Made by a program: the position numbers and the translations under genes. From NCBI GenBank assembly GCA_024643325.1, contig JAHEND010000001.1, forward strand, positions 1 through 64,000: a stretch of 64,000 nt of DNA, written 5' to 3'. Shown in pieces: positions 1-64,000 of this stretch. The notes below the pieces were generated by a model. The model did not search any database, had not been told where the DNA came from, and was given only the letters and a program-made list of their open reading frames with translations. The stretch's first letter is position 1. Each line of letters starts with the position of its first letter. This DNA comes from Sediminicola sp. (GTDB lineage: Bacteria; Bacteroidota; Bacteroidia; Flavobacteriales; Flavobacteriaceae).

Positions 1-556
1 CAATCTTATCTGCAGAGAAAGATACCTTTCCAATTGCTGCGTGAACAATACCCGTTTTATCTACTTTAAAATCTATCTTACCAGCTTTTACTTCTGTAAC
101 CGCTTTAGCTACATCCATAGTCACTGTTCCTGTCTTTGGGTTTGGCATAAGACCTCTTGGCCCTAATACACGTCCTAAAGGACCTAATTTACCCATAACA
201 CTTGGCATTGTGATGATCACATCTACATCTGTCCAACCGCTTTTGATCTTATCCAAATACTCATCCAAACCAACATAATCAGCACCAGCTGCTGTAGCTT
301 CTGCTTCTTTATCTGGAGTCACTAAAGCAAGTACTTTAACGTCCTTACCAGTACCATGAGGAAGTGTTACCACCCCACGAACCATTTGATTTGCTTTTCT
401 TGGATCTACACCTAATCTAACTGCGATGTCCACAGAGGCATCGAATTTAGTATTGGTGATTTCTTTTACTAATGCAGAACCTTCTGATAAAGAATAAACT
501 TTATTCTTGTCTATCTTAGAAAGCGCTTCCTTCTGCTTTTTTGTTAATTTTGCCAT
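1..556 (-). CDS. rplA: 50S ribosomal protein L1, N-terminal part (3' end runs off the window)
   Basis: Minus-strand ORF open to the window edge, starting [23 protein letters not shown]; directly downstream of rplK as expected. Confidence 0.95.
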
Positions 557-576
557 TTGATTTGCTTATTAAGATT

Positions 577-1014
577 TTAGAAAGGTTTTGTACCAGATAC
601 TTTTAAACCCATAGATCTAGCCGTACCAGCAACCATGCTCATTGCAGATCCAATTGTAAACGCATTTAAGTCTACCATTTTGTCTTCTGCAATAGTTTTA
701 ACTTGATCCCAAGATACACTTGCTACTTTATTTCTGTTAGGTTCGCCAGATCCTTTCTTAATCTTAGCTGCTTCCATCAACTGAACTGCCGCCGGCGGTG
801 TCTTTACAACGAAGTCAAATGACTTGTCCTTGTATACCGTGATAGCAACAGGCAATACTTTGCCCTGTTTGTCCTGTGTACGCGCATTAAATTGCTTACA
901 GAACTCCATGATGTTAACACCGGCAGCACCTAAAGCGGGTCCAACCGGTGGCGACGGATTCGCTGCACCTCCCCTAACTTGTAGTTTAACTACTTTACTT
1001 ACTTCTTTTGCCAT
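577..1014 (-). CDS. rplK: 50S ribosomal protein L11
   Basis: 145 aa [44 protein letters not shown], canonical L11. Confidence 0.98.
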
Positions 1015-1030
1015 TGTTTTAAATTAAATT

Positions 1031-1058
1031 AAAGGTGCTATTGGAAGCAACACCCTTT
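1031..1058 (-). promoter_or_regulatory. Hairpin in the rplK 5' leader, candidate ribosomal-protein (L1) autoregulatory element
   Basis: Minus-strand RNA AAAGGgUGUUG-cuuccaa-UAGCACCUUU: 10 bp stem with one bulged G, between the nusG stop and rplK ATG. Confidence 0.4.
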
Positions 1059-1077
1059 ATATATGTAACAGTTATAA

Positions 1078-1629
1078 TTAAACTTTTTCTACTTGCATAT
1101 AGCTGAGTTCCAGAGGTGTTTTTCTTCCGAAAATTTTCACCATAACCTCTAGCTTACGCTTTTCTTCATTCACTTTTTCTACCGTACCATTAAACCCATT
1201 AAAAGGACCATCGATCACTTTAATGGTTTCACCAGTAGTATAAGGAATAGCAGCCATGTCTGAATTAACAGTCAATTCATCTACTTTCCCTAACATTCTA
1301 TTAACCTCTGTTTTCCTCAGTGGAACAGGATCTCCTCCTTTAGTTTCACCAAGAAATCCAATTACATTAGTTATAGAACGTATAATATGCACCATCTCTC
1401 CACCTAAATTGGCTTTAATCATGATGTAACCAGGGAAATAAACTTTTTCTTTATTAAGTTTTTTTCCGTTTCTGATTTGAATTACTTTTTCAGTAGGCAC
1501 CAAAACATCTTCCAGATAGTCACCAAAACCAAGCCTAGAGACTTCAGTTTCAATATACCCTTTAATTTTATGTTCTTGACCACTGACAGCCCTAACTACA
1601 TACCATTTCTTTTCTAAAATCTCCCCCAT
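1078..1629 (-). CDS. nusG: Transcription termination/antitermination protein NusG
   Basis: 183 aa, KKWYVVRAVSGQEHKIKGYIE N-terminal domain and KOW-type C-terminus; adjacent to secE. Confidence 0.97.
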   Translation of the reverse strand: MGEILEKKWYVVRAVSGQEHKIKGYIETEVSRLGFGDYLEDVLVPTEKVIQIRNGKKLNKEKVYFPGYIMIKANLGGEMVHIIRSITNVIGFLGETKGGDPVPLRKTEVNRMLGKVDELTVNSDMAAIPYTTGETIKVIDGPFNGFNGTVEKVNEEKRKLEVMVKIFGRKTPLELSYMQVEKV

Positions 1630-1637
1630 GGATGCTA

Positions 1638-1826
1638 TTAGTTAAGGATGTTATTAAAGTACAACTGTATTGCTTCATTAAAAACACTGTCTACACCCCA
1701 TGTTGCCAAGGCAAATAGGATAGAGAAAACAGCAACTACCACCATAAGATTAGAAGATTCTGATCTGGAAGGAAGCGTTACGTTGTTCTTTAACTCTTCA
1801 AAGGATTCTTTAATATATGTTAACAT
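1638..1826 (-). CDS. secE: Preprotein translocase subunit SecE
   Basis: 62 aa single-TM protein YIKESFEELKNNVTLPSRSESSNLMVVV; conserved secE-nusG pair. Confidence 0.93.
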   Translation of the reverse strand: MLTYIKESFEELKNNVTLPSRSESSNLMVVVAVFSILFALATWGVDSVFNEAIQLYFNNILN

Positions 1827-1851
1827 GCGGTACCTTTTTTATTTCATTACG

Positions 1852-1924
1852 CACGGGAGGAGAGACTCGAACTCCCGACACCTGGTTTTGGAGACCAGTG
1901 CTCTACCAACTGAGCTACACCCGT
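1852..1924 (-). tRNA. tRNA-Trp(CCA)
   Basis: Reverse complement ACGGGTGTAGCTCAGTTGGTAGAGCACTGGTCTCCAAAACCAGGTGTCGGGAGTTCGAGTCTCTCCTCCCGTG folds as a cloverleaf; anticodon CCA. Confidence 0.95.
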
Positions 1925-1961
1925 ATAAAGGACAAAAAAATGTCCTTATATTTTACATGTA

Positions 1962-1991
1962 AAGGTATCTGCCTTTGAGGGCAGACACCTT
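1962..1991 (-). terminator. 12 bp stem-loop downstream of tuf, possible terminator or processing hairpin
   Basis: AAGGTATCTGCC (1962-1973) / GGCAGACACCTT (1980-1991), one G-U wobble; no strong U-run follows. Confidence 0.4.
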
Positions 1992-2013
1992 ACAGTAATT
2001 AATCCAATAAAGA

Positions 2014-3201
2014 TTAGTCTAGGATCTCAGTTACCTGACCTGCACCTACTGTTCTACCACCCTCACGGATTGCGAAACGTAAACCAACGCTTAAAGCAAT
2101 TGGAGAAAGTAAATCTACAGTAATTGTCAAGTTGTCTCCTGGCATTACCATTTCAACTCCATCAGGTAAGTTAATAGTACCTGTTACGTCAGTTGTACGA
2201 ACGTAGAACTGTGGACGGTAGTTGTTATGGAATGGCGTGTGACGACCACCTTCTTCTTTTTTCAATACATATACCTCTGCTTTAAATTTAGCATGCGGTT
2301 TAACAGATCCTGGCTTAACAATAACCATTCCTCTTTTGATATCAGATTTCTCTATACCTCTTAAAAGAATACCAACGTTATCTCCAGCTTCTCCTCTATC
2401 CAAAATCTTACGGAACATCTCTACTCCTGTAATTGTAGAAGACAATTTCTCAGCACCCATACCAATAATATCAACAGCGTCTCCAGTATTAGCAACGCCT
2501 GTTTCAATACGACCTGTTGCTACAGTACCACGACCAGTGATCGTAAATACATCTTCAACTGGCATTAAGAAGTCTTTATCAACATCTCTCTTTGGTAATT
2601 CAATCCAGCTATCTACAGCCTCCATAAGAGACATCACAGTGTCTACCCATTTTTGCTCTCCGTTCAATGCACCTAATGCTGAACCAGCAATTACAGGTCC
2701 ATTATCTCCATCATATTCGTAGAAAGAAAGTAATTCTCTGATTTCCATTTCAACCAACTCTAAAAGCTCAGCGTCGTCTACCATATCCACTTTGTTCATG
2801 AATACAACCATTCTTGGAATACCTACCTGGCGTCCTAAAAGGATGTGCTCTCTTGTCTGTGGCATAGGACCATCAGTAGCAGCAACAACCAAAATAGCAC
2901 CGTCCATTTGAGCAGCACCAGTAACCATGTTCTTCACGTAATCCGCGTGACCTGGACAGTCAACGTGAGCGTAGTGACGGTTAGCTGTAGAATACTCTAC
3001 GTGTGAAGTGTTAATTGTAATACCTCTTTCTTTTTCTTCAGGAGCGTTGTCGATTGAATCGAAACTTCTCAATTCTGAAAGTCCTGCGTTTGCCAATACA
3101 GTTGTAATAGCAGCAGTTAATGTAGTTTTACCGTGATCTACGTGTCCAATGGTACCAATATTCAAGTGCGGTTTGGAACGATCAAAAGTTTCCTTTGCCA
3201 T
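2014..3201 (-). CDS. tuf: Elongation factor Tu
   Basis: 395 aa [33 protein letters not shown]...; GTPase motifs. Confidence 0.99.
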
Positions 3202-3257
3202 GTTTAATGAATTTTAATCTTAGTTTATATTAGTGTACAATTTATTCGCTGTTATTG

Positions 3258-3329
3258 AGCCAATGACGAGAATTGAACTCGTGACCTCTTCCTTACCAAG
3301 GAAACGCTCTACCCCTGAGCTACACCGGC
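3258..3329 (-). tRNA. tRNA-Thr(GGT)
   Basis: Reverse complement GCCGGTGTAGCTCAGGGGTAGAGCGTTTCCTTGGTAAGGAAGAGGTCACGAGTTCAATTCTCGTCATTGGC; anticodon GGT. Confidence 0.93.
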
Positions 3330-3459
3330 TTTTAAAACCACCTAAGTGACTTTAGTTCCATCATACTCAAAGCCTAAAAGACACCCTGGCCTAGACCAAA
3401 GTGCCTGCGTGTTAATTTCTTAACCGCTGCTCCTATTCACTTACGTGAAGTGAATTTTG

Positions 3460-3532
3460 AGCGGGAGACCGGGTTCGAACCGGCGACATTCAGCTTGGAA
3501 GGCTGACGCTCTACCAACTGAGCTACTCCCGC
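3460..3532 (-). tRNA. tRNA-Gly(TCC)
   Basis: Reverse complement GCGGGAGTAGCTCAGTTGGTAGAGCGTCAGCCTTCCAAGCTGAATGTCGCCGGTTCGAACCCGGTCTCCCGC; anticodon TCC. Confidence 0.95.
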
Positions 3533-3624
3533 AATAGTATTCTTAATTATGTTTAGAGCTTATTAAAAAGCGATTGCAAAATTAGAACTTTTTCTCTAAG
3601 AAAAAAATAATTTAACAAAAGTTG

Positions 3625-3706
<82 letters not shown>

Positions 3707-3764
3707 CAAGCTTGTAAACATACAAAAGAACTTATCAAAATGTCTTTTTTAAGAGACATTTAAG

Positions 3765-3838
3765 AGCCGATGGAGGGACTCGAACCCACGACCTGCTGAT
3801 TACAAATCAGCTGCTCTAGCCAGCTGAGCTACATCGGC
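3765..3838 (-). tRNA. tRNA-Thr(TGT)
   Basis: Reverse complement GCCGATGTAGCTCAGCTGGCTAGAGCAGCTGATTTGTAATCAGCAGGTCGTGGGTTCGAGTCCCTCCATCGGC; anticodon TGT. Confidence 0.95.
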
Positions 3839-3860
3839 TTTTATGCCTTTTTAAATCAAT

Positions 3861-3886
3861 AAAAAGTCCGCTTTTTCAAACGGACT
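3861..3886 (-). terminator. Intrinsic terminator downstream of hpf
   Basis: Minus-strand AGTCCG-TTTGAAAAAG-CGGACT-TTTTA. Confidence 0.55.
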
Positions 3887-3953
3887 GCAAATGTAGATAA
3901 ATATTTCTCTTTTCAAAACATTTTTTTAAAAAAAAATATTTTTTTTTTCATGC

Positions 3954-4250
3954 TTAAGACTTCCGCTTTTCTTTCCATTTAACCAATCCACGCTCAACTG
4001 CCTCACACGCAGTATCTATAGCCTCTTCAAAGCTCTTACATTGCTTTTTAACCACAATAGAATCCTTTGGGACATGCACCTTAAATTCTGCTATTTTATT
4101 TTCTTTTGCACTGGTGTTTTCCACTTTTAAAAAGACGTCTACGTCAATGATATGATCAAAAAACATTTCCAATTTCTGAACTCGATTGTCTAAGAAATCT
4201 ATTAAAGTAGCATCTGCATTAAAATTGACGGTTTGCGTGTTGATTTTCAT
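3954..4250 (-). CDS. hpf: Ribosome hibernation-promoting factor, HPF/YfiA family
   Basis: 98 aa MKINTQTVNFNADATLIDFLDNRVQKLEMFFDHIIDVDVFLKVEN; short HPF fold. Confidence 0.92.
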   Translation of the reverse strand: MKINTQTVNFNADATLIDFLDNRVQKLEMFFDHIIDVDVFLKVENTSAKENKIAEFKVHVPKDSIVVKKQCKSFEEAIDTACEAVERGLVKWKEKRKS

Positions 4251-4265
4251 AGATAAAAAATTAAA

Positions 4266-5162
4266 TTAAACTTTAGGCTTATTTCTCGGATGGGAATTCC
4301 CATAAGCTTTTTTTAGTGCTGCCATATTATTGTGCGTATACACCTGCGTAGAAGCCAAACTTGCATGTCCCAATAAATCTTTCACAGATTGCATATCTGC
4401 TCCCCTATTCAAAAGGTGGGTCGCGAAAGTATGCCTCAGCATATGAGGACTCTTTTTTACTTTAGTAGACACTAATCCAAAATAGTGATTTATAACCCTA
4501 TAAACAAGCGTTTCATAGAGTTTTTTACCAGAGGGGAGTAGAAAAATATGGGTAGCATCAATCTTTATTGGAAGCGCATTTCTTTGGTGTAAATAAGACT
4601 TAATTAAAGGGATTAAAGACGGGACCAGAGGAATCACACGCTCTTTATTTCTTTTTCCGATCACCTTAATTTGCGCTGCTTCTAAATCTAACTGAAAAAC
4701 CTGAAGCCCTATGAGCTCTGCCCTTCTCATCCCAGTAACATAAAGAAGTTCTATAATGAGTCGGTCTCTTACACCCTCAAAATTATCAGGAAAGGGTATT
4801 TTAGAGAACAACTCTTCCATCTCATTCTCAGAGAAAGGCAGCGCAATTTTACGCTGAACCTTAAGCGATTTATGCCCCAATAACGGATTTTGCGCTATTT
4901 GACCCGATTTTAATGCAAAATTATAATACGCATTTAAGGAAGCAACTTTTCTGTTAATCGTTGTATTAGACTTATTCTGGTCTACCAAAGAGACAATCCA
5001 AGATCTAATAAGCGAATAAGACACCTCGTTAAGTGCTATAGCCCCATAAGTAGCGGTGCAGAAAATCTCAAAAGATTGCAAATCTCGTTCATAAGCCTTA
5101 ATCGTATTAAGAGCATAATTCTTTTCTAGGCGCAGGTAATTTACAAAAGCAGCTATAGGCAT
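4266..5162 (-). CDS. xerC: Tyrosine recombinase XerC/XerD family
   Basis: 298 aa; SAM-like N-terminus, ELLYVTGMRRAEL, HMLRHTFATHLLNRGADMQSVKDLLGHASLASTQVYTH catalytic motifs. Confidence 0.93.
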   Translation of the reverse strand: MPIAAFVNYLRLEKNYALNTIKAYERDLQSFEIFCTATYGAIALNEVSYSLIRSWIVSLVDQNKSNTTINRKVASLNAYYNFALKSGQIAQNPLLGHKSLKVQRKIALPFSENEMEELFSKIPFPDNFEGVRDRLIIELLYVTGMRRAELIGLQVFQLDLEAAQIKVIGKRNKERVIPLVPSLIPLIKSYLHQRNALPIKIDATHIFLLPSGKKLYETLVYRVINHYFGLVSTKVKKSPHMLRHTFATHLLNRGADMQSVKDLLGHASLASTQVYTHNNMAALKKAYGNSHPRNKPKV

Positions 5163-5208
5163 CCTTAAAATTATAAAAACAGCGGTTAAAAAGCGTTAAT
5201 TAAAACCA

Positions 5209-5237
5209 AAAAAAAAGCCCCGTTAAAACGGGACTTT
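5209..5237 (-). terminator. Intrinsic terminator of rpsU
   Basis: Minus strand AAAGTCCCGTTTTAACGGGGCTTTTTTTTT directly after the rpsU stop. Confidence 0.8.
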
Positions 5238-5260
5238 AATATCTTTAAAAACAAAAGCTA

Positions 5261-5455
5261 CTATTGCTCTTCTTGATCTCTAAGACCTTGAATATAAGCA
5301 GCTTTTTGAATCTGCGCTCTCTTAACTACAGAGGGTTTATTGAACTGCTGACGCGATCTCAATTGACGCATTGTTCCTGTTCTATCAAATTTTCTCTTAA
5401 AACGCTTTAGCGCTCTATCGATGTTTTCTCCTTCTTTTATTGGTATAATTAACAT
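5261..5455 (-). CDS. rpsU: 30S ribosomal protein S21 (bS21)
   Basis: 64 aa MLIIPIKEGENIDRALKRFKRKFDRTGTMRQLRSRQQFNKPSVVKR. Confidence 0.97.
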   Translation of the reverse strand: MLIIPIKEGENIDRALKRFKRKFDRTGTMRQLRSRQQFNKPSVVKRAQIQKAAYIQGLRDQEEQ

Positions 5456-5463
5456 GGGCTACA

Positions 5464-5471
5464 ACCTCCTT
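5464..5471 (-). promoter_or_regulatory. Strong Shine-Dalgarno sequence of rpsU
   Basis: Minus strand AAAGAAAGGAGGTTGTAGCCCATG: AAGGAGGT 8 nt before the ATG. A -7-like TATATTTG lies at 5492-5499 (minus). Confidence 0.85.
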
Positions 5472-5524
5472 TCTTTATGATTTTACGAGTGCAAATATAG
5501 CGCTATTTAAATGGCCCGCAAGTT

Positions 5525-6688
5525 TTATTTTAAAATATTTCTAGCAATCACCAATTTCTGTATTTCGGTAGTTCCCTCTCCAATTGTACAAAGCTTGGCA
5601 TCTCTGTAAAACTTCTCCACAGGATAATCTTTTGTGTAGCCATAACCGCCAAATATTTGAACTGCCTCATTGGCTACCTTCACACAAACCTCAGAAGAAT
5701 ACATTTTAGACATAGCACTTAACTTAGTCATAGGTCTGCCCTGATTTTTCAGAAATGCAGCCTTGTGAAGAAGCAATTCAGATGCTTCAATCTCTGTGGC
5801 CATATCTGCCAATTTAAAAGATATACCTTGAAAAGCACTAATCGGTTTTCCAAACTGATGACGCTCCTTGGAATATTGCAAGGCTGCCTGATAGGCTCCT
5901 TTCGCAATACCCAAAGATAGCGCTCCAATAGAAATTCTACCCCCGTCTAATATTTTCATAGATTGAATAAAGCCCTCTCCTACTTGGCCTAAAACGGCCG
6001 ATGCTTCTAACACACAATTGTCAAAAATAAGTTCTGCGGTCTCACTAGCACGCATGCCTAATTTGTCTTCTTTTTTTCCACTGCTAAAACCAGGGGTGCC
6101 CTTTTCAATTACAAAAGCAGTCATTCCATGACTATCTCCCTTCTCCCCAGTTCGAGCTATAATAACAGCAATATCTCCGCTTTTTCCATGGGTAATGAAA
6201 TTCTTAGATCCGTTCAACACCCATTGATCTCCTTTTTTAACCGCAGTAGTATTCATCCCTCCCGCATCTGAACCCGTATTGTGTTCGGTAAGCCCCCAAG
6301 CACCAATCCATTGTCCAGTGGCTAATTTTGGAATCCATTTTGCCTTTTGGTCCTCGTTTCCAAAACTTAAAATATGATTGGTACACAATGAATTATGCGC
6401 CGCTATTGAAAGGCCAATAGATGGATCTACTATAGAAATTTCTTCAATAATAGCAATATACTCGTGGTACCCTAAACCAGATCCACCTAAAGACTCAGGT
6501 ACTAATATACCCATAAAGCCCAAAGCTCCAGCCTCCTTCAATACCCCAACAGGAAATTTCTGATGTTCGTCCCAATCCCTCACATGTGGGGCAATATGTT
6601 GCTGTGCAAAGGCTTTTGCAGCAGCCGCAACCATCTGTTGGGTTTCAGAATAATCAAAATCCATGGTGTGTTGTATTTCTGTAATCAT
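5525..6688 (-). CDS. Acyl-CoA dehydrogenase family protein
   Basis: 387 aa; GAWGLTEHNTGSDAGG, GQVGEGFIQSMKILDGGRISIGALSLGIAKGAYQAALQYSKERHQFGKPI, QIFGGYGYTKDYPVEKFYRDAKLCTIGEGTTEIQ. Confidence 0.95.
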   Translation of the reverse strand: MITEIQHTMDFDYSETQQMVAAAAKAFAQQHIAPHVRDWDEHQKFPVGVLKEAGALGFMGILVPESLGGSGLGYHEYIAIIEEISIVDPSIGLSIAAHNSLCTNHILSFGNEDQKAKWIPKLATGQWIGAWGLTEHNTGSDAGGMNTTAVKKGDQWVLNGSKNFITHGKSGDIAVIIARTGEKGDSHGMTAFVIEKGTPGFSSGKKEDKLGMRASETAELIFDNCVLEASAVLGQVGEGFIQSMKILDGGRISIGALSLGIAKGAYQAALQYSKERHQFGKPISAFQGISFKLADMATEIEASELLLHKAAFLKNQGRPMTKLSAMSKMYSSEVCVKVANEAVQIFGGYGYTKDYPVEKFYRDAKLCTIGEGTTEIQKLVIARNILK

Positions 6689-6697
6689 AGCATTAGT

Positions 6698-7354
6698 TTA
6701 GAGGATCAAATATAATTTAATTATCTCAATTTTGTCTTCTGGAAGCTTTAATATGTTTGATATTTCATCAAAATCATTAAACAAACCATTTGTAGCTCTT
6801 TCTCTGACAATTTTTTCTGCCAATTTTTTAGTGAAAAAAGGCAGTCTTTGTAATTCATATACAGAAGCACTATTGACAGAAATTTTATGTGTTACCGGTG
6901 TATCTTGTACGGAAAATGACGCCTTAATTGCTTTTACCACTACGGAGTCTAATCCATACACTTGGTACAGTTGATCCATATGAACAAAAGCGCCTAGGGA
7001 ATTTCTAAACTTTACAATTCGCTCAGAATACACTGGACCTATCCCGTAAACTCTTTGAAAATCTGAGGCATTGGCAAGATTGACATCTAAAACGGTCTTT
7101 ATCGCTTTAGAGGCTAAAACATTTGAAGGCTGTTTGGGTTGTTATATAGCACTTGGGGAAACCTCGAACTTAATGGTATTATTTATTGTAATAAATTCAT
7201 CGGGAAGGTTTTCAATCATCATCACTTCGCTTGGACTAAGGTATCTATCATAGCCATAATAACCCAAATGAAGTAGAAAAGTGACACTCAAAAAATATAA
7301 AAACCCTTTTCGTTTATATTGATTAGTAACGAAAAGGGTTTTATTTTTTTTCAT
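6698..7354 (-). pseudogene. Helix-hairpin-helix (ComEA-like) membrane protein interrupted by an in-frame TAA at 7142-7144
   Basis: ORFs 7142-7354 and 6698-7033 lie in the same frame. Translating through the TAA gives ...FEVSPSAI*QPKQPSNVLASKAIKTVLDVNLANASDFQRVYGIGPVYSERIVKFRNSLGAFVHMDQLYQVYGLD..., with HhH motifs on both sides of the ORF-track gap. Confidence 0.8.
7300..7351. terminator. Perfect 13 bp inverted repeat with T tract, between the AGCS gene and the HhH gene (inside the HhH 5' coding region)
   Basis: AAAACCCTTTTCG (7300-7312) / CGAAAAGGGTTTT (7330-7342), T-rich flanks on both strands. Confidence 0.55.
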
Positions 7355-7395
7355 AGGTTCTTAATTGTATACACAAAAACCTATAACAGGATGGT

Positions 7396-9012
7396 TTACA
7401 CAGCCTGCTTGCTTGTTTTTATATCTGTCATATACTTATTTAATTCCTTTTTTACTTTTGGAAAAAGAAACAGTAAGCCAATCATATTTGGAAATACTAA
7501 GGCAAGAATCATAGCGTCTGAAAACTTAATTACAGCGTCTAATGTTGCAGCTGCACCTATCACTACAAAAAGTAAGAAAAGGATTTTGTACACCGTGTCT
7601 GCGGTTTTTCCTCTACCAAATAAATACTTCCATGACTGAAGTCCATAATAAGACCATGAAATCATGGTTGAGAAAGCAAAGAGAATAATCGCAATAGTCA
7701 GCACATATCTAAAACCAGGGATTACAGAATCATAGGCCATTGAGGTAAGGTCTACCCCACCTACATAGGCACCAGTATCGTTTAACATAACGGTACTTCC
7801 CACTGCATTTCCATATTCAAATGCCCCGGTGTCCATATTAAAGAAAATAATCACCAAAGCTGTCATGGTACAAATTACAACCGTATCAATGAAAGGCTCA
7901 AGCAAAGCTACTACCCCTTCACTAGCGGCATACTTTGTCTTCACAGCTGAGTGTGCAATAGCTGCAGATCCAGCTCCAGCTTCATTAGAAAAAGCAGCAC
8001 GTTGAAATCCAACAATAATAACACCAACCACTCCACCTATTCCGGCTGCAGGAGTAAAAGCCCCTTCAAATATCATGGTAAAAGCAGCACCCACATATTG
8101 AATGTTTGAAAAGATAATCACCAAAGAAGCTAAGACATATGTCCCTGCCATAAATGGTACAATTTTTTCGGTTACACTGGCGATTTTTTTAATACCTCCA
8201 ATAATCACTATACCCACTAAAATAGCCAAAACAACACCTATAATCACCCCAGTGGCACCACCTTGAAGGTCAAACATAGTTGTTAATTGAACCGCCGCCT
8301 GATTAGATTGAAAAGCATTTCCACCACCAAATGAAGCGCCTACACAAAGAATAGCGAATACTACCCCTAAAATTTTTCCAAGTACCTTAAAACCCATTTG
8401 ATCTAGTCCTTTTGAGAGGTAATACATGGGGCCTCCGTAAACCGTTCCACTTTCATCTACATCTCTATATTTTACTCCTAGGGTACATTCTACAAACTTG
8501 GTAGACATTCCAATAAGACCACAAACAACCATCCAGAAAGTTGCCCCTGGTCCTCCAAGTGCAATAGCTACAGCCACACCTGCAATATTACCCAATCCAA
8601 CTGTTCCTGACACAGCTGTTGCAAGGGCCTGGAAATGACTCACTTCTCCCTCTTGACTTTCATCTTTAATGGTTCCCGGCAAATCACCGTCTGCTACATT
8701 TAAGTCTGTTTTTTCTACACCATGGTGGTCCAATTCATCATACTTACCCCTGACCGTATTAATCGCCAATGGAAACTGACTTATACTTGGAAATTTAAAA
8801 TAAATGGTGAAAAAAGTAGCTCCACAAATTAGCAGTATTAAAACAATAGGAATATTATACTCCCCTACTGGAATAGACGTTAAGACAAAGCCTTCCCACC
8901 AACTAGCAAATGGCATAAAAGCGTCGTTCACTTTTTCATCTAAACCTTTTTCTTGCGCTAGGGCAACAAAAGGAAATAAAAAGCTTGCCAAAAAAGTCAA
9001 TTTAGTCTTCAT
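7396..9012 (-). CDS. Alanine/glycine:cation symporter (AGCS) family
   Basis: 538 aa polytopic; ATAVSGTVGLGNIAGVAVAIALGGPGATFWM, FQRAAFSNEAGAGSAAIAHSAVKT signatures. Confidence 0.95.
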   Translation of the reverse strand: MKTKLTFLASFLFPFVALAQEKGLDEKVNDAFMPFASWWEGFVLTSIPVGEYNIPIVLILLICGATFFTIYFKFPSISQFPLAINTVRGKYDELDHHGVEKTDLNVADGDLPGTIKDESQEGEVSHFQALATAVSGTVGLGNIAGVAVAIALGGPGATFWMVVCGLIGMSTKFVECTLGVKYRDVDESGTVYGGPMYYLSKGLDQMGFKVLGKILGVVFAILCVGASFGGGNAFQSNQAAVQLTTMFDLQGGATGVIIGVVLAILVGIVIIGGIKKIASVTEKIVPFMAGTYVLASLVIIFSNIQYVGAAFTMIFEGAFTPAAGIGGVVGVIIVGFQRAAFSNEAGAGSAAIAHSAVKTKYAASEGVVALLEPFIDTVVICTMTALVIIFFNMDTGAFEYGNAVGSTVMLNDTGAYVGGVDLTSMAYDSVIPGFRYVLTIAIILFAFSTMISWSYYGLQSWKYLFGRGKTADTVYKILFLLFVVIGAAATLDAVIKFSDAMILALVFPNMIGLLFLFPKVKKELNKYMTDIKTSKQAV

Positions 9013-9101
9013 AATGTAGGAGTGGTTTGTTTAGTTTAATGTTAAGAGTAGCAATATCATAAAAAAAAATGGCCTAATCAAATAAAGAAGTGGGAAAGCA
9101 A

Positions 9102-10106
9102 CTAATGGGCGCACATTTTATTTAATTGCTCAATTTGCTCTGGCCTGCCTAATACAATAAGTTTTCCCTGTGGAGAAAGCACCAGATCTGCATCTGGATT
9201 AATAATATAGTCACCCTCTGGTGTTATATATCCAATTATGGTACATCCTGTCCTTTTTCTTAAATCCAGATCCCTCAGTGAATTTAATGCGATAGAACCA
9301 GCAAAACGTTCAATGGCAATCTCTTCCAGGTTAGTATTCTTTTTCCCATCTGTAGAAAGTTTATCCATAAAGGTGATTAGATCAGGAATAACCACTAGAG
9401 ACGCCATATGGTCCCCTCCAATTCTGTCTGGCATAATGACTTTATTGGCACCCGCCAGAGACAATTTTTTTTCTGATCCAATCTCAGAGGCCCTGGAAAT
9501 AATAAATAAGTTTATATTAAGCTGTCTTGCGGACAATACCACGAATAAATTAGCAGCATCACTTGGAAGTGTACATATAAGATATTGCGCCTTATGAATT
9601 CCTGCAGCCTCCAATACCTCATCTTCATTGGCGTCTCCCTTGATAAAAAGCACTTCATCTTCATACTTTGCTATTATCTCAGGATCATTCTCAATGACCA
9701 CAAAAGGTTTATTGTAAGCTTTTAGCCTGGCCACTGCTTGAGCGCCATTTCTCCCATAACCACAAACGATCACATGCTTATTCATACTTTGCAATTTATT
9801 TTTAACCTGTTTTTTCTTTAAAATTTCTAATGAATTCCTACCTAATATATATTCAGTGACCACCGATAATGCAAAGGCAAAAATAAAAACGCTTGAGATA
9901 ATTAAAAAAATTGTGAAAATCTTAGCGGCATCGTCCAAAGGACTGACCTCTGAAAAACCAACAGTGGTTATAGTTATTACGGTCATATACACTGAGTCTA
10001 TCCAAGAATAGTCCGAGAGTATTCTAAAACCTAGTACCCCTATCACGCTTACTAAAAGTACTAATGATAAGGCTATATATATTTTTGATCGGAATACTTT
10101 TAACAT
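9102..10106 (-). CDS. Potassium channel protein with TrkA-N/TrkA-C (RCK) domains
   Basis: Selectivity filter TVGFSEV, Rossmann VIVCGYGRNGAQAVARLKAYNKPFVVIE, C-terminal RCK-C. Confidence 0.92.
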   Translation of the reverse strand: MLKVFRSKIYIALSLVLLVSVIGVLGFRILSDYSWIDSVYMTVITITTVGFSEVSPLDDAAKIFTIFLIISSVFIFAFALSVVTEYILGRNSLEILKKKQVKNKLQSMNKHVIVCGYGRNGAQAVARLKAYNKPFVVIENDPEIIAKYEDEVLFIKGDANEDEVLEAAGIHKAQYLICTLPSDAANLFVVLSARQLNINLFIISRASEIGSEKKLSLAGANKVIMPDRIGGDHMASLVVIPDLITFMDKLSTDGKKNTNLEEIAIERFAGSIALNSLRDLDLRKRTGCTIIGYITPEGDYIINPDADLVLSPQGKLIVLGRPEQIEQLNKMCAH

Positions 10107-10112
10107 GCGAAA

Positions 10113-10331
10113 CTATAAATCAAACACAGAATTCCTTTTGGCAAAAAGCAAATCTTTAATACGGATCCAAAAAGCAAAAAACAGGTAGAGTGCAAAGCCA
10201 AAACCTAAGGTAACAAAGGTTAGATAAATAAATGAAGTCCTTACCACTCTGGCCCTAATCCCCATACGTTCTGCAATACGCTCACAGACTGTAAAACCGT
10301 GTCTTTGAAAAAAATACAAAAGTTTATAAAG
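10113..10331 (-). CDS. PspC domain-containing small membrane protein
   Basis: MLYKLLYFFQRHGFTVCERIAERMGIRARVVRTSFIYLTFVTLGFGFALYLFFAFW; start moved from 10364 to the internal ATG overlapping the rhodanese stop. Confidence 0.78.
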   Translation of the reverse strand, partial: LYKLLYFFQRHGFTVCERIAERMGIRARVVRTSFIYLTFVTLGFGFALYLFFAFWIRIKDLLFAKRNSVFDL

Positions 10332-10638
10332 CATCGGTGTCTCCGGTCCATTCCATAAAACCACCTATTAAATTATGGGTTGTTTCAAAGCCAACACTAT
10401 TCATTATAGCACAGGCTTGTCCACTTCTGTTCCCAGATCTACAATAAACATAGTAATTTTTAGACTTGTCTAATGCTTCTAAACCATCCAAAAAACCTTG
10501 CCCCATAAAGATGTCCAAATGAATGGCGCCTGGAATAATCCCCTCAGAAACTTCCCCTGCAGTTCTTACGTCTAATATTACACTCTTAGGGTCTTCTGCC
10601 AATTGTGAGGCCCATGCCTCTTGTGATAAATCTGCCAT
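10324..10638 (-). CDS. Rhodanese-like domain protein
   Basis: 104 aa; VILDVRTAGEVSEGIIPGAIHLDI, YCRSGNRSGQA active-site loop. Confidence 0.93.
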   Translation of the reverse strand: MADLSQEAWASQLAEDPKSVILDVRTAGEVSEGIIPGAIHLDIFMGQGFLDGLEALDKSKNYYVYCRSGNRSGQACAIMNSVGFETTHNLIGGFMEWTGDTDAL

Positions 10639-10760
10639 TATTAAATTATTTATTCTTTCAAAAATAAGGGTTTGAGTTGGGAGAAAAAACTATTTCATTT
10701 GTGAAGTGGAAAAATAATTAACCTTAAAATTAAAAAACAGCGTGTATTTTCAAAAATATT

Positions 10761-10774
10761 CATACATTTGTATG
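10761..10774. promoter_or_regulatory. Candidate MarR operator overlapping the -7 box
   Basis: CATACA-TT-TGTATG palindrome containing TACATTTG; a second palindrome ACAATTGT lies ~10 bp downstream. Confidence 0.5.
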
Positions 10775-10792
10775 TACAACAATTGTCAATAC

Positions 10793-11239
10793 ATGAATGT
10801 TGAAGCGCATATTAAAACAGAAAAACCCATTCCTGTAAGGAGTAAAACGATTATTCACCTGTCTTTGGTTCAAAATAAGATCAATGAAACCATTCACAGT
10901 GCCTTAAAACCTTTCGATATTTCACTGCAACAATTTAATGTACTGAGAATATTAAGAGGTCAAAAAGGAGCAGCTGCTAATCTGAACACTATTAATGAAA
11001 GGATGGTCACTAAGATGAGTAATACCACCAGATTGGTAGACAAACTAATTATAAAAGATTTTGTAGCCCGCCAAATTTGTGAAAAAAACAGAAGAAAAGT
11101 GGAGATTTTCATCACTGAAAAAGGACTTAAAGCCCTCCATGAAATGGATGCTGTAATGACACAAACTGAACATAAACTTTTAAATGGGTTTACTGAAAAT
11201 GAACTCACTCAACTCAACGAGTTACTAGATAAACTATAA
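10793..11239 (+). CDS. MarR family transcriptional regulator
   Basis: wHTH protein ISLQQFNVLRILRGQKGAAANLNTINERMVTKMSNTTRLVDKL; start reassigned to ATG 10793 because the upstream ORF extension covers a promoter-like box. Confidence 0.9.
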   Translation: MNVEAHIKTEKPIPVRSKTIIHLSLVQNKINETIHSALKPFDISLQQFNVLRILRGQKGAAANLNTINERMVTKMSNTTRLVDKLIIKDFVARQICEKNRRKVEIFITEKGLKALHEMDAVMTQTEHKLLNGFTENELTQLNELLDKL

Positions 11240-11266
11240 CTATTAATTAACAACAATTTAAACATT

Positions 11267-11878
11267 ATGAAAAAATTATTTATGACCCTTAGCGCAGTAT
11301 TAGTAGCCACTTCTATTGCAATCGCAACTCCCTCAAATACCAAAGAAAAAACTACTGAAAAAACAACAAAAGCTGTTGAAAAAAAAGTGATTAATACTGA
11401 AGCGAGTACCATTACTTGGAAAGCCTACAAAGTTACTGGATCTCATGAAGGTACTATTAATTTGGCTTCTGCGAACTTAGATTTTAATGGAACTATTTTA
11501 ACAGGAGGTGCCTTTGTCGTAGACATGACTACTATTAATACCACTGACTTAGAAGGAGAGTACAAGCAAAAATTAGATGGACATTTACATTCTGATGATT
11601 TCTTTGGAACTGCCACTCACAAAACAGCTTCTTTAGAAATTACATCTGTAAAAGCTTCCGGCAAGAATGCGTACAATGCAACTGCAAACCTAACGATCAA
11701 AAATATTACCAAAGAAGTAAACTTCACTATCTCCGTATATGGAAGTAAAGCAACGGCAAATTTAAAAGTAGACCGCTCTCAATTTGACGTTCGTTACGGA
11801 TCTGGATCATTCTTTGACAATTTAGGCGACAAAACCATCTATGATGAATTTGACTTGGTGGTAGACCTACAATTCTAA
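11267..11878 (+). CDS. YceI family protein
   Basis: 203 aa with signal peptide; ASTITWKAYKVTGSHEGTINL..., YceI lipocalin-like domain. Confidence 0.95.
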   Translation: MKKLFMTLSAVLVATSIAIATPSNTKEKTTEKTTKAVEKKVINTEASTITWKAYKVTGSHEGTINLASANLDFNGTILTGGAFVVDMTTINTTDLEGEYKQKLDGHLHSDDFFGTATHKTASLEITSVKASGKNAYNATANLTIKNITKEVNFTISVYGSKATANLKVDRSQFDVRYGSGSFFDNLGDKTIYDEFDLVVDLQF

Positions 11879-11923
11879 GTATCCTTTTAGAATTAGAACA
11901 AATCACGCTATGAAATTGTTTAA

Positions 11924-11959
11924 AATCACAAAGCCTTAAGGGGCTTTGTGATTTTTTTT
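11924..11959 (+). terminator. Intrinsic terminator after the marR-yceI unit
   Basis: AATCACAAAGCC-ttaag-GGGCTTTGTGATTTTTTTT. Confidence 0.9.
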
Positions 11960-11990
11960 GCTCAAAGCTTTTATATTCTGTAAGGTTTAC

Positions 11991-11998
11991 TATATTTG
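11991..11998 (+). promoter_or_regulatory. Putative -7 promoter box of the trp operon
   Basis: TATATTTG, fits Bacteroidota TAnnTTTG; 4 nt before the leader-peptide ATG. Confidence 0.55.
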
Positions 11999-12002
11999 GT
12001 AC

Positions 12003-12059
12003 ATGATTCAAAATAATACAAACAATTGGTGGTGGAACAACTTACAACGTACGCTGTGA
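12003..12059 (+). CDS. trpL: trp operon leader peptide
   Basis: ATG ATT CAA AAT AAT ACA AAC AAT TGG TGG TGG AAC AAC TTA CAA CGT ACG CTG TGA = MIQNNTNNWWWNNLQRTL; precedes a terminator hairpin and trpE. Confidence 0.9.
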   Translation: MIQNNTNNWWWNNLQRTL

Positions 12060-12084
12060 GCTAAGCATTACTTTGATATATTTT

Positions 12085-12115
12085 AAAGGCTTGTCTTCAC
12101 AGACAAGCCTTTTTA
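12085..12115 (+). terminator. trp attenuator terminator hairpin
   Basis: AGGCTTGTCT (12087-12096) tcac AGACAAGCCT (12101-12110), flanked by AA/TT, followed by TTTTATTTT. Confidence 0.88.
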
Positions 12116-12182
12116 TTTTCAATATCACTTGATCTGATATTATTTTTGAAATACCAATAGGAAAGACAGAAAGAAACAAATT

Positions 12183-13583
12183 ATGAGTTACGCTTTAAAA
12201 ACCCATTACAAAAAAATTCTTGCAGACACCATTACACCTGTGAGCGTCTATTTAAAAGTAAGAGACCGTTACCCAGCCAGTATTTTATTGGAGAGTAGTG
12301 ATTACCACGCAAACGACAATAGTTTTTCATATATCTGTTTTAACCCCATTGCACACATTGAGGTAAAAGACCGTCAGATTACAAAAGCATATCCAGATGG
12401 CAGCACACAAATAACCCCTATTACATCAGAAACTGATATTCCTGCTACACTCACGGCTTTTTCAAAGGAGTTCAATAGTGAAAAACAAGATTTTAAATTC
12501 ATTACACAAGGATTGTTTGGTTTTATGACCTATGACGCCGTACAATATTATGAAGATATTCAGATCGCTAAAAAAGAAGGGGGACAAGACCTTCCTGAAT
12601 TATATTATGCGGTATACCAGAACGTTATTGCCATTAACCATTTTAACAACGAAGCCTATATTTTTGCGCACTGCTATGACCAGCCCAGTAATGTAGCGAC
12701 TATAGAACAATTAATTGCTGTTAAAAACTTTGCCACCTACCCTTTTAAAACCGAAGGCGAACCAACTATTAATATAGAGGACGAAGATTTCAAAACACTG
12801 GTAGAAACGGCCAAGAAACATTGCCAAAGAGGAGACGTTTTCCAGTTGGTACTTTCCAGAAGATTCACCCAAAAATTTAGTGGAGATGAGTTTAATGTTT
12901 ACCGAGCGCTAAGAGCTGTAAATCCCTCTCCATACCTATTTTACTTTGACTATGGGAATTTCAAAATTTTTGGGAGTTCTCCAGAAGCACAGCTAGTAGT
13001 CAAAGATCAGAAAGCAGAAATCCATCCCATTGCAGGTACCTTTAAAAGAACTGGAAACGATGAAAAAGACGCCCTACTCGCCAAGGAACTCACAGAAGAC
13101 CACAAAGAAAATGCAGAGCATGTCATGCTAGTAGACCTAGCGAGAAACGACCTCAGCAGGCATGGAAAAATGGTCAGGGTAGAAAACTATCGAGAGGTAC
13201 AGTTTTTTTCACATGTCATTCACTTGGTATCTAAAGTCACTGGTATAAAAAAAGCAGACACACCTACTATGAATATAGTGGCAGACACATTTCCTGCTGG
13301 GACCCTCAGCGGTGCGCCTAAGCACAAAGCCATGGAGCTTATTGAAAAATATGAACCTACCCCAAGGGGCTACTACGGAGGCGCCATTGGCTTTATGGAT
13401 TTTGAAGGTAACTTTAACCACGCCATCATGATCAGAACCTTTTTAAGCAAGAACCATCAATTACAATACCAAGCGGGCGCAGGAATTGTTGCTGCTTCAG
13501 ATGCAGCTTCTGAATTGCAAGAAACCTACAATAAGTTAGGAGCACTCACCAAAGCATTGTCATTGGCAGAAGATATTAAATAA
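12183..13583 (+). CDS. trpE: Anthranilate synthase component I
   Basis: 466 aa; GDVFQLVLSRRF, HPIAGTFKRTG, FPAGTLSGAPKHKAMELI. Confidence 0.97.
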   Translation: MSYALKTHYKKILADTITPVSVYLKVRDRYPASILLESSDYHANDNSFSYICFNPIAHIEVKDRQITKAYPDGSTQITPITSETDIPATLTAFSKEFNSEKQDFKFITQGLFGFMTYDAVQYYEDIQIAKKEGGQDLPELYYAVYQNVIAINHFNNEAYIFAHCYDQPSNVATIEQLIAVKNFATYPFKTEGEPTINIEDEDFKTLVETAKKHCQRGDVFQLVLSRRFTQKFSGDEFNVYRALRAVNPSPYLFYFDYGNFKIFGSSPEAQLVVKDQKAEIHPIAGTFKRTGNDEKDALLAKELTEDHKENAEHVMLVDLARNDLSRHGKMVRVENYREVQFFSHVIHLVSKVTGIKKADTPTMNIVADTFPAGTLSGAPKHKAMELIEKYEPTPRGYYGGAIGFMDFEGNFNHAIMIRTFLSKNHQLQYQAGAGIVAASDAASELQETYNKLGALTKALSLAEDIK

Positions 13584-13618
13584 ATAAAGGTATCTGATAT
13601 AGACCCTATAAAAAAAAC

Positions 13619-14245
13619 ATGACACACATATTACTCATAGACAATTACGACTCATTTACTTATAACCTAGTGCATTACTTAGAGGAATTAGGCGCTCAGG
13701 TAACGGTTCGTAGAAACGACAAATTAAACATAGAAGAAGTGGCTGCTTTTTCCCATATTGTATTGTCCCCTGGACCTGGTATTCCAGACGAGGCAGGACT
13801 ACTCAAAGAAATTATTGCCACCTACGCTACAACTAAAAAAATTCTAGGGGTCTGTCTAGGACAACAAGCCATTGCAGAGGTATTTGGAGGACGCTTAGAA
13901 AATTTAAGCGAAGTATACCACGGGATCGCAACACCAATAGAAATTATAGATCCCCAAGCGACATTGTTTAAGGACTTACCTACTGAGGTGGTCGTAGGGA
14001 GGTATCATTCTTGGGTGGTATCTGAAGATCTACCAGAATCTTTGAAAGTGACTGCCAGGGACCATAAGGGACAAATCATGGCAATTGAACACAAAGACTA
14101 CCCAGTACATGCTGTACAGTTTCACCCAGAATCCATTCTAACCCCTAGTGGAAAGAAAATGCTGGCCAACTGGTTGGGAGTCTCCTGGGAATTTAAGCCA
14201 GAAGAAAAAAATGTACTAGTCCCTAATTCAACAAAAAGCTACTAA
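13619..14245 (+). CDS. trpG: Anthranilate synthase component II (glutamine amidotransferase)
   Basis: 208 aa; ILLIDNYDSFTYNLVHYLEELG, ILGVCLGQQAIAEVFGG, AVQFHPESILTPSG. Confidence 0.97.
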   Translation: MTHILLIDNYDSFTYNLVHYLEELGAQVTVRRNDKLNIEEVAAFSHIVLSPGPGIPDEAGLLKEIIATYATTKKILGVCLGQQAIAEVFGGRLENLSEVYHGIATPIEIIDPQATLFKDLPTEVVVGRYHSWVVSEDLPESLKVTARDHKGQIMAIEHKDYPVHAVQFHPESILTPSGKKMLANWLGVSWEFKPEEKNVLVPNSTKSY

Positions 14246-14254
14246 AAATTGAAT

Positions 14255-15241
14255 ATGAAAGAAATACTCAACAGACTCATCCAGCACGAAGTGCTGAGCA
14301 GACAAGAATCTAAAGACATACTCGTAGGGATTGCCAACAAAGCTTACAACGAATCTGAAATTGCCTCTTTTCTTACCGTGTATATGATGCGTAGTATTCA
14401 ACTAGAAGAATTAGAGGGGTTTAGAGACGCACTTTTAGAATTATGCCTGGCAGTAGATCTTTCCGCTTATGAGCCTATAGATTTATGTGGCACTGGAGGA
14501 GATGGAAAAGATACGTTTAATATCTCTACCCTAGCCTCTTTTGTGACGGCTGCTAGTGGGATTAAAGTAACTAAACACGGGAATTATGGCGTATCTTCTT
14601 CATGTGGGAGTAGTAATGTTATGGAAGCATTGGGTATTAAATTCACCAATGACAAAGATTATTTAGAAAAAGCCCTAGACCAAGTAGGGATCTGTGTGTT
14701 ACACGCCCCCTTGTTCCACCCGGCCATGAAGCAGGTAGCGCCCATTAGAAAGGCTTTAGGGGTCAAAACATTCTTTAATATGTTAGGTCCTATGGTAAAC
14801 CCTGCTTTTCCTACCCATCAAATGGTAGGAGTATTTAATTTAGAACTAGCTAGAATTTACGGATACCTGTATCAAAAAACAAACAAGCAATACAGTATTG
14901 TACATGCCTTAGATGGATACGATGAAGTGTCTCTGACAGGGGCAACAAAAGTCATTACCAGGGCAAATGAAATGGTTTTAGATCCTGCTCATTTCAATGT
15001 AAAAACCTTACATGCAAAAGACATTGCCGGAGGGGAATCAGTGGCTTCTGCCGCAGCCATTTTTGTAGATATTCTCAGTGGAAAAGGCAGTGAGGCGCAA
15101 AACAATGTGGTTTGTGCCAATGCAGCCCTAGCTATCAATACAGTTCAAAACAACGGCATTCAAACCGCTTTTGAACAGGCCAAAGAAACCCTATTATCTG
15201 GTGCAGCACTCAAAAAATTACAGCAATTACAAGCTTTATAA
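14255..15241 (+). CDS. trpD: Anthranilate phosphoribosyltransferase
   Basis: DLCGTGGDGKDTFNISTLASFVTAASGIKVTKHGNYGVSSSCGSSNVMEALG. Confidence 0.97.
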   Translation: MKEILNRLIQHEVLSRQESKDILVGIANKAYNESEIASFLTVYMMRSIQLEELEGFRDALLELCLAVDLSAYEPIDLCGTGGDGKDTFNISTLASFVTAASGIKVTKHGNYGVSSSCGSSNVMEALGIKFTNDKDYLEKALDQVGICVLHAPLFHPAMKQVAPIRKALGVKTFFNMLGPMVNPAFPTHQMVGVFNLELARIYGYLYQKTNKQYSIVHALDGYDEVSLTGATKVITRANEMVLDPAHFNVKTLHAKDIAGGESVASAAAIFVDILSGKGSEAQNNVVCANAALAINTVQNNGIQTAFEQAKETLLSGAALKKLQQLQAL

Positions 15242-16027
15242 ATGAACATTTTAGACAAAATAATAGCCGACAAAAAGATAGAAGTAGCCCTTAAAAAAGG
15301 CCTAGTTCCCACCAAATACCTGGAACAGCACCCCTTGTTTGAACGTCATGTAAACTCTATGGTTGCCCAGATAAAACAAAGCAATAGTGGTATTATCGCC
15401 GAGCACAAAAGACGCTCTCCTTCAAAAGATGTTATTAATAATACGCTCAAAGTCCCCGCAGTGGTAAAAGGCTATGAAAAGGCAGGCGTTTGTGGTATTT
15501 CTGTACTTACAGATGGGCCCTATTTTGGAGGGGCGCTTGAAGATCTTTTGATTGCCAGGGCCGCTGTAGAGACGCCCCTTTTGAGAAAGGAATTCATTGT
15601 AGATCCCTACCAAATTATAGAAGCTAAGGCCCATGGGGCCGATGCCATTTTACTCATAGCTGCAGTACTCACAAGAGCAGAAATTCAGAGCTTATCTAAC
15701 CTCGCACAGTCGCTGGGTTTAGAGGTGCTTTTAGAAGTTCACAACTTAGAAGAATTGGAAAAATCAATTATGCCATCTTTAGACCTCATAGGGGTGAACA
15801 ACAGAAACCTAAAGACTTTTGAGGTGAGTTTGGACACCTCAAAAACACTCGCTACTTCTATCCCCTCAGATTTTGTAAAGATTTCTGAAAGTGGCATTAG
15901 TGAAGTCTCTGCCATTAAAGACTTAAAAACGTATGGGTATAGCGGCTTTCTAGTCGGTGAAAACTTTATGAAGACAAATGACCCCGGAGCTGCAGCCTTA
16001 GCATTTATAAAACAAATAGAAAGCTAA
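15242..16027 (+). CDS. trpC: Indole-3-glycerol phosphate synthase
   Basis: 261 aa; IIAEHKRRSPSKDVIN, EVLLEVHNLEELEK, LIGVNNRNLKTFEVSLDTS. Confidence 0.97.
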   Translation: MNILDKIIADKKIEVALKKGLVPTKYLEQHPLFERHVNSMVAQIKQSNSGIIAEHKRRSPSKDVINNTLKVPAVVKGYEKAGVCGISVLTDGPYFGGALEDLLIARAAVETPLLRKEFIVDPYQIIEAKAHGADAILLIAAVLTRAEIQSLSNLAQSLGLEVLLEVHNLEELEKSIMPSLDLIGVNNRNLKTFEVSLDTSKTLATSIPSDFVKISESGISEVSAIKDLKTYGYSGFLVGENFMKTNDPGAAALAFIKQIES

Positions 16028-16028
16028 T

Positions 16029-16730
16029 ATGGGAGGTTCTTATACACATATGCCCTTTGAAACGCCTAAATTGAAAGTTTGCGGCATGAGGGTCCCGGAA
16101 AATATTAGTGCTGTGGCGGCACTAACACCTCATTATATGGGTTTTATTTTTTGGAAACCCTCCAAACGGTATATTAAAAATACTATTCCTAAAATAGATC
16201 CCAGTATTCAAAAAATAGGCGTTTTTGTAAAGGCGAGCCCTGATTTCATTGTAAAAACAGTCCAAGAAAATGATTTACAAGGGGTGCAATTGCACGGAGG
16301 TGAAACCCCAGAAGATTGCAAAACAGTACTTGAGGCTTGGGAAAAACAACCCGACGCTAACAAGACACCTCTGATACTTATTAAAGCCTTTTCAGTGAAA
16401 GACGAATTTGACTTTTCCTTATTGGCACCTTACGAAGCCTATTGTGATTTTTTCCTTTTTGACACCAAAGGAAAACTCCCCGGAGGCAATGGTTATACCT
16501 TTTCTTGGGAACTTTTGGCCGCATATCCAAGCAATACGCCATACTTTTTGAGTGGTGGCATTGGTTTAGCACAAGCAACTGATTTAGCTAAATTTTTAGA
16601 AAGCAAAGCCTCAAAAATGTGTGCTGTTATAGATGTAAATAGTACTTTTGAAACAGAAGACTATACTAAAAACACCCAGGATTTAAACCTATTTATAAAC
16701 GCCTTAAAAAATAGATTCTCTACAGAATAA
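16029..16730 (+). CDS. trpF: Phosphoribosylanthranilate isomerase
   Basis: KVCGMRVPENISAVAALTPHYMGFIFWKPSKRYI; VQLHGGETPEDC. Confidence 0.95.
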   Translation: MGGSYTHMPFETPKLKVCGMRVPENISAVAALTPHYMGFIFWKPSKRYIKNTIPKIDPSIQKIGVFVKASPDFIVKTVQENDLQGVQLHGGETPEDCKTVLEAWEKQPDANKTPLILIKAFSVKDEFDFSLLAPYEAYCDFFLFDTKGKLPGGNGYTFSWELLAAYPSNTPYFLSGGIGLAQATDLAKFLESKASKMCAVIDVNSTFETEDYTKNTQDLNLFINALKNRFSTE

Positions 16731-16736
16731 AACGCT

Positions 16737-17924
16737 ATGAAAAAGACTTACCACGTAGATGAAAATGGATATTACGGTTCCTTTGGAGGCGCCTATATTC
16801 CTGAAATGCTATTTCCCAATACTGAAGAACTCAGGACCCAATATCTTGACATTATGGGCTCTGAAAGTTTCAAAAAAGAATTTGACGCCCTTCTTAAGGA
16901 TTATGTAGGGAGACCTACTCCACTCTATTTTGCCAAGAGACTCTCAGCGCTTTACAACACTAAGATCTATCTTAAAAGAGAAGATTTATGCCATACTGGA
17001 GCGCATAAGGTAAACAATACCATTGGCCAAATCCTAATGGCTAAAAGACTGGGTAAAACAAGAATCATTGCAGAGACCGGAGCTGGGCAACACGGTGTAG
17101 CCACTGCTACTGTTTGTGCGCTAATGGGCATGGAATGTGTGGTCTATATGGGGGCCGTAGACATTAAAAGACAGGCACCAAACGTCGCTAGAATGAAAAT
17201 GCTAGGAGCTACTGTTCGGGCCGCTGAATCTGGCAGTAAGACACTTAAAGATGCGACCAATGAGGCCATAAGAGATTGGATAAACAACCCAGTGAACACC
17301 CATTATATTATTGGGTCTGTTGTAGGGCCACACCCTTATCCAGATATGGTAGCTCGTTTCCAATCGGTGATTTCTCAAGAGATCAAAAGCCAGTTATTGG
17401 AAAAAGAAGGACGAGAAAATCCAGACCATGTAGTGGCCTGTGTGGGCGGAGGAAGTAATGCTGCAGGAGCTTATTACCATTTTTTAGACACCCCTGAAGT
17501 CAATATTATAGCGGTAGAGGCCGCAGGCAAAGGAATTCACACCGGAGAAAGTGCTGCTACCTCTGCACTGGGAAAAGAAGGCATTATTCACGGAAGTAAA
17601 ACCCTATTGATGCAAACCCAAGACGGGCAAATTACGGAGCCTTATTCTATCTCTGCAGGCTTGGATTACCCTGGAGTAGGCCCAATGCATGCGCATTTGT
17701 TTGAATCTAAGCGTGCCGAATTTATTTCAGTAACGGATCAGGATGCTATGGCTGCCGGATTACTGGTCTCTAAAATGGAGGGTATTATCCCTGCCATTGA
17801 GACCTCTCATGCCTTTGCCATTTTTGAAAACAGACCCTTTGGTAAAGAAGAAGTGGTGGTGGTTAACTTATCTGGCCGTGGAGATAAAGATTTGAATACC
17901 TATATAGATTATTTTAAATTATGA
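16737..17924 (+). CDS. trpB: Tryptophan synthase beta chain
   Basis: 395 aa; [47 protein letters not shown]. Confidence 0.98.
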
Positions 17925-18691
17925 GTAACAGAATAAATCAAAGAATGGCAGACCCTAAAAAAGTCTTGTCCATCTATTTTACGGCAGGCTATCCTGAAAA
18001 AGAAGACACGGTGAAGGTCTTGAGTCAACTGCAAGAAGCGGGCGTAGATCTAGTAGAAATAGGACTTCCATTTAGCGACCCTTTGGCAGACGGCCCCACC
18101 ATTCAGGACAGCTCAACTACTGCCCTAAAAAATGGCATGAACACTCAGTTGCTCTTTGATCAACTAAAAGACATTCGAAAAAGTATTCACATTCCTCTAA
18201 TTGTAATGGGCTATTTTAACCCCATGCTACAATACGGCGTAGACGCCTTTTTGAATCAGTGTGCCCAAATAGGAATCGACGGGATTATTATGCCAGACCT
18301 GCCCTTAGCAGAATATGAGCAGCACTATAAAAAGCTTTACGAAAAACACGGCATAAAAAATATTTTTTTAATCACCCCTCAAACTTCAGATACACGAATT
18401 AAAGCGATTGACCAGGCGTCAGACAGTTTTATTTATCTAGTGAGTACGGCAAGTGTGACGGGAAGCAAAAGTGGTTTTGGAGAAGAACAAGAAGCATATT
18501 TTGAAAGAATTGCCCAAATGAATCTCAAAAACCCCTTAGTGGTTGGTTTCGGAATTCATGACGCAAATACGTTCTCTCAAGCTACAAAACATACCTCTGG
18601 AGCCATTATAGGCTCTGCTTTTATTAAGACTATTACTGAAAAAGGACTTGCGGGAATAAGCCCGTTCATAAAAAGTCTACGACCAGACTAG
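17921..18691 (+). CDS. trpA: Tryptophan synthase alpha chain
   Basis: 256 aa; [23 protein letters not shown]; 4-nt ATGA overlap with trpB. Confidence 0.97.
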
Positions 18692-18740
18692 CTCAGCTTC
18701 AAAAAACAGCAGTTATTGATCACAATGCTTTTCTCATCCA

Positions 18741-18757
18741 CAGTTAAGTGTTAACTG
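18741..18757. repeat. Perfect inverted repeat downstream of trpA
   Basis: CAGTTAA-GTG-TTAACTG. Confidence 0.6.
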
Positions 18758-18806
18758 CTCAAAACAAATCACTCGAGTATCAATTTTGACCTCTCAAAAC
18801 AAATCA
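18758..18806. repeat. Pair of 14-bp direct repeats CTCAAAACAAATCA
   Basis: Identical copies at 18758-18771 and 18793-18806 (35-bp period); the second ends 1 nt before an ATG. Confidence 0.7.
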
Positions 18807-18807
18807 G

Positions 18808-19047
18808 ATGATCTACTTTAAAAAATTTCTAATCAAAAACCTAGGACTTATAGCCCTATTAAGTGTGACCCTAGGCTTGGCTCCTTTTAACCCTGAACCT
18901 CATATCTGGGGCAAAATTAAATGGATCCAAGGTGGCGCCAAAGGTATGCAACTCATTGATTGGTGGGACACCTTTTTCCATGGCGCCCCATTTATATTAT
19001 TAGTCCTCGCACTTATTTTTAAAGGGTTATCTTTATTGGAGAAATAA
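18808..19047 (+). CDS. Small membrane protein of unknown function (79 aa)
   Basis: Two hydrophobic segments flanking IWGKIKWIQGGAKGMQLIDWWDTFFHGAPF; followed by a peptidase gene. Confidence 0.8.
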   Translation: MIYFKKFLIKNLGLIALLSVTLGLAPFNPEPHIWGKIKWIQGGAKGMQLIDWWDTFFHGAPFILLVLALIFKGLSLLEK

Positions 19048-19065
19048 CAAACAAATACCAACCAT

Positions 19066-20562
19066 ATGAAAAACCTCATCCAATTTCTATTCCTGCTTTT
19101 AAGCGCTTTTAGTATTGCTCAGACTACATCTGAGATTAAAAGTCAGGTAAGGCACTCTATAGATGAACTTAGAGATTTTGTGGCTATTCCCAATGACGCA
19201 AATATGCCAGCAGATATCAACAGGAACATCACTTGGCTTACAGATAAATTTTCTGATCGTGGTTTTAATACAACCGTACTTCCCACAGATGGGTTGCCCC
19301 TCTTTTTTGCGGCATTGCCTATGGATCCTGCTAAAAAAACCTTGCTTTTTTATATGCATTTAGACGGCCAACCTGTGGCTCCAGAATTATGGGATCAGGA
19401 TAATCCTTATGAGGTGGTGCTTAAAAAACCAGTCGGTGATCAGTGGGAAACCACTTCTTTTGAAGAATTGAATGAAGATATTCCTATGGACTGGAGGCTT
19501 TATGGCAGGTCTACCTCGGACGACAAGGGACCTATTGTCATGCTTCTAAACAGTCTAGATCTACTGAAAAAAAATAATGTCAGCCTGGCTTTTAACATTA
19601 AGGTGGTCTTAGACGGAGAAGAAGAAAAAAGCAGTAAACCACTAGCTAAGGCAGTAAATACCTATAAAGATTTATTAGAGGCAGATTATTTAATCATTAA
19701 TGACGGCCCTGTTCACGCCTCGGGACAACCTACCATTGTATATGGATGTAGGGGTATTACCACCTTAAGGGTATGGACTTACGGTCCCATAAAACCCCAA
19801 CATTCTGGTCATTATGGAAATTATGCACCCAATCCAGCCTTTGAAATGGCCCACCTCCTATCCAGTTTAAAATCTCCGGATGGAAAGGTATTGGTGGCGG
19901 GTTACTATGATGGTATTGAGTTGAACGAATCTGACAAAGCTGTTTTAAAGGCAGTGCCGGACGCTGCAGAATATATTAACGAGCTATTGGGCATTTACAA
20001 GCCAGATGCGGTGGGTGCTTTTTATCAGGAGGCGCTTCAATTTCCTTCCCTTAATGTGAGAGGAATGGCGAGCGGATGGGTAGGCGACCAAGCCAGAACC
20101 ATTGTCCCAGATATGGCTACTGCTGAAATTGATTTGAGGTTGGTGCCTGAAACTGACGGAGCGCGATTACAAAATCTAGTAGAAGCACATTTGAAAAAAC
20201 AAGGCTATACTATTTTTAATGAAGTTCCTACCAAAGCAGATCTAATGGCCTATCCCAAAGTGATTAGAATCGAGAAAGGATCTGTTACACCTGCTTTTAG
20301 AACAGATCTGAGCCTGCCTTTTGGGGGGCATTTAAAATCTTTATTGGAAGATAATTTCAATACTGAGGTGGTGCAAATTAGAACTATGGGGGGTACCGTT
20401 CCTATTGCGCCTTTTGTAAATGCCTTAAAAATTCCTGCCTATATTTTACCTATGGTAAACCCAGACAACAATCAGCACAGCCCTAATGAAAACCTGAAAA
20501 TTAGTCAGATTGAATACGGAATAAAAACCTTTTACAAGGTATTGAGCAGCCCTTTTGAATAG
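19066..20562 (+). CDS. M20/M25/M40 family metallo-dipeptidase (secreted)
   Basis: 498 aa, signal peptide; LLFYMHLDGQPV, YGRSTSDDKGPIVMLL, KVVLDGEEEKSSK metal-ligand motifs. Confidence 0.93.
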   Translation: MKNLIQFLFLLLSAFSIAQTTSEIKSQVRHSIDELRDFVAIPNDANMPADINRNITWLTDKFSDRGFNTTVLPTDGLPLFFAALPMDPAKKTLLFYMHLDGQPVAPELWDQDNPYEVVLKKPVGDQWETTSFEELNEDIPMDWRLYGRSTSDDKGPIVMLLNSLDLLKKNNVSLAFNIKVVLDGEEEKSSKPLAKAVNTYKDLLEADYLIINDGPVHASGQPTIVYGCRGITTLRVWTYGPIKPQHSGHYGNYAPNPAFEMAHLLSSLKSPDGKVLVAGYYDGIELNESDKAVLKAVPDAAEYINELLGIYKPDAVGAFYQEALQFPSLNVRGMASGWVGDQARTIVPDMATAEIDLRLVPETDGARLQNLVEAHLKKQGYTIFNEVPTKADLMAYPKVIRIEKGSVTPAFRTDLSLPFGGHLKSLLEDNFNTEVVQIRTMGGTVPIAPFVNALKIPAYILPMVNPDNNQHSPNENLKISQIEYGIKTFYKVLSSPFE

Positions 20563-20682
20563 GGGCAAAACACCATAAAAATCTGATACTAGGTTTTTAA
20601 CTGTCCTTTTAAACAAGGATTAATATATTTAAAAACTAAGTTAAAATAGAACTGTCTTGAAGTATTACTTTCTTGGAAAAGC

Positions 20683-21444
20683 CTATCTCACAAAGACAGG
20701 TGCCATAGGATCTTTGGTCTCTTCTGCGCTGTAAGAATAGCCTTCTAGGTTAAAGGCTAGTATTCCATCCAGGTCTTGAATATTGTTTTGAATGGAGTAA
20801 CGCACCATAAGTCCTCTCGCTTTCTTAGCATAAAAACTAATGATCTTGAGTTTGTCATTTTTCCAGTCTTTAAACACTGGAGAGACCACTTTCATGTTTA
20901 AGGATTTTGCATCTAAGGCAGAAAAATATTCATTGCTCGCTAGATTCATTAGTGTTTCAGAAGCCTCCATTTGGGCATTCAGATGAGCGGTTAAGGTGTC
21001 CTTCCAAAAACTATACAGGTTCTTATTGGAGCCAATTTCTAGTGAGGTTCCCATCTCCAAACGGTAGGCTTGAATGAGGTCTAGCGGTTTTAACACACCA
21101 TATAAACCAGAGAGAATAAGCAATTGATCTTGTAAGGCATTTACTTCTTTTTCGCTCATTGAAAAAACATCTATACCCTGGTATACATCTCCACTGAAGG
21201 TATAAATTGCGGGTCTCGCGTTGTCTGGAGTAAAGGGCAATGTAAAATCCTGATTGCGCTGCCAGTTAAGTTGAGACAATTTATCTGAGATATTCATTAG
21301 GGTACTCAGATCTTTGGGTTTCTTTTTGGCCAATGTGGTGTTAATGGTCTTGGATTGATCTAGAAATATGGGCTCACTGTAGTGAGTGGTCGGAAGGGCT
21401 GTTTCAAAATCTAAAGACTTGGCAGGCGATATAATGAATTTCAT
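20683..21444 (-). CDS. yaaA: Peroxide stress protein YaaA
   Basis: 253 aa MKFIISPAKSLDFETALPTTHYSEPIFLDQS...ISFYAKKARGLMVRYSI. Confidence 0.95.
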   Translation of the reverse strand: MKFIISPAKSLDFETALPTTHYSEPIFLDQSKTINTTLAKKKPKDLSTLMNISDKLSQLNWQRNQDFTLPFTPDNARPAIYTFSGDVYQGIDVFSMSEKEVNALQDQLLILSGLYGVLKPLDLIQAYRLEMGTSLEIGSNKNLYSFWKDTLTAHLNAQMEASETLMNLASNEYFSALDAKSLNMKVVSPVFKDWKNDKLKIISFYAKKARGLMVRYSIQNNIQDLDGILAFNLEGYSYSAEETKDPMAPVFVR

Positions 21445-21508
21445 AGCAAATGAATTTTAGCATAAAAATACAGGTTTTTAGTGATTTTTAAAAACCACTA
21501 AAAAAGGC

Positions 21509-22558
21509 TTATTCTTGCTGGTGTTGTGAGTAAGCGCGCCACTTTTCAATACAGCTTAGCATGTCTTCTGGAATGGGAGTGTTAAAACGCATGAGCTCAC
21601 CAGAGCTCGGATGCACAAAACCTAGGGTTTTGGCATGCAAGGCCTGTCTGGGCAGAGCCTTAAAAGCGTTGTCTACAAACTGCTTGTATTTAGTAAAAGT
21701 GGTGCCTTTTAAAATTTTCTCTCCACCATAGCGCTCGTCATTGAAAAGTGTATGACCAATGTGCTTCATATGAGCCCTAATCTGATGGGTCCTACCTGTT
21801 TCTAAAACACAGGAGACAAGGGTCACATAACCCAATCGTTCAATCACTTTATAATGGGTAACGGCTTCTTTTCCTTGATCTCCTTCTGGAAAAACAGCCA
21901 TTTGAAGCCTGTTCTTTGGGTGTCTTCCTATATGACCCCTCACCGTCCCTTGATCTTCCTCTACATTGCCCCACACAATAGCCACGTATTCTCGCTCAGA
22001 GGTTTTGTCAAAAAACTGCTTGGCTAAATGAGTCATGGCTTTGGAGGTTTTTGCCACTACCAGTAAACCAGAGGTGTCTTTATCTATCCTATGTACAAGC
22101 CCAGGTCTGTCATCTGAATTTAAAGGAAGATCTTTTATGTGAAATAATAGGGCGTTAATTAAGGTACCTGAGTAATTTCCATGACCTGGGTGCACTACCA
22201 TACCCGGTGGTTTATTAACCACCATAAGGTCCGAGTCTTCATAGACTACATCTAGAGGAATGTCTTCTGGAGCCAGGAGGAATTCATAAGGAGGATGGGT
22301 AAACATGACCTTAATTTCGTCTCCAGATTTTACCTTGTAATTCTGCTTCACCACCTGATCATTGACCCAAATATGGCCTTCTTTTGCTGCTTGCTGAATT
22401 TTATTCCGTGTGGCATTCTCAATGAAATTCATGAGATATTTATCAATCCTTAGCGGCTCTTGCCCTTTGGAGGCTGTAAAAGAGAAATGCTCAAATAAAT
22501 CTTCAGATTCCTGATCTTTGTAAGCATCTATTGGCGTGTTTTGATCTGTTTGAGACAT
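21509..22558 (-). CDS. RluA/RluD family pseudouridine synthase
   Basis: S4-like N-terminus; HRIDKDTSGLLVVAKTSKA catalytic motif; start placed at MSQTDQNTP. Confidence 0.93.
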   Translation of the reverse strand: MSQTDQNTPIDAYKDQESEDLFEHFSFTASKGQEPLRIDKYLMNFIENATRNKIQQAAKEGHIWVNDQVVKQNYKVKSGDEIKVMFTHPPYEFLLAPEDIPLDVVYEDSDLMVVNKPPGMVVHPGHGNYSGTLINALLFHIKDLPLNSDDRPGLVHRIDKDTSGLLVVAKTSKAMTHLAKQFFDKTSEREYVAIVWGNVEEDQGTVRGHIGRHPKNRLQMAVFPEGDQGKEAVTHYKVIERLGYVTLVSCVLETGRTHQIRAHMKHIGHTLFNDERYGGEKILKGTTFTKYKQFVDNAFKALPRQALHAKTLGFVHPSSGELMRFNTPIPEDMLSCIEKWRAYSQHQQE

Positions 22559-22682
22559 GATTGATGGGATAATAAAAACTAGCAATGAAAAACTAGAGAT
22601 CTTCTCTAATTTAAATACACAATTTATATTCGATTAATTTCTATTCAATTGATTTCGGCCATTTTAAACTAGGCTCAAAGTT

Positions 22683-23279
22683 TTATTCTGGTATGGTCTG
22701 GTTTAAATTTGGCGTACCGTTTTCTGGTCTGTTACCATTTCCACAAATAAGTTCTATTTCTGACATCTTAGGTAATTTAAAACCTGGTTTAATGAATTTG
22801 CTCTGATACTTAACTCCATAGACCATATTCTTTCCTAAGGCGTCTATATAAGTGACTTTTTCTATTTTTAATCCAACCGCTTGTAACTTAGAGGTGGCAT
22901 TTCTTTGCGTTACTTGAACCAGTTCTGGCAAACTTATGTTGGCATAGCCCGATGGATTTAACTGCAAGTATATTTTCTTGTTTGCTTTAACCTCACTTCC
23001 TGGCTTTGGACTTTGACTAATTACTGCATTTTTAGGAAAATCGCTTCTAAAATTAGCTGAGTCAATGACTTGAAATCTAAGTGATTGAGCAGCTAAAATA
23101 TGAGCTACCTCAGTAATCTCTTTTTTAGTTAAATCTGGTACAACAATATAATTACCATGTTCTGTAGTCCAAGCCAACATTTGCATACTGATGACCACAA
23201 CAAGTAATAGTACCAAGAAGGCACCAAAGATTTGTTTTAAAAAAAACCGGCTTTTTAAAAAAAGTATACTATTTTTCAT
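22683..23279 (-). CDS. PASTA domain-containing membrane protein
   Basis: MKNSILFLKSRFFLKQIFGAFLVLLLVVVISM TM then PASTA repeats; start moved to 23279 because TATCTTTG (23298-23305, minus) would lie inside the longer ORF. Confidence 0.88.
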   Translation of the reverse strand: MKNSILFLKSRFFLKQIFGAFLVLLLVVVISMQMLAWTTEHGNYIVVPDLTKKEITEVAHILAAQSLRFQVIDSANFRSDFPKNAVISQSPKPGSEVKANKKIYLQLNPSGYANISLPELVQVTQRNATSKLQAVGLKIEKVTYIDALGKNMVYGVKYQSKFIKPGFKLPKMSEIELICGNGNRPENGTPNLNQTIPE

Positions 23280-23362
23280 TGCGCTTAGCGATTGCCACAA
23301 AGATAGCAAAACCTTTGTGTTAGTAATTCTCAGTATTAGATAATTTATAAAAGTGTTTTCTG

Positions 23363-24334
23363 ATGAAAAAAACCATTGCAGTGATTATGGGAGGGTACAC
23401 CAGTGAATTTGAAATTTCACTAAAAAGCGGCTCTGTAGTTGCAGCTCATTTAGATCCTGAAAAATACGAAGTATACCCTATAGTAATTTCAAAAAATAGG
23501 TGGACCTATACTACTGATCACGGCGCAGTGTATCCTATTCAAAAGGGAAATTTCAGTCTGGAACTCCCTCACAAGCAAGTGTTGTTTGACGGTGTTTTCA
23601 ATGCCATTCACGGAAGCCCTGGAGAAGATGGTAAAATTCAAGCTTACTTAGAACTTTTGGGTATTCCCCAAACTGCTTGTGATTTTTATCAAGCCGCGCT
23701 TACCTACAACAAAAGAGATTTGTTAAGTGTGCTAAAGCCCTATGGAATTGCCATGGCGAAATCTTTTTATCTGAACTATGGTGACCCCATAAATCATGAG
23801 GCTATTATTCAAAAAGTTGGTTTACCTTGTTTTGTAAAAGCCAATAGATCAGGAAGTAGTTTTGGTATTAGTAAGGTATTTGCAATAGATCAGATGGAGG
23901 CTGCACTTGAGATTGCTTTTAAAGAAGATAAAGAGGTGATTATTGAAGAGGCCTTGGTGGGAAGAGAGGTGTCTGTGGGAGTGATTCAATACAAAGGTAA
24001 AACAAAGGTATTGCCTATTACAGAAATTATAAGTGAAAACGACTTTTTTGACTATGAGGCAAAATACGAAGGAAAATCCACAGAAATTACCCCTGCTAAA
24101 TTAAATCCTGAAGTGGAACAAAATATTATTGCTGTAGCTACATTTGTTTATAACACATTGAAATTAAAAGGCTACACCAGATCTGAATTTATTTTAGTCA
24201 ACAATGTTCCGCATCTATTAGAAGTAAATACAACACCGGGAATGACCCAACACAGCATACTACCTCAGCAAGCAAAAGAGGCTGGAATTTCGCTTCCTCA
24301 ATTATTTGAAAGCGCCCTTGAATCTATATGGTAA
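23363..24334 (+). CDS. ddl: D-alanine--D-alanine ligase
   Basis: 323 aa; VIMGGYTSEFEISLKSG, AIHGSPGEDGKIQAYLELLGIP, LLEVNTTPGMTQHS. Confidence 0.96.
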   Translation: MKKTIAVIMGGYTSEFEISLKSGSVVAAHLDPEKYEVYPIVISKNRWTYTTDHGAVYPIQKGNFSLELPHKQVLFDGVFNAIHGSPGEDGKIQAYLELLGIPQTACDFYQAALTYNKRDLLSVLKPYGIAMAKSFYLNYGDPINHEAIIQKVGLPCFVKANRSGSSFGISKVFAIDQMEAALEIAFKEDKEVIIEEALVGREVSVGVIQYKGKTKVLPITEIISENDFFDYEAKYEGKSTEITPAKLNPEVEQNIIAVATFVYNTLKLKGYTRSEFILVNNVPHLLEVNTTPGMTQHSILPQQAKEAGISLPQLFESALESIW

Positions 24335-24414
24335 TTATTTATTATGCTGTATTTAGAAATTGGCCATACTAGCGCTTGAAAAGCAAGCATATTTAAAGCT
24401 AAAACTAAATTGTT

Positions 24415-24422
24415 TAATTTTG
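24415..24422 (+). promoter_or_regulatory. Putative -7 box of coaD
   Basis: TAATTTTG, 4 nt before the coaD ATG. Confidence 0.4.
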
Positions 24423-24426
24423 TTGC

Positions 24427-24897
24427 ATGGATAAAAAAATAGCTGTTTTCCCGGGATCCTTTGATCCACTTACCCTTGGGCATTTAGATGTCATACAAAG
24501 AGGCATTACTCTTTTTGACAGACTTATTATTGCCATCGGGGTAAATACGGATAAAAAGTATATGTTTTCATTAGAAGAGCGATTGGAAATACTCCGCGAA
24601 ACATTTAAAGACGAGCCCAAAATTAGCGTTCATACGTACAGCGGTTTAACGGTAGATTTCTGTAAAGATATTAAAGCAAACTTTATTCTTAGAGGACTCA
24701 GAAATCCTGCTGATTTTGAATTTGAAAAAGCTATTGCCCATACCAATAGAAAGCTCTCCGAAATTGAAACCGTTTTTTTACTCACCTCATCAGGTAAATC
24801 GTATATCAGTTCTTCAATTGTTAGAGATGTTATAAGACACGGAGGTGATTATTCAGGGCTAGTTCCAAAAGCAGTATTAAATATTTCAAGAGAATAG
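24427..24897 (+). CDS. coaD: Phosphopantetheine adenylyltransferase
   Basis: MDKKIAVFPGSFDPLTLGHLDVIQRGITLFD; YISSSIVRDVIRHGGD. Confidence 0.97.
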   Translation: MDKKIAVFPGSFDPLTLGHLDVIQRGITLFDRLIIAIGVNTDKKYMFSLEERLEILRETFKDEPKISVHTYSGLTVDFCKDIKANFILRGLRNPADFEFEKAIAHTNRKLSEIETVFLLTSSGKSYISSSIVRDVIRHGGDYSGLVPKAVLNISRE

Positions 24898-24943
24898 CCT
24901 GAATATAAACCTAATTAGACCAACAAAGTTTTTAATCCCATAT

Positions 24944-25528
24944 CTATTCAAATAAAACTTTAATGTTGGTGAAAGAGTTCTGTAGGGCCTTTTTAATTTT
25001 ATCTGGACCTTTCCACTTCACTTTAACAATACCTTCTTCTAATTGCCCCAGTAAAGGCCCCTTATAAGAAGTTTTCATGGCAAACCAGTGCACTTCTTTA
25101 AGTTTGTATTGCCCGTTTCTCTTGAATATGTGATAGGTAGTTCTCAAGAAGTTTTCAATCTCCAGCCCTTTTACACCAGTTTCCTCCTCTACTTCTCTTA
25201 ATGCGGCAGCTTCAATAGTCTCCCCCTTGTCTACTTTACCTTTTGGCAAATCCCACTTATCATTTCTATATATAAAAAGTACCTTTCCTTGTGGATTAGT
25301 TACTACACCTCCTGCCGCTACAACCCTAGGTATGGTCTTAGAAAACTTGTTTAATATTTCTTCGTGGTTGGGATGGTATATATATGCTTTGTCCAGCTTC
25401 TTTTTAGAAAGTGCTAAAATGGCCTTTTGAATCGCTTCCTCATTTAATGGAAAATAAGTACTTTCTTCAGATTCCGCCAGTTTATTTGTCAGAATCATAG
25501 GAGATTCATTCACAAAAACTTTATACAT
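24944..25528 (-). CDS. NUDIX hydrolase
   Basis: Nudix box GKVDKGETIEAAALREVEEETGVKG. Confidence 0.95.
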   Translation of the reverse strand: MYKVFVNESPMILTNKLAESEESTYFPLNEEAIQKAILALSKKKLDKAYIYHPNHEEILNKFSKTIPRVVAAGGVVTNPQGKVLFIYRNDKWDLPKGKVDKGETIEAAALREVEEETGVKGLEIENFLRTTYHIFKRNGQYKLKEVHWFAMKTSYKGPLLGQLEEGIVKVKWKGPDKIKKALQNSFTNIKVLFE

Positions 25529-25531
25529 TTG
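25524..25531 (+). promoter_or_regulatory. Putative -7 box of pyrE
   Basis: TACATTTG, 4 nt before the pyrE ATG; overlaps the NUDIX start codon on the other strand. Confidence 0.45.
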
Positions 25532-25535
25532 TGTT

Positions 25536-26180
25536 ATGATTTTAGATAGCGAAACCGCAAAACAAACAGCTGCACTATTATTACAAATTAATGCAATAAA
25601 ATTGAGACCAGAAAATCCTTTTTCTTGGGCCTCAGGATGGAAATCTCCTATCTATTGCGATAACAGAATAGTGCTCTCATTTCCAGAGGCCAGAAAATTT
25701 GTTGCCACAAAAATGGCAGCGCAAATAAAAATACTTTACCCCAATCCAGATGCTATAGCTGGGGTTGCCACAGGAGCCATAGGCATAGGTTTATTGGTCG
25801 CTGAAATATTAGACCTCCCTTTTGTTTATATTAGACCTGAAGCAAAATCTCACGGAAGACAAAACAAAATTGAAGGGCAGTTGCAAGAGAATGCCAAAGT
25901 AGTTGTAATAGAAGACCTAATCTCAACAGGCAAAAGTAGTCTGAAAGCTGTTGATGCATTAGAAGAAGTAGGTGCAAAAGTTATGGGAATGTTAGCTATT
26001 TTCACTTATGGTTTTGAAACTGCTGAAGAAAATTTCCTAAAGCAAAATACCACTCTTCATACCTTGAGTGACTACAGCCATTTAATTACACAAGCATCTA
26101 ACGAGGGTACTGTAAGCACTGACCACCTAGACACTTTGAAAGAATGGAGGAAAAATCCCTCTCAGTGGAACCAACAATAA
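25536..26180 (+). CDS. pyrE: Orotate phosphoribosyltransferase
   Basis: 214 aa; NPFSWASGWKSPIYCDNRIVLSFPEAR; VVVIEDLISTGKSSLKAV. Confidence 0.97.
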   Translation: MILDSETAKQTAALLLQINAIKLRPENPFSWASGWKSPIYCDNRIVLSFPEARKFVATKMAAQIKILYPNPDAIAGVATGAIGIGLLVAEILDLPFVYIRPEAKSHGRQNKIEGQLQENAKVVVIEDLISTGKSSLKAVDALEEVGAKVMGMLAIFTYGFETAEENFLKQNTTLHTLSDYSHLITQASNEGTVSTDHLDTLKEWRKNPSQWNQQ

Positions 26181-26259
26181 TTAATAAGCAGTTGGTCTTA
26201 CAAACACTTACTTATCGGAACAAACGGAAGTTTCGATCAAACCAAAAGATTTTTATAAT

Positions 26260-26658
26260 ATGCTAATAGAAACGAGCCCAGTACTTTTAAACACTTCTGA
26301 CGAATCGGTATTTAACTTCTTAAATGAAATTAAGAATTTCGAACACCTCATGCCAGAAAACACCAGTAAATTTGAAGTACTTAGTGAGGATCGTTTTCTC
26401 TTCGCTTTAAAAGGAATGCCGGAAATAGTTTTGCAAAAAAATGGATCAGAGGCCAACTCATATATATTATTGGGTGCTGCTAGTGATAAGTTACCTTTCA
26501 CGCTTAAAGGAAATATCGTTAATAAAGGTGAAGACAGCACAGAAGTACAATTGGTTTTTGAAGGCACCTTCAATGCCATGATGGAAATGATGATTAAGAC
26601 ACCTATTACAAATTTCATAAACGCATTATCTGAAAACTTAACTAAAGTTCAATTTTAA
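26260..26658 (+). CDS. SRPBCC (START-like) family protein
   Basis: 132 aa; ETSPVLLNTSDESVFNFLNEIKNFEHLMPEN pattern typical of SRPBCC; next to pyrE. Confidence 0.8.
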   Translation: MLIETSPVLLNTSDESVFNFLNEIKNFEHLMPENTSKFEVLSEDRFLFALKGMPEIVLQKNGSEANSYILLGAASDKLPFTLKGNIVNKGEDSTEVQLVFEGTFNAMMEMMIKTPITNFINALSENLTKVQF

Positions 26659-26677
26659 GTAAGCACACTCAGCGCTT

Positions 26678-27406
26678 TTAAAGTTTCAAGGACACCTCCT
26701 TAAACTGAAAGAACTCTTTTAAACCTTCTTGGTTTTCAATGATCAATGCTCCATTAGAGGAAACCCCTCTAATAATCCCTTGGAAGCTTTTTTGATTAGA
26801 ACGTTTAAAAGTATTAACCACTCCAAGGCCAAACAATTGGCTTTCATAGCTGAACTTTAAAGAGGGATAAGAAATTTGCTCCATCTCGGTGAGCGATTTA
26901 TCTAATTGAATCATTAAGATCTCAAGTAAGTAGTCTAGTTTAATAGCTAGCTTGGAATGTTCACTTAGTGCGGTAGCCTTTGTTATTTCAGGCATTGAAA
27001 ACTTAAAAACATTCAATCCTATCCCAATGACACTTGAAGTGATTTCATTTCCTTGAATGGTATTCTCAATAAGAATTCCACCTGCTTTTTTACCCTGGAT
27101 TAAAATATCATTAGGCCATTTAACCATTACGTGCTCTGAAAACAGCGCGAAGACTTGACGCACTGCTAAAGAAATTGACATGGCTATTTTAAATTGATCC
27201 TTTAAAGGTATCTTCAGTTGCTTTTTATAAATACTCAAGCTAATACTACTGCCCTTTGAACCCATCCAACTGTTTCCCATTTGTCCTCTTCCTGCTGTTT
27301 GCTCTGTAGCTACAACAAAAGTATTGTCTTGTAACATTTCTTTACCCAAAAGGTCTTTGAGGTAATCATTTGTAGAAGAAATTTTATCCAAATAAATAAG
27401 GGGCAT
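26678..27406 (-). CDS. birA: Biotin--[acetyl-CoA-carboxylase] ligase
   Basis: TEQTAGRGQMGNSWMGSKGSSISLSIY; VKWPNDILIQGKKAGGILIE. Confidence 0.96.
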   Translation of the reverse strand: MPLIYLDKISSTNDYLKDLLGKEMLQDNTFVVATEQTAGRGQMGNSWMGSKGSSISLSIYKKQLKIPLKDQFKIAMSISLAVRQVFALFSEHVMVKWPNDILIQGKKAGGILIENTIQGNEITSSVIGIGLNVFKFSMPEITKATALSEHSKLAIKLDYLLEILMIQLDKSLTEMEQISYPSLKFSYESQLFGLGVVNTFKRSNQKSFQGIIRGVSSNGALIIENQEGLKEFFQFKEVSLKL

Positions 27407-27519
27407 AAATAAAGATTTAATCTTTTAAAACAGGGCTAAAAAGCTGTTTAATCTTATGTTAAAAACAATAGCTAAGAACGTAAAAATATAATAACTTTGT
27501 AAAAATTTAAATTTTTTAA

Positions 27520-27894
27520 ATGTTAGATAAAAAAGGAGACGTAGATAATCTTATCTCATTAATTCTCAATGGAATAGAAGAAGTAAAAGGTTTAGATATT
27601 CAATTATTAGATCTTCGGGAAATAGAAAACACAGCCTGTGATTATTTCATTATTTGTAATGGAACTTCAAATACACATGTTAATGCCGTTGTTGGATCTA
27701 TACAAAAAATAGTCAGTAAAACCATTCAAGACAAACCTTGGCATGTAGAAGGGTCTGAAAATGGAGAGTGGGTTTTACTGGATTATGTGAATGTTGTAGT
27801 TCACGTTTTTCAGAAACACATCAGAGAATATTACGACATAGAAAGCCTTTGGGGAGACGCCAAGGTCACTGCAATAACGAGTCCATCAAACTAA
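27520..27894 (+). CDS. rsfS: Ribosome silencing factor
   Basis: 124 aa; CDYFIICNGTSNTHVNAVVGSI, WVLLDYVNVVVHVFQKHIREYYDIESLWGDA. Confidence 0.96.
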   Translation: MLDKKGDVDNLISLILNGIEEVKGLDIQLLDLREIENTACDYFIICNGTSNTHVNAVVGSIQKIVSKTIQDKPWHVEGSENGEWVLLDYVNVVVHVFQKHIREYYDIESLWGDAKVTAITSPSN

Positions 27895-27902
27895 AAAATA
27901 AA

Positions 27903-29981
27903 ATGGCAAAAGAATCTAAAACAAGTCCTAAGAAACCAAAGTTCAATGCATGGTGGGTATACGCCACTGTAATAGCTTTACTAATAGGGTTTCAATTTAT
28001 GAGCAGTGGTCTTTCTAACACGAGAAAGACAACCACTTCTGAACTGCAATCTTATTTGAAGAATGGGGATATTAATAAAATCATTATTATTAGTAACACC
28101 AGGCAAGCCAAAGTATTTTTAACCAAGGAAGCACTGGCTAAAGAAGTACATAAAGATGTTGCTGAAAAATCATTCAATCTAAGCGGCTTAAGTCCAGAGT
28201 ATATATTAGACTTTGGTGACCTTCAAAATTTTGAAAACGATATTAAGACCATTAAATCGGAATTTCAATTAGACACCTTAGTAGACTACGAGACTGAATC
28301 TAATGTATTTGGAGATTTACTTTTATCACTTTTACCCTTTGTACTGATCATTGGTATTTGGATTTACGTAATGAGGAGAATGTCTGGTGGCGCTGGTGGC
28401 GCGGGCGGAGGCCAAATTTTCAATATTGGAAAATCCAAAGCCAAACTATTTGATGAGAAGACAGACACCAGAACTTCATTTAAAGATGTGGCAGGTTTAG
28501 AAGGTGCCAAAGAAGAAGTAGAAGAAATCGTTTCTTTCTTAAAACACCCAGAAAAATATACTTCCCTTGGAGGTAAAATTCCAAAAGGTGCTTTGTTGGT
28601 AGGACCTCCTGGAACAGGAAAAACATTATTGGCAAAAGCAGTAGCTGGTGAAGCTAAGGTCCCTTTCTTTTCTCTTTCAGGATCTGATTTTGTAGAGATG
28701 TTTGTTGGGGTTGGTGCTTCTAGAGTGAGGGATTTATTCAAACAAGCAAAAGAAAAATCTCCTGCTATTATCTTTATTGACGAGATAGACGCCATTGGTC
28801 GCGCTAGAGGTAAAAATAATATGACAGGGTCTAATGATGAAAGAGAGAACACCCTAAACCAATTACTGACAGAAATGGACGGTTTTGGCACCAATACAAA
28901 TGTTATAGTCTTAGCTGCCACAAACAGAGCAGATGTATTAGACAAAGCATTGATGAGGGCAGGCCGTTTTGATAGGCAAATCTATGTGGATTTACCAGAT
29001 ATAAGAGAGCGTAAAGAAATATTTGAGGTTCATTTAAAGCCAATAAAGACCTCTGAAAAATTAGATGTAGATTTCTTAGCCAGACAAACCCCAGGATTTT
29101 CTGGAGCAGATATTGCCAACGTTTGTAATGAAGCTGCTCTTATTGCAGCAAGAAAAGATAAAAAGGCTGTTAGCAAACAAGACTTTTTAGATGCAGTAGA
29201 TAGGATTGTAGGTGGATTAGAAAAGAAAAACAAAATTGTTACCCAGTCTGAAAAAGAAACCATTGCCTATCACGAAGCAGGACACGCAACAGTGAGTTGG
29301 ATGTTAGAGCATGCCGCTCCTCTTGTGAAGGTAACCATTGTTCCAAGAGGGCAATCTCTAGGAGCTGCATGGTACTTACCAGAAGAAAGGTTGATTGTTA
29401 GAACAGAACAAATGCTAGATGAAATGTGTGCCACTTTAGGAGGGCGTGCCGCAGAAAAGGTAATTTTCAATAAAATATCTACGGGAGCCTTGAGCGACTT
29501 GGAAAAAGTGACCAAGCAAGCGAGGGCTATGGTTACTGTTTACGGCTTAAATGAATCATTGGGAAATATCACTTACTACGATTCTTCAGGACAGTCTGAA
29601 TACGGTTTCACTAAGCCATATAGTGAGGAAACCGCTCAGAAAATAGACAAAGAAATTTCTATCCTAATAGAGGCGCAGTATCAAAGAGCTATTGAACTTT
29701 TAGAGGAAAACAAAGAAAAACTTACTACATTAGCAAAAAGGTTGTTAGAAAAAGAAGTGATTTTTAAGGACGATTTGGAAAAAATCTTTGGTGAAAGACC
29801 TTTTATTCCAGCACCAAAAGCCCTTCAAAAAGAAGCTACTGCCAACCCAGATGATGAAGCCAATGCAGGTATTTCAGACAGTCTAGAAAATAAAGAAGAA
29901 AATGATTCTTCCATCGTAACAGAAAGTACCCTAGAAGATGCGAATGACTCAAATACAACAAAAAAAGAAGGTAAAGCGTAA
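27903..29981 (+). CDS. ftsH: ATP-dependent zinc metalloprotease FtsH
   Basis: Walker A GPPGTGKT, SRH, HEAGH zinc motif; true start MAKESKTSPKK at 27903, not 27768. Confidence 0.97.
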   Translation: MAKESKTSPKKPKFNAWWVYATVIALLIGFQFMSSGLSNTRKTTTSELQSYLKNGDINKIIIISNTRQAKVFLTKEALAKEVHKDVAEKSFNLSGLSPEYILDFGDLQNFENDIKTIKSEFQLDTLVDYETESNVFGDLLLSLLPFVLIIGIWIYVMRRMSGGAGGAGGGQIFNIGKSKAKLFDEKTDTRTSFKDVAGLEGAKEEVEEIVSFLKHPEKYTSLGGKIPKGALLVGPPGTGKTLLAKAVAGEAKVPFFSLSGSDFVEMFVGVGASRVRDLFKQAKEKSPAIIFIDEIDAIGRARGKNNMTGSNDERENTLNQLLTEMDGFGTNTNVIVLAATNRADVLDKALMRAGRFDRQIYVDLPDIRERKEIFEVHLKPIKTSEKLDVDFLARQTPGFSGADIANVCNEAALIAARKDKKAVSKQDFLDAVDRIVGGLEKKNKIVTQSEKETIAYHEAGHATVSWMLEHAAPLVKVTIVPRGQSLGAAWYLPEERLIVRTEQMLDEMCATLGGRAAEKVIFNKISTGALSDLEKVTKQARAMVTVYGLNESLGNITYYDSSGQSEYGFTKPYSEETAQKIDKEISILIEAQYQRAIELLEENKEKLTTLAKRLLEKEVIFKDDLEKIFGERPFIPAPKALQKEATANPDDEANAGISDSLENKEENDSSIVTESTLEDANDSNTTKKEGKA

Positions 29982-29983
29982 TA

Positions 29984-30592
29984 TTGAATTTTTTTAGCAA
30001 AATATTTGGATCCTCTAAAAACAACCCCGCTTCAAGCCAGGTTGAGAGGTCCAAGTACATGCCAGAAGAAAAAACGCCTATAGACGAATTATTCACCATT
30101 AATTTCAAAAAAAATGGAGGTAAATTCTTATACTGCGAAGACAAAGATGAAGCATTAGCACTTTTGAATAACATACTTGATGAGAACGATTGGAAAGAAA
30201 AACCCCTGCTCACTTTAGATAAGAACATGGCGCTGTTTTGTTCCAACGCAGGATATGAAACTACTCATAAAACACAGGGAGCTGGTGTATTTTTCACCTC
30301 CTGTGAACACCTGATTGCTTTGAACGGCTCAATTTTAGTGAGTGACAGTCAGTTTGGAGAAAATAAACTGCCGGACTTACCAGAAATCATCATAGTATTT
30401 GCCAAAACCAGCCAAATGTTAGAAACCATTCAAGATGGTTTAAAACAAATTAAAAAAAACTATCCTAAACAGATACCAGGTAATATAACCGCCATTAAGA
30501 ACTTCAAGAAAGAAACTGAAGGTCAAAAAGATTTTATGAGCTACGGAAGTAGCAATAAAGATGTGTATCTGATTCTTCTAGAAGACCTTTAA
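29984..30592 (+). CDS. LUD domain protein (LutC/YkgG-like)
   Basis: 202 aa, TTG start; internal GAGVFFTSCEHLIALNGSILVSDSQFGENKLPDLPEIIIVFAKTSQML. Confidence 0.8.
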   Translation: MNFFSKIFGSSKNNPASSQVERSKYMPEEKTPIDELFTINFKKNGGKFLYCEDKDEALALLNNILDENDWKEKPLLTLDKNMALFCSNAGYETTHKTQGAGVFFTSCEHLIALNGSILVSDSQFGENKLPDLPEIIIVFAKTSQMLETIQDGLKQIKKNYPKQIPGNITAIKNFKKETEGQKDFMSYGSSNKDVYLILLEDL

Positions 30593-31387
30593 ATGAGAGA
30601 ATTAATAAGAAGGCTCCTCACGGGGGCGGTCTATGTATTTATTTTACTAGCAGCAGTTTTTTTAAACTCGGATGCCTTTGATTTTCTATTTATGGCCTTT
30701 GGATTAGCCTGTATTTATGAATACAAAAGAATCACAAAATTACGCGGTTACTATTTATTCATGGCTTATTTAGCCCTTTGGTGGTTGTTTATTTACCTCA
30801 TCCAAAACAGTTTTACTATAGGACTTTTACTCGCTACTACCTTAGGTATAAATACATTCTTATTGAAATATCTGTTAACTAAAAAGAAACAACAGCTCAC
30901 GAAAAGCATGACCTTTATCTCTGGAGTATTTTACATAGGAGGCGGATGCATTTTTCTCACCCTTATTCCCTACACTACCCCTGAATTTGCCAAAATGCTC
31001 ATAACGGGTATTTTTCTGATCATATGGATGAATGATTCCTTTGCATATTTGGTGGGTAAACAGTTTGGGAAAAATAAATTATACCCCTCTGTATCTCCAA
31101 AAAAAACTGTTGAAGGTGCCGTCGGTGGGCTCTTATTTGGACTTTTAGCCGCAGTTTTAATCGCTCAAATAGACCCGCTACTTTCTTTAAGCCAATGGCT
31201 AATTCTTGCCACGGTAGTTGTGATTACAGGAAATTTAGGAGACCTCCTTGAATCTAAATTCAAACGTGTTGCTGGCGTAAAAGACAGCGGCGCAATTTTA
31301 CCTGGCCACGGAGGGATGTTAGATAGACTAGATAGTCTTATATTTGCCGCACCATTTGCATATTTGCTCATCATTATCTTTAATTAG
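30593..31387 (+). CDS. cdsA: Phosphatidate cytidylyltransferase
   Basis: 264 aa polytopic; SVSPKKTVEGAVGGLL...GNLGDLLESKFKRVAGVKDSGAILPGHGGMLDRLDSL. Confidence 0.95.
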   Translation: MRELIRRLLTGAVYVFILLAAVFLNSDAFDFLFMAFGLACIYEYKRITKLRGYYLFMAYLALWWLFIYLIQNSFTIGLLLATTLGINTFLLKYLLTKKKQQLTKSMTFISGVFYIGGGCIFLTLIPYTTPEFAKMLITGIFLIIWMNDSFAYLVGKQFGKNKLYPSVSPKKTVEGAVGGLLFGLLAAVLIAQIDPLLSLSQWLILATVVVITGNLGDLLESKFKRVAGVKDSGAILPGHGGMLDRLDSLIFAAPFAYLLIIIFN

Positions 31388-31389
31388 TT

Positions 31390-32055
31390 ATGTTTCACAG
31401 AGAAGGTTTTAAGATTATTGCGATCACTTTTATTATTGTTGGAGCTATGGCCCTCACGGCCGATGTCTATATTACAAATCACCTAATCAAATATGGTGTA
31501 CAAGGTGTTGCATTGACTATCCTGGTGTTGATTTTACAATTTTTCAGAAACCCAAAAAGGGCTGTTCAGTTTAATCTCAATGAAATTATCGCTCCTGTAG
31601 ATGGCAAAGTTGTTGTCATAGAAGAGGTAGAAGAAAAGGAATACTTTAAAGGGAAAAGAAAGCAAGTTTCCATATTCATGTCTCCCTTAAACGTGCATGT
31701 AACAAGATATCCTGCTAGTGGTGTAATACAATACTCAAAATATCACCCTGGTAAATACTTAGTGGCATGGCACCCTAAAGCTAGTGAGGAAAATGAAAGA
31801 ACTACCATAGTGATTAAAACACCCAAATTTGGCGATATATTATACAGACAAATCGCTGGTGCTTTAGCCAGAAGAATTGTTAATTACGCCAAAAAAGGAG
31901 ATAAAGCCATTCAAGGAGCAGATGCAGGTTTTATAAAATTTGGTTCAAGAGTAGACCTTTTCCTCCCCCTAGATTGTATTGTCACTGTAGGGCTTAATCA
32001 AAAAGTAGTAGGGGCTAAAACTGTTATAGCTACATTAAGAGATGAAGATGAGTAG
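31390..32055 (+). CDS. psd: Phosphatidylserine decarboxylase family protein
   Basis: 221 aa; NEIIAPVDGKVVVIEEVEEKEYF, KFGSRVDLFLPL (GS processing site). Confidence 0.94.
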   Translation: MFHREGFKIIAITFIIVGAMALTADVYITNHLIKYGVQGVALTILVLILQFFRNPKRAVQFNLNEIIAPVDGKVVVIEEVEEKEYFKGKRKQVSIFMSPLNVHVTRYPASGVIQYSKYHPGKYLVAWHPKASEENERTTIVIKTPKFGDILYRQIAGALARRIVNYAKKGDKAIQGADAGFIKFGSRVDLFLPLDCIVTVGLNQKVVGAKTVIATLRDEDE

Positions 32056-32302
32056 TACTTTAGAAGCGGATTTCAACAAAGCGGTTGCTAGAGTAAATAG
32101 CAGCAAAAAATCCCTGCCTCCTGACACCATGCTTAAATTATATGCACTTTATAAAATAGCCACTAAAAATCAAGAAAATCCAAGTGGGGACAAGCCTTTA
32201 ATCAACGCGTTTAAAGCAAATGCATTATTCCAGGCCAAACACATGAGTATTGAAACTGCTATGTTAAAATATATTACTATTGTAGAGAAAGAGGCGTTCT
32301 AG
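32042..32302 (+). CDS. Acyl-CoA-binding protein
   Basis: 86 aa ACBP fold LEADFNKAVARVNSSKKSLPPDTMLKLYALYKIATKNQENPSG; overlaps the psd end. Confidence 0.9.
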   Translation: MKMSSTLEADFNKAVARVNSSKKSLPPDTMLKLYALYKIATKNQENPSGDKPLINAFKANALFQAKHMSIETAMLKYITIVEKEAF

Positions 32303-32337
32303 TTAAGCCTACAGGTACTCTAATATAAAGCTAGATA

Positions 32338-33609
32338 CTAACTTGAAATTACTTTTGTGCCATGGGTTAATCTCGACTGGAAAAAGTTAAATAAAAGTCC
32401 AATCAAACTCAACATAAAGTAAGCGTATAAAACTATTCTCCAGGCAAAAAAATGCTCAGGAGCTCCTACATAATCTATAAAGAAAACACTAGCTAGTAAG
32501 CCCAATGAAATTCTAAATAACTCTGTGAAATACGCACTTTTCCAGCGGTCCATAAACATAGAATAGCTAAATACACTAAGGGCTATATACGAAGCCAAAA
32601 AGATAAACTCAGTTGCTTCAAGACTGCCTACCTCTGAAAGTCCTAGGAGAAGGATCATAGAAACACCTAGCAATTGAAAAACAGCATAGGCCTTAAATAA
32701 GGAACTTCCTGACTCTGGGTAGCGTTTAAAATTAAATACATCCTCTATTATTTCTACAGGGTAATTGTTTGCGACATCGGCGGGACGCCAACCAGTAGGC
32801 ATAAACCAGATTCGCAGCTTATCTATCCATAATCTTGTGCGCCAAGCGTCTTTAGCTATTTGCCAAAAATGCATGAAATTAATGGTCAATGGGTTCCATG
32901 TATTGACCTGTTTTAAAACACCGTATTGTGGAGGGTCACTGGCTAGCTCTTCTTGAAAAGTGCCAAACATACGATCCCAAATACTAAAAACTTGACCTAA
33001 ATTTTTATCTATATAGCGCTCATTTATGGCATGGTGTACCCTATGTTGTGAAGGAGTAACTATAATATACTCTAAAAATCCCAATTTACCTATATGCTGG
33101 GTATGATACCAAAACTGAGCAAATAGGTGAACCGGAGCCAATATGGCAATCACTTTATAGGGGACGCCTAACAATGCTGCTGGGAGAAGCAATAGGGGAA
33201 AATAAGCAATTAGATTAGAAACAGATTGCCTCAACGCGCAGGCTAAATTAAAAGACTCACTACTATGGTGAATCATATGCTGGTTCCAGAAAATATTGAT
33301 TTTATGACTGAGTCTATGGTTCCAATAACCTGCAAAATCTATGCAGATAAAACCAATTACCCAATCCCACCAATGCATCTCCAAAGGAGCTACATTAAAA
33401 AAAGTCAATATACTTGGATAAGTAACCAATACAATACCCAAACCTAAGGTGTCCTTTAAAATATTTGTAATACCTGAACTAATACTAGATACAGTATCTA
33501 ACACACCATAAGTGATTTTCTTTCGCCAATACCCATACCCAATTTCAATTAAAATGAGTACTAAGAATAAAGGTATCGCAATTAATAGAGCGTTCGCATA
33601 AGCTTCCAT
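32338..33609 (-). CDS. Sterol desaturase/fatty acid hydroxylase family protein
   Basis: His boxes HRLSHK, HMIHHSSE, HRVHHAIN. Confidence 0.93.
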   Translation of the reverse strand: MEAYANALLIAIPLFLVLILIEIGYGYWRKKITYGVLDTVSSISSGITNILKDTLGLGIVLVTYPSILTFFNVAPLEMHWWDWVIGFICIDFAGYWNHRLSHKINIFWNQHMIHHSSESFNLACALRQSVSNLIAYFPLLLLPAALLGVPYKVIAILAPVHLFAQFWYHTQHIGKLGFLEYIIVTPSQHRVHHAINERYIDKNLGQVFSIWDRMFGTFQEELASDPPQYGVLKQVNTWNPLTINFMHFWQIAKDAWRTRLWIDKLRIWFMPTGWRPADVANNYPVEIIEDVFNFKRYPESGSSLFKAYAVFQLLGVSMILLLGLSEVGSLEATEFIFLASYIALSVFSYSMFMDRWKSAYFTELFRISLGLLASVFFIDYVGAPEHFFAWRIVLYAYFMLSLIGLLFNFFQSRLTHGTKVISS

Positions 33610-33639
33610 AGCATGAATACGCTTGTACTTTAAAATATA

Positions 33640-36276
33640 CTAGCCTCTCAAATATACTAAACTTTGTTCAAGTGTTTCAATTTTAGCTATGGCGTCCGAT
33701 TGCTTTTTCTTTTCTAAAGCAATAACGGCTTCTGGGGCGTTCGAAACAAATCTGTCATTTGACAGTTTCTTTTCTACAGAAGTTAAAAAACCTTTGGTAT
33801 AGGCCAATTCTTCAGTTACTTTAGCTATTTCTGCGTCCAAATCAATAGCCCCAGCAATAGGGATAAAGTATTCATATGCATCTACCCTAAAACTAAGTGC
33901 CCCTTCAATTGGAGATTGGGTAAGTTGAAGTGGTGTTAAATTAGCCAATTTTTCAATTCCAGCAGTCCAATATAACAATGGATTAGATGGGTGCATTACA
34001 AACATGTCTAGCACTTCTTTTTGGGCAATTTGCTTTTCTTTTCTTATTGTTCTCACCTCAGATACAACTTGCTTGGCCCACTCAAATCCAGCCAATAAAT
34101 CTGATTGATCTACTGGACTCACCTCTGGCCAATGATTTACAATGAGGGCTTCTTCTGGGGATCTTTCTTTAATTTGTTGCCAAATATCCTCTGATAAGAA
34201 TGGCATAAAGGGGTGTAATATCCTTAAATTATTTTCCATTAAAGCAATCACCTGAGTTTTTGTAGTTCTATCTACAGCTTGCTGATATTGGGGCTTGATT
34301 AACTCTAAAAGCCATGAACTATAATTTTCCCATAACAATTTGTAAGTAGCCATTAATGCATCTGAAATTCTGTACTTACTAAAGTGGTCTTCTAATTCTA
34401 ATACCGTTTTATTAAATAATGCTGAATACCATTCAATGGCTGTTTTGGCAGATTCAGGTTGTGGAATATCTGCTACTTCCCACGATTGTATTAATCTAAA
34501 GCCATTCCATATTTTATTGGCAAAATTCTTTCCTTGTTGGCACAATGCCTCGTCAAACATGAGGTCATTTCCTGCAGCTGAACTCAATAAGAGCCCTACC
34601 CTCACACCATCTGCACCATAGTCTTCTATAAGTTTTAATGCGTCTGGTGAATTCCCTAGAGATTTAGACATTTTTCTTCGTTGCGCATCTCTTACCAAGC
34701 CGGTAAAATACACATTAGAAAAAGGTTTTTCTCCTCTAAATTCATAACCTGCAACCACCATTCTAGCCACCCAGAAAAATATAATATCTGGTCCTGTAAC
34801 CAAATCATTGGTGGGGTAGTAATAGTTTATCTCTTCATTATCTGGCTCGAGTATACCATTAAATACACTCATAGGCCATAACCATGAAGAAAACCAGGTG
34901 TCTAAAGCGTCTTCATCTTGTCTTAAATCTTGAGAAGTTAAGCTTGAATTGCCTGACTTCTCCCTAGCAAGTGTTAATGCTGTTTCAATATTTTCAGCCA
35001 CCACAAAGTCTTCTCTTCCAGCTCCAAAGTAATAAGCAGGTATTTGTTGTCCCCACCACAATTGTCTAGAAATATTCCAATCACGAATGTTTTCCATCCA
35101 GTGACGGTATGTATTTTCAAACTTTTTAGGAAACAACTTTATCTCTTCATCCTCTAAAACAGCCTTTAAAGCAGGTTGGGCTAAAGTCTCCATTTTTAAA
35201 AACCATTGGTCAGATAGTCTAGGTTCTATAACCGCTTTAGTTCTTTCTGAAGTACCCACTTTATTAAGGTGCTGCTCCGTTTTCACTAAGAAATTTTGAG
35301 CTTCTAAATCTTTTGAAACCTTTTTTCTAGCATCAAACCGGTCCATTCCCTCGTAACCCATACCAAAAGAATTCAAAGTGGCATTTGGGTTGAAAATATC
35401 AATAACCTCCAGGTTGTGCTTTTCACCAAGTGCTTTGTCATTTAGATCGTGTGCCGGTGTTACTTTTAAGCAACCTGTTCCAAATTCCATATCTACATAA
35501 GCATCTGCTATGATTGGAATCTCTCTTCCACAAAGTGGTACAATGGCTTTTTTACCGTGAAGATGAGTAAAACGTTTGTCTTCAGGGTGAACACAAATAG
35601 CCGTATCACCAAAAATAGTTTCAGGTCTTGTTGTAGCAATGGTAAGCCTTTGATCACTTCCAGCTACTTGATAGGAAATATAATATAATAAACCTTGTTT
35701 CTCTTCATAAATAACCTCCTCATCTGATAAAGTGGTGAGTGCCTCAGGATCCCAATTCACCATTCTATTGCCCCTGTAGATAAGGCCTTTATTAAACAAG
35801 TCTACAAAGACTTTAATCACAGAATTGGACAAATTAGGATCCATAGTAAAAGCGGTCCTATCCCAATCACAAGAGCAGCCTAATTTTTTAAGCTGATCCA
35901 AAATAACACCTCCATATTCGTTTTTCCATTCCCAAGCATGGGCTAAAAACTCCTCTCTGCTCAGGTCTGATTTAGAAATACCTTGCTCTTTGAGTCTTGC
36001 TACTACTTTTGCTTCTGTTGCAATTGAAGCGTGATCGGTTCCAGGTACCCAGCATGCATTAAAACCTTGCAATCTTGCTTTTCTAATGAGTACATCTTGA
36101 ATGGTATTGTTTAGCATATGTCCCATATGTAAAACTCCAGTGACGTTTGGCGGAGGAATAACTATGGTATATGGGGTTCTCTCGTCTGGTGTAGAAGCGA
36201 AAAATTTGTGCTTCATCCAATAGTCATACCATTGGTTTTCAATTTGTTGGGGGGAATATTTGGAAGCAGTCTCCAT
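33640..36276 (-). CDS. valS: Valine--tRNA ligase
   Basis: 878 aa; PPNVTGVLHMGHMLNNT, KMSKSLGNSPD, C-terminal coiled coil. Confidence 0.98.
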   Translation of the reverse strand: METASKYSPQQIENQWYDYWMKHKFFASTPDERTPYTIVIPPPNVTGVLHMGHMLNNTIQDVLIRKARLQGFNACWVPGTDHASIATEAKVVARLKEQGISKSDLSREEFLAHAWEWKNEYGGVILDQLKKLGCSCDWDRTAFTMDPNLSNSVIKVFVDLFNKGLIYRGNRMVNWDPEALTTLSDEEVIYEEKQGLLYYISYQVAGSDQRLTIATTRPETIFGDTAICVHPEDKRFTHLHGKKAIVPLCGREIPIIADAYVDMEFGTGCLKVTPAHDLNDKALGEKHNLEVIDIFNPNATLNSFGMGYEGMDRFDARKKVSKDLEAQNFLVKTEQHLNKVGTSERTKAVIEPRLSDQWFLKMETLAQPALKAVLEDEEIKLFPKKFENTYRHWMENIRDWNISRQLWWGQQIPAYYFGAGREDFVVAENIETALTLAREKSGNSSLTSQDLRQDEDALDTWFSSWLWPMSVFNGILEPDNEEINYYYPTNDLVTGPDIIFFWVARMVVAGYEFRGEKPFSNVYFTGLVRDAQRRKMSKSLGNSPDALKLIEDYGADGVRVGLLLSSAAGNDLMFDEALCQQGKNFANKIWNGFRLIQSWEVADIPQPESAKTAIEWYSALFNKTVLELEDHFSKYRISDALMATYKLLWENYSSWLLELIKPQYQQAVDRTTKTQVIALMENNLRILHPFMPFLSEDIWQQIKERSPEEALIVNHWPEVSPVDQSDLLAGFEWAKQVVSEVRTIRKEKQIAQKEVLDMFVMHPSNPLLYWTAGIEKLANLTPLQLTQSPIEGALSFRVDAYEYFIPIAGAIDLDAEIAKVTEELAYTKGFLTSVEKKLSNDRFVSNAPEAVIALEKKKQSDAIAKIETLEQSLVYLRG

Positions 36277-36408
36277 GAGATATAGTAGTTAGGCTTGTTT
36301 TTAGCAAATAATTAGATACAAAAATAAGGATACTCTGTCTCTCTTGAAAGAATTTTGTTCCTTGTTATGAAAAGAATTATATTTGATATACTTCTAAACT
36401 TTAGAAAA

Positions 36409-36789
36409 ATGAAAAAATTACTATTCTTACTAGCGGTATTCTTTGTGCACAATACCGTTTTAGCTCAAGAAAAAATCGCCAAAATAACTTTCAAATCCGA
36501 AACCATAGATTATGGAACAATTGAAGTAAACAGTGACGGAATTAGGATATTTGAGTTCACCAATACCGGAGACGCTCCTCTGGTCATTACTGAAGTGAAT
36601 TCCAGCTGTGGTTGCACAATTCCAAAAAAACCAGAGGCTCCTATTTTACCGGGTAAAACAGGTGAAATTCAAGTGAAATACAATACTGCTTTAGTGGGAC
36701 CTATAAGAAAAGCAATTACCGTTAAATCCAATGCGGACACACCCACCAAAATACTAACTATCAAGGGTATGGTTAAAAAAATAGAATAA
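36409..36789 (+). CDS. DUF1573 domain-containing secreted protein
   Basis: Signal peptide; YGTIEVNSDGIRIFEFTNTGDAPLVITEVNSSCGCTIPKKPEAPILPGKTGEIQVKYNT. Confidence 0.92.
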   Translation: MKKLLFLLAVFFVHNTVLAQEKIAKITFKSETIDYGTIEVNSDGIRIFEFTNTGDAPLVITEVNSSCGCTIPKKPEAPILPGKTGEIQVKYNTALVGPIRKAITVKSNADTPTKILTIKGMVKKIE

Positions 36790-36845
36790 TTTTAAAAAAA
36801 ACAAGCTGGGCTTGTTTTTGATTCATAATTTCGCAAAAAAAATCC

Positions 36846-38036
36846 ATGCCAGCATTGTCAAAAAAAGGGCGTTCTATGCCCGAATCTCCCATTCGAAAAC
36901 TTGTGCCTTTTGCAGAAAATGCGAAAGCGAGAGGTATTGAAGTGATCCACTTAAATATTGGTCAGCCAGATATTAAAACACCTCAAATCGCATTAGATGC
37001 TGTATCTAATGCAAAAATTGAAGTGCTGGCTTACAGTAGAACAGAGGGCTCCGATGCTTATAGAGACAAATTGGCACAGTATTACAAACTACACCAGGTC
37101 GCTGTTACAAAAGAAGATATTATAGTAACTACTGGAGGATCTGAAGCATTGTCTTTTGCCATGGGAAGCGTTGCTGATCCAGGAGATGAAATCATTATCC
37201 CGGAACCTTTTTACGCTAATTACAATGGATTTGCAGCAGCAAACGACATTACAGTTGTTCCTTTAGTTTCTAGGCTATCCGAGAATTTTGCCCTACCCCC
37301 AATAGCTGATTTTGAAAAATTAATTGGACCAAAAACAAAGGCCATTGTCATTTGCAACCCTGGAAACCCAACAGGTTACCTCTATACAAAAGAAGAACTA
37401 GAGGCCTTATCTGCTTTGGTCAAAAAGCACAATATTTTTCTAATCGCAGATGAAGTATATAGAGAGTTTACATACGAAGGGGCTGTACACCACTCCATTT
37501 TAACATTAGAAGGAATAGCAGACTACGCTATAGTGGTAGATTCTGTTTCAAAAAGATACAGTATGTGTGGCGCTCGTATAGGTTGTTTGGTCTCAAAAAA
37601 TAAAGCGTTCATTCATACAGCTATGAAGTTTGCTCAAGCGAGGCTTTCTCCTCCTACCTATGCGCAAATAGCCGCTGAAGCTGCTTTAGACACTCCTTCT
37701 TCATACTTTAAATCTGTAAATACTGAATATCAAAAAAGAAGAGATGTATTAATCACTGGTCTAAAAAAAATTCCTGGGGTAGCTGTGGCTAATCCAAGAG
37801 GGGCTTTTTACTGTGTTGTTGCTTTGCCAGTTGCAGATGCTGATAATTTTGCCAAGTGGCTACTCGAAACTTTTTCTGTAGATGGAAAAACAATCATGGT
37901 TGCTCCGGCAGCAGGTTTTTATGCCACGCCTGGTTTAGGCAAAAATGAGATTAGGATTGCCTATGTGTTAGAAGAACAGCAATTAATCATTGCTACAGAA
38001 GTTCTAAAAAAAGCTTTGGAGGTTTATCCAAATTAA
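36846..38036 (+). CDS. Pyridoxal-phosphate aspartate aminotransferase family
   Basis: 396 aa; GGSEALSFAMGSVADPGDEIIIPEPFYANY, CNPGNPTGYL, SVSKRYSMCGARIG. Confidence 0.95.
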   Translation: MPALSKKGRSMPESPIRKLVPFAENAKARGIEVIHLNIGQPDIKTPQIALDAVSNAKIEVLAYSRTEGSDAYRDKLAQYYKLHQVAVTKEDIIVTTGGSEALSFAMGSVADPGDEIIIPEPFYANYNGFAAANDITVVPLVSRLSENFALPPIADFEKLIGPKTKAIVICNPGNPTGYLYTKEELEALSALVKKHNIFLIADEVYREFTYEGAVHHSILTLEGIADYAIVVDSVSKRYSMCGARIGCLVSKNKAFIHTAMKFAQARLSPPTYAQIAAEAALDTPSSYFKSVNTEYQKRRDVLITGLKKIPGVAVANPRGAFYCVVALPVADADNFAKWLLETFSVDGKTIMVAPAAGFYATPGLGKNEIRIAYVLEEQQLIIATEVLKKALEVYPN

Positions 38037-39052
38037 TGAATGTTTATAAAGACATATCCATTAAACCACACAATAGCTTTGGCATAGATGTCAATGCAGC
38101 TTACTTTTCAGAGAGTTACCATTTAGAAGATTTAAAAAACCTTCTGACGAATCGCTGCCATTCTAATGTATTTATTATTAGTGGAGGCAGCAACCTTTTA
38201 CTCACCAAAGATATAGATGCCCATGTGATTAAAATATGCCACAAAGGAATAAAACTAGTTACTGAAACAGAAAAGGAGGTTATATTAGATGTCGCAGCTG
38301 GAGAAAATTGGCACGATTTAGTTCTATGGTGTTTAGATCATCATTACGGAGGTATTGAAAACTTATCCCTGATACCTGGCTGTGTAGGTAGCGCTCCAAT
38401 ACAAAATATTGGAGCCTATGGTGTTGAGTTAAAAGATGTTTTTGTGTCCTGTGAGGTGCTGGAAATAGAAACGCTTAAAACATTTACTCTCTCAGCTCAG
38501 GCCTGCGAGTTTGGTTACAGAACTTCTGTTTTTAAAACAGCCGCCAAAGGGAAATACGTTATTTGTGCTATTAGGATTCGCCTTTCTAAACAGCCCCATA
38601 GGCTACAGACCAAATATGGAGATATTCAAAGGGTCTTAAAAGAAAATAATACAGATAAAAATCCCAGTATAAAGGATGTCTCAGAGGCTGTTATAAGTAT
38701 TCGAAAATCAAAATTACCCGATCCAAAAATATTAGGAAATAGTGGTAGTTTTTTTAAAAACCCTACGGTTGACAGTGATTTTTTTAATGCTTTTCATGCT
38801 AAATGGCCAAAGGCACCATTTTATAAGATCACAGATAATCAATACAAAATTCCTGCTGGCTGGCTCATAGAGCAGTCTGGATTAAAGGGATATAGAGAAA
38901 ATGACGCTGGAATTCACGAAAAACAAGCTTTAGTCATTGTTAACTACGGAAATGCTAGTGGAAAACAACTTTTAACTATAGCCCAAAAAGTCATTCAAAC
39001 AGTCAAAGAAAAATTTGCCATACATTTAGATCCTGAAGTAAATATCATTTAG
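38036..39052 (+). CDS. murB: UDP-N-acetylenolpyruvoylglucosamine reductase
   Basis: 338 aa; IISGGSNLLLTKDID, IPGCVGSAPIQNIGAYG, GNSGSFFKNP. Confidence 0.96.
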   Translation: MNVYKDISIKPHNSFGIDVNAAYFSESYHLEDLKNLLTNRCHSNVFIISGGSNLLLTKDIDAHVIKICHKGIKLVTETEKEVILDVAAGENWHDLVLWCLDHHYGGIENLSLIPGCVGSAPIQNIGAYGVELKDVFVSCEVLEIETLKTFTLSAQACEFGYRTSVFKTAAKGKYVICAIRIRLSKQPHRLQTKYGDIQRVLKENNTDKNPSIKDVSEAVISIRKSKLPDPKILGNSGSFFKNPTVDSDFFNAFHAKWPKAPFYKITDNQYKIPAGWLIEQSGLKGYRENDAGIHEKQALVIVNYGNASGKQLLTIAQKVIQTVKEKFAIHLDPEVNII

Positions 39053-39061
39053 TCAACATTG

Positions 39062-39589
39062 ATGGGTATAGACACGACAATTGTTGGACTCTTAAAAGCT
39101 AAGGATGAAAAAGCCCTCAGTTTACTTTATGATAACTATTCAGAGGTGCTTTACGGGGTTTGTTTTCAAATATTAAAAGACACCTCAGCTGCAGAAGACG
39201 CCCTTCAGGAAAGTTTTATAAAAATTTGGAAAAACAGCCATACTTACGATCAAAAAAAAGCTAAATTATTTACCTGGATTTTAAGAATTACGCGCAACAC
39301 TGCTATTGATTTATACCGAAAGACAAACAAAACAAAACCCTTAGAAGTCCAAATAGGCATAAGCACCGTAAATATTAAAGACCAAGGATTTGAAAGTGAC
39401 CACCTAGACATTCAAAATCATATGGATCGATTAGCACAAAAAAATAAAGCGGTACTAGAAGCTATTTTCTTTTTTGGCATGACACAAAGAGAAGTGGCTG
39501 ATTATTTAGGTATTCCTTTGGGTACAGTAAAATCTAGGCTTAGAATTGGATTAAAAGAACTGGGAAATGTATATCAGTTTAAGCAATAA
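39062..39589 (+). CDS. ECF-type RNA polymerase sigma factor
   Basis: ALQESFIKIWKNSHTYDQKKAKLFTWILRITRNTAIDLYRK; region 4 GMTQREVADYLGIPLGTVKSRLRIGLKEL. Confidence 0.95.
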   Translation: MGIDTTIVGLLKAKDEKALSLLYDNYSEVLYGVCFQILKDTSAAEDALQESFIKIWKNSHTYDQKKAKLFTWILRITRNTAIDLYRKTNKTKPLEVQIGISTVNIKDQGFESDHLDIQNHMDRLAQKNKAVLEAIFFFGMTQREVADYLGIPLGTVKSRLRIGLKELGNVYQFKQ

Positions 39590-39592
39590 AAA

Positions 39593-40342
39593 ATGGAAGA
39601 AAATACTGCAGCTATAATCGCATCGGGTGATCTTGAATTATATGTATCTGGAAGTCTGGATCTTCAAGAGACCCTTCGAATTGAAAGCCTCATTGAAAAT
39701 AATCCTCATTTAAAAGCACACCTAGACTTATTAGAAAGCAATCTTTTAGAATTTAGCGCGCAATACAAAAAAACACCTTTAAAATCCTTAAAAACCAATA
39801 TTGAACGACAGGTAAAAAGAATAGAGCGGTTGGCCAAATTTTCATGGGCTTCCATTGTTTTAGCTGTCGTAGTCTTTTTAATGACTTCTCTTTATGTGTT
39901 CAAAGAGACCAAAAGAATGCGAACCCAGCAGTCTATAGTGAATGATCAGATTAAAGAACTCACTACAGATTTTGATCAAAAACTAGAAGACCTGAGGAAT
40001 CAGTTTATAGTACTTCAAAGCCCACAAACCGAGAAAAAAGAGCATGAATCTCAATACAATGAGGTCTCCTTTAATTTTTCTTCTTATCTCAATAAAGAGA
40101 AGAGATTGGGATTCTTACAATTCGACAACTTACCCAAACTACCAGAAAATATGTGTTTCCAAATATGGGTAAGTCGCAATGGAGTTAAAGAAAATATTGG
40201 AATTCTTTCTAAAATTGACAAACAACAATTAATTCAAATTCCTTTTAAAGAAAAGGGTACAATACATATCACTATTGAAGAAAAACCTGGGAATCCAAAC
40301 CCTGACCCTAAAGCATCCTTAGCCAATATACCTATTGGATAA
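39593..40342 (+). CDS. Anti-sigma factor (RskA-like C-terminus)
   Basis: Single TM; C-terminal GFLQFDNLPKLPENMCFQIWVSRNGVKENIGIL; directly after the sigma gene. Confidence 0.88.
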   Translation: MEENTAAIIASGDLELYVSGSLDLQETLRIESLIENNPHLKAHLDLLESNLLEFSAQYKKTPLKSLKTNIERQVKRIERLAKFSWASIVLAVVVFLMTSLYVFKETKRMRTQQSIVNDQIKELTTDFDQKLEDLRNQFIVLQSPQTEKKEHESQYNEVSFNFSSYLNKEKRLGFLQFDNLPKLPENMCFQIWVSRNGVKENIGILSKIDKQQLIQIPFKEKGTIHITIEEKPGNPNPDPKASLANIPIG

Positions 40343-40389
40343 GTGTGTTGCAATAGCATATTTTGTACCTTTGTAAAAAAAGATAAAAA

Positions 40390-40590
40390 ATGAAGTTAAT
40401 TTTCATTACAATTGGACTTTTAGGATTAGGTTTCGCTGGTATTGCGATAAAAATTTGGGCCAAAAAAGATGGTGCTTTCTCAGGAACATGTGCCAGTCAA
40501 AGTCCTTTTTTAAATAAAGAAGGGGAAGCCTGTGGGATGTGTGGAAAACTTCCATCTGAGCAGGAATGTAGAAATGAAATAGTCCAATAA
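40390..40590 (+). CDS. Small Cys-rich membrane-anchored protein (66 aa)
   Basis: N-terminal TM then CASQSPFLNKEGEACGMCGKLPSEQEC. Confidence 0.8.
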   Translation: MKLIFITIGLLGLGFAGIAIKIWAKKDGAFSGTCASQSPFLNKEGEACGMCGKLPSEQECRNEIVQ

Positions 40591-40597
40591 AGAACCA

Positions 40598-41173
40598 TTG
40601 ATTTTAGCCCCCGAAAACATATCAAAAACCATTCAAAATGCTAAATCCGGTCAGCAACTGGCTTTTAGTAATCTCTTGGATACATTTTGGAATGATGTGT
40701 ACAGCTTTCAGCTGCTTAGAACAAAAAACGAGTTAGAGGCAGAAGACATTACAATTGAAACTTTTTCTAAAGCTTTTGATAAAATTAATAGCTACAAAGA
40801 AGAGTTTGTGTTTAAAACCTGGCTCATTACTATTTCAAAGAACCTCCACATAGATCTCTTAAGAAAACGGAAAAGAAGCCTTGAAAACAATACTTTCTCT
40901 TATCAAAATACCACAGGAGAATCGGAGGTTTTAGACAGTACTCCAAGTGCTGAAGATCAATTGATACAGCAACAAAATTTAGCAGATTTACTCACAGAAA
41001 TAAAAAAGCTAAAACCCGCTTATCAAAAAGTAATTAACCTGCGATATTTTAATGAAATGAGTTATGCTGAAATGGCATTGGAATTAGGTGAACCAGTAAA
41101 TAACATTAAAGTAAAAGCACTTAGGGCAAGAAAATTATTGTCCGAATTGATTAGGAACAAGCCTTTGATTTAG
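40598..41173 (+). CDS. ECF-type RNA polymerase sigma factor (second)
   Basis: IETFSKAFDKINSYKEEFVFKTWLITISKNLHIDLLRKRKR; region 4 INLRYFNEMSYAEMALELGEPVNNIKVKALRARKLL. Confidence 0.93.
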   Translation: MILAPENISKTIQNAKSGQQLAFSNLLDTFWNDVYSFQLLRTKNELEAEDITIETFSKAFDKINSYKEEFVFKTWLITISKNLHIDLLRKRKRSLENNTFSYQNTTGESEVLDSTPSAEDQLIQQQNLADLLTEIKKLKPAYQKVINLRYFNEMSYAEMALELGEPVNNIKVKALRARKLLSELIRNKPLI

Positions 41174-41214
41174 GGTTTTTATCCCCATTGTTTATTATAT
41201 TTGCTTAAAAAAAG

Positions 41215-42096
41215 ATGGCTACCGATACAATTACACCCACCAAAGACAAGCCTAAGGCAGGAAAGCCAAAATGGTTAAGGGTTAAACTCCCCACCGGTCA
41301 GAAATACACCCAACTTAGGAGTTTGGTAGATAAATATGATTTACATACCATTTGTACTTCTGGAAGCTGCCCAAATATGGGTGAATGTTGGGGAGAAGGT
41401 ACGGCAACATTTATGATCTTAGGAAATATTTGTACCAGATCTTGCGGATTTTGCGGTGTTAAAACGGGGAGACCTGAAACAGTAGATTGGGAAGAACCTG
41501 AGAAAGTGGCACGTTCTATTCAAATAATGGGTATAAAACACGCTGTGATTACTTCCGTAGACAGAGATGACCTTCAAGATATGGGTTCTATTATATGGGA
41601 AGAAACAGTAGGTGCTATCCGCAGGTTAAATCCAACAACGACCTTGGAAACACTTATTCCTGATTTTCAAGGAATCACAAGACATTTAGACAGAATTGTC
41701 AGGGCTAATCCTGAGGTGGTTTCTCACAATATGGAAACCGTTAAAAGACTTACAAGAGCCGTAAGGATTCAAGCCAAATACGAGAAGAGTTTAGAGGTAC
41801 TAGCCTATCTTAAAAAAGCTGGGATTAACAGAACTAAGTCTGGTATAATGTTAGGGCTAGGTGAAAAAGAAGAAGAGGTTATTGAGACCTTAAAGGATTT
41901 AAGAAATGCACAAGTAGACGTAGTGACCATAGGTCAATACTTACAACCTTCTAAAAATCATCTCCCTGTGACAGAATTTATTACGCCTGAACAGTTTAAA
42001 AAATATGAAACTATTGGTTTAGAAATGGGCTTTAGACATGTGGAAAGTGGCGCATTAGTAAGATCTTCCTATAAAGCACACAAACACATGCTTTAA
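41215..42096 (+). CDS. lipA: Lipoyl synthase
   Basis: 293 aa; CPNMGECWGEGTATFMILGNICTRSCGFCGVKTGRP. Confidence 0.98.
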   Translation: MATDTITPTKDKPKAGKPKWLRVKLPTGQKYTQLRSLVDKYDLHTICTSGSCPNMGECWGEGTATFMILGNICTRSCGFCGVKTGRPETVDWEEPEKVARSIQIMGIKHAVITSVDRDDLQDMGSIIWEETVGAIRRLNPTTTLETLIPDFQGITRHLDRIVRANPEVVSHNMETVKRLTRAVRIQAKYEKSLEVLAYLKKAGINRTKSGIMLGLGEKEEEVIETLKDLRNAQVDVVTIGQYLQPSKNHLPVTEFITPEQFKKYETIGLEMGFRHVESGALVRSSYKAHKHML

Positions 42097-42111
42097 CAGC
42101 ATAAACTCTAG

Positions 42112-43122
42112 ATGAAAAAAATAAAAATAGGTATTAATGGGTTTGGCCGAATTGGTCGAACACTATTTCGCCTTCTAATCAACCACCCTTCTATTGAGGT
42201 GGTTGCAATTAATGACCTTGCTCCAGCAAAAACACTCGCCCATCTTTTAAAATATGACTCTATACACGGTGTTTTGGGTCAAGATATCATTGGATTGGAT
42301 CACGCTATACTAGTGGCTAAAAATAAAATTCCTGTCTTCAATGAAGCGTCTATTGATTCTATATCTTGGCAAGAAACTGGTGCCGAAATAATCATTGAAG
42401 CAACCGGTAAGTTTAAAAACAAAAGTCTGTTATCTCTACATCTCAAAGAGGGTGTGAAAAGAGTTATTTTAGCAGCACCTCCTGAGGAAGACAATATTCC
42501 AATGATCATTATGGGTATTAATGAGCACAGTTTAAAAAAAGGAGACCAAATTATTTCAAATGCTTCTTGCACTACAAATAATGCAGCACCAATGATAGCA
42601 ATAATCAAAGAATTGTGCGGCATTTCAGAGGCTTATATCACTACAGTTCATTCATATACTTCGGACCAAAGTTTACACGATCAGCCTCACAGAGATCTCA
42701 GAAGGGCCAGGGCTGCAGGACAATCAATAGTACCTACTACAACAGGTGCTGCAAAAGCACTCACCAGAGTGTTTCCAGATCTTGCTGAAGTAATGGGTGG
42801 TTGTGGCATAAGGGTGCCTGTGGTAAATGGTTCATTGACCGATATTACATTTAATGTCATAAAACCAACAACTATTACTGAAATAAACACTACATTTAAA
42901 AAAGCTGCTGCTGGAAATTTTAAACATATTTTAGCTTATACTGAAGATCCTATTGTATCTGTAGACATAAACAGCAGTCCTTATTCTTGTACTTTTGACG
43001 CTCAAATGACCTCTGTCATAGGTAATATGGTTAAAATTATCGGTTGGTACGACAATGAAACAGGTTATAGTAATAGGCTGGTAGACTTAATTTTACATAC
43101 TAGAAAAATAGCAAGTCCATAA
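42112..43122 (+). CDS. gap: Type I glyceraldehyde-3-phosphate dehydrogenase
   Basis: 336 aa; IGINGFGRIGRTLFR, SNASCTTNNAAP, WYDNETGYSNRLVDLI. Confidence 0.96.
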   Translation: MKKIKIGINGFGRIGRTLFRLLINHPSIEVVAINDLAPAKTLAHLLKYDSIHGVLGQDIIGLDHAILVAKNKIPVFNEASIDSISWQETGAEIIIEATGKFKNKSLLSLHLKEGVKRVILAAPPEEDNIPMIIMGINEHSLKKGDQIISNASCTTNNAAPMIAIIKELCGISEAYITTVHSYTSDQSLHDQPHRDLRRARAAGQSIVPTTTGAAKALTRVFPDLAEVMGGCGIRVPVVNGSLTDITFNVIKPTTITEINTTFKKAAAGNFKHILAYTEDPIVSVDINSSPYSCTFDAQMTSVIGNMVKIIGWYDNETGYSNRLVDLILHTRKIASP

Positions 43123-43124
43123 AT

Positions 43125-44369
43125 ATGATCCTTCCAATTAACATCTCAATAACACCTTTACTATTGTTTTTGCTGATTGGTATTTTTGGAATCTTAGCAA
43201 TTATCATAGTGTTTTTGCTCTTAAAGAATGAAAATGAAAGGCGCAAGAATAGCATTAAATTAGAGAAATCACTGGCTTTTAACACTACTCTAAGTCATGA
43301 ACTAAGAACGCCTTTGTATGCAGTAACAGCTATCTCTAAAAGCTTATTACAAAACTCACCTAAGGCGTCGCAAATAGAAGACTTACAAATACTGGAAAGA
43401 GCCTCGAATTATTTGGTTAAATTAATTAACGATTCTCTTCTGTTAAAAAAGATTGATGCAAAAAAGTTAAGCCACCACCAAGAATCTTTTTATTTAGATA
43501 GGTTGGTTAACCAGGTCTCCAAAACCGTAGAAAAACAAATTGCTTTTTCAGACGTTAAAATAATTATCAAAATAGATCCCACTATTCCAAATCATTTAAT
43601 AGGAGATCCTGTTAAATTGAGTCAAATATTAATAAACCTATTAAACAATGCAGCCAAGTTTGGTGAAAAAAAACCAGTTTACATAAAAGTAGTAGCTCGA
43701 AATATCTACGAAAAAAACTGCGTAATTTGTTTTAAAATTATTGACCATGGAAAAGGGATTCTCAAGGAAGATCAAGGGAAAATTCTCAAACACTTTCATC
43801 AATTAGAATCAAAAAATAAATCTTTTGGTAGTGGACTAGGATTACCTATTGTTGTGGCACTATTAAAAATCCTAAACAGTGAATTGGTTATAAAGAGTAC
43901 CGTAAATAAAGGAAGTGAATTTAGTTTTTCTCTAAACTTCAAGATTAATTCAAAAGACATTACAGAAAAACTAAAAGTAGATAAAACTGCGCTTAAAGAC
44001 CTCATTGTTTTAGTGGTAGACGACAATCTAATCAACCAAGTAATTACCATTAAAACCTTGGAGAAAATTGGTGTTAAAGCAATGCCTTGCCACTCTGGAT
44101 CAGAAGCTATTCAATTGGTTGCTTCCAATAGCTTTGACCTTGTCCTTATGGATCTACATATGCCTGTGATGACGGGAGAAGAGGCTACAAAAAAAATAAG
44201 ATCCACCAATAAATCTATTCCAATTGTAGCACTTACAGCGCTTGAAAAAGACAATCATTGGAAGGAATTATCTGATATGGGCTTTTCTGCTATGCTTCAC
44301 AAACCCTATGAAGAAGAAGAACTATACAAAGTTCTATTATTGGCTCGTATTTCAGGTAATGCTCTGTAA
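43125..44369 (+). CDS. Hybrid histidine kinase (HisKA-HATPase_c-receiver)
   Basis: SHELRTPLYAVTAISKSLL H-box; NLLNNAAKFGEK N-box; GSGLGLPIV; receiver VVDDNLINQVI...LVLMDLHMPVMTGEEA. Confidence 0.94.
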   Translation: MILPINISITPLLLFLLIGIFGILAIIIVFLLLKNENERRKNSIKLEKSLAFNTTLSHELRTPLYAVTAISKSLLQNSPKASQIEDLQILERASNYLVKLINDSLLLKKIDAKKLSHHQESFYLDRLVNQVSKTVEKQIAFSDVKIIIKIDPTIPNHLIGDPVKLSQILINLLNNAAKFGEKKPVYIKVVARNIYEKNCVICFKIIDHGKGILKEDQGKILKHFHQLESKNKSFGSGLGLPIVVALLKILNSELVIKSTVNKGSEFSFSLNFKINSKDITEKLKVDKTALKDLIVLVVDDNLINQVITIKTLEKIGVKAMPCHSGSEAIQLVASNSFDLVLMDLHMPVMTGEEATKKIRSTNKSIPIVALTALEKDNHWKELSDMGFSAMLHKPYEEEELYKVLLLARISGNAL

Positions 44370-45397
44370 AAAATGTGTTTCTCTCTTTCTATAAAATCAT
44401 GAGATACTGGGAGGTAAAACAATTGAGGTATAGCTGTGCTTAACTTCACAAAATCCTTGTGAGTACAAATAATTTTTTGATGTTTTTTTAATGACTCTAT
44501 TTCGTTTCTGGAGAAATAATGATGGTCTGCATACCTTAAATGATGTATTATTATGCCTTGTTTTTCTAAAAAACAAACCAATGGTTCTGGATTAGCAATT
44601 GCGGTAACCAATGTAATTTCCTGACCCTTCAGATTGTTTAAAGAAATGGACTTATTCAATCCAACAAGGATATTGTCATATTTTAAATGACTGAAAAAAA
44701 CTGGTTGATTTGGCATAAGATTGAGGCCTGAAACAAAAGACGCTTTCTTGGTGGCGTCTATATGATCGGGAGATTTAGTGACCACGACAACTTGGGCTTT
44801 TTTGACCCTTAATTGATGATCTCTCAATGTACCAGCTGGCAAATAAAAATCATTAAAGTAAGGTTTATTATAAGTAGTGAGTAAAATATTAAACTGAGCT
44901 TTAATGGCCCGATGTTGAAAAGCGTCGTCTAAAAGTACTAAATCAGGTGCGGTTTGTCTCTCAGAATTTTGAGTTTCAAATAAACTCTTTTTTCCTGAAA
45001 ACCCTTGGGTGTAGTACGCTTCTAAATAAGTCATTGCGGCTACTCTAGATGCACAAACAACCATCCTAATTTGAGGAAATGACTTATAAAGTTGAAAAGC
45101 TTCGTCCCCTATTTCATACGAATTAGATGCAGCATTAGCCTCAATTAAACCACGTGACTTTCTTCCATAACCCCTACTTACTACTGCAATTTGCAAGCCC
45201 TTGCTTGAATAGTATTCAATTAAAAGAGCAATCATTGGTGTTTTTCCTGTGCCTCCCAAACTGAGGTTACCTACGCAAATAGTAGGGGTATTGAAACTTT
45301 CACTTTTAAATAAACCGAGGTCATAAAAAAGATGTCTAAGTCTCAGCACCCATGCATAGAGAAGCGATAAAGGCCATAAAAGCATTCTGATCTTCAT
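44306..45397 (-). CDS. lpxK: Tetraacyldisaccharide 4'-kinase
   Basis: 363 aa; VGNLSLGGTGKTPMIALLIEYYSSKGLQIAVVSRGYGRKSRG; LLDDAFQHR. Confidence 0.95.
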   Translation of the reverse strand: MKIRMLLWPLSLLYAWVLRLRHLFYDLGLFKSESFNTPTICVGNLSLGGTGKTPMIALLIEYYSSKGLQIAVVSRGYGRKSRGLIEANAASNSYEIGDEAFQLYKSFPQIRMVVCASRVAAMTYLEAYYTQGFSGKKSLFETQNSERQTAPDLVLLDDAFQHRAIKAQFNILLTTYNKPYFNDFYLPAGTLRDHQLRVKKAQVVVVTKSPDHIDATKKASFVSGLNLMPNQPVFFSHLKYDNILVGLNKSISLNNLKGQEITLVTAIANPEPLVCFLEKQGIIIHHLRYADHHYFSRNEIESLKKHQKIICTHKDFVKLSTAIPQLFYLPVSHDFIEREKHIFYRALPEIRANNRTLYSSSSS

Positions 45398-45447
45398 AGG
45401 AACGAAATTATAATATTTATATTTGTCAAGAACACAATTTTACAATT

Positions 45448-46248
45448 ATGACGGTAAAAGATATTACCAATTTATTGGAAGAACTAGCACCATTAAGCTG
45501 GGCAGAGGAATTTGACAATGTTGGGTTATTGGTGGGAGATCCACAGTCAACGGTATCTGGTATAGTAGTTAGTCTAGATACTTTGGAAAATGTGGTAGAA
45601 GAAGCTATTGAAAAAAATGCCAATATGATCGTGAGTTTTCATCCAATCATTTTTAAAGGACTCAAGCAACTGACTCCCACAGATTATGTTTCAAAGGTTG
45701 TCCTAAAATGTGTTCAACACGGTATATCTATTTATAGTATGCACACCGCATTAGACAATGCATCACTAGGCGTAAATCATGAAATAGCAAAGCGTATTGG
45801 TCTGCAAAAAGTAGAAGTTCTCATTAATAATTCAAATCTAAAGCCACAAAAACCAGAGGGAGGTTTAGGAATGGGAAGAATAGGATTACTCCCTGAGCCC
45901 ATGGAGGAAAAGAACTTCCTGAAACACTTGAAAGAAATTTTTGGTACACCTTGCATAAAACATTCGCAATTAATTGGAAAAAAAATAAAAAAAGTAGCTG
46001 TTTTGGGGGGTAGTGGCGCTTTTGCCATTGACAACGCAAAATACTGTAAAGCAGATGCTTATGTTACTTCTGATTTAAAATATCACGACTTTTTTAAAGC
46101 AGAAAATAACATTCTACTTGCAGATATAGGGCACTATGAAAGTGAACAGTTTACAAAAAATCTTTTAGTGGGCTATCTTACAAAAAAAATTCCTAATTTT
46201 GCAATCTCTTTATCGGAGAGTAACACCAATCCCATCAAGTATTATTAA
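45448..46248 (+). CDS. Nif3-like dinuclear metal center family protein
   Basis: 266 aa; LAPLSWAEEFDNVGLLVGDP, VSFHPIIFKGLKQL, YSMHTALDNASLGVNHEIA. Confidence 0.95.
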   Translation: MTVKDITNLLEELAPLSWAEEFDNVGLLVGDPQSTVSGIVVSLDTLENVVEEAIEKNANMIVSFHPIIFKGLKQLTPTDYVSKVVLKCVQHGISIYSMHTALDNASLGVNHEIAKRIGLQKVEVLINNSNLKPQKPEGGLGMGRIGLLPEPMEEKNFLKHLKEIFGTPCIKHSQLIGKKIKKVAVLGGSGAFAIDNAKYCKADAYVTSDLKYHDFFKAENNILLADIGHYESEQFTKNLLVGYLTKKIPNFAISLSESNTNPIKYY

Positions 46249-46250
46249 TT

Positions 46251-47030
46251 ATGGCAACAAAGAAAGAGGTAACAGTAGAAGATAAGCTAAGGGCTTTATA
46301 CGACCTTCAATTGATAGATTCAAGGGTAGACGAAATTAGAAATGTAAGGGGTGAACTTCCATTAGAAGTAGAAGACCTTGAAGATGAAGTTTCTGGATTA
46401 AATACCAGAATGGAAAAACTTAAGTCTGATTTAGAAACCATTAATGTAGAAATAGCTGCAAAGAAAAATCTAATTGAAGATGCTAAGTCTGCCATAAAAA
46501 AATATGCGGAGCAACAAAAAAACGTAAGAAACTCTAGAGAGTTTAATGCGCTTTCAAAAGAAGTAGAGTTTCAAGAACTTGAAATTGAATTAGCAGAAAA
46601 AAATATTCGCGAATTCAAAGCCCAAATGGAGCAAAAAAAGGCAGTTATAGAAGACTCCAAAGAACGCTTAGAAGCTAGAGAAACACACCTGAAACATAAA
46701 AAAGAAGAACTAAACGACATTCTTGCTGAAACAGAAAAAGAAGAAGAAGCCCTTCTTAAAAAATCTGCAGAATACGAGACTCAAATTGAAGAAAGATTGA
46801 TCAATGCATATAAGCGCATAAGAACCAATGTGAAAAATGGTTTAGCGGTTGTTGCTATTGAGAGAGGTGCTTCTGGAGGGTCATTCTTTACTATTCCTCC
46901 CCAAGTTCAAGTTGAGATTGCTTCAAGAAAAAAAATTATTACAGACGAACACTCTGGAAGAATTTTGGTAGATCCTACACTTGCAGAAGAGCAACAAGAA
47001 AAAATGCAAAAACTATTTGCTAGTTTGTAA
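46251..47030 (+). CDS. C4-type zinc ribbon (CT398-like) family protein with apparently degenerate zinc ribbon
   Basis: 259 aa coiled coil then GASGGSFFTIPPQVQVEIASRKKIITDEHSGRILVD. Confidence 0.88.
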   Translation: MATKKEVTVEDKLRALYDLQLIDSRVDEIRNVRGELPLEVEDLEDEVSGLNTRMEKLKSDLETINVEIAAKKNLIEDAKSAIKKYAEQQKNVRNSREFNALSKEVEFQELEIELAEKNIREFKAQMEQKKAVIEDSKERLEARETHLKHKKEELNDILAETEKEEEALLKKSAEYETQIEERLINAYKRIRTNVKNGLAVVAIERGASGGSFFTIPPQVQVEIASRKKIITDEHSGRILVDPTLAEEQQEKMQKLFASL

Positions 47031-47050
47031 AAACAGCATTTAACCATATT

Positions 47051-47083
47051 AAAAAAATCTCCATAAATGGAGATTTTTTTTTT
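47051..47083 (+). terminator. Intrinsic terminator
   Basis: AAAAAATCTCCATAAATGGAGATTTTTTTTTT. Confidence 0.88.
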
Positions 47084-47184
47084 GACGTTACTCAAATAAG
47101 CACTTTTATTACAATAGAAAAAAGTATTAAATATAATAATTAGCCATATGCTTTCTTATATTTGTTTAACAAAACCTAAGAAAC

Positions 47185-47817
47185 GTGAAACAATTTAAGG
47201 CAGCAGATTTAGAAGAACTTCCATCGAGGTTCAGGGCAAATCTCATTAATAGTTGTACTGGATATAAATCATTAAATCTAATAGGCACCCAAGACAGTGA
47301 TGGAAATAAAAACCTGGCTGTTTTTAACTCTATTATTCACCTTGGCAGCAACCCAGCGCTGATAGGTTTCACATTTAGACCACTCACTGTGCAAAGGGAC
47401 ACCTATAAAAATATCAAAGAAACTGGTGTTTTTACAGTAAACCATGTTCAGGAAGCCTTTATAGACAAAGCCCACCAAACCGCTGCAAAATACCCTACCA
47501 ATACGTCTGAATTTGAAGCAGTCGGATTAGAAGTTGAATACATTGAGGGTACATTTGCACCCTTTGTAAAAGAGAGCACTATTAAATACAGCTGCACTTA
47601 TATGAATGAATATCCCATAGTAGAAAATGGCTGCATTATGCTTGTTGGCGCCATAAACGCACTTTATTTAAATGAAGATTTTATTGCATCTGATGGTTGG
47701 ATAGATTTAGCAAAAGCCAACAGCATTGCGGGGATTGGGATTGACGGATACATTAAAGGATCTAAACCGATTAGATACGAGTACGCCAAACCAGACACAA
47801 ATCCACAAAAGAAATAG
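47185..47817 (+). CDS. Flavin reductase-like (DIM6/NTAB) family protein
   Basis: 210 aa; [45 protein letters not shown]. Confidence 0.9.
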
Positions 47818-47818
47818 G

Positions 47819-47962
47819 ATGCATAAAAAGGCCTTACTTCCATCCAAAATTTGCGCCGTATGTCAAAGGCCTTTTAATTGGAGAAAGAAATGGGAGAGAA
47901 ACTGGGATGAAGTACGATACTGTTCTGAAAAATGTAAAAGAAATAAAAACTCAAGTTTATGA
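47819..47962 (+). CDS. DUF2256-like small zinc-binding protein
   Basis: [47 protein letters not shown]; start moved from 47726. Confidence 0.9.
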
Positions 47963-49242
47963 AGTCTCTTGTTTGGTTTACGAATAATCTGAGGGTTGCA
48001 GACCACCCTTTACTCTCAGCAGCTTGTGAGAACAAGACAAATGAAGTTGTGGCTGTCTATTGTTTAAACCCCCATAAATTTGAGGGAGATTTACCTAAAA
48101 TTGGTCCATTCAGGGCCAAATTTATAGTAGAATCATTGATGGATTTAAAGCAAAGTTTAGAAGCACTGAATATTCCATTCGCTATTCTTGTAGGGGAACC
48201 ATCCAAACGATTACCCGAATACATTAATGAAAATAATTTTGACACATTGTACTTTCAAAAGGTATGGCACGAGGAAGAGGTTTTAATAAATAAAGAAATA
48301 GAAAATAAGATTTCACCAAACACTCAGTTGATAAGTCTTTACGATCAATTTTTATTGGGACCCGAATTAATCCCTTTTGAATTATACAAACTTCCTAAAG
48401 TATTTACGCCATTTAGAAAAAAAGTAGAAGCGACTTTAAAAGTTCCTAAACCGCTGGCTATTCCAGCTAAACAAATAAATACCACAAACCTTCCTTTGTT
48501 TTATTCCGACGCCCTTTGGAATTCTATCTCAAAAGAATTACTGTCATTAAAAACCGACCCAAGGTCTGCTTTTCCATTTAGTGGAGGAGAAAAGGCAGCA
48601 CAGGATCGAATCAATTATTACTTCTTTGAAAGCCATAGAGTGTCCCAATACAAAGAGACACGCAATGGATTGATTGGATTAGATTACAGCACTAAATTAT
48701 CTGCTTGGTTAGCCCATGGCTGCATTTCTGCTAGAACTGTGTACCACCAACTTAAAACCTATGAAAAAACAGTAACAGCCAATGAAAGTACCTATTGGGT
48801 GCTCTTTGAACTTCTGTGGCGGGAATTTTTTAAATATGTGGGGCTAAAACATAAAAACGAACTTTTTAAAAGTGGTGGAATTAACCAAAAAACTTTTGCG
48901 AAAGGAAACAACCCTAAAGTGTATAATGACTGGAAAGATGGTACCACACATAGCGCTTTCATCAATGCTAACATGAAGGAATTGGCTCAAACTGGATGGA
49001 TGAGTAATCGAGGTAGGCAAAATGTAGCGAGTTATTGGTCAAAAACATTGGATCAAGACTGGAGAACAGGAGCTAGCTACTTTGAAAGTCAATTAATAGA
49101 CTACGATGTAGACAGTAATTGGGCCAATTGGATGTACACAAGTGGTGTGGGAAATGATCCAAGAGATCGAATTTTTAATCCCGACAGACAGGCAGATATG
49201 TACGATCCTCAAAAAGCATTTCAAAAAATCTGGAATAAATAA
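47959..49242 (+). CDS. Cryptochrome DASH / class I-type photolyase-like protein
   Basis: 427 aa; [40 protein letters not shown]-type [80 protein letters not shown]. Confidence 0.92.
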
Positions 49243-49287
49243 CAATAAAAATAACCGAAATCTACCCTTTAAATAGCGACCAGAGAT

Positions 49288-50832
49288 ATGTCAGGCACAA
49301 AAAAACTTAGATTCGTTTTAGGAGATCAACTAAATTTATCTCACAGTTGGTTTACAGAAATAGATAATCAAACTTTATATCTCATGGTAGAAATGAGACA
49401 GGAAACGGACTATGTGACCCACCACATCCAAAAAGTCGTAGGCTTTTTTGCTGCTATGCGTGAATTTGCATCGGCCATTAAGGCAAAAGGCCACCAAGTC
49501 ATATACATTAATATTGATCAAGCAGAGGCCAAAGAGGATTTGGAAAAATTAATCCAAGCCCATATCAAAAGCCATGAGGTTGGTTTATTTGAGTATCAAG
49601 AACCAGATGAGTATAGGCTAGATTTGCAATTTCAATCTATTTGCAAGGCATTAGATATTCCGACTAAAGTATATTCAACAGAACATTTCTACACAGATAG
49701 AAAGCGTTTAAAAAACTTTTTTGAGGGAAAGAAACAACTGATTATGGAGCCTTTTTACAGGCAAATGAGAAAAGAGCATCAGATTTTAATGTCCCCTGAG
49801 GGACCGCTTGGAGGAAAATGGAATTACGACCAAGAGAATAGAAAAAAATGGAAAGGTCAAATTCCGATACCCACTGGATTTCCAGTGTCAAATAACCTTT
49901 TAGAAATATATGAAAGTATTCAATCGCAATCTATTCAGACCATTGGCTCTATAGATGCTGAGCAATTTAATTGGCCTATTAACAAAAATCAAGCACAACA
50001 AATACTAGATTATTTCTGTGAAAAGCTCCTGCCCTATTTTGGCGATTTTCAAGATGCCATGCATACCCAAGAAAAATTTCTTTTTCACTCGAGACTGTCT
50101 TTTGCTTTAAACACAAAAATCATTAGCCCAAAAGAGGTGGTGGATCAGGTGCTAAAGACTTATTACGGTCAAAAAGAAGATAGAATTAGCTTAAATCAGG
50201 TAGAAGGTTTTGTGAGGCAAATTTTGGGATGGAGAGAATACATGAGAGGGATTTACTGGAGAGAAATGCCTAGTTATGCGCAAAAAAACGCCTTAGATAA
50301 CCACGGAAAGCTTCCTGATTTTTACTGGACGGCAAAGACCAAAATGAATTGCATGCACCAATCTATTAAGCAAAGTCTTGAACATAGTTACGCCCACCAC
50401 ATCCAAAGGCTCATGGTAACTGGAAATTATGCCTTACTCACGCAAACCCATCCAGATGAAGTAGATAAATGGTATCTGGGTATTTACATTGACGCCATTG
50501 AGTGGGTAGAAATGCCCAACACAAGGGGGATGAGTCAATTTGCAGATGGTGGCTTATTGGCTACAAAGCCCTATGTAAGTAGCGGGAATTATATCCAAAA
50601 AATGGGAAATTACTGTGATGGTTGCCAATACAATCACAAAGAAAAAATAGGAGAAGATGCCTGTCCTTTTAATTCATTATACTGGAATTTCTTAGATGAA
50701 AAGAAGGGCTATTTTGAAAAAAACAATCGCATGGCCATGATGCTATCTCTTTTGAAAAAAATGGATCCAAATGACCTTAAAAATATTAAAAAAAGGGCTT
50801 CCCATATTATAGAAAACCCTTCAGAATATTAA
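49288..50832 (+). CDS. FeS-type bacterial cryptochrome/(6-4) photolyase (PhrB-like)
   Basis: 514 aa; LRFVLGDQLNLSHSWF; C-terminal Cys set KMNC...YCDGCQYNHKEKIGEDACPFNSLYWNF. Confidence 0.92.
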   Translation: MSGTKKLRFVLGDQLNLSHSWFTEIDNQTLYLMVEMRQETDYVTHHIQKVVGFFAAMREFASAIKAKGHQVIYINIDQAEAKEDLEKLIQAHIKSHEVGLFEYQEPDEYRLDLQFQSICKALDIPTKVYSTEHFYTDRKRLKNFFEGKKQLIMEPFYRQMRKEHQILMSPEGPLGGKWNYDQENRKKWKGQIPIPTGFPVSNNLLEIYESIQSQSIQTIGSIDAEQFNWPINKNQAQQILDYFCEKLLPYFGDFQDAMHTQEKFLFHSRLSFALNTKIISPKEVVDQVLKTYYGQKEDRISLNQVEGFVRQILGWREYMRGIYWREMPSYAQKNALDNHGKLPDFYWTAKTKMNCMHQSIKQSLEHSYAHHIQRLMVTGNYALLTQTHPDEVDKWYLGIYIDAIEWVEMPNTRGMSQFADGGLLATKPYVSSGNYIQKMGNYCDGCQYNHKEKIGEDACPFNSLYWNFLDEKKGYFEKNNRMAMMLSLLKKMDPNDLKNIKKRASHIIENPSEY

Positions 50833-50849
50833 AGTCCTTCAGAATATTA
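50818..50849 (+). repeat. Direct repeat of 14 bp CCTTCAGAATATTA spanning the photolyase stop codon
   Basis: Copies at 50818-50831 and 50836-50849, 18-bp period (in frame). Confidence 0.75.
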
Positions 50850-50963
50850 TAAACACCTACTTATTAATAAATCCTTTCGGAATAATAACATTCATTAGAA
50901 TATTAGGAGTCCTCTTATTAATAAACTATCGGTTATTATAATTCTTAAGCCTATAGGCAATAT

Positions 50964-51509
50964 CTACAACATGGCGTCTACAATACCGTAGGCCAAGCTT
51001 TCTTCTGCATTCATCCAGTAGTCACGATCAAAATCTTTCATGACCTTGTCTACTTTCTGACCACAGTTGTCTGCTAAAATTTGCGCACTCAACTCCCTTG
51101 TTTTGATTATTTCTCTGGCTTGTATCTCAATATTAGAAGCCTGTCCTCTAGCACCACCACTTGGCTGGTGAATCATTACTTGAGCATGTGGTTGCATAAA
51201 ACGTCTTCCTTTGGCTCCAGCAGACAACAAAATTGACCCCATAGAAGCAGCCAAACCGCTACATACTGTAGAAACAGGGCTTTTTAGGGATTTTATAGTG
51301 TCGTATATCGCAAAACCAGAGGTTACGTAACCTCCAGGACTATTGATCACCAATTGTATTTCCTTGCTGTTTTGGAGGTCTAAATACAACAATCTGTCTA
51401 TGACATGTTTGGCAGAGGCGTCGTCTACTTGTCCCCATAGAAACACTTTGCGTTCCTCTAAAAACTTTTCTTCAATTAGTTCTTGTACTTTTCCTTTCTT
51501 GGCACTCAT
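50964..51509 (-). CDS. clpP: ATP-dependent Clp protease proteolytic subunit family
   Basis: 181 aa; VCSGLAASMGSILLSAG, HAQVMIHQPSGGARGQASNIEIQAREI. Confidence 0.93.
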   Translation of the reverse strand: MSAKKGKVQELIEEKFLEERKVFLWGQVDDASAKHVIDRLLYLDLQNSKEIQLVINSPGGYVTSGFAIYDTIKSLKSPVSTVCSGLAASMGSILLSAGAKGRRFMQPHAQVMIHQPSGGARGQASNIEIQAREIIKTRELSAQILADNCGQKVDKVMKDFDRDYWMNAEESLAYGIVDAML

Positions 51510-51592
51510 AACATGTATTTATATCTGTCAAAATTACATAATTTAGAGATAATGTCCCTCCAAATAAAAGCCTTGTTTTTAATAAATTGCCC

Positions 51593-52750
51593 TTAGTCCT
51601 TTACCGTATTTTTCTTTCTTAAAAAAACGGTCAGAATAAGGACTAGTATCACACTGATTAGCAAACCAAAAAAACCGACCGATAAACCATACTTCTCAGA
51701 CACCACCCCTAAAATTACCGGTGTCAAAAGAAAGCCTGAATACCCAAATCCAGCGACCACAGACATGGCTTTGGTAGGATCTATGCTATTGGATTGGCCA
51801 GCTATTCTAAAGACTTCTGGAATGACTACTGAGAAACCCAAACCATTTAAGGCAAATCCTATGAGGGCTAAGTAGGTGTTTCCACTGAGGACTAAAAAAT
51901 ACCCTATTCCAGCTGTGGATGCGCCCATAGAAATAATTTGGATGCTACCAAAGCGTTTGCTCCACTGGTCTCCAAAAAAGCGGGCTATAGTCATACACAT
52001 GGAAAACAAAAAGAACCCTCCTCCTACTAAATACTCCGGGGCTAAGGCTATCTCCTGAAGGTATAAGGCGCTCCAATCTACTATGGCTCCCTCAGAGCCC
52101 ATCACAACAAAAGAAATTCCTCCGAGCAGTAAAAATGGCTTTATATGTCCGAAGGAAACGGAAGATTTTGGCACTACTGCAGCTTTTATTGATTGGTATG
52201 CTGGATAGAAATACAGGTTCACCAAAACCACTATAGTCAATACAAATACCATGTGTATTAAAGGATTATTAAGCCAAGCTATCCCAAAACTTCCCAGGCC
52301 TGCAAGAACCCCTCCCAGGCTAAAAAAACCGTGGGTTGCTGTCATGACACTTGTTCCGTCTTCCTTTTCTATATGAGCTACTAGTCCGTTCATGGCTATA
52401 TCTGTAAAACCTTGCGCGGCACCTAATAAAAACAGAGCGACAATCAGTTGTAAGTAAGAAGGGGCTAAAAAAGGAAATAAGGCTGTACTTACAATACATA
52501 AAACACCTAAACCTGTACTCTTTCCAACCCCAAAGTATCGAATTACACGAGACGCAAAGGGTAAAACTGAAAAAGTACCTAAAGCCAAACAAAAAATAGC
52601 CAAGCCCAAGGCAGATTTATCAATATTTAATTGTCCTTTTACAGTAGGAATATAAATGGCCCAAGTACCAAATACAAAATTTAAACTAGCAAAAACAATG
52701 GCAGGTCCCAAATAACGTTTGTTAGAAAAAAGACTTTTTGCACTATTCAT
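51593..52750 (-). CDS. MFS transporter
   Basis: 385 aa, about 12 hydrophobic segments; FucP/YbjJ-like. Confidence 0.9.
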   Translation of the reverse strand: MNSAKSLFSNKRYLGPAIVFASLNFVFGTWAIYIPTVKGQLNIDKSALGLAIFCLALGTFSVLPFASRVIRYFGVGKSTGLGVLCIVSTALFPFLAPSYLQLIVALFLLGAAQGFTDIAMNGLVAHIEKEDGTSVMTATHGFFSLGGVLAGLGSFGIAWLNNPLIHMVFVLTIVVLVNLYFYPAYQSIKAAVVPKSSVSFGHIKPFLLLGGISFVVMGSEGAIVDWSALYLQEIALAPEYLVGGGFFLFSMCMTIARFFGDQWSKRFGSIQIISMGASTAGIGYFLVLSGNTYLALIGFALNGLGFSVVIPEVFRIAGQSNSIDPTKAMSVVAGFGYSGFLLTPVILGVVSEKYGLSVGFFGLLISVILVLILTVFLRKKNTVKD

Positions 52751-52761
52751 TTCAAGCGATC

Positions 52762-54039
52762 TTAAGTTAAAATAGCTGAGTTAATGCCTTCTTTTAATCT
52801 TTCTCCTAAAATGTGAATGTCTTTAAAACTATTGTAAAGAGGTACCGGCGCAAATCGCATTACATTGGGCTCTCGCCAATCTGTGACCACCCCATGAGAC
52901 ATTAAATAGTCAAAAATAGTCCTTCCGTGTTCTTGAAAATATACAGAGAGTTGTGACCCCCTGTGTTCAGGAGTCAAAATTATAATATCAAATGGTGCCG
53001 TAGCGGCTATGGATTCAATAATAAAGGACATATAACTTACTAAACGTGTCTGCTTAGACCACAAATCTTCTTGAGGAACTGTTTTAAAAATATCTAATGA
53101 AGCTAAAAAAGGGGCCATAGCCAAAATAGGGGCATTACTTACTTGCCATGCGTCTGCGTTGTCCATAGGAGTGAAATTAGGTTCCATTTTAAAACGAAGT
53201 CCTTTCTCGGTACCCCACCAACCTTCAAATCTAGGAAGGTCAGTTTTGTTCAGATACTGCTCATTGATATAAATAGCAGCTGCATTTCCTGGGCCTGAAT
53301 TTAAATACTTATAACTACACCAGCTGGCAAAATCTACCCCCCAATCATGAAGCTGTAAAGGGACATTACCAACTGCATGGGCTAAATCCCAACCTACAAA
53401 CGCACCCTGTTCTTTTGCTTTTGCAGTAATACTTTCCATGGGAAAAACCTGACCATTATAATAATTCACCCCACCCATGAGCACTAAGGCCAATGTATCT
53501 CCATGATTCTCAATAGCTTCTAATAAATCTTCTTCCCTCCAAGCATTTTCTCCAGGGCGTTTCTTCACGGTAACTATTGCAGTCTCTGGATCATAACCGT
53601 GAAACTTTACCTGGCTTTGAAGCATATATTGGTCTGAAGGAAAAGCTTTTTCTTCACACAATATCTTAAAACGCTTTGGACTTGGTCTATAAAAAGACAC
53701 CATTAAAAAATGAAGATTTACCGTTAAAGTATTCATCACTGAAACCTCAGGTATTTTGGCGCCTACCAATGAGGCTAATGGAGCAGCTAATTTTTCATGA
53801 TACTCCCACCAAGGTTCCTTGGAATAAAAATGCCCTTCTACCGCCATAGTCTCCCAATCTTTCATGACCCTTTCTACATAAGCTCGGGCAGACTTGGGCT
53901 GAAGACCCAGTGAGTTACCCGTGAAATAGGCCACCTCAGCTCCATGTTGTGTTGGAATGTGAAACAAGTCCCTATAAGATTTAAGCGGATCTGTTGCGTC
54001 TAATTCTAAGGCAAAATCCAATTGATTTGAAAAATTCAT
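52762..54039 (-). CDS. kynU: Kynureninase
   Basis: 425 aa; YFTGNSLGLQPKSARAYVERVMKDWE; VGWDLAHAVGNVPLQLHDWGVDFASWCSYKYLNSGPG. Confidence 0.96.
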   Translation of the reverse strand: MNFSNQLDFALELDATDPLKSYRDLFHIPTQHGAEVAYFTGNSLGLQPKSARAYVERVMKDWETMAVEGHFYSKEPWWEYHEKLAAPLASLVGAKIPEVSVMNTLTVNLHFLMVSFYRPSPKRFKILCEEKAFPSDQYMLQSQVKFHGYDPETAIVTVKKRPGENAWREEDLLEAIENHGDTLALVLMGGVNYYNGQVFPMESITAKAKEQGAFVGWDLAHAVGNVPLQLHDWGVDFASWCSYKYLNSGPGNAAAIYINEQYLNKTDLPRFEGWWGTEKGLRFKMEPNFTPMDNADAWQVSNAPILAMAPFLASLDIFKTVPQEDLWSKQTRLVSYMSFIIESIAATAPFDIIILTPEHRGSQLSVYFQEHGRTIFDYLMSHGVVTDWREPNVMRFAPVPLYNSFKDIHILGERLKEGINSAILT

Positions 54040-54144
54040 AGCAAAATTATTAAAGACCTAAAATACAATTTATAGGGGAATAAAAAGGAATTAGTCTCGC
54101 TTCTAAAAAGGTGTATTTTTGTAGAAACTTTGTAATAATTATTC

Positions 54145-54786
54145 ATGCACTTTTTATCAGATACTTTAGAGACATATATTGAGCAACATTCAGACGTAGA
54201 GCCAATATTGCTTCAGGAGCTCAGTAGAGAAACCCATTTAAAAGTGATACAGCCTAGAATGATAACCGGGCATTTTCAGGGAAGATTTTTAAGCCTATTA
54301 TCTAAGATCATAGCACCAAAAAGAATACTTGAAATTGGCACCTATACAGGCTATTCGGCCCTCTGCTTAGCAGAAGGACTTATAGAGAGTGGCACCCTTG
54401 AAACCATTGAAGTAAATCCAGAATTAGCTACGATCCAAAAAAAGTACTTTGACAAAAGTGATTATTCCTCTCAGATTAAAACCTATATGGGAGACGCATT
54501 AGATATTATTCCAACATTAGAGGGTCCTTTTGACTTGGTGTTTATAGATGCAGAGAAAAAACAATACGACGCTTATTTTGAAGCAGTGATTAAAAAATCT
54601 AAATCTGGGACTGTTATTCTCTCTGATAATGTACTTTGGACCGGAAAAGTAGTAGAACCATTAGACCCCAAAGATAAAACCACCAAAGTGCTTTTAGACT
54701 ACAACAAAAAACTAGCAGAAGACCCTCGTGTTCAAACCTCTTTACTACCCATCAGAGATGGACTAACAATGAGTAGGGTCATTTAA
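54145..54786 (+). CDS. O-methyltransferase (SAM-dependent)
   Basis: 213 aa; RILEIGTYTGYSALCLAEGL; FDLVFIDAEKKQYDAYFE. Confidence 0.95.
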   Translation: MHFLSDTLETYIEQHSDVEPILLQELSRETHLKVIQPRMITGHFQGRFLSLLSKIIAPKRILEIGTYTGYSALCLAEGLIESGTLETIEVNPELATIQKKYFDKSDYSSQIKTYMGDALDIIPTLEGPFDLVFIDAEKKQYDAYFEAVIKKSKSGTVILSDNVLWTGKVVEPLDPKDKTTKVLLDYNKKLAEDPRVQTSLLPIRDGLTMSRVI

Positions 54787-55348
54787 AAGGGTTAAAAAAG
54801 GATCGTTTTGAAATAACTAGCCAACTGTAAAACAGGTAAGCAAAACCACTACCAATCAAGGCCCCTGTAATACTATCTAATGGATAATGCACTCCAATAT
54901 AAATTCTGCTGTAACTATACAACAATGCCCATATATAAAACACATATACCCATGGTTTTATTTTTCTCAGTAGCAGGCATAGAAAGGTAACTATAGCAAA
55001 AGAACTCGCCGCATGCCCAGAAAAGAAACTATAACCGCTAATGGGTTTTAGCGCTCTAATATCATGGGCCATATCCAATAATTGATGGGGTCTTGGTCTT
55101 GCAACTGTATATTTTACAAAAAAACCTACTAATGCGACGGTCAAAATCATCAGAAAAGCAGTCCAAATAGTATTATAAAATCTATTTTTTTTAAATGATA
55201 TAAAAGTCAAAAAAATAAAATAGCTAAAAAGTGGAATCCAAAGACTACTCAAAGTAATAGTGAGAAAAAAAGGATCCCAAGATGTATTGCCAGCATTGTT
55301 GAGAAATACAAACAGATCACGATCCAAATCTATGAGCTGCTGGTACAT
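54779..55348 (-). CDS. PAP2 family phosphatase
   Basis: KYTVARPRP, YSFFSGHAASSFA, SRIYIGVHYPLDSITGALIG. Confidence 0.94.
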   Translation of the reverse strand: MYQQLIDLDRDLFVFLNNAGNTSWDPFFLTITLSSLWIPLFSYFIFLTFISFKKNRFYNTIWTAFLMILTVALVGFFVKYTVARPRPHQLLDMAHDIRALKPISGYSFFSGHAASSFAIVTFLCLLLRKIKPWVYVFYIWALLYSYSRIYIGVHYPLDSITGALIGSGFAYLFYSWLVISKRSFFNPFK

Positions 55349-55630
55349 TTAGTTCCTTTTTATACTTCCAGTCACATCACTCACTTGTTCTTTGACTTTG
55401 TCAATCTCTTGCTTAATGTCTTTAGCAAAACTAGTATCTATTCCTTGCTTATCTGCAGTCTTGTAAATTTCTTGTTTAATGTCGTCCGTTGCGTCTTTAA
55501 GTTGACGCATACCCTTACCGAGGCCTCTGGCAATTTCCGGTATTTTATCTGCACCAAAAACCATGACAACAATAAACATGATGAAAAAAATTTCACCACC
55601 ACTTATGAATAGAAAATACAACGCGTTCAT
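55349..55630 (-). CDS. tatA: Sec-independent translocase TatA/TatB-like subunit
   Basis: GGEIFFIMFIVVMVFGADKIPEIARGLGKGMRQLKDATDDIKQEI; start placed at MNALYF. Confidence 0.9.
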   Translation of the reverse strand: MNALYFLFISGGEIFFIMFIVVMVFGADKIPEIARGLGKGMRQLKDATDDIKQEIYKTADKQGIDTSFAKDIKQEIDKVKEQVSDVTGSIKRN

Positions 55631-55664
55631 AAAACAAATATAAGGAGAAGTTTGAAAGCGAAAT

Positions 55665-55696
55665 AAAAAAAGCCCCACCAAATTGGTGGGGCTTTA
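55665..55696 (-). terminator. Intrinsic terminator of the M1 peptidase gene
   Basis: Minus strand AAAGCCCCACCAATTTGGTGGGGCTTTTTTT. Confidence 0.88.
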
Positions 55697-55728
55697 AAAT
55701 TTATACCCAGATGGGTTTTATTTTTTCT

Positions 55729-58038
55729 TTAGTCTTTAATTCCGGCTTTGAAAGAATCAAACTCAGAGCGAGTTTCTGCTTTAGGCCATGAATTGTTGGT
55801 GGTATCTATATCTGCAGTTTCTGCTTTTGGATCTACAACAATACCCACAATTTCTTTTTCTGTAGAAAGCACCGTTTTTACTTCTACATCATTTTTTCTC
55901 CAAATTTCTGCAGGATAAGTAATTGATTTTTTAGTCCCGTCTGCATAGGTATATTCTACGATAAGTGGCATTGGTATCCCTCCTGGCTTGTTAAAAGTTA
56001 CTTCATAAAAATACTTAGGTTCTTTTAATACTGCTCTTTCGCTTTCAGTCATATTATCCATCATAAAAGCATTAAGCGTTTGAGAGGACTCAGAAGGTTT
56101 CTTCCCTTTTAACTCAGGGTTGTAATCTTCGCTGTCTTCTGCCGCTAAATAAACCAATGGTGGTAAATCTGCCTCTGTAATATTTCTAGCAGCCATATAC
56201 TCTTTCATTTGTTTGGTTGGCTCATTGCTAACATAATATTTCTTTACCCCTTTTACCCCTATGTCTACAAAGTCTGTGGTGTAAAACCATCCCCTCCAAA
56301 AGTAGTCTAAATCTACAGCAGAAGCGTCTTCCATAGTTCTGAAGAAATCTTCAGGCGTTGGGTGTTTGAACTTCCATCTATTGGCATATGTCTTGAAAGC
56401 GTGATCAAATAATTCCCTACCCATTACAGTCTCTCTTAAAATGTTTAACGCTGTAGCTGGTTTACCATAGGCATTTGGGCCTAACTGATACACATTTTCT
56501 GGATTAGACATAATAGGCGCAATAAAGCTTTGGTCCCCTGCCATATAAGGAACTATTTTTGCTGGAGCACCTCTTCTAGAAGGATATGCATCTAATGGGG
56601 AAATGGCTTCTGGAAATGCTTCTCCAAATTCTTGTTCTGCCATGTATTGCATAAAAGTATCTAGACCTTCATCCATCCAACCCCACTGACGCTCGTCTGA
56701 ATTTACAATCATAGGGAAGAAGTTATGGCCAACCTCATGAATAATTACAGAGATCATTCCGTATTTAACTCCGTCGGAATAAGTTCCGTCTTCGTTTGGT
56801 CTTCCGTAATTCCAACAAATCATAGGATACTCCATCCCTTGGTTCTTAGCGTGAACAGAAATAGCCTTTGGATAAGGATAATCAAACGTATGAGAAGAGT
56901 AGGATTTTAAAGTATGAGCTACTGCTTTAGTAGAGTATTCTTCCCAAAGTGGGTTTCCTTCTTTAGGATACATAGAAACCGCCATAACATCTCTGTTACC
57001 TAATTTAACGGCTTGCATATCCCAAATGAATTTTCTAGATGTGGCAAAACCAAAATCTCTAACGTTTTCTGCTTTGAGCTTCCATGTCTTTGTTTTGTCA
57101 GAGAAACCCTTTTCAGCCGCCTCAGCTTCTTCTTGGGTAACAATCACAACGGGGGCGTCATAAGATTTTTTAGCCTGGTTGTAACGCTTAATCATTTCCT
57201 TAGAGAACACTTCTTTCATGTTTTGAAGCTCTCCAGTTCCATCTAATATATGGTCTGCAGGAACAGTAATATTCACTTCATAATCTCCAAACGGAAGGGC
57301 AAATTCTCCACTTCCCCAGAATTGATGGTTTTGCCATCCTTCTACGTCACTGTAAACAGCCATTCTAGGAAAGAACTGAGCAATCACATATGCCCTATTG
57401 CCGTCTTTAGGAAAATACTCATAGCCAGAACGTGCTCTATCTGTAGTATGGTCTGGAATATTGTACCACCATTTAATAGAAAAAGACACTTGTGAATTGG
57501 ACGCTAATGGCGTGGGTAAATCTACACGCATCATAGTCTGATTAATCGTATATGGCAATGGTCTACCATTGGCATCTTTAACAAATTCAATGTTAAAACC
57601 ACCGTCAAATGATTCTTTCATATAAGAAGACACGAAAGAAGAAGTAGGGGCTGCTAATGGCACTCCTCCCCCATTTCTTAAGGCAGACTTGGTATCTTTG
57701 GTCCTTACATTCTGATCCAATTGAACCCATAAAAACTCTAAAACATCTGGAGAATTATTGGTATAAGTAATGGTCTCTTCTCCATAGATTTTTGCATTCT
57801 TGTCGTCCAAGGTAATATCCATTTTATAATCTGCTTGTTGCTGATAATAATTAGGACCAGGCGCTCCTGAAGCAGATCTGTATGAATTTGGCGTAGAAAA
57901 TTCTTGATAGAGTTGTCTAAATTTACTCTGATTGGTGTGTCCTCCTTCTTTGACAGCTTCTGTTTCTTGCGCTTGTGCAAAAGCAACAACAGCAAAAAAC
58001 ATTAAAAAAGATCTGAACACATAAGTGATTTTTTTCAT
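55729..58038 (-). CDS. M1 family metallopeptidase (secreted)
   Basis: 769 aa; signal peptide; HEVGHNFFPMIVNSDERQWGWMDEGLDTF zinc motif. Confidence 0.95.
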   Translation of the reverse strand: MKKITYVFRSFLMFFAVVAFAQAQETEAVKEGGHTNQSKFRQLYQEFSTPNSYRSASGAPGPNYYQQQADYKMDITLDDKNAKIYGEETITYTNNSPDVLEFLWVQLDQNVRTKDTKSALRNGGGVPLAAPTSSFVSSYMKESFDGGFNIEFVKDANGRPLPYTINQTMMRVDLPTPLASNSQVSFSIKWWYNIPDHTTDRARSGYEYFPKDGNRAYVIAQFFPRMAVYSDVEGWQNHQFWGSGEFALPFGDYEVNITVPADHILDGTGELQNMKEVFSKEMIKRYNQAKKSYDAPVVIVTQEEAEAAEKGFSDKTKTWKLKAENVRDFGFATSRKFIWDMQAVKLGNRDVMAVSMYPKEGNPLWEEYSTKAVAHTLKSYSSHTFDYPYPKAISVHAKNQGMEYPMICWNYGRPNEDGTYSDGVKYGMISVIIHEVGHNFFPMIVNSDERQWGWMDEGLDTFMQYMAEQEFGEAFPEAISPLDAYPSRRGAPAKIVPYMAGDQSFIAPIMSNPENVYQLGPNAYGKPATALNILRETVMGRELFDHAFKTYANRWKFKHPTPEDFFRTMEDASAVDLDYFWRGWFYTTDFVDIGVKGVKKYYVSNEPTKQMKEYMAARNITEADLPPLVYLAAEDSEDYNPELKGKKPSESSQTLNAFMMDNMTESERAVLKEPKYFYEVTFNKPGGIPMPLIVEYTYADGTKKSITYPAEIWRKNDVEVKTVLSTEKEIVGIVVDPKAETADIDTTNNSWPKAETRSEFDSFKAGIKD

Positions 58039-58113
58039 GATGTGTATTTGTTAGTTTATGGTTTTAATTTTAGCGGGTTGAAATTACGGATTTAAATTCT
58101 ATTAATTATTTAT

Positions 58114-58632
58114 TTAATCCAATTTTAATAGACCAGAAGGTTTGTCTTTCATGAGTAAGAAACTCTTTTTTTGATTATTTATCTTTAAATGTACCACATT
58201 TTGCTGCTCGTCAAACAGGTCCGTCAGTAGGGCATTATACACCTCTAATTCATAAATATCATTGAGATAAACGTCTTTAGCTTCAATAAAAAAAACCACC
58301 ACATCTGTATCTCTTTTTTGACCTAAAATTTGATATTCCAATGCTTTGCCATTAATGATTAGCTTAAATTTTTTTTGAAAATACACTTCCAAATATTGCA
58401 TCGCCAGAGGGTGCTGATCCTTTGTCTCAAAATGAGCATCAATACTATAACGCTCTAAAATTAAACTGTTTAAGTCATCTATAAAAAGCCGCGATGTCAT
58501 TTGAAGGCTATGCTCCTTTTCACTGTAATTTACTTGAGTAACGCTCAAGTAAAATTTATGTGTTCCAGACCACGATAAAAGGCATAGAAAAAAACACCCT
58601 AAAATTATAAATTTAACATATCTACATCTCAT
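58114..58632 (-). CDS. DUF6702-like family protein
   Basis: 172 aa; HKFYLSVTQVNYSEKEHSLQMTSRLFIDDLNSLI. Confidence 0.75.
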   Translation of the reverse strand: MRCRYVKFIILGCFFLCLLSWSGTHKFYLSVTQVNYSEKEHSLQMTSRLFIDDLNSLILERYSIDAHFETKDQHPLAMQYLEVYFQKKFKLIINGKALEYQILGQKRDTDVVVFFIEAKDVYLNDIYELEVYNALLTDLFDEQQNVVHLKINNQKKSFLLMKDKPSGLLKLD

Positions 58633-58671
58633 ATATACTTTTTTATACCTATTAAACAGAACGGCTTGTAC

Positions 58672-59517
58672 TTAGTCTTCCAACAGCATTTTATTATTCT
58701 TTATATAGGCCTCACTTTTTTCTTTCAAGAACTCCCAGATCCGAAGCAAGTCTTGTGATTTAGCCAAGGACAAAAATTGTTCATCTATTTCACAATAATA
58801 GAAAAAATCCGAAAGCTTATCTTCCTTAACACCGAGTTTATTGACATATAAACTATCTGGAAAAAAAGTTCTCATTTGCTCTGAAAGTATATAACGCTTG
58901 TCTCTGGCTACACGCTTTTTTAGCATTTTAGTTCGGCCTGTAATTTCATTGATAATAGGATTAAATGGCAATGAAAGTAACATACTCACATTAAATTTAG
59001 GCATAGCTGCCTCTCTGAGTAGTCGCTCGCTTTGCATAAGTGGCTTTACATATGCATTTGGCAAACCGAGAGTACTGGCGGTAACTACTTTTTGTGGCCC
59101 TAAAGAATTTGCATCCCTAGATAAATCACCACTTAAATTATAAGGCATTAGGACTATTTCTTGAAGCTCTGTAATCTTTTCTTCCAAAGGAATGTAAACC
59201 AACTGTTGTTCCAAATGAGCTTTGGTGACCACAAAAATCTTTTTTTCAAAGGAGACTCCAGAAAGTAATAAACTATCTTTAGCTAAGGCTCTAATCTCAA
59301 AAAAACCTTCGTCGTCCGTAATGGTTGCGTAGCCCCTTGTAGTATTTTGTATAGAAATACCACCAATATCTTCTGCTGTAGAAACCACCCTTGCTTTAAA
59401 ATTATCAGGATAGAAAAAAGATTGTCCATGCACCAAAGTGGCAGACAAAAAAAGGATTAAAAAACAACAAAAATGCGTGTATGTTAGCCCGTGATACCTC
59501 AAGAAACTCTTTTGCAA
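58672..59517 (-). CDS. Carboxypeptidase-like regulatory domain protein
   Basis: 281 aa; ISIQNTTRGYATITDDEGFFEIRALAKDSLLLSGVSFEKK. Confidence 0.78.
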   Translation of the reverse strand: MQKSFLRYHGLTYTHFCCFLILFLSATLVHGQSFFYPDNFKARVVSTAEDIGGISIQNTTRGYATITDDEGFFEIRALAKDSLLLSGVSFEKKIFVVTKAHLEQQLVYIPLEEKITELQEIVLMPYNLSGDLSRDANSLGPQKVVTASTLGLPNAYVKPLMQSERLLREAAMPKFNVSMLLSLPFNPIINEITGRTKMLKKRVARDKRYILSEQMRTFFPDSLYVNKLGVKEDKLSDFFYYCEIDEQFLSLAKSQDLLRIWEFLKEKSEAYIKNNKMLLED

Positions 59518-59547
59518 TAATATGAATCCAACGCTATACTCATAGCA

Positions 59548-60294
59548 CTACTCTTTGGAGCTGTTAATGAAATCCCTACTCTGATTAACTAAAAAATCAA
59601 TCAGTTGAAACTCATTTTTTTTCTTAAGCAAATTCTGTGGGCTAACCTTGCTATCTAAATAGTAAAGAAATGGTTCTATTTGTTCTGGAGATAGCTTGAG
59701 ATCTTCTATAAAAAAACGGTCTTCATAAATTACCCTTAATGCTTCTGACATTTTTAAAACGGGTGCAGCAGTAGGATTATTAGCATCTTTAGACTGAAAC
59801 AACAATTTAAAAATATTGACAAAATTTAAACCATTTTGCATGCCCTTAACAGCACCAGCTTCTGCAATATTATCTACTTCAGAACTGCGGTCTATTTCAT
59901 AATCATAGCCCTTGAACTTTTCATTCTTCAAGACCAAAAATTTCTCCGTATTCTCTGGACCTACTACAACCTCATCTAAAGCAGTTACTTTCTCTTCAAC
60001 AGCAACTACCAGTCGTCTGTTTTCCAAAATTTCTGCAGTGATCAATACCGCAGTGATTTTATAATTAACAGCTGTAAATACCAATTCATCCCCAACAGCT
60101 ACTTCTATTTCAAAAGAACCCTCCTGGTCTGTAATAGTTGCTAAACCAGCAGTGGTATTCAGCACGTTTTCATTGACCACATTACTCCCCCTATACATTA
60201 CCTTACCCTTAAGTGGTACCCTGCCTTGAGACCAGAGACTCATGGAGATTAAAAGAAAAAAAGAGAACAACAAATAAGCCTTTTTTAGTATCAT
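59548..60294 (-). CDS. Carboxypeptidase-like regulatory domain protein (paralogue of previous)
   Basis: 248 aa; VNENVLNTTAGLATITDQEGSFEIEVAVGDELVFTAVNYK; same architecture as 58672-59517. Confidence 0.8.
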   Translation of the reverse strand: MILKKAYLLFSFFLLISMSLWSQGRVPLKGKVMYRGSNVVNENVLNTTAGLATITDQEGSFEIEVAVGDELVFTAVNYKITAVLITAEILENRRLVVAVEEKVTALDEVVVGPENTEKFLVLKNEKFKGYDYEIDRSSEVDNIAEAGAVKGMQNGLNFVNIFKLLFQSKDANNPTAAPVLKMSEALRVIYEDRFFIEDLKLSPEQIEPFLYYLDSKVSPQNLLKKKNEFQLIDFLVNQSRDFINSSKE

Positions 60295-60419
60295 ACATCA
60301 AAATATTTCACGCCACAGGCATGGATTAATAGCTATTGTACTATAAAGAAAACCAATCTTAGTTAGAAATAAAAAAATAGGCTGGCCAAACTTTTGTTAA
60401 TTTGCAAAAAAAAATAGTC

Positions 60420-61124
60420 GTGAAAAATCTTATACTAGCCAGTACCAGCACATTACCCGATGAAAAGTATTTGGCTTATTTACTTCCTGAGCTTGAAACT
60501 CTTTTTAAAAATGTCACTACCATCACTTTTATTCCATACGCTAGACCAAATGGAATTAGTCACGACCATTACACCAGACATGTGACTCAAGCGTTTTCGA
60601 AAATAGGAAAAAAAGTAAAAGGGCTTCACGAATACAAAGACCCTATTGAAGGGATCTCCAAGGCAGAAGCAATTTTTACTGGAGGAGGAAATACCTTTGT
60701 TTTGGTAAAAGCCTTACACGACTTAGGCATTATTCCTGCTTTAAAAAATGCACTCATAGGAGGTATACCTTATCTAGGTTGTAGTGCTGGAAGTAACATC
60801 ATTGGACAAAGCATGCACACCACTAATGATATGCCCATTACTATGCCAAAAGATTTTAGAACTATTGGTCTCATCCCTTATAATATTAACGCACATTATC
60901 TAGATCCAATACCACACTTAAAACACAATGGAGAGAGTAGAGAAACTAGGATAAAGGAATTCCATACCTATCACGACACCGACGTCATTGGACTTCGGGA
61001 AGGGAGTTATTTAGAGGTGATTCATCAGGATATATTCCTAAGAGGTCCCCATACAGCTCGATTATTTCAAAAAAACCAAGAGCCTACAGAAGTGTATCAA
61101 ATAGACAAAAAAGCGTTGGAATAA
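60420..61124 (+). CDS. pepE: Dipeptidase E (peptidase S51)
   Basis: AIFTGGGNTFVLVKALHDLG; YLGCSAGSNIIGQSM; GTG start preferred over 60402. Confidence 0.92.
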   Translation: MKNLILASTSTLPDEKYLAYLLPELETLFKNVTTITFIPYARPNGISHDHYTRHVTQAFSKIGKKVKGLHEYKDPIEGISKAEAIFTGGGNTFVLVKALHDLGIIPALKNALIGGIPYLGCSAGSNIIGQSMHTTNDMPITMPKDFRTIGLIPYNINAHYLDPIPHLKHNGESRETRIKEFHTYHDTDVIGLREGSYLEVIHQDIFLRGPHTARLFQKNQEPTEVYQIDKKALE

Positions 61125-61238
61125 CATCACACCACCAAATCATTTAACCTCAAATTAAAAACACTTCCTTTTAAAGGAAATAATTTTTCTAAATGGGTAC
61201 TATGCGATTGCCATTTATACAATGTAAAATACAAGGCT

Positions 61239-61502
61239 TTGGGTAATTTCATCCTTACTTTAAATGATGACCCAATTAACAGTGAACTCAATCTATCCCA
61301 ATACCCAAAAAATAGGCTGGTTAATTTTCAGTTGTATGACCGCTATGGTATAATGCTGTTTAAATTAAAATCAATGGATCCAAAATCATTGAAAGATCGT
61401 ATTAAAAACGACACATACTATACAGGCACTTATTTTTATATAGTACATTTAAAGGCACCTAAGCAAATAGAACAAGGCTATATATATTTAATTAAACAGT
61501 AG
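61239..61502 (+). pseudogene. Orphan T9SS type-A-like C-terminal sorting domain fragment
   Basis: DDPINSELNLSQYPKNRLVNFQLYDRYGIMLFKLKSM...TYYTGTYFYIVHLKAPKQIEQGYIYLIKQ resembles the PNPxxxxLxl...vxlyDxxGkxl...GtYfy...kkLiKq pattern; no ATG, no signal peptide, no passenger domain. Confidence 0.5.
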
Positions 61503-61994
61503 ATGAGATTAGAAATTAAGGTCATAAACGCCGCGCAAACCTATCCAGTGAGGCATCCTGAACTCAGAGAGGGGAAACCCATTGAAAGTTGTGCATTTGA
61601 GGGAGATCTTCTTGAAAACACCCTTCATATAGGGGCATACTTAGGTTTAGAATTGGTTGGAGTAGCCAGTTTTATGAATCAACCCACTTGTTTCCCCACT
61701 GAAAACAATCCTTCCACAGTAACGCAAATAAATAGCTCCACTAGCCAACTTTATGAAATGCAACTCAGAGGCATGGCTGTATTAAAAGCACACCACAAAA
61801 AAGGAATTGGTGCTGCTTTACTGAGTTATGGTGAGCAAAAACTAAAAAAGATTGGTTATCATGGCATTTGGATGAATGCAAGAATAAAAGCTGTTGGTTT
61901 TTATGAAAAATTAGGTTATTTAATTCATGGAGATGCTTTTGAAATTCAAGGGGTGGGAACTCATTTTAAAATGAATAAAAAAATTGATAAATAG
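61503..61994 (+). CDS. GNAT family N-acetyltransferase
   Basis: 163 aa; MQLRGMAVLKAHHKKGIGAALLSYGEQKLKKIGYHGIWMNARIKAVGFYEKLGY. Confidence 0.92.
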   Translation: MRLEIKVINAAQTYPVRHPELREGKPIESCAFEGDLLENTLHIGAYLGLELVGVASFMNQPTCFPTENNPSTVTQINSSTSQLYEMQLRGMAVLKAHHKKGIGAALLSYGEQKLKKIGYHGIWMNARIKAVGFYEKLGYLIHGDAFEIQGVGTHFKMNKKIDK

Positions 61995-62044
61995 GCTGCC
62001 CTATTATGTATTAGTGGTTAATTTTACACTTTAAACGAAATAAG

Positions 62045-63556
62045 ATGAATAAGAAGACGCTTTTAATGATTCTAGATGGTTGGGGAAAATCTCCAGACCC
62101 TAGTATCTCTGCCATAGATCAGGCCAATACGCCCTATATAGACCAATTGTATAAAGACTATCCAAATGCAAACCTCAGAACAGATGGAATGCATGTAGGA
62201 TTACCTGAAGGTCAAATGGGAAATTCGGAAGTAGGACATATGAACTTAGGTGCTGGAAGAATTGTTTATCAGGATTTAGCTAAAATTAACTTAGCCATTA
62301 AAGAAAACACACTCAAAGACCAAAAAGCGATCAAAGAAGCCTTTGCATATGCCACAGAAAACAATAAGCCCATTCATTTTTTGGGTTTACTATCTGATGG
62401 AGGCGTTCACAGTCATACCAGTCATTTACGCGGTCTTATTTTAGCGGCAAAAGAGGCGGGTGTTCAGGAGAGTTATGTACATGCCTTTACAGATGGTAGA
62501 GATGTAGATCCTAAAAGTGGTAGCGCTTACACCAAAGCGCTTATAGATTTTTGCAAAGATACTCCAACCAAACTTGCGAGTTTAATAGGTAGGTATTACG
62601 CTATGGACAGAGATAATAGATGGGAACGTGTTAAAAAAGCATATGATTTACTGGTTCACAGGACTGGCTCAAAAACAACTGATATGGTGGCTGCCATAGA
62701 ATCGAGTTATGCAGCAGAAGTTACTGATGAATTCTTAGCGCCAATTATCAATGAAAATGAAGGACCAAACAGCGCCATAAAAGAGGGTGACGTTGTCTTG
62801 TTCTTTAATTTTAGGACAGATAGGGGTAGAGAACTTACCCAGGCCTTAAACCAACAAGACTTTCATGAGCAAAACATGAATGCACTAGATTTATACTATG
62901 TTACTATGACCAATTACGACGCTTCTTTTAAAGGTGTTCATGTCATTTTTGACAAAGATAATATTGTAGAAACTTTGGGCGAGGTAGTCGCTAATGCAGC
63001 TAAGAAGCAAATTAGGATTGCAGAGACTGAAAAATATCCTCACGTCACTTTCTTCTTCAACGGCGGGAGAGAGACCCCTTTCGAAGGAGAAACGAGGTTA
63101 CTATGCCCATCTCCTAAAGTAGCTACTTATGACTTACAACCAGAGATGAGTGCCTACGATATTAGAGATACCATTGTTCCTGAATTAGAAAAGGCTAGTA
63201 CAGATTTTATTTGTTTAAATTTTGCCAATCCAGATATGGTTGGGCACACTGGAGATATGCAAGCGGCCATAAAAGCATGTGAAGTAGTAGACAGCTGTGC
63301 GCAAACTGTGATTGAAGCAGCCAAAAAACAAGACTATTCTGTTCTGGTTATTGCAGATCATGGAAACTGTGATACTATGAGAAATCCAGATGGATCGCCA
63401 AACACTGCACACACTACCAATCCAGTGCCATTCATATTGGTAGATCAAGACATTAAAAAAGTATCTAATGGTGTGTTAGGAGACATTGCACCCACCATAT
63501 TGGCGTTAATGGGTATTCCACAACCGGCAGTTATGACAGGAAAAAGTCTTTTATAA
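62045..63556 (+). CDS. gpmI: 2,3-bisphosphoglycerate-independent phosphoglycerate mutase
   Basis: 503 aa; LMILDGWGKSPDPSISAIDQANTPYID; GQMGNSEVGHMNLGAGRIVYQDL. Confidence 0.97.
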   Translation: MNKKTLLMILDGWGKSPDPSISAIDQANTPYIDQLYKDYPNANLRTDGMHVGLPEGQMGNSEVGHMNLGAGRIVYQDLAKINLAIKENTLKDQKAIKEAFAYATENNKPIHFLGLLSDGGVHSHTSHLRGLILAAKEAGVQESYVHAFTDGRDVDPKSGSAYTKALIDFCKDTPTKLASLIGRYYAMDRDNRWERVKKAYDLLVHRTGSKTTDMVAAIESSYAAEVTDEFLAPIINENEGPNSAIKEGDVVLFFNFRTDRGRELTQALNQQDFHEQNMNALDLYYVTMTNYDASFKGVHVIFDKDNIVETLGEVVANAAKKQIRIAETEKYPHVTFFFNGGRETPFEGETRLLCPSPKVATYDLQPEMSAYDIRDTIVPELEKASTDFICLNFANPDMVGHTGDMQAAIKACEVVDSCAQTVIEAAKKQDYSVLVIADHGNCDTMRNPDGSPNTAHTTNPVPFILVDQDIKKVSNGVLGDIAPTILALMGIPQPAVMTGKSLL

Positions 63557-63577
63557 CCATCGTTTAAAACAGGAAGA

Positions 63578-64000
63578 ATGATCAAAATAAAAACAGCAGA
63601 AGAAATTGAACTCATGAGAGAGAGTGCCCTCATTGTTTCTAAAACATTGGGTATGTTAGCCAAAGAGGTTAAACCTGGAGTGAGTACTTTGACCTTAGAT
63701 GCTTTGGCTGAAACTTTCATCAGAGACCACGGGGCAATTCCTGGCTTTTTAGGATTATACGACTTTCCAAACACGCTTTGTATGAGCCCTAATGCACAAG
63801 TAGTGCATGGTATTCCAAACAATAAACCTTTAGAAGAAGGAGATATTATTTCCATTGACTGTGGTGCTTTAAAAAATGGTTTTTACGGAGACCACGCCTA
63901 TACTTTTGAAGTAGGCAGTGTTTCTCCTGAAATTAAAAAATTATTGGAGGTGACTAAAGCTTCTTTATACAAAGGGATTGAAGCATTTAAGGCGGGTAAC
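63578..64000 (+). CDS. map: Methionine aminopeptidase type I, N-terminal part (runs off the window)
   Basis: MIKIKTAEEIELMRESALIVSKTLGMLAKEVKPGVSTLTLDALAETFIRDHGAIPGFLGLYDFPNTLCMSPNAQVVHGIPN. Confidence 0.96.
   Translation, partial: MIKIKTAEEIELMRESALIVSKTLGMLAKEVKPGVSTLTLDALAETFIRDHGAIPGFLGLYDFPNTLCMSPNAQVVHGIPNNKPLEEGDIISIDCGALKNGFYGDHAYTFEVGSVSPEIKKLLEVTKASLYKGIEAFKAGN

Follow-up and report, generated by a model that had tools for sequence, protein, structure and literature searches.

A predicted tryptophan-responsive transcription attenuator with a leader-to-loop antiterminator upstream of trpEGDCFBA in Sediminicola sp. (Flavobacteriaceae)

In the window, by which we mean the whole stretch of 64,000 nucleotides of the Sediminicola sp. 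contig JAHEND010000001.1 that was analysed, the trpE gene (anthranilate synthase component I) lies at positions 12183 to 13583 on the forward strand and is followed by trpG, trpD, trpC, trpF, trpB and trpA, in that order and on the same strand, at 13619-18691, which is the gene order trpEGDCFBA that a preliminary description of this DNA had read from the letters. The best match of the trpE product was TIGR00564 at 431 bits, a score under the family cut-off, and both its position and its relatives concur with the assignment. Upstream, on the forward strand, an intrinsic terminator with a 15-pair stem and a T tail (11922-11955) closes the preceding gene and separates it from the trp leader. The leader contains an open reading frame (ORF) of 18 codons missed by the ORF track, found on the forward strand exactly where the preliminary description had placed it, at 12003-12059, and recognised both from the sequence and from its relatives; it encodes MIQNNTNNWWWNNLQRTL and ends with a TGA stop codon at 12057-12059. 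Three tandem Trp codons, TGG TGG TGG, occupy 12027-12035 of the same strand and form the proposed ribosome stall site. Such an ORF had been held unlikely to arise by chance, and shuffling the 300 nucleotides 5' of trpE in the window 5000 times, with dinucleotides preserved, never produced one.

Between this ORF and trpE lies a second intrinsic terminator with a U-rich tail (12085-12119, forward strand), in which 12085-12096 pairs with 12101-12112 to form a stem of 12 perfect pairs closed by a UCAC loop. It is the strong rho-independent hairpin of the preliminary description, located 27 nucleotides past the stop codon when counted from AGGC, and every one of its pairs is kept in 100% of the cells among 76 distinct aligned relatives. 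The 1:2 hairpin proposed at the same time also exists. Its strand 1, CUUACA (12041-12046, forward strand), forms six pairs, one of them G-U, with UGUGAG (12055-12060), as judged from folding and from the relatives. In the aligned relatives this hairpin, CUUACR with YGUGAG, is paired in 89% of the cells and shows 12 double changes, the outer pair occurring as CG, UA, AU or GC. The leader as a whole folds with a z score of -3.9, and none of 200 shuffles was equally stable.

The upstream regions of trpE in related genomes were then searched for short ORFs with runs of Trp codons (WWW or WW). A WWW ORF was found within 560 nucleotides upstream of trpE in 77 of the 80 named Flavobacteriaceae relatives identified through TrpE (shuffled, 0), so the conserved W-runs that the preliminary description had proposed to look for are present there. 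In a phylum sample of 80 genomes, 59 of them from outside the Flavobacteriaceae, 64 genomes carried a WWW ORF within 300 nucleotides (shuffled, 0.05) and 71 a WW ORF within the same distance (shuffled, 0.65). In an alignment of 77 leaders, no variation was seen in the promoter box discussed below, in TGGTGG or in the greater part of the terminator, and the leader peptide varies freely among the relatives outside N(T)WWW(N)NLR. Leaders L015, L032, L038, L041 and L044 (Flagellimonas/Muricauda) carry approximately 340 extra bases between the terminator and trpE. The first part of this insert is a similar inverted repeat, which in L015 reads TTTCCGCGAAGGCGGAAATC; a possible coding sequence for ATGAGTTTTTATGTC... 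comes next, and the whole has the look of a small gene or a repeat element that was inserted.

Directly in front of the leader ORF lies a sequence, TATATTTG (11991-11998, forward strand), that corresponds to the Bacteroidota sigma-A -7 box with the consensus TAnnTTTG (PMC9723704), identified from the sequence itself as well as from its relatives. The box ends 4 nucleotides 5' of the leader AUG. As the sigma-A box TAnnTTTG is found at -12 to -5 in F. psychrophilum (PMC9723704) and the box-to-start spacing is 4-5 nucleotides in F. johnsoniae (PMC6847099), the predicted transcription start is the A of the leader AUG itself (12003, forward strand), and the AUG is predicted to lie at, or at most 1 nucleotide from, the 5' end of the transcript. 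Because flavobacterial transcription begins at this distance from the box, the leader peptide is probably translated from a leaderless mRNA. In genomes that appear Flavobacterium-like, an assignment to genus that is a guess, the gap between box and AUG is 17-18 nucleotides, unlike the 4 nucleotides of the window, which means that the leaderless layout does not hold everywhere. These longer gaps would also suit an ordinary leadered mRNA, initiated further upstream from another promoter, for which the closeness of box and AUG would be incidental and which would leave attenuation unchanged. The window has no clear -33 element at the usual spacing, and only a minority of flavobacterial mRNAs are leaderless, 5.5% in F. 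psychrophilum (PMC9723704), while 87% of the leaders in F. johnsoniae are longer than 10 nucleotides (PMC6847099). However, the TAT.TTT of the box is invariant across the 77 aligned relatives and the box ends 4-9 nucleotides before the AUG, corresponding to a predicted 5' UTR of 0-5 nucleotides, in 67 of 79 close relatives; moreover, the terminator of the preceding gene ends only about 35 nucleotides 5' of the box, which leaves little space for a second promoter. We therefore consider a leadered mRNA unlikely, although it deserves to be kept in mind.

The antiterminator had appeared unclear by eye in the preliminary description, which offered only a weak pairing of AAGC (12063-12066) with GCUU (12089-12092). 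These four pairs can form, but they make up only the inner portion of a more extended antiterminator; a helix of 7 bp that joins the region of the stop codon to the terminator loop had been overlooked. On the 5' side of the antiterminator is strand 2, CUGUGAG.C.UAAGC (12054-12066, forward strand), which holds the leader stop codon; on its 3' side is strand 3, GCUUG.UC.UUCACAG (12089-12102, forward strand), which consists of the 5' arm and the loop of the terminator. Both strands were identified by complementarity and folding, CUGUGAG pairing with UUCACAG and UAAGC with GCUUG. A helper hairpin inside the antiterminator (12071-12088, forward strand, 12071-12076 with 12083-12088) is part of the minimum-energy fold of a transcript ending at 12104.

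In the aligned leaders, the bases around the stop codon and those of the terminator loop are reverse complements of each other. In most Flavobacteriaceae (GU)CGUGA is combined with UCACG(AC), where the window has CUGUGAG with UUCACAG, and Dokdonia has CGUAAG with CUUACG, its stop codon having changed from UGA to UAA along with the loop. A further candidate, L068, was rejected as a CGTAA variant, since it also has a CGTGA that matches its loop, and was not counted as a change. Clear paired changes were seen in only two Flavobacteriaceae lineages, the strand being highly conserved, and L001, the closest relative, retains five of the six leader-to-loop pairs. Within the family, column covariation is weak: the strand hardly varies, and the window and L001 lie one column out of register in the automatic alignment. 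With so few independent changes inside the Flavobacteriaceae, the real evidence is the phylum-wide comparison.

Across the phylum, complementary pairs of leader and terminator were found with unlike sequences, such as GUGAUAAC/GUUAUCAC (L172), CUCAGUGA/UCACUGAG (L159), GAUGAACA/UGUUCAUC (L141), GGACCGGUGGGCG/CGCCCACCGGUCU (L175) and AUGUGGC/GCCACAU, the corresponding pair of the window being CUGUGA/UCACAG. In a swap control, each of 37 dissimilar leaders was given the terminator of another genome, with 20,000 permutations. The mean duplex energy of the 3' part of the leader was -16.7 kcal/mol with its own terminator versus -10.8 kcal/mol with swapped ones (z = -12.2; 0 of 20,000 permutations), and a contiguous-helix score likewise separated own from swapped terminators (z = 8.5). 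Tested singly, 24 of the 37 leaders beat 95% of their shuffles. The pairing in the window is only modestly above shuffles (p = 0.025-0.045), so the claim of an antiterminator is carried by the comparative test, from which we conclude that the pairing of leader and terminator is maintained phylum-wide with different sequences. A fixed position of strand 2, about 15-20 nucleotides past the last Trp codon, was also considered and dropped, as swapped terminators gave a similar spread, and no claim is made for it. The pairing of leader and terminator is far longer in L172 and L175 (13 bp), and a few distant members of the phylum (L169, L172, L174 and L175) have W runs that are interrupted or longer (WLWWW, WWWLW, WWWW), which suggests lineage-specific tuning.

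The nascent transcript from 12003 onwards was folded with the ribosome footprint masked and with several 3' ends. With the RNA ending at 12107 and the second or third Trp codon in the A site, the probability of the antiterminator was 0.83-0.84 and that of the terminator 0.00-0.01. The respective values were 0.68 and 0.11 with the first Trp codon in the A site, and 0.00 and 0.56 with the ribosome at the stop codon. Folding with and without ribosome masking had been proposed in the preliminary description, and the expected switch was thus obtained at this transcript end: in computation, the antiterminator and the terminator are mutually exclusive, the former becoming available when the ribosome stalls at the Trp codons and being hidden when it sits at the stop codon. 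When the RNA was free to 12112, the terminator was favoured at equilibrium in every ribosome state, and in the finished RNA without a ribosome the 1:2 hairpin reached a probability of 0.99 and the terminator 0.95. Equilibrium folding of the full leader was discarded as a test of the switch, as it gave the terminator regardless of the ribosome position; such folds cannot display the switch, and truncated transcripts are needed. Since the terminator is always preferred at equilibrium, the switch must be kinetic. The outcome is set kinetically in other attenuators too.

Taken together, the leader is best explained as encoding a trp leader peptide within a ribosome-mediated transcription attenuator of the trpEGDCFBA operon that is very probably off when tryptophan is plentiful; the preliminary description had made the same proposal and staked it on the presence of the WWW ORF and the hairpin in relatives, where both recur phylum-wide. 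Transcription would begin at or beside the A of the leader AUG. With the RNA polymerase just ahead, a ribosome would load on this 5'-terminal AUG. When charged Trp-tRNA is scarce, we infer that the ribosome stalls at the WWW codons, where it covers strand 1; strand 2 would then be free to pair with the emerging 5' arm and loop of the terminator, so that the polymerase would continue into trpE. When tryptophan is plentiful, the ribosome would reach the UGA and, as this codon is part of strand 2, would mask that strand; the 12-bp terminator would form and transcription would end near 12112-12120. The 1:2 hairpin and the terminator would be the favoured final fold of a leader that carries no ribosome.

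The nearest leaderless precedent for this layout is the trpLE(G) transcript of Sinorhizobium meliloti, whose leader RNA starts at the AUG of an ORF with Trp codons and is treated as a leaderless mRNA (PMC7298713); it differs from the window in phylum and in sequence, and a role in trans is known there only. By analogy with rnTrpL and peTrpL, the terminated leader RNA (about 115 nucleotides, predicted to be a tiny leaderless mRNA) or the 18-residue peptide might also act in trans in Sediminicola, as the layout predicted here matches that of S. meliloti in its leaderless trpL and its short RNA product of termination (PMC7298713). This seems improbable given the free variation of the peptide outside its core, the conserved letters of which are explained by RNA pairing. 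The preference for the terminator at equilibrium could also be taken to mean that it is constitutive and sets a low basal expression of the trp genes, the WWW peptide being a relic or serving re-initiation or coupling without any sensing of tryptophan. A constitutive terminator, however, needs no leader 3' end that tracks its loop, and the phylum-wide pairing with unrelated sequences, together with the invariant WWW, makes this very improbable. Other tryptophan sensors (T-box RNA, TRAP protein or a Trp-binding RNA) do control trp operons in Firmicutes, but one in this leader, with the ORF only secondary, is hardly credible, as the Rfam scan gave no T-box or other trp-related family besides RF01692, the leader is only about 110 nucleotides long without a run of (G/U)AG repeats, and the ORF sets the position of the antiterminator strand.

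The trpL leader of E. coli is a short ORF with tandem Trp codons, followed by the 1:2, 2:3 and 3:4 pairing logic and a terminator before trpE. The attenuator proposed here has these features in common with E. coli trpL (RF00513). Unlike it, the window has no Shine-Dalgarno sequence and its AUG is predicted to be at the 5' end; its strand 2 holds the stop codon, and its strand 3 is formed by the loop and the 5' arm of the terminator. The Rfam scan gave no match to RF00513 in the window up to an E value of 10, and no Trp repressor (PF01371) was found in the organism's own genome, which is 89.7% complete.

In the same scan, the Bacteroid-trp family RF01692 ("Bacteroidete tryptophan peptide leader RNA") matched 11983-12095 with 40.3 bits (E = 0.001-0.002), below its curated cut-off of 49 bits. 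Among orthologous leaders, 15 of 20 reach or exceed this cut-off, including that of L001 (52.3 bits), whose TrpE is 88% identical. The family occurs in the same phylum and at the same place upstream of trpE, has a W-rich ORF and can be aligned with the window from the -7 box to the 5' arm of the terminator. The alignment of 77 leaders, which share the orthologous position, includes RF01692 members above the threshold, and on this comparative basis the window leader is orthologous to RF01692. The structure of the family model is one long hairpin that ends within the 5' arm of the terminator, with neither the terminator nor the leader-to-loop antiterminator. The model starts about 20 nucleotides before the leader AUG, and its first 20 or so positions are promoter DNA, including the -7 box. 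Several pairs of its consensus hairpin are marked as non-standard in the window; the 1:2 part is formed. A search of 150 genomes of the phylum with RF01692 gave 13 matches, 11 of them above the cut-off, and inspection anchored on TrpE was far more sensitive (WW leaders in 71 of 80 genomes). The cut-off misses the window copy as well as five of the 20 orthologues.

The RF01692 motif dates from 2010, when it was described as a probable cis-regulatory RNA in Bacteroidetes (Weinberg et al., PMC2864571), and the transcriptome of F. psychrophilum gave strong clues to leader-peptide attenuation upstream of amino-acid operons (PMC9723704). F. psychrophilum belongs to the Flavobacteriaceae, like the organism studied here, and the part of that article available to us names neither a trp leader nor an antiterminator. 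The preliminary description had called the element unannotated, and this holds for the copy in the window, but in view of the orthology with RF01692 and of the F. psychrophilum report its kind is already known. The present analysis adds an antiterminator that covaries across the phylum, a probable leaderless start of translation and the partial reach of the published model, although the antiterminator may already be drawn in the supplement of PMC2864571 or PMC9723704.

Two other likely leaders were seen in the same genome. On the reverse strand of contig C15 of this genome (G000), upstream of hisG (L180), a TACTTTTG box stands 10 nucleotides ahead of MTQTHTHHHFIYCAQAR, a likely his leader peptide, and a terminator, AAACCCGTTTGAGTAATCAAACGGGTTTTTATTTTTTT, lies between this leader and hisG. 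On the reverse strand of contig C2, upstream of the prephenate dehydratase gene pheA (L181), there is a likely phe leader peptide, MTLSTNFWNRFYFYFYFNRSTGLF, with a terminator, GTCCCGCTGTTGCGGGATTTTTTTTTT, right before pheA; it may be the third attenuator in this genome of approximately 2 Mb. Thr and ilv leaders were not recognised in this genome, where both homoserine-dehydrogenase loci ran past the examined sequence.

Textbook attenuation requires fast loading of the ribosome on the leader ORF. Since the Bacteroidota mostly lack Shine-Dalgarno initiation, the layout described here explains in specific and testable terms how this loading may be achieved: if it is true, initiation on a bare 5' AUG would load the sensing ribosome early enough to trail the RNA polymerase without a Shine-Dalgarno sequence. 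The antiterminator would supply the missing half of the RF01692 mechanism. We consider it an even question whether the Bacteroidota share one phylum-wide trp attenuator, with a leaderless 5'-terminal AUG in much of the Flavobacteriaceae and an antiterminator that joins the 3' end of the leader to the terminator loop while its sequence has wholly changed. The published model recovers only part of this device, which may be nearly universal in the trp operons of the phylum, and annotation pipelines could call trpL, the leader gene, as well as the terminator that is regulated.
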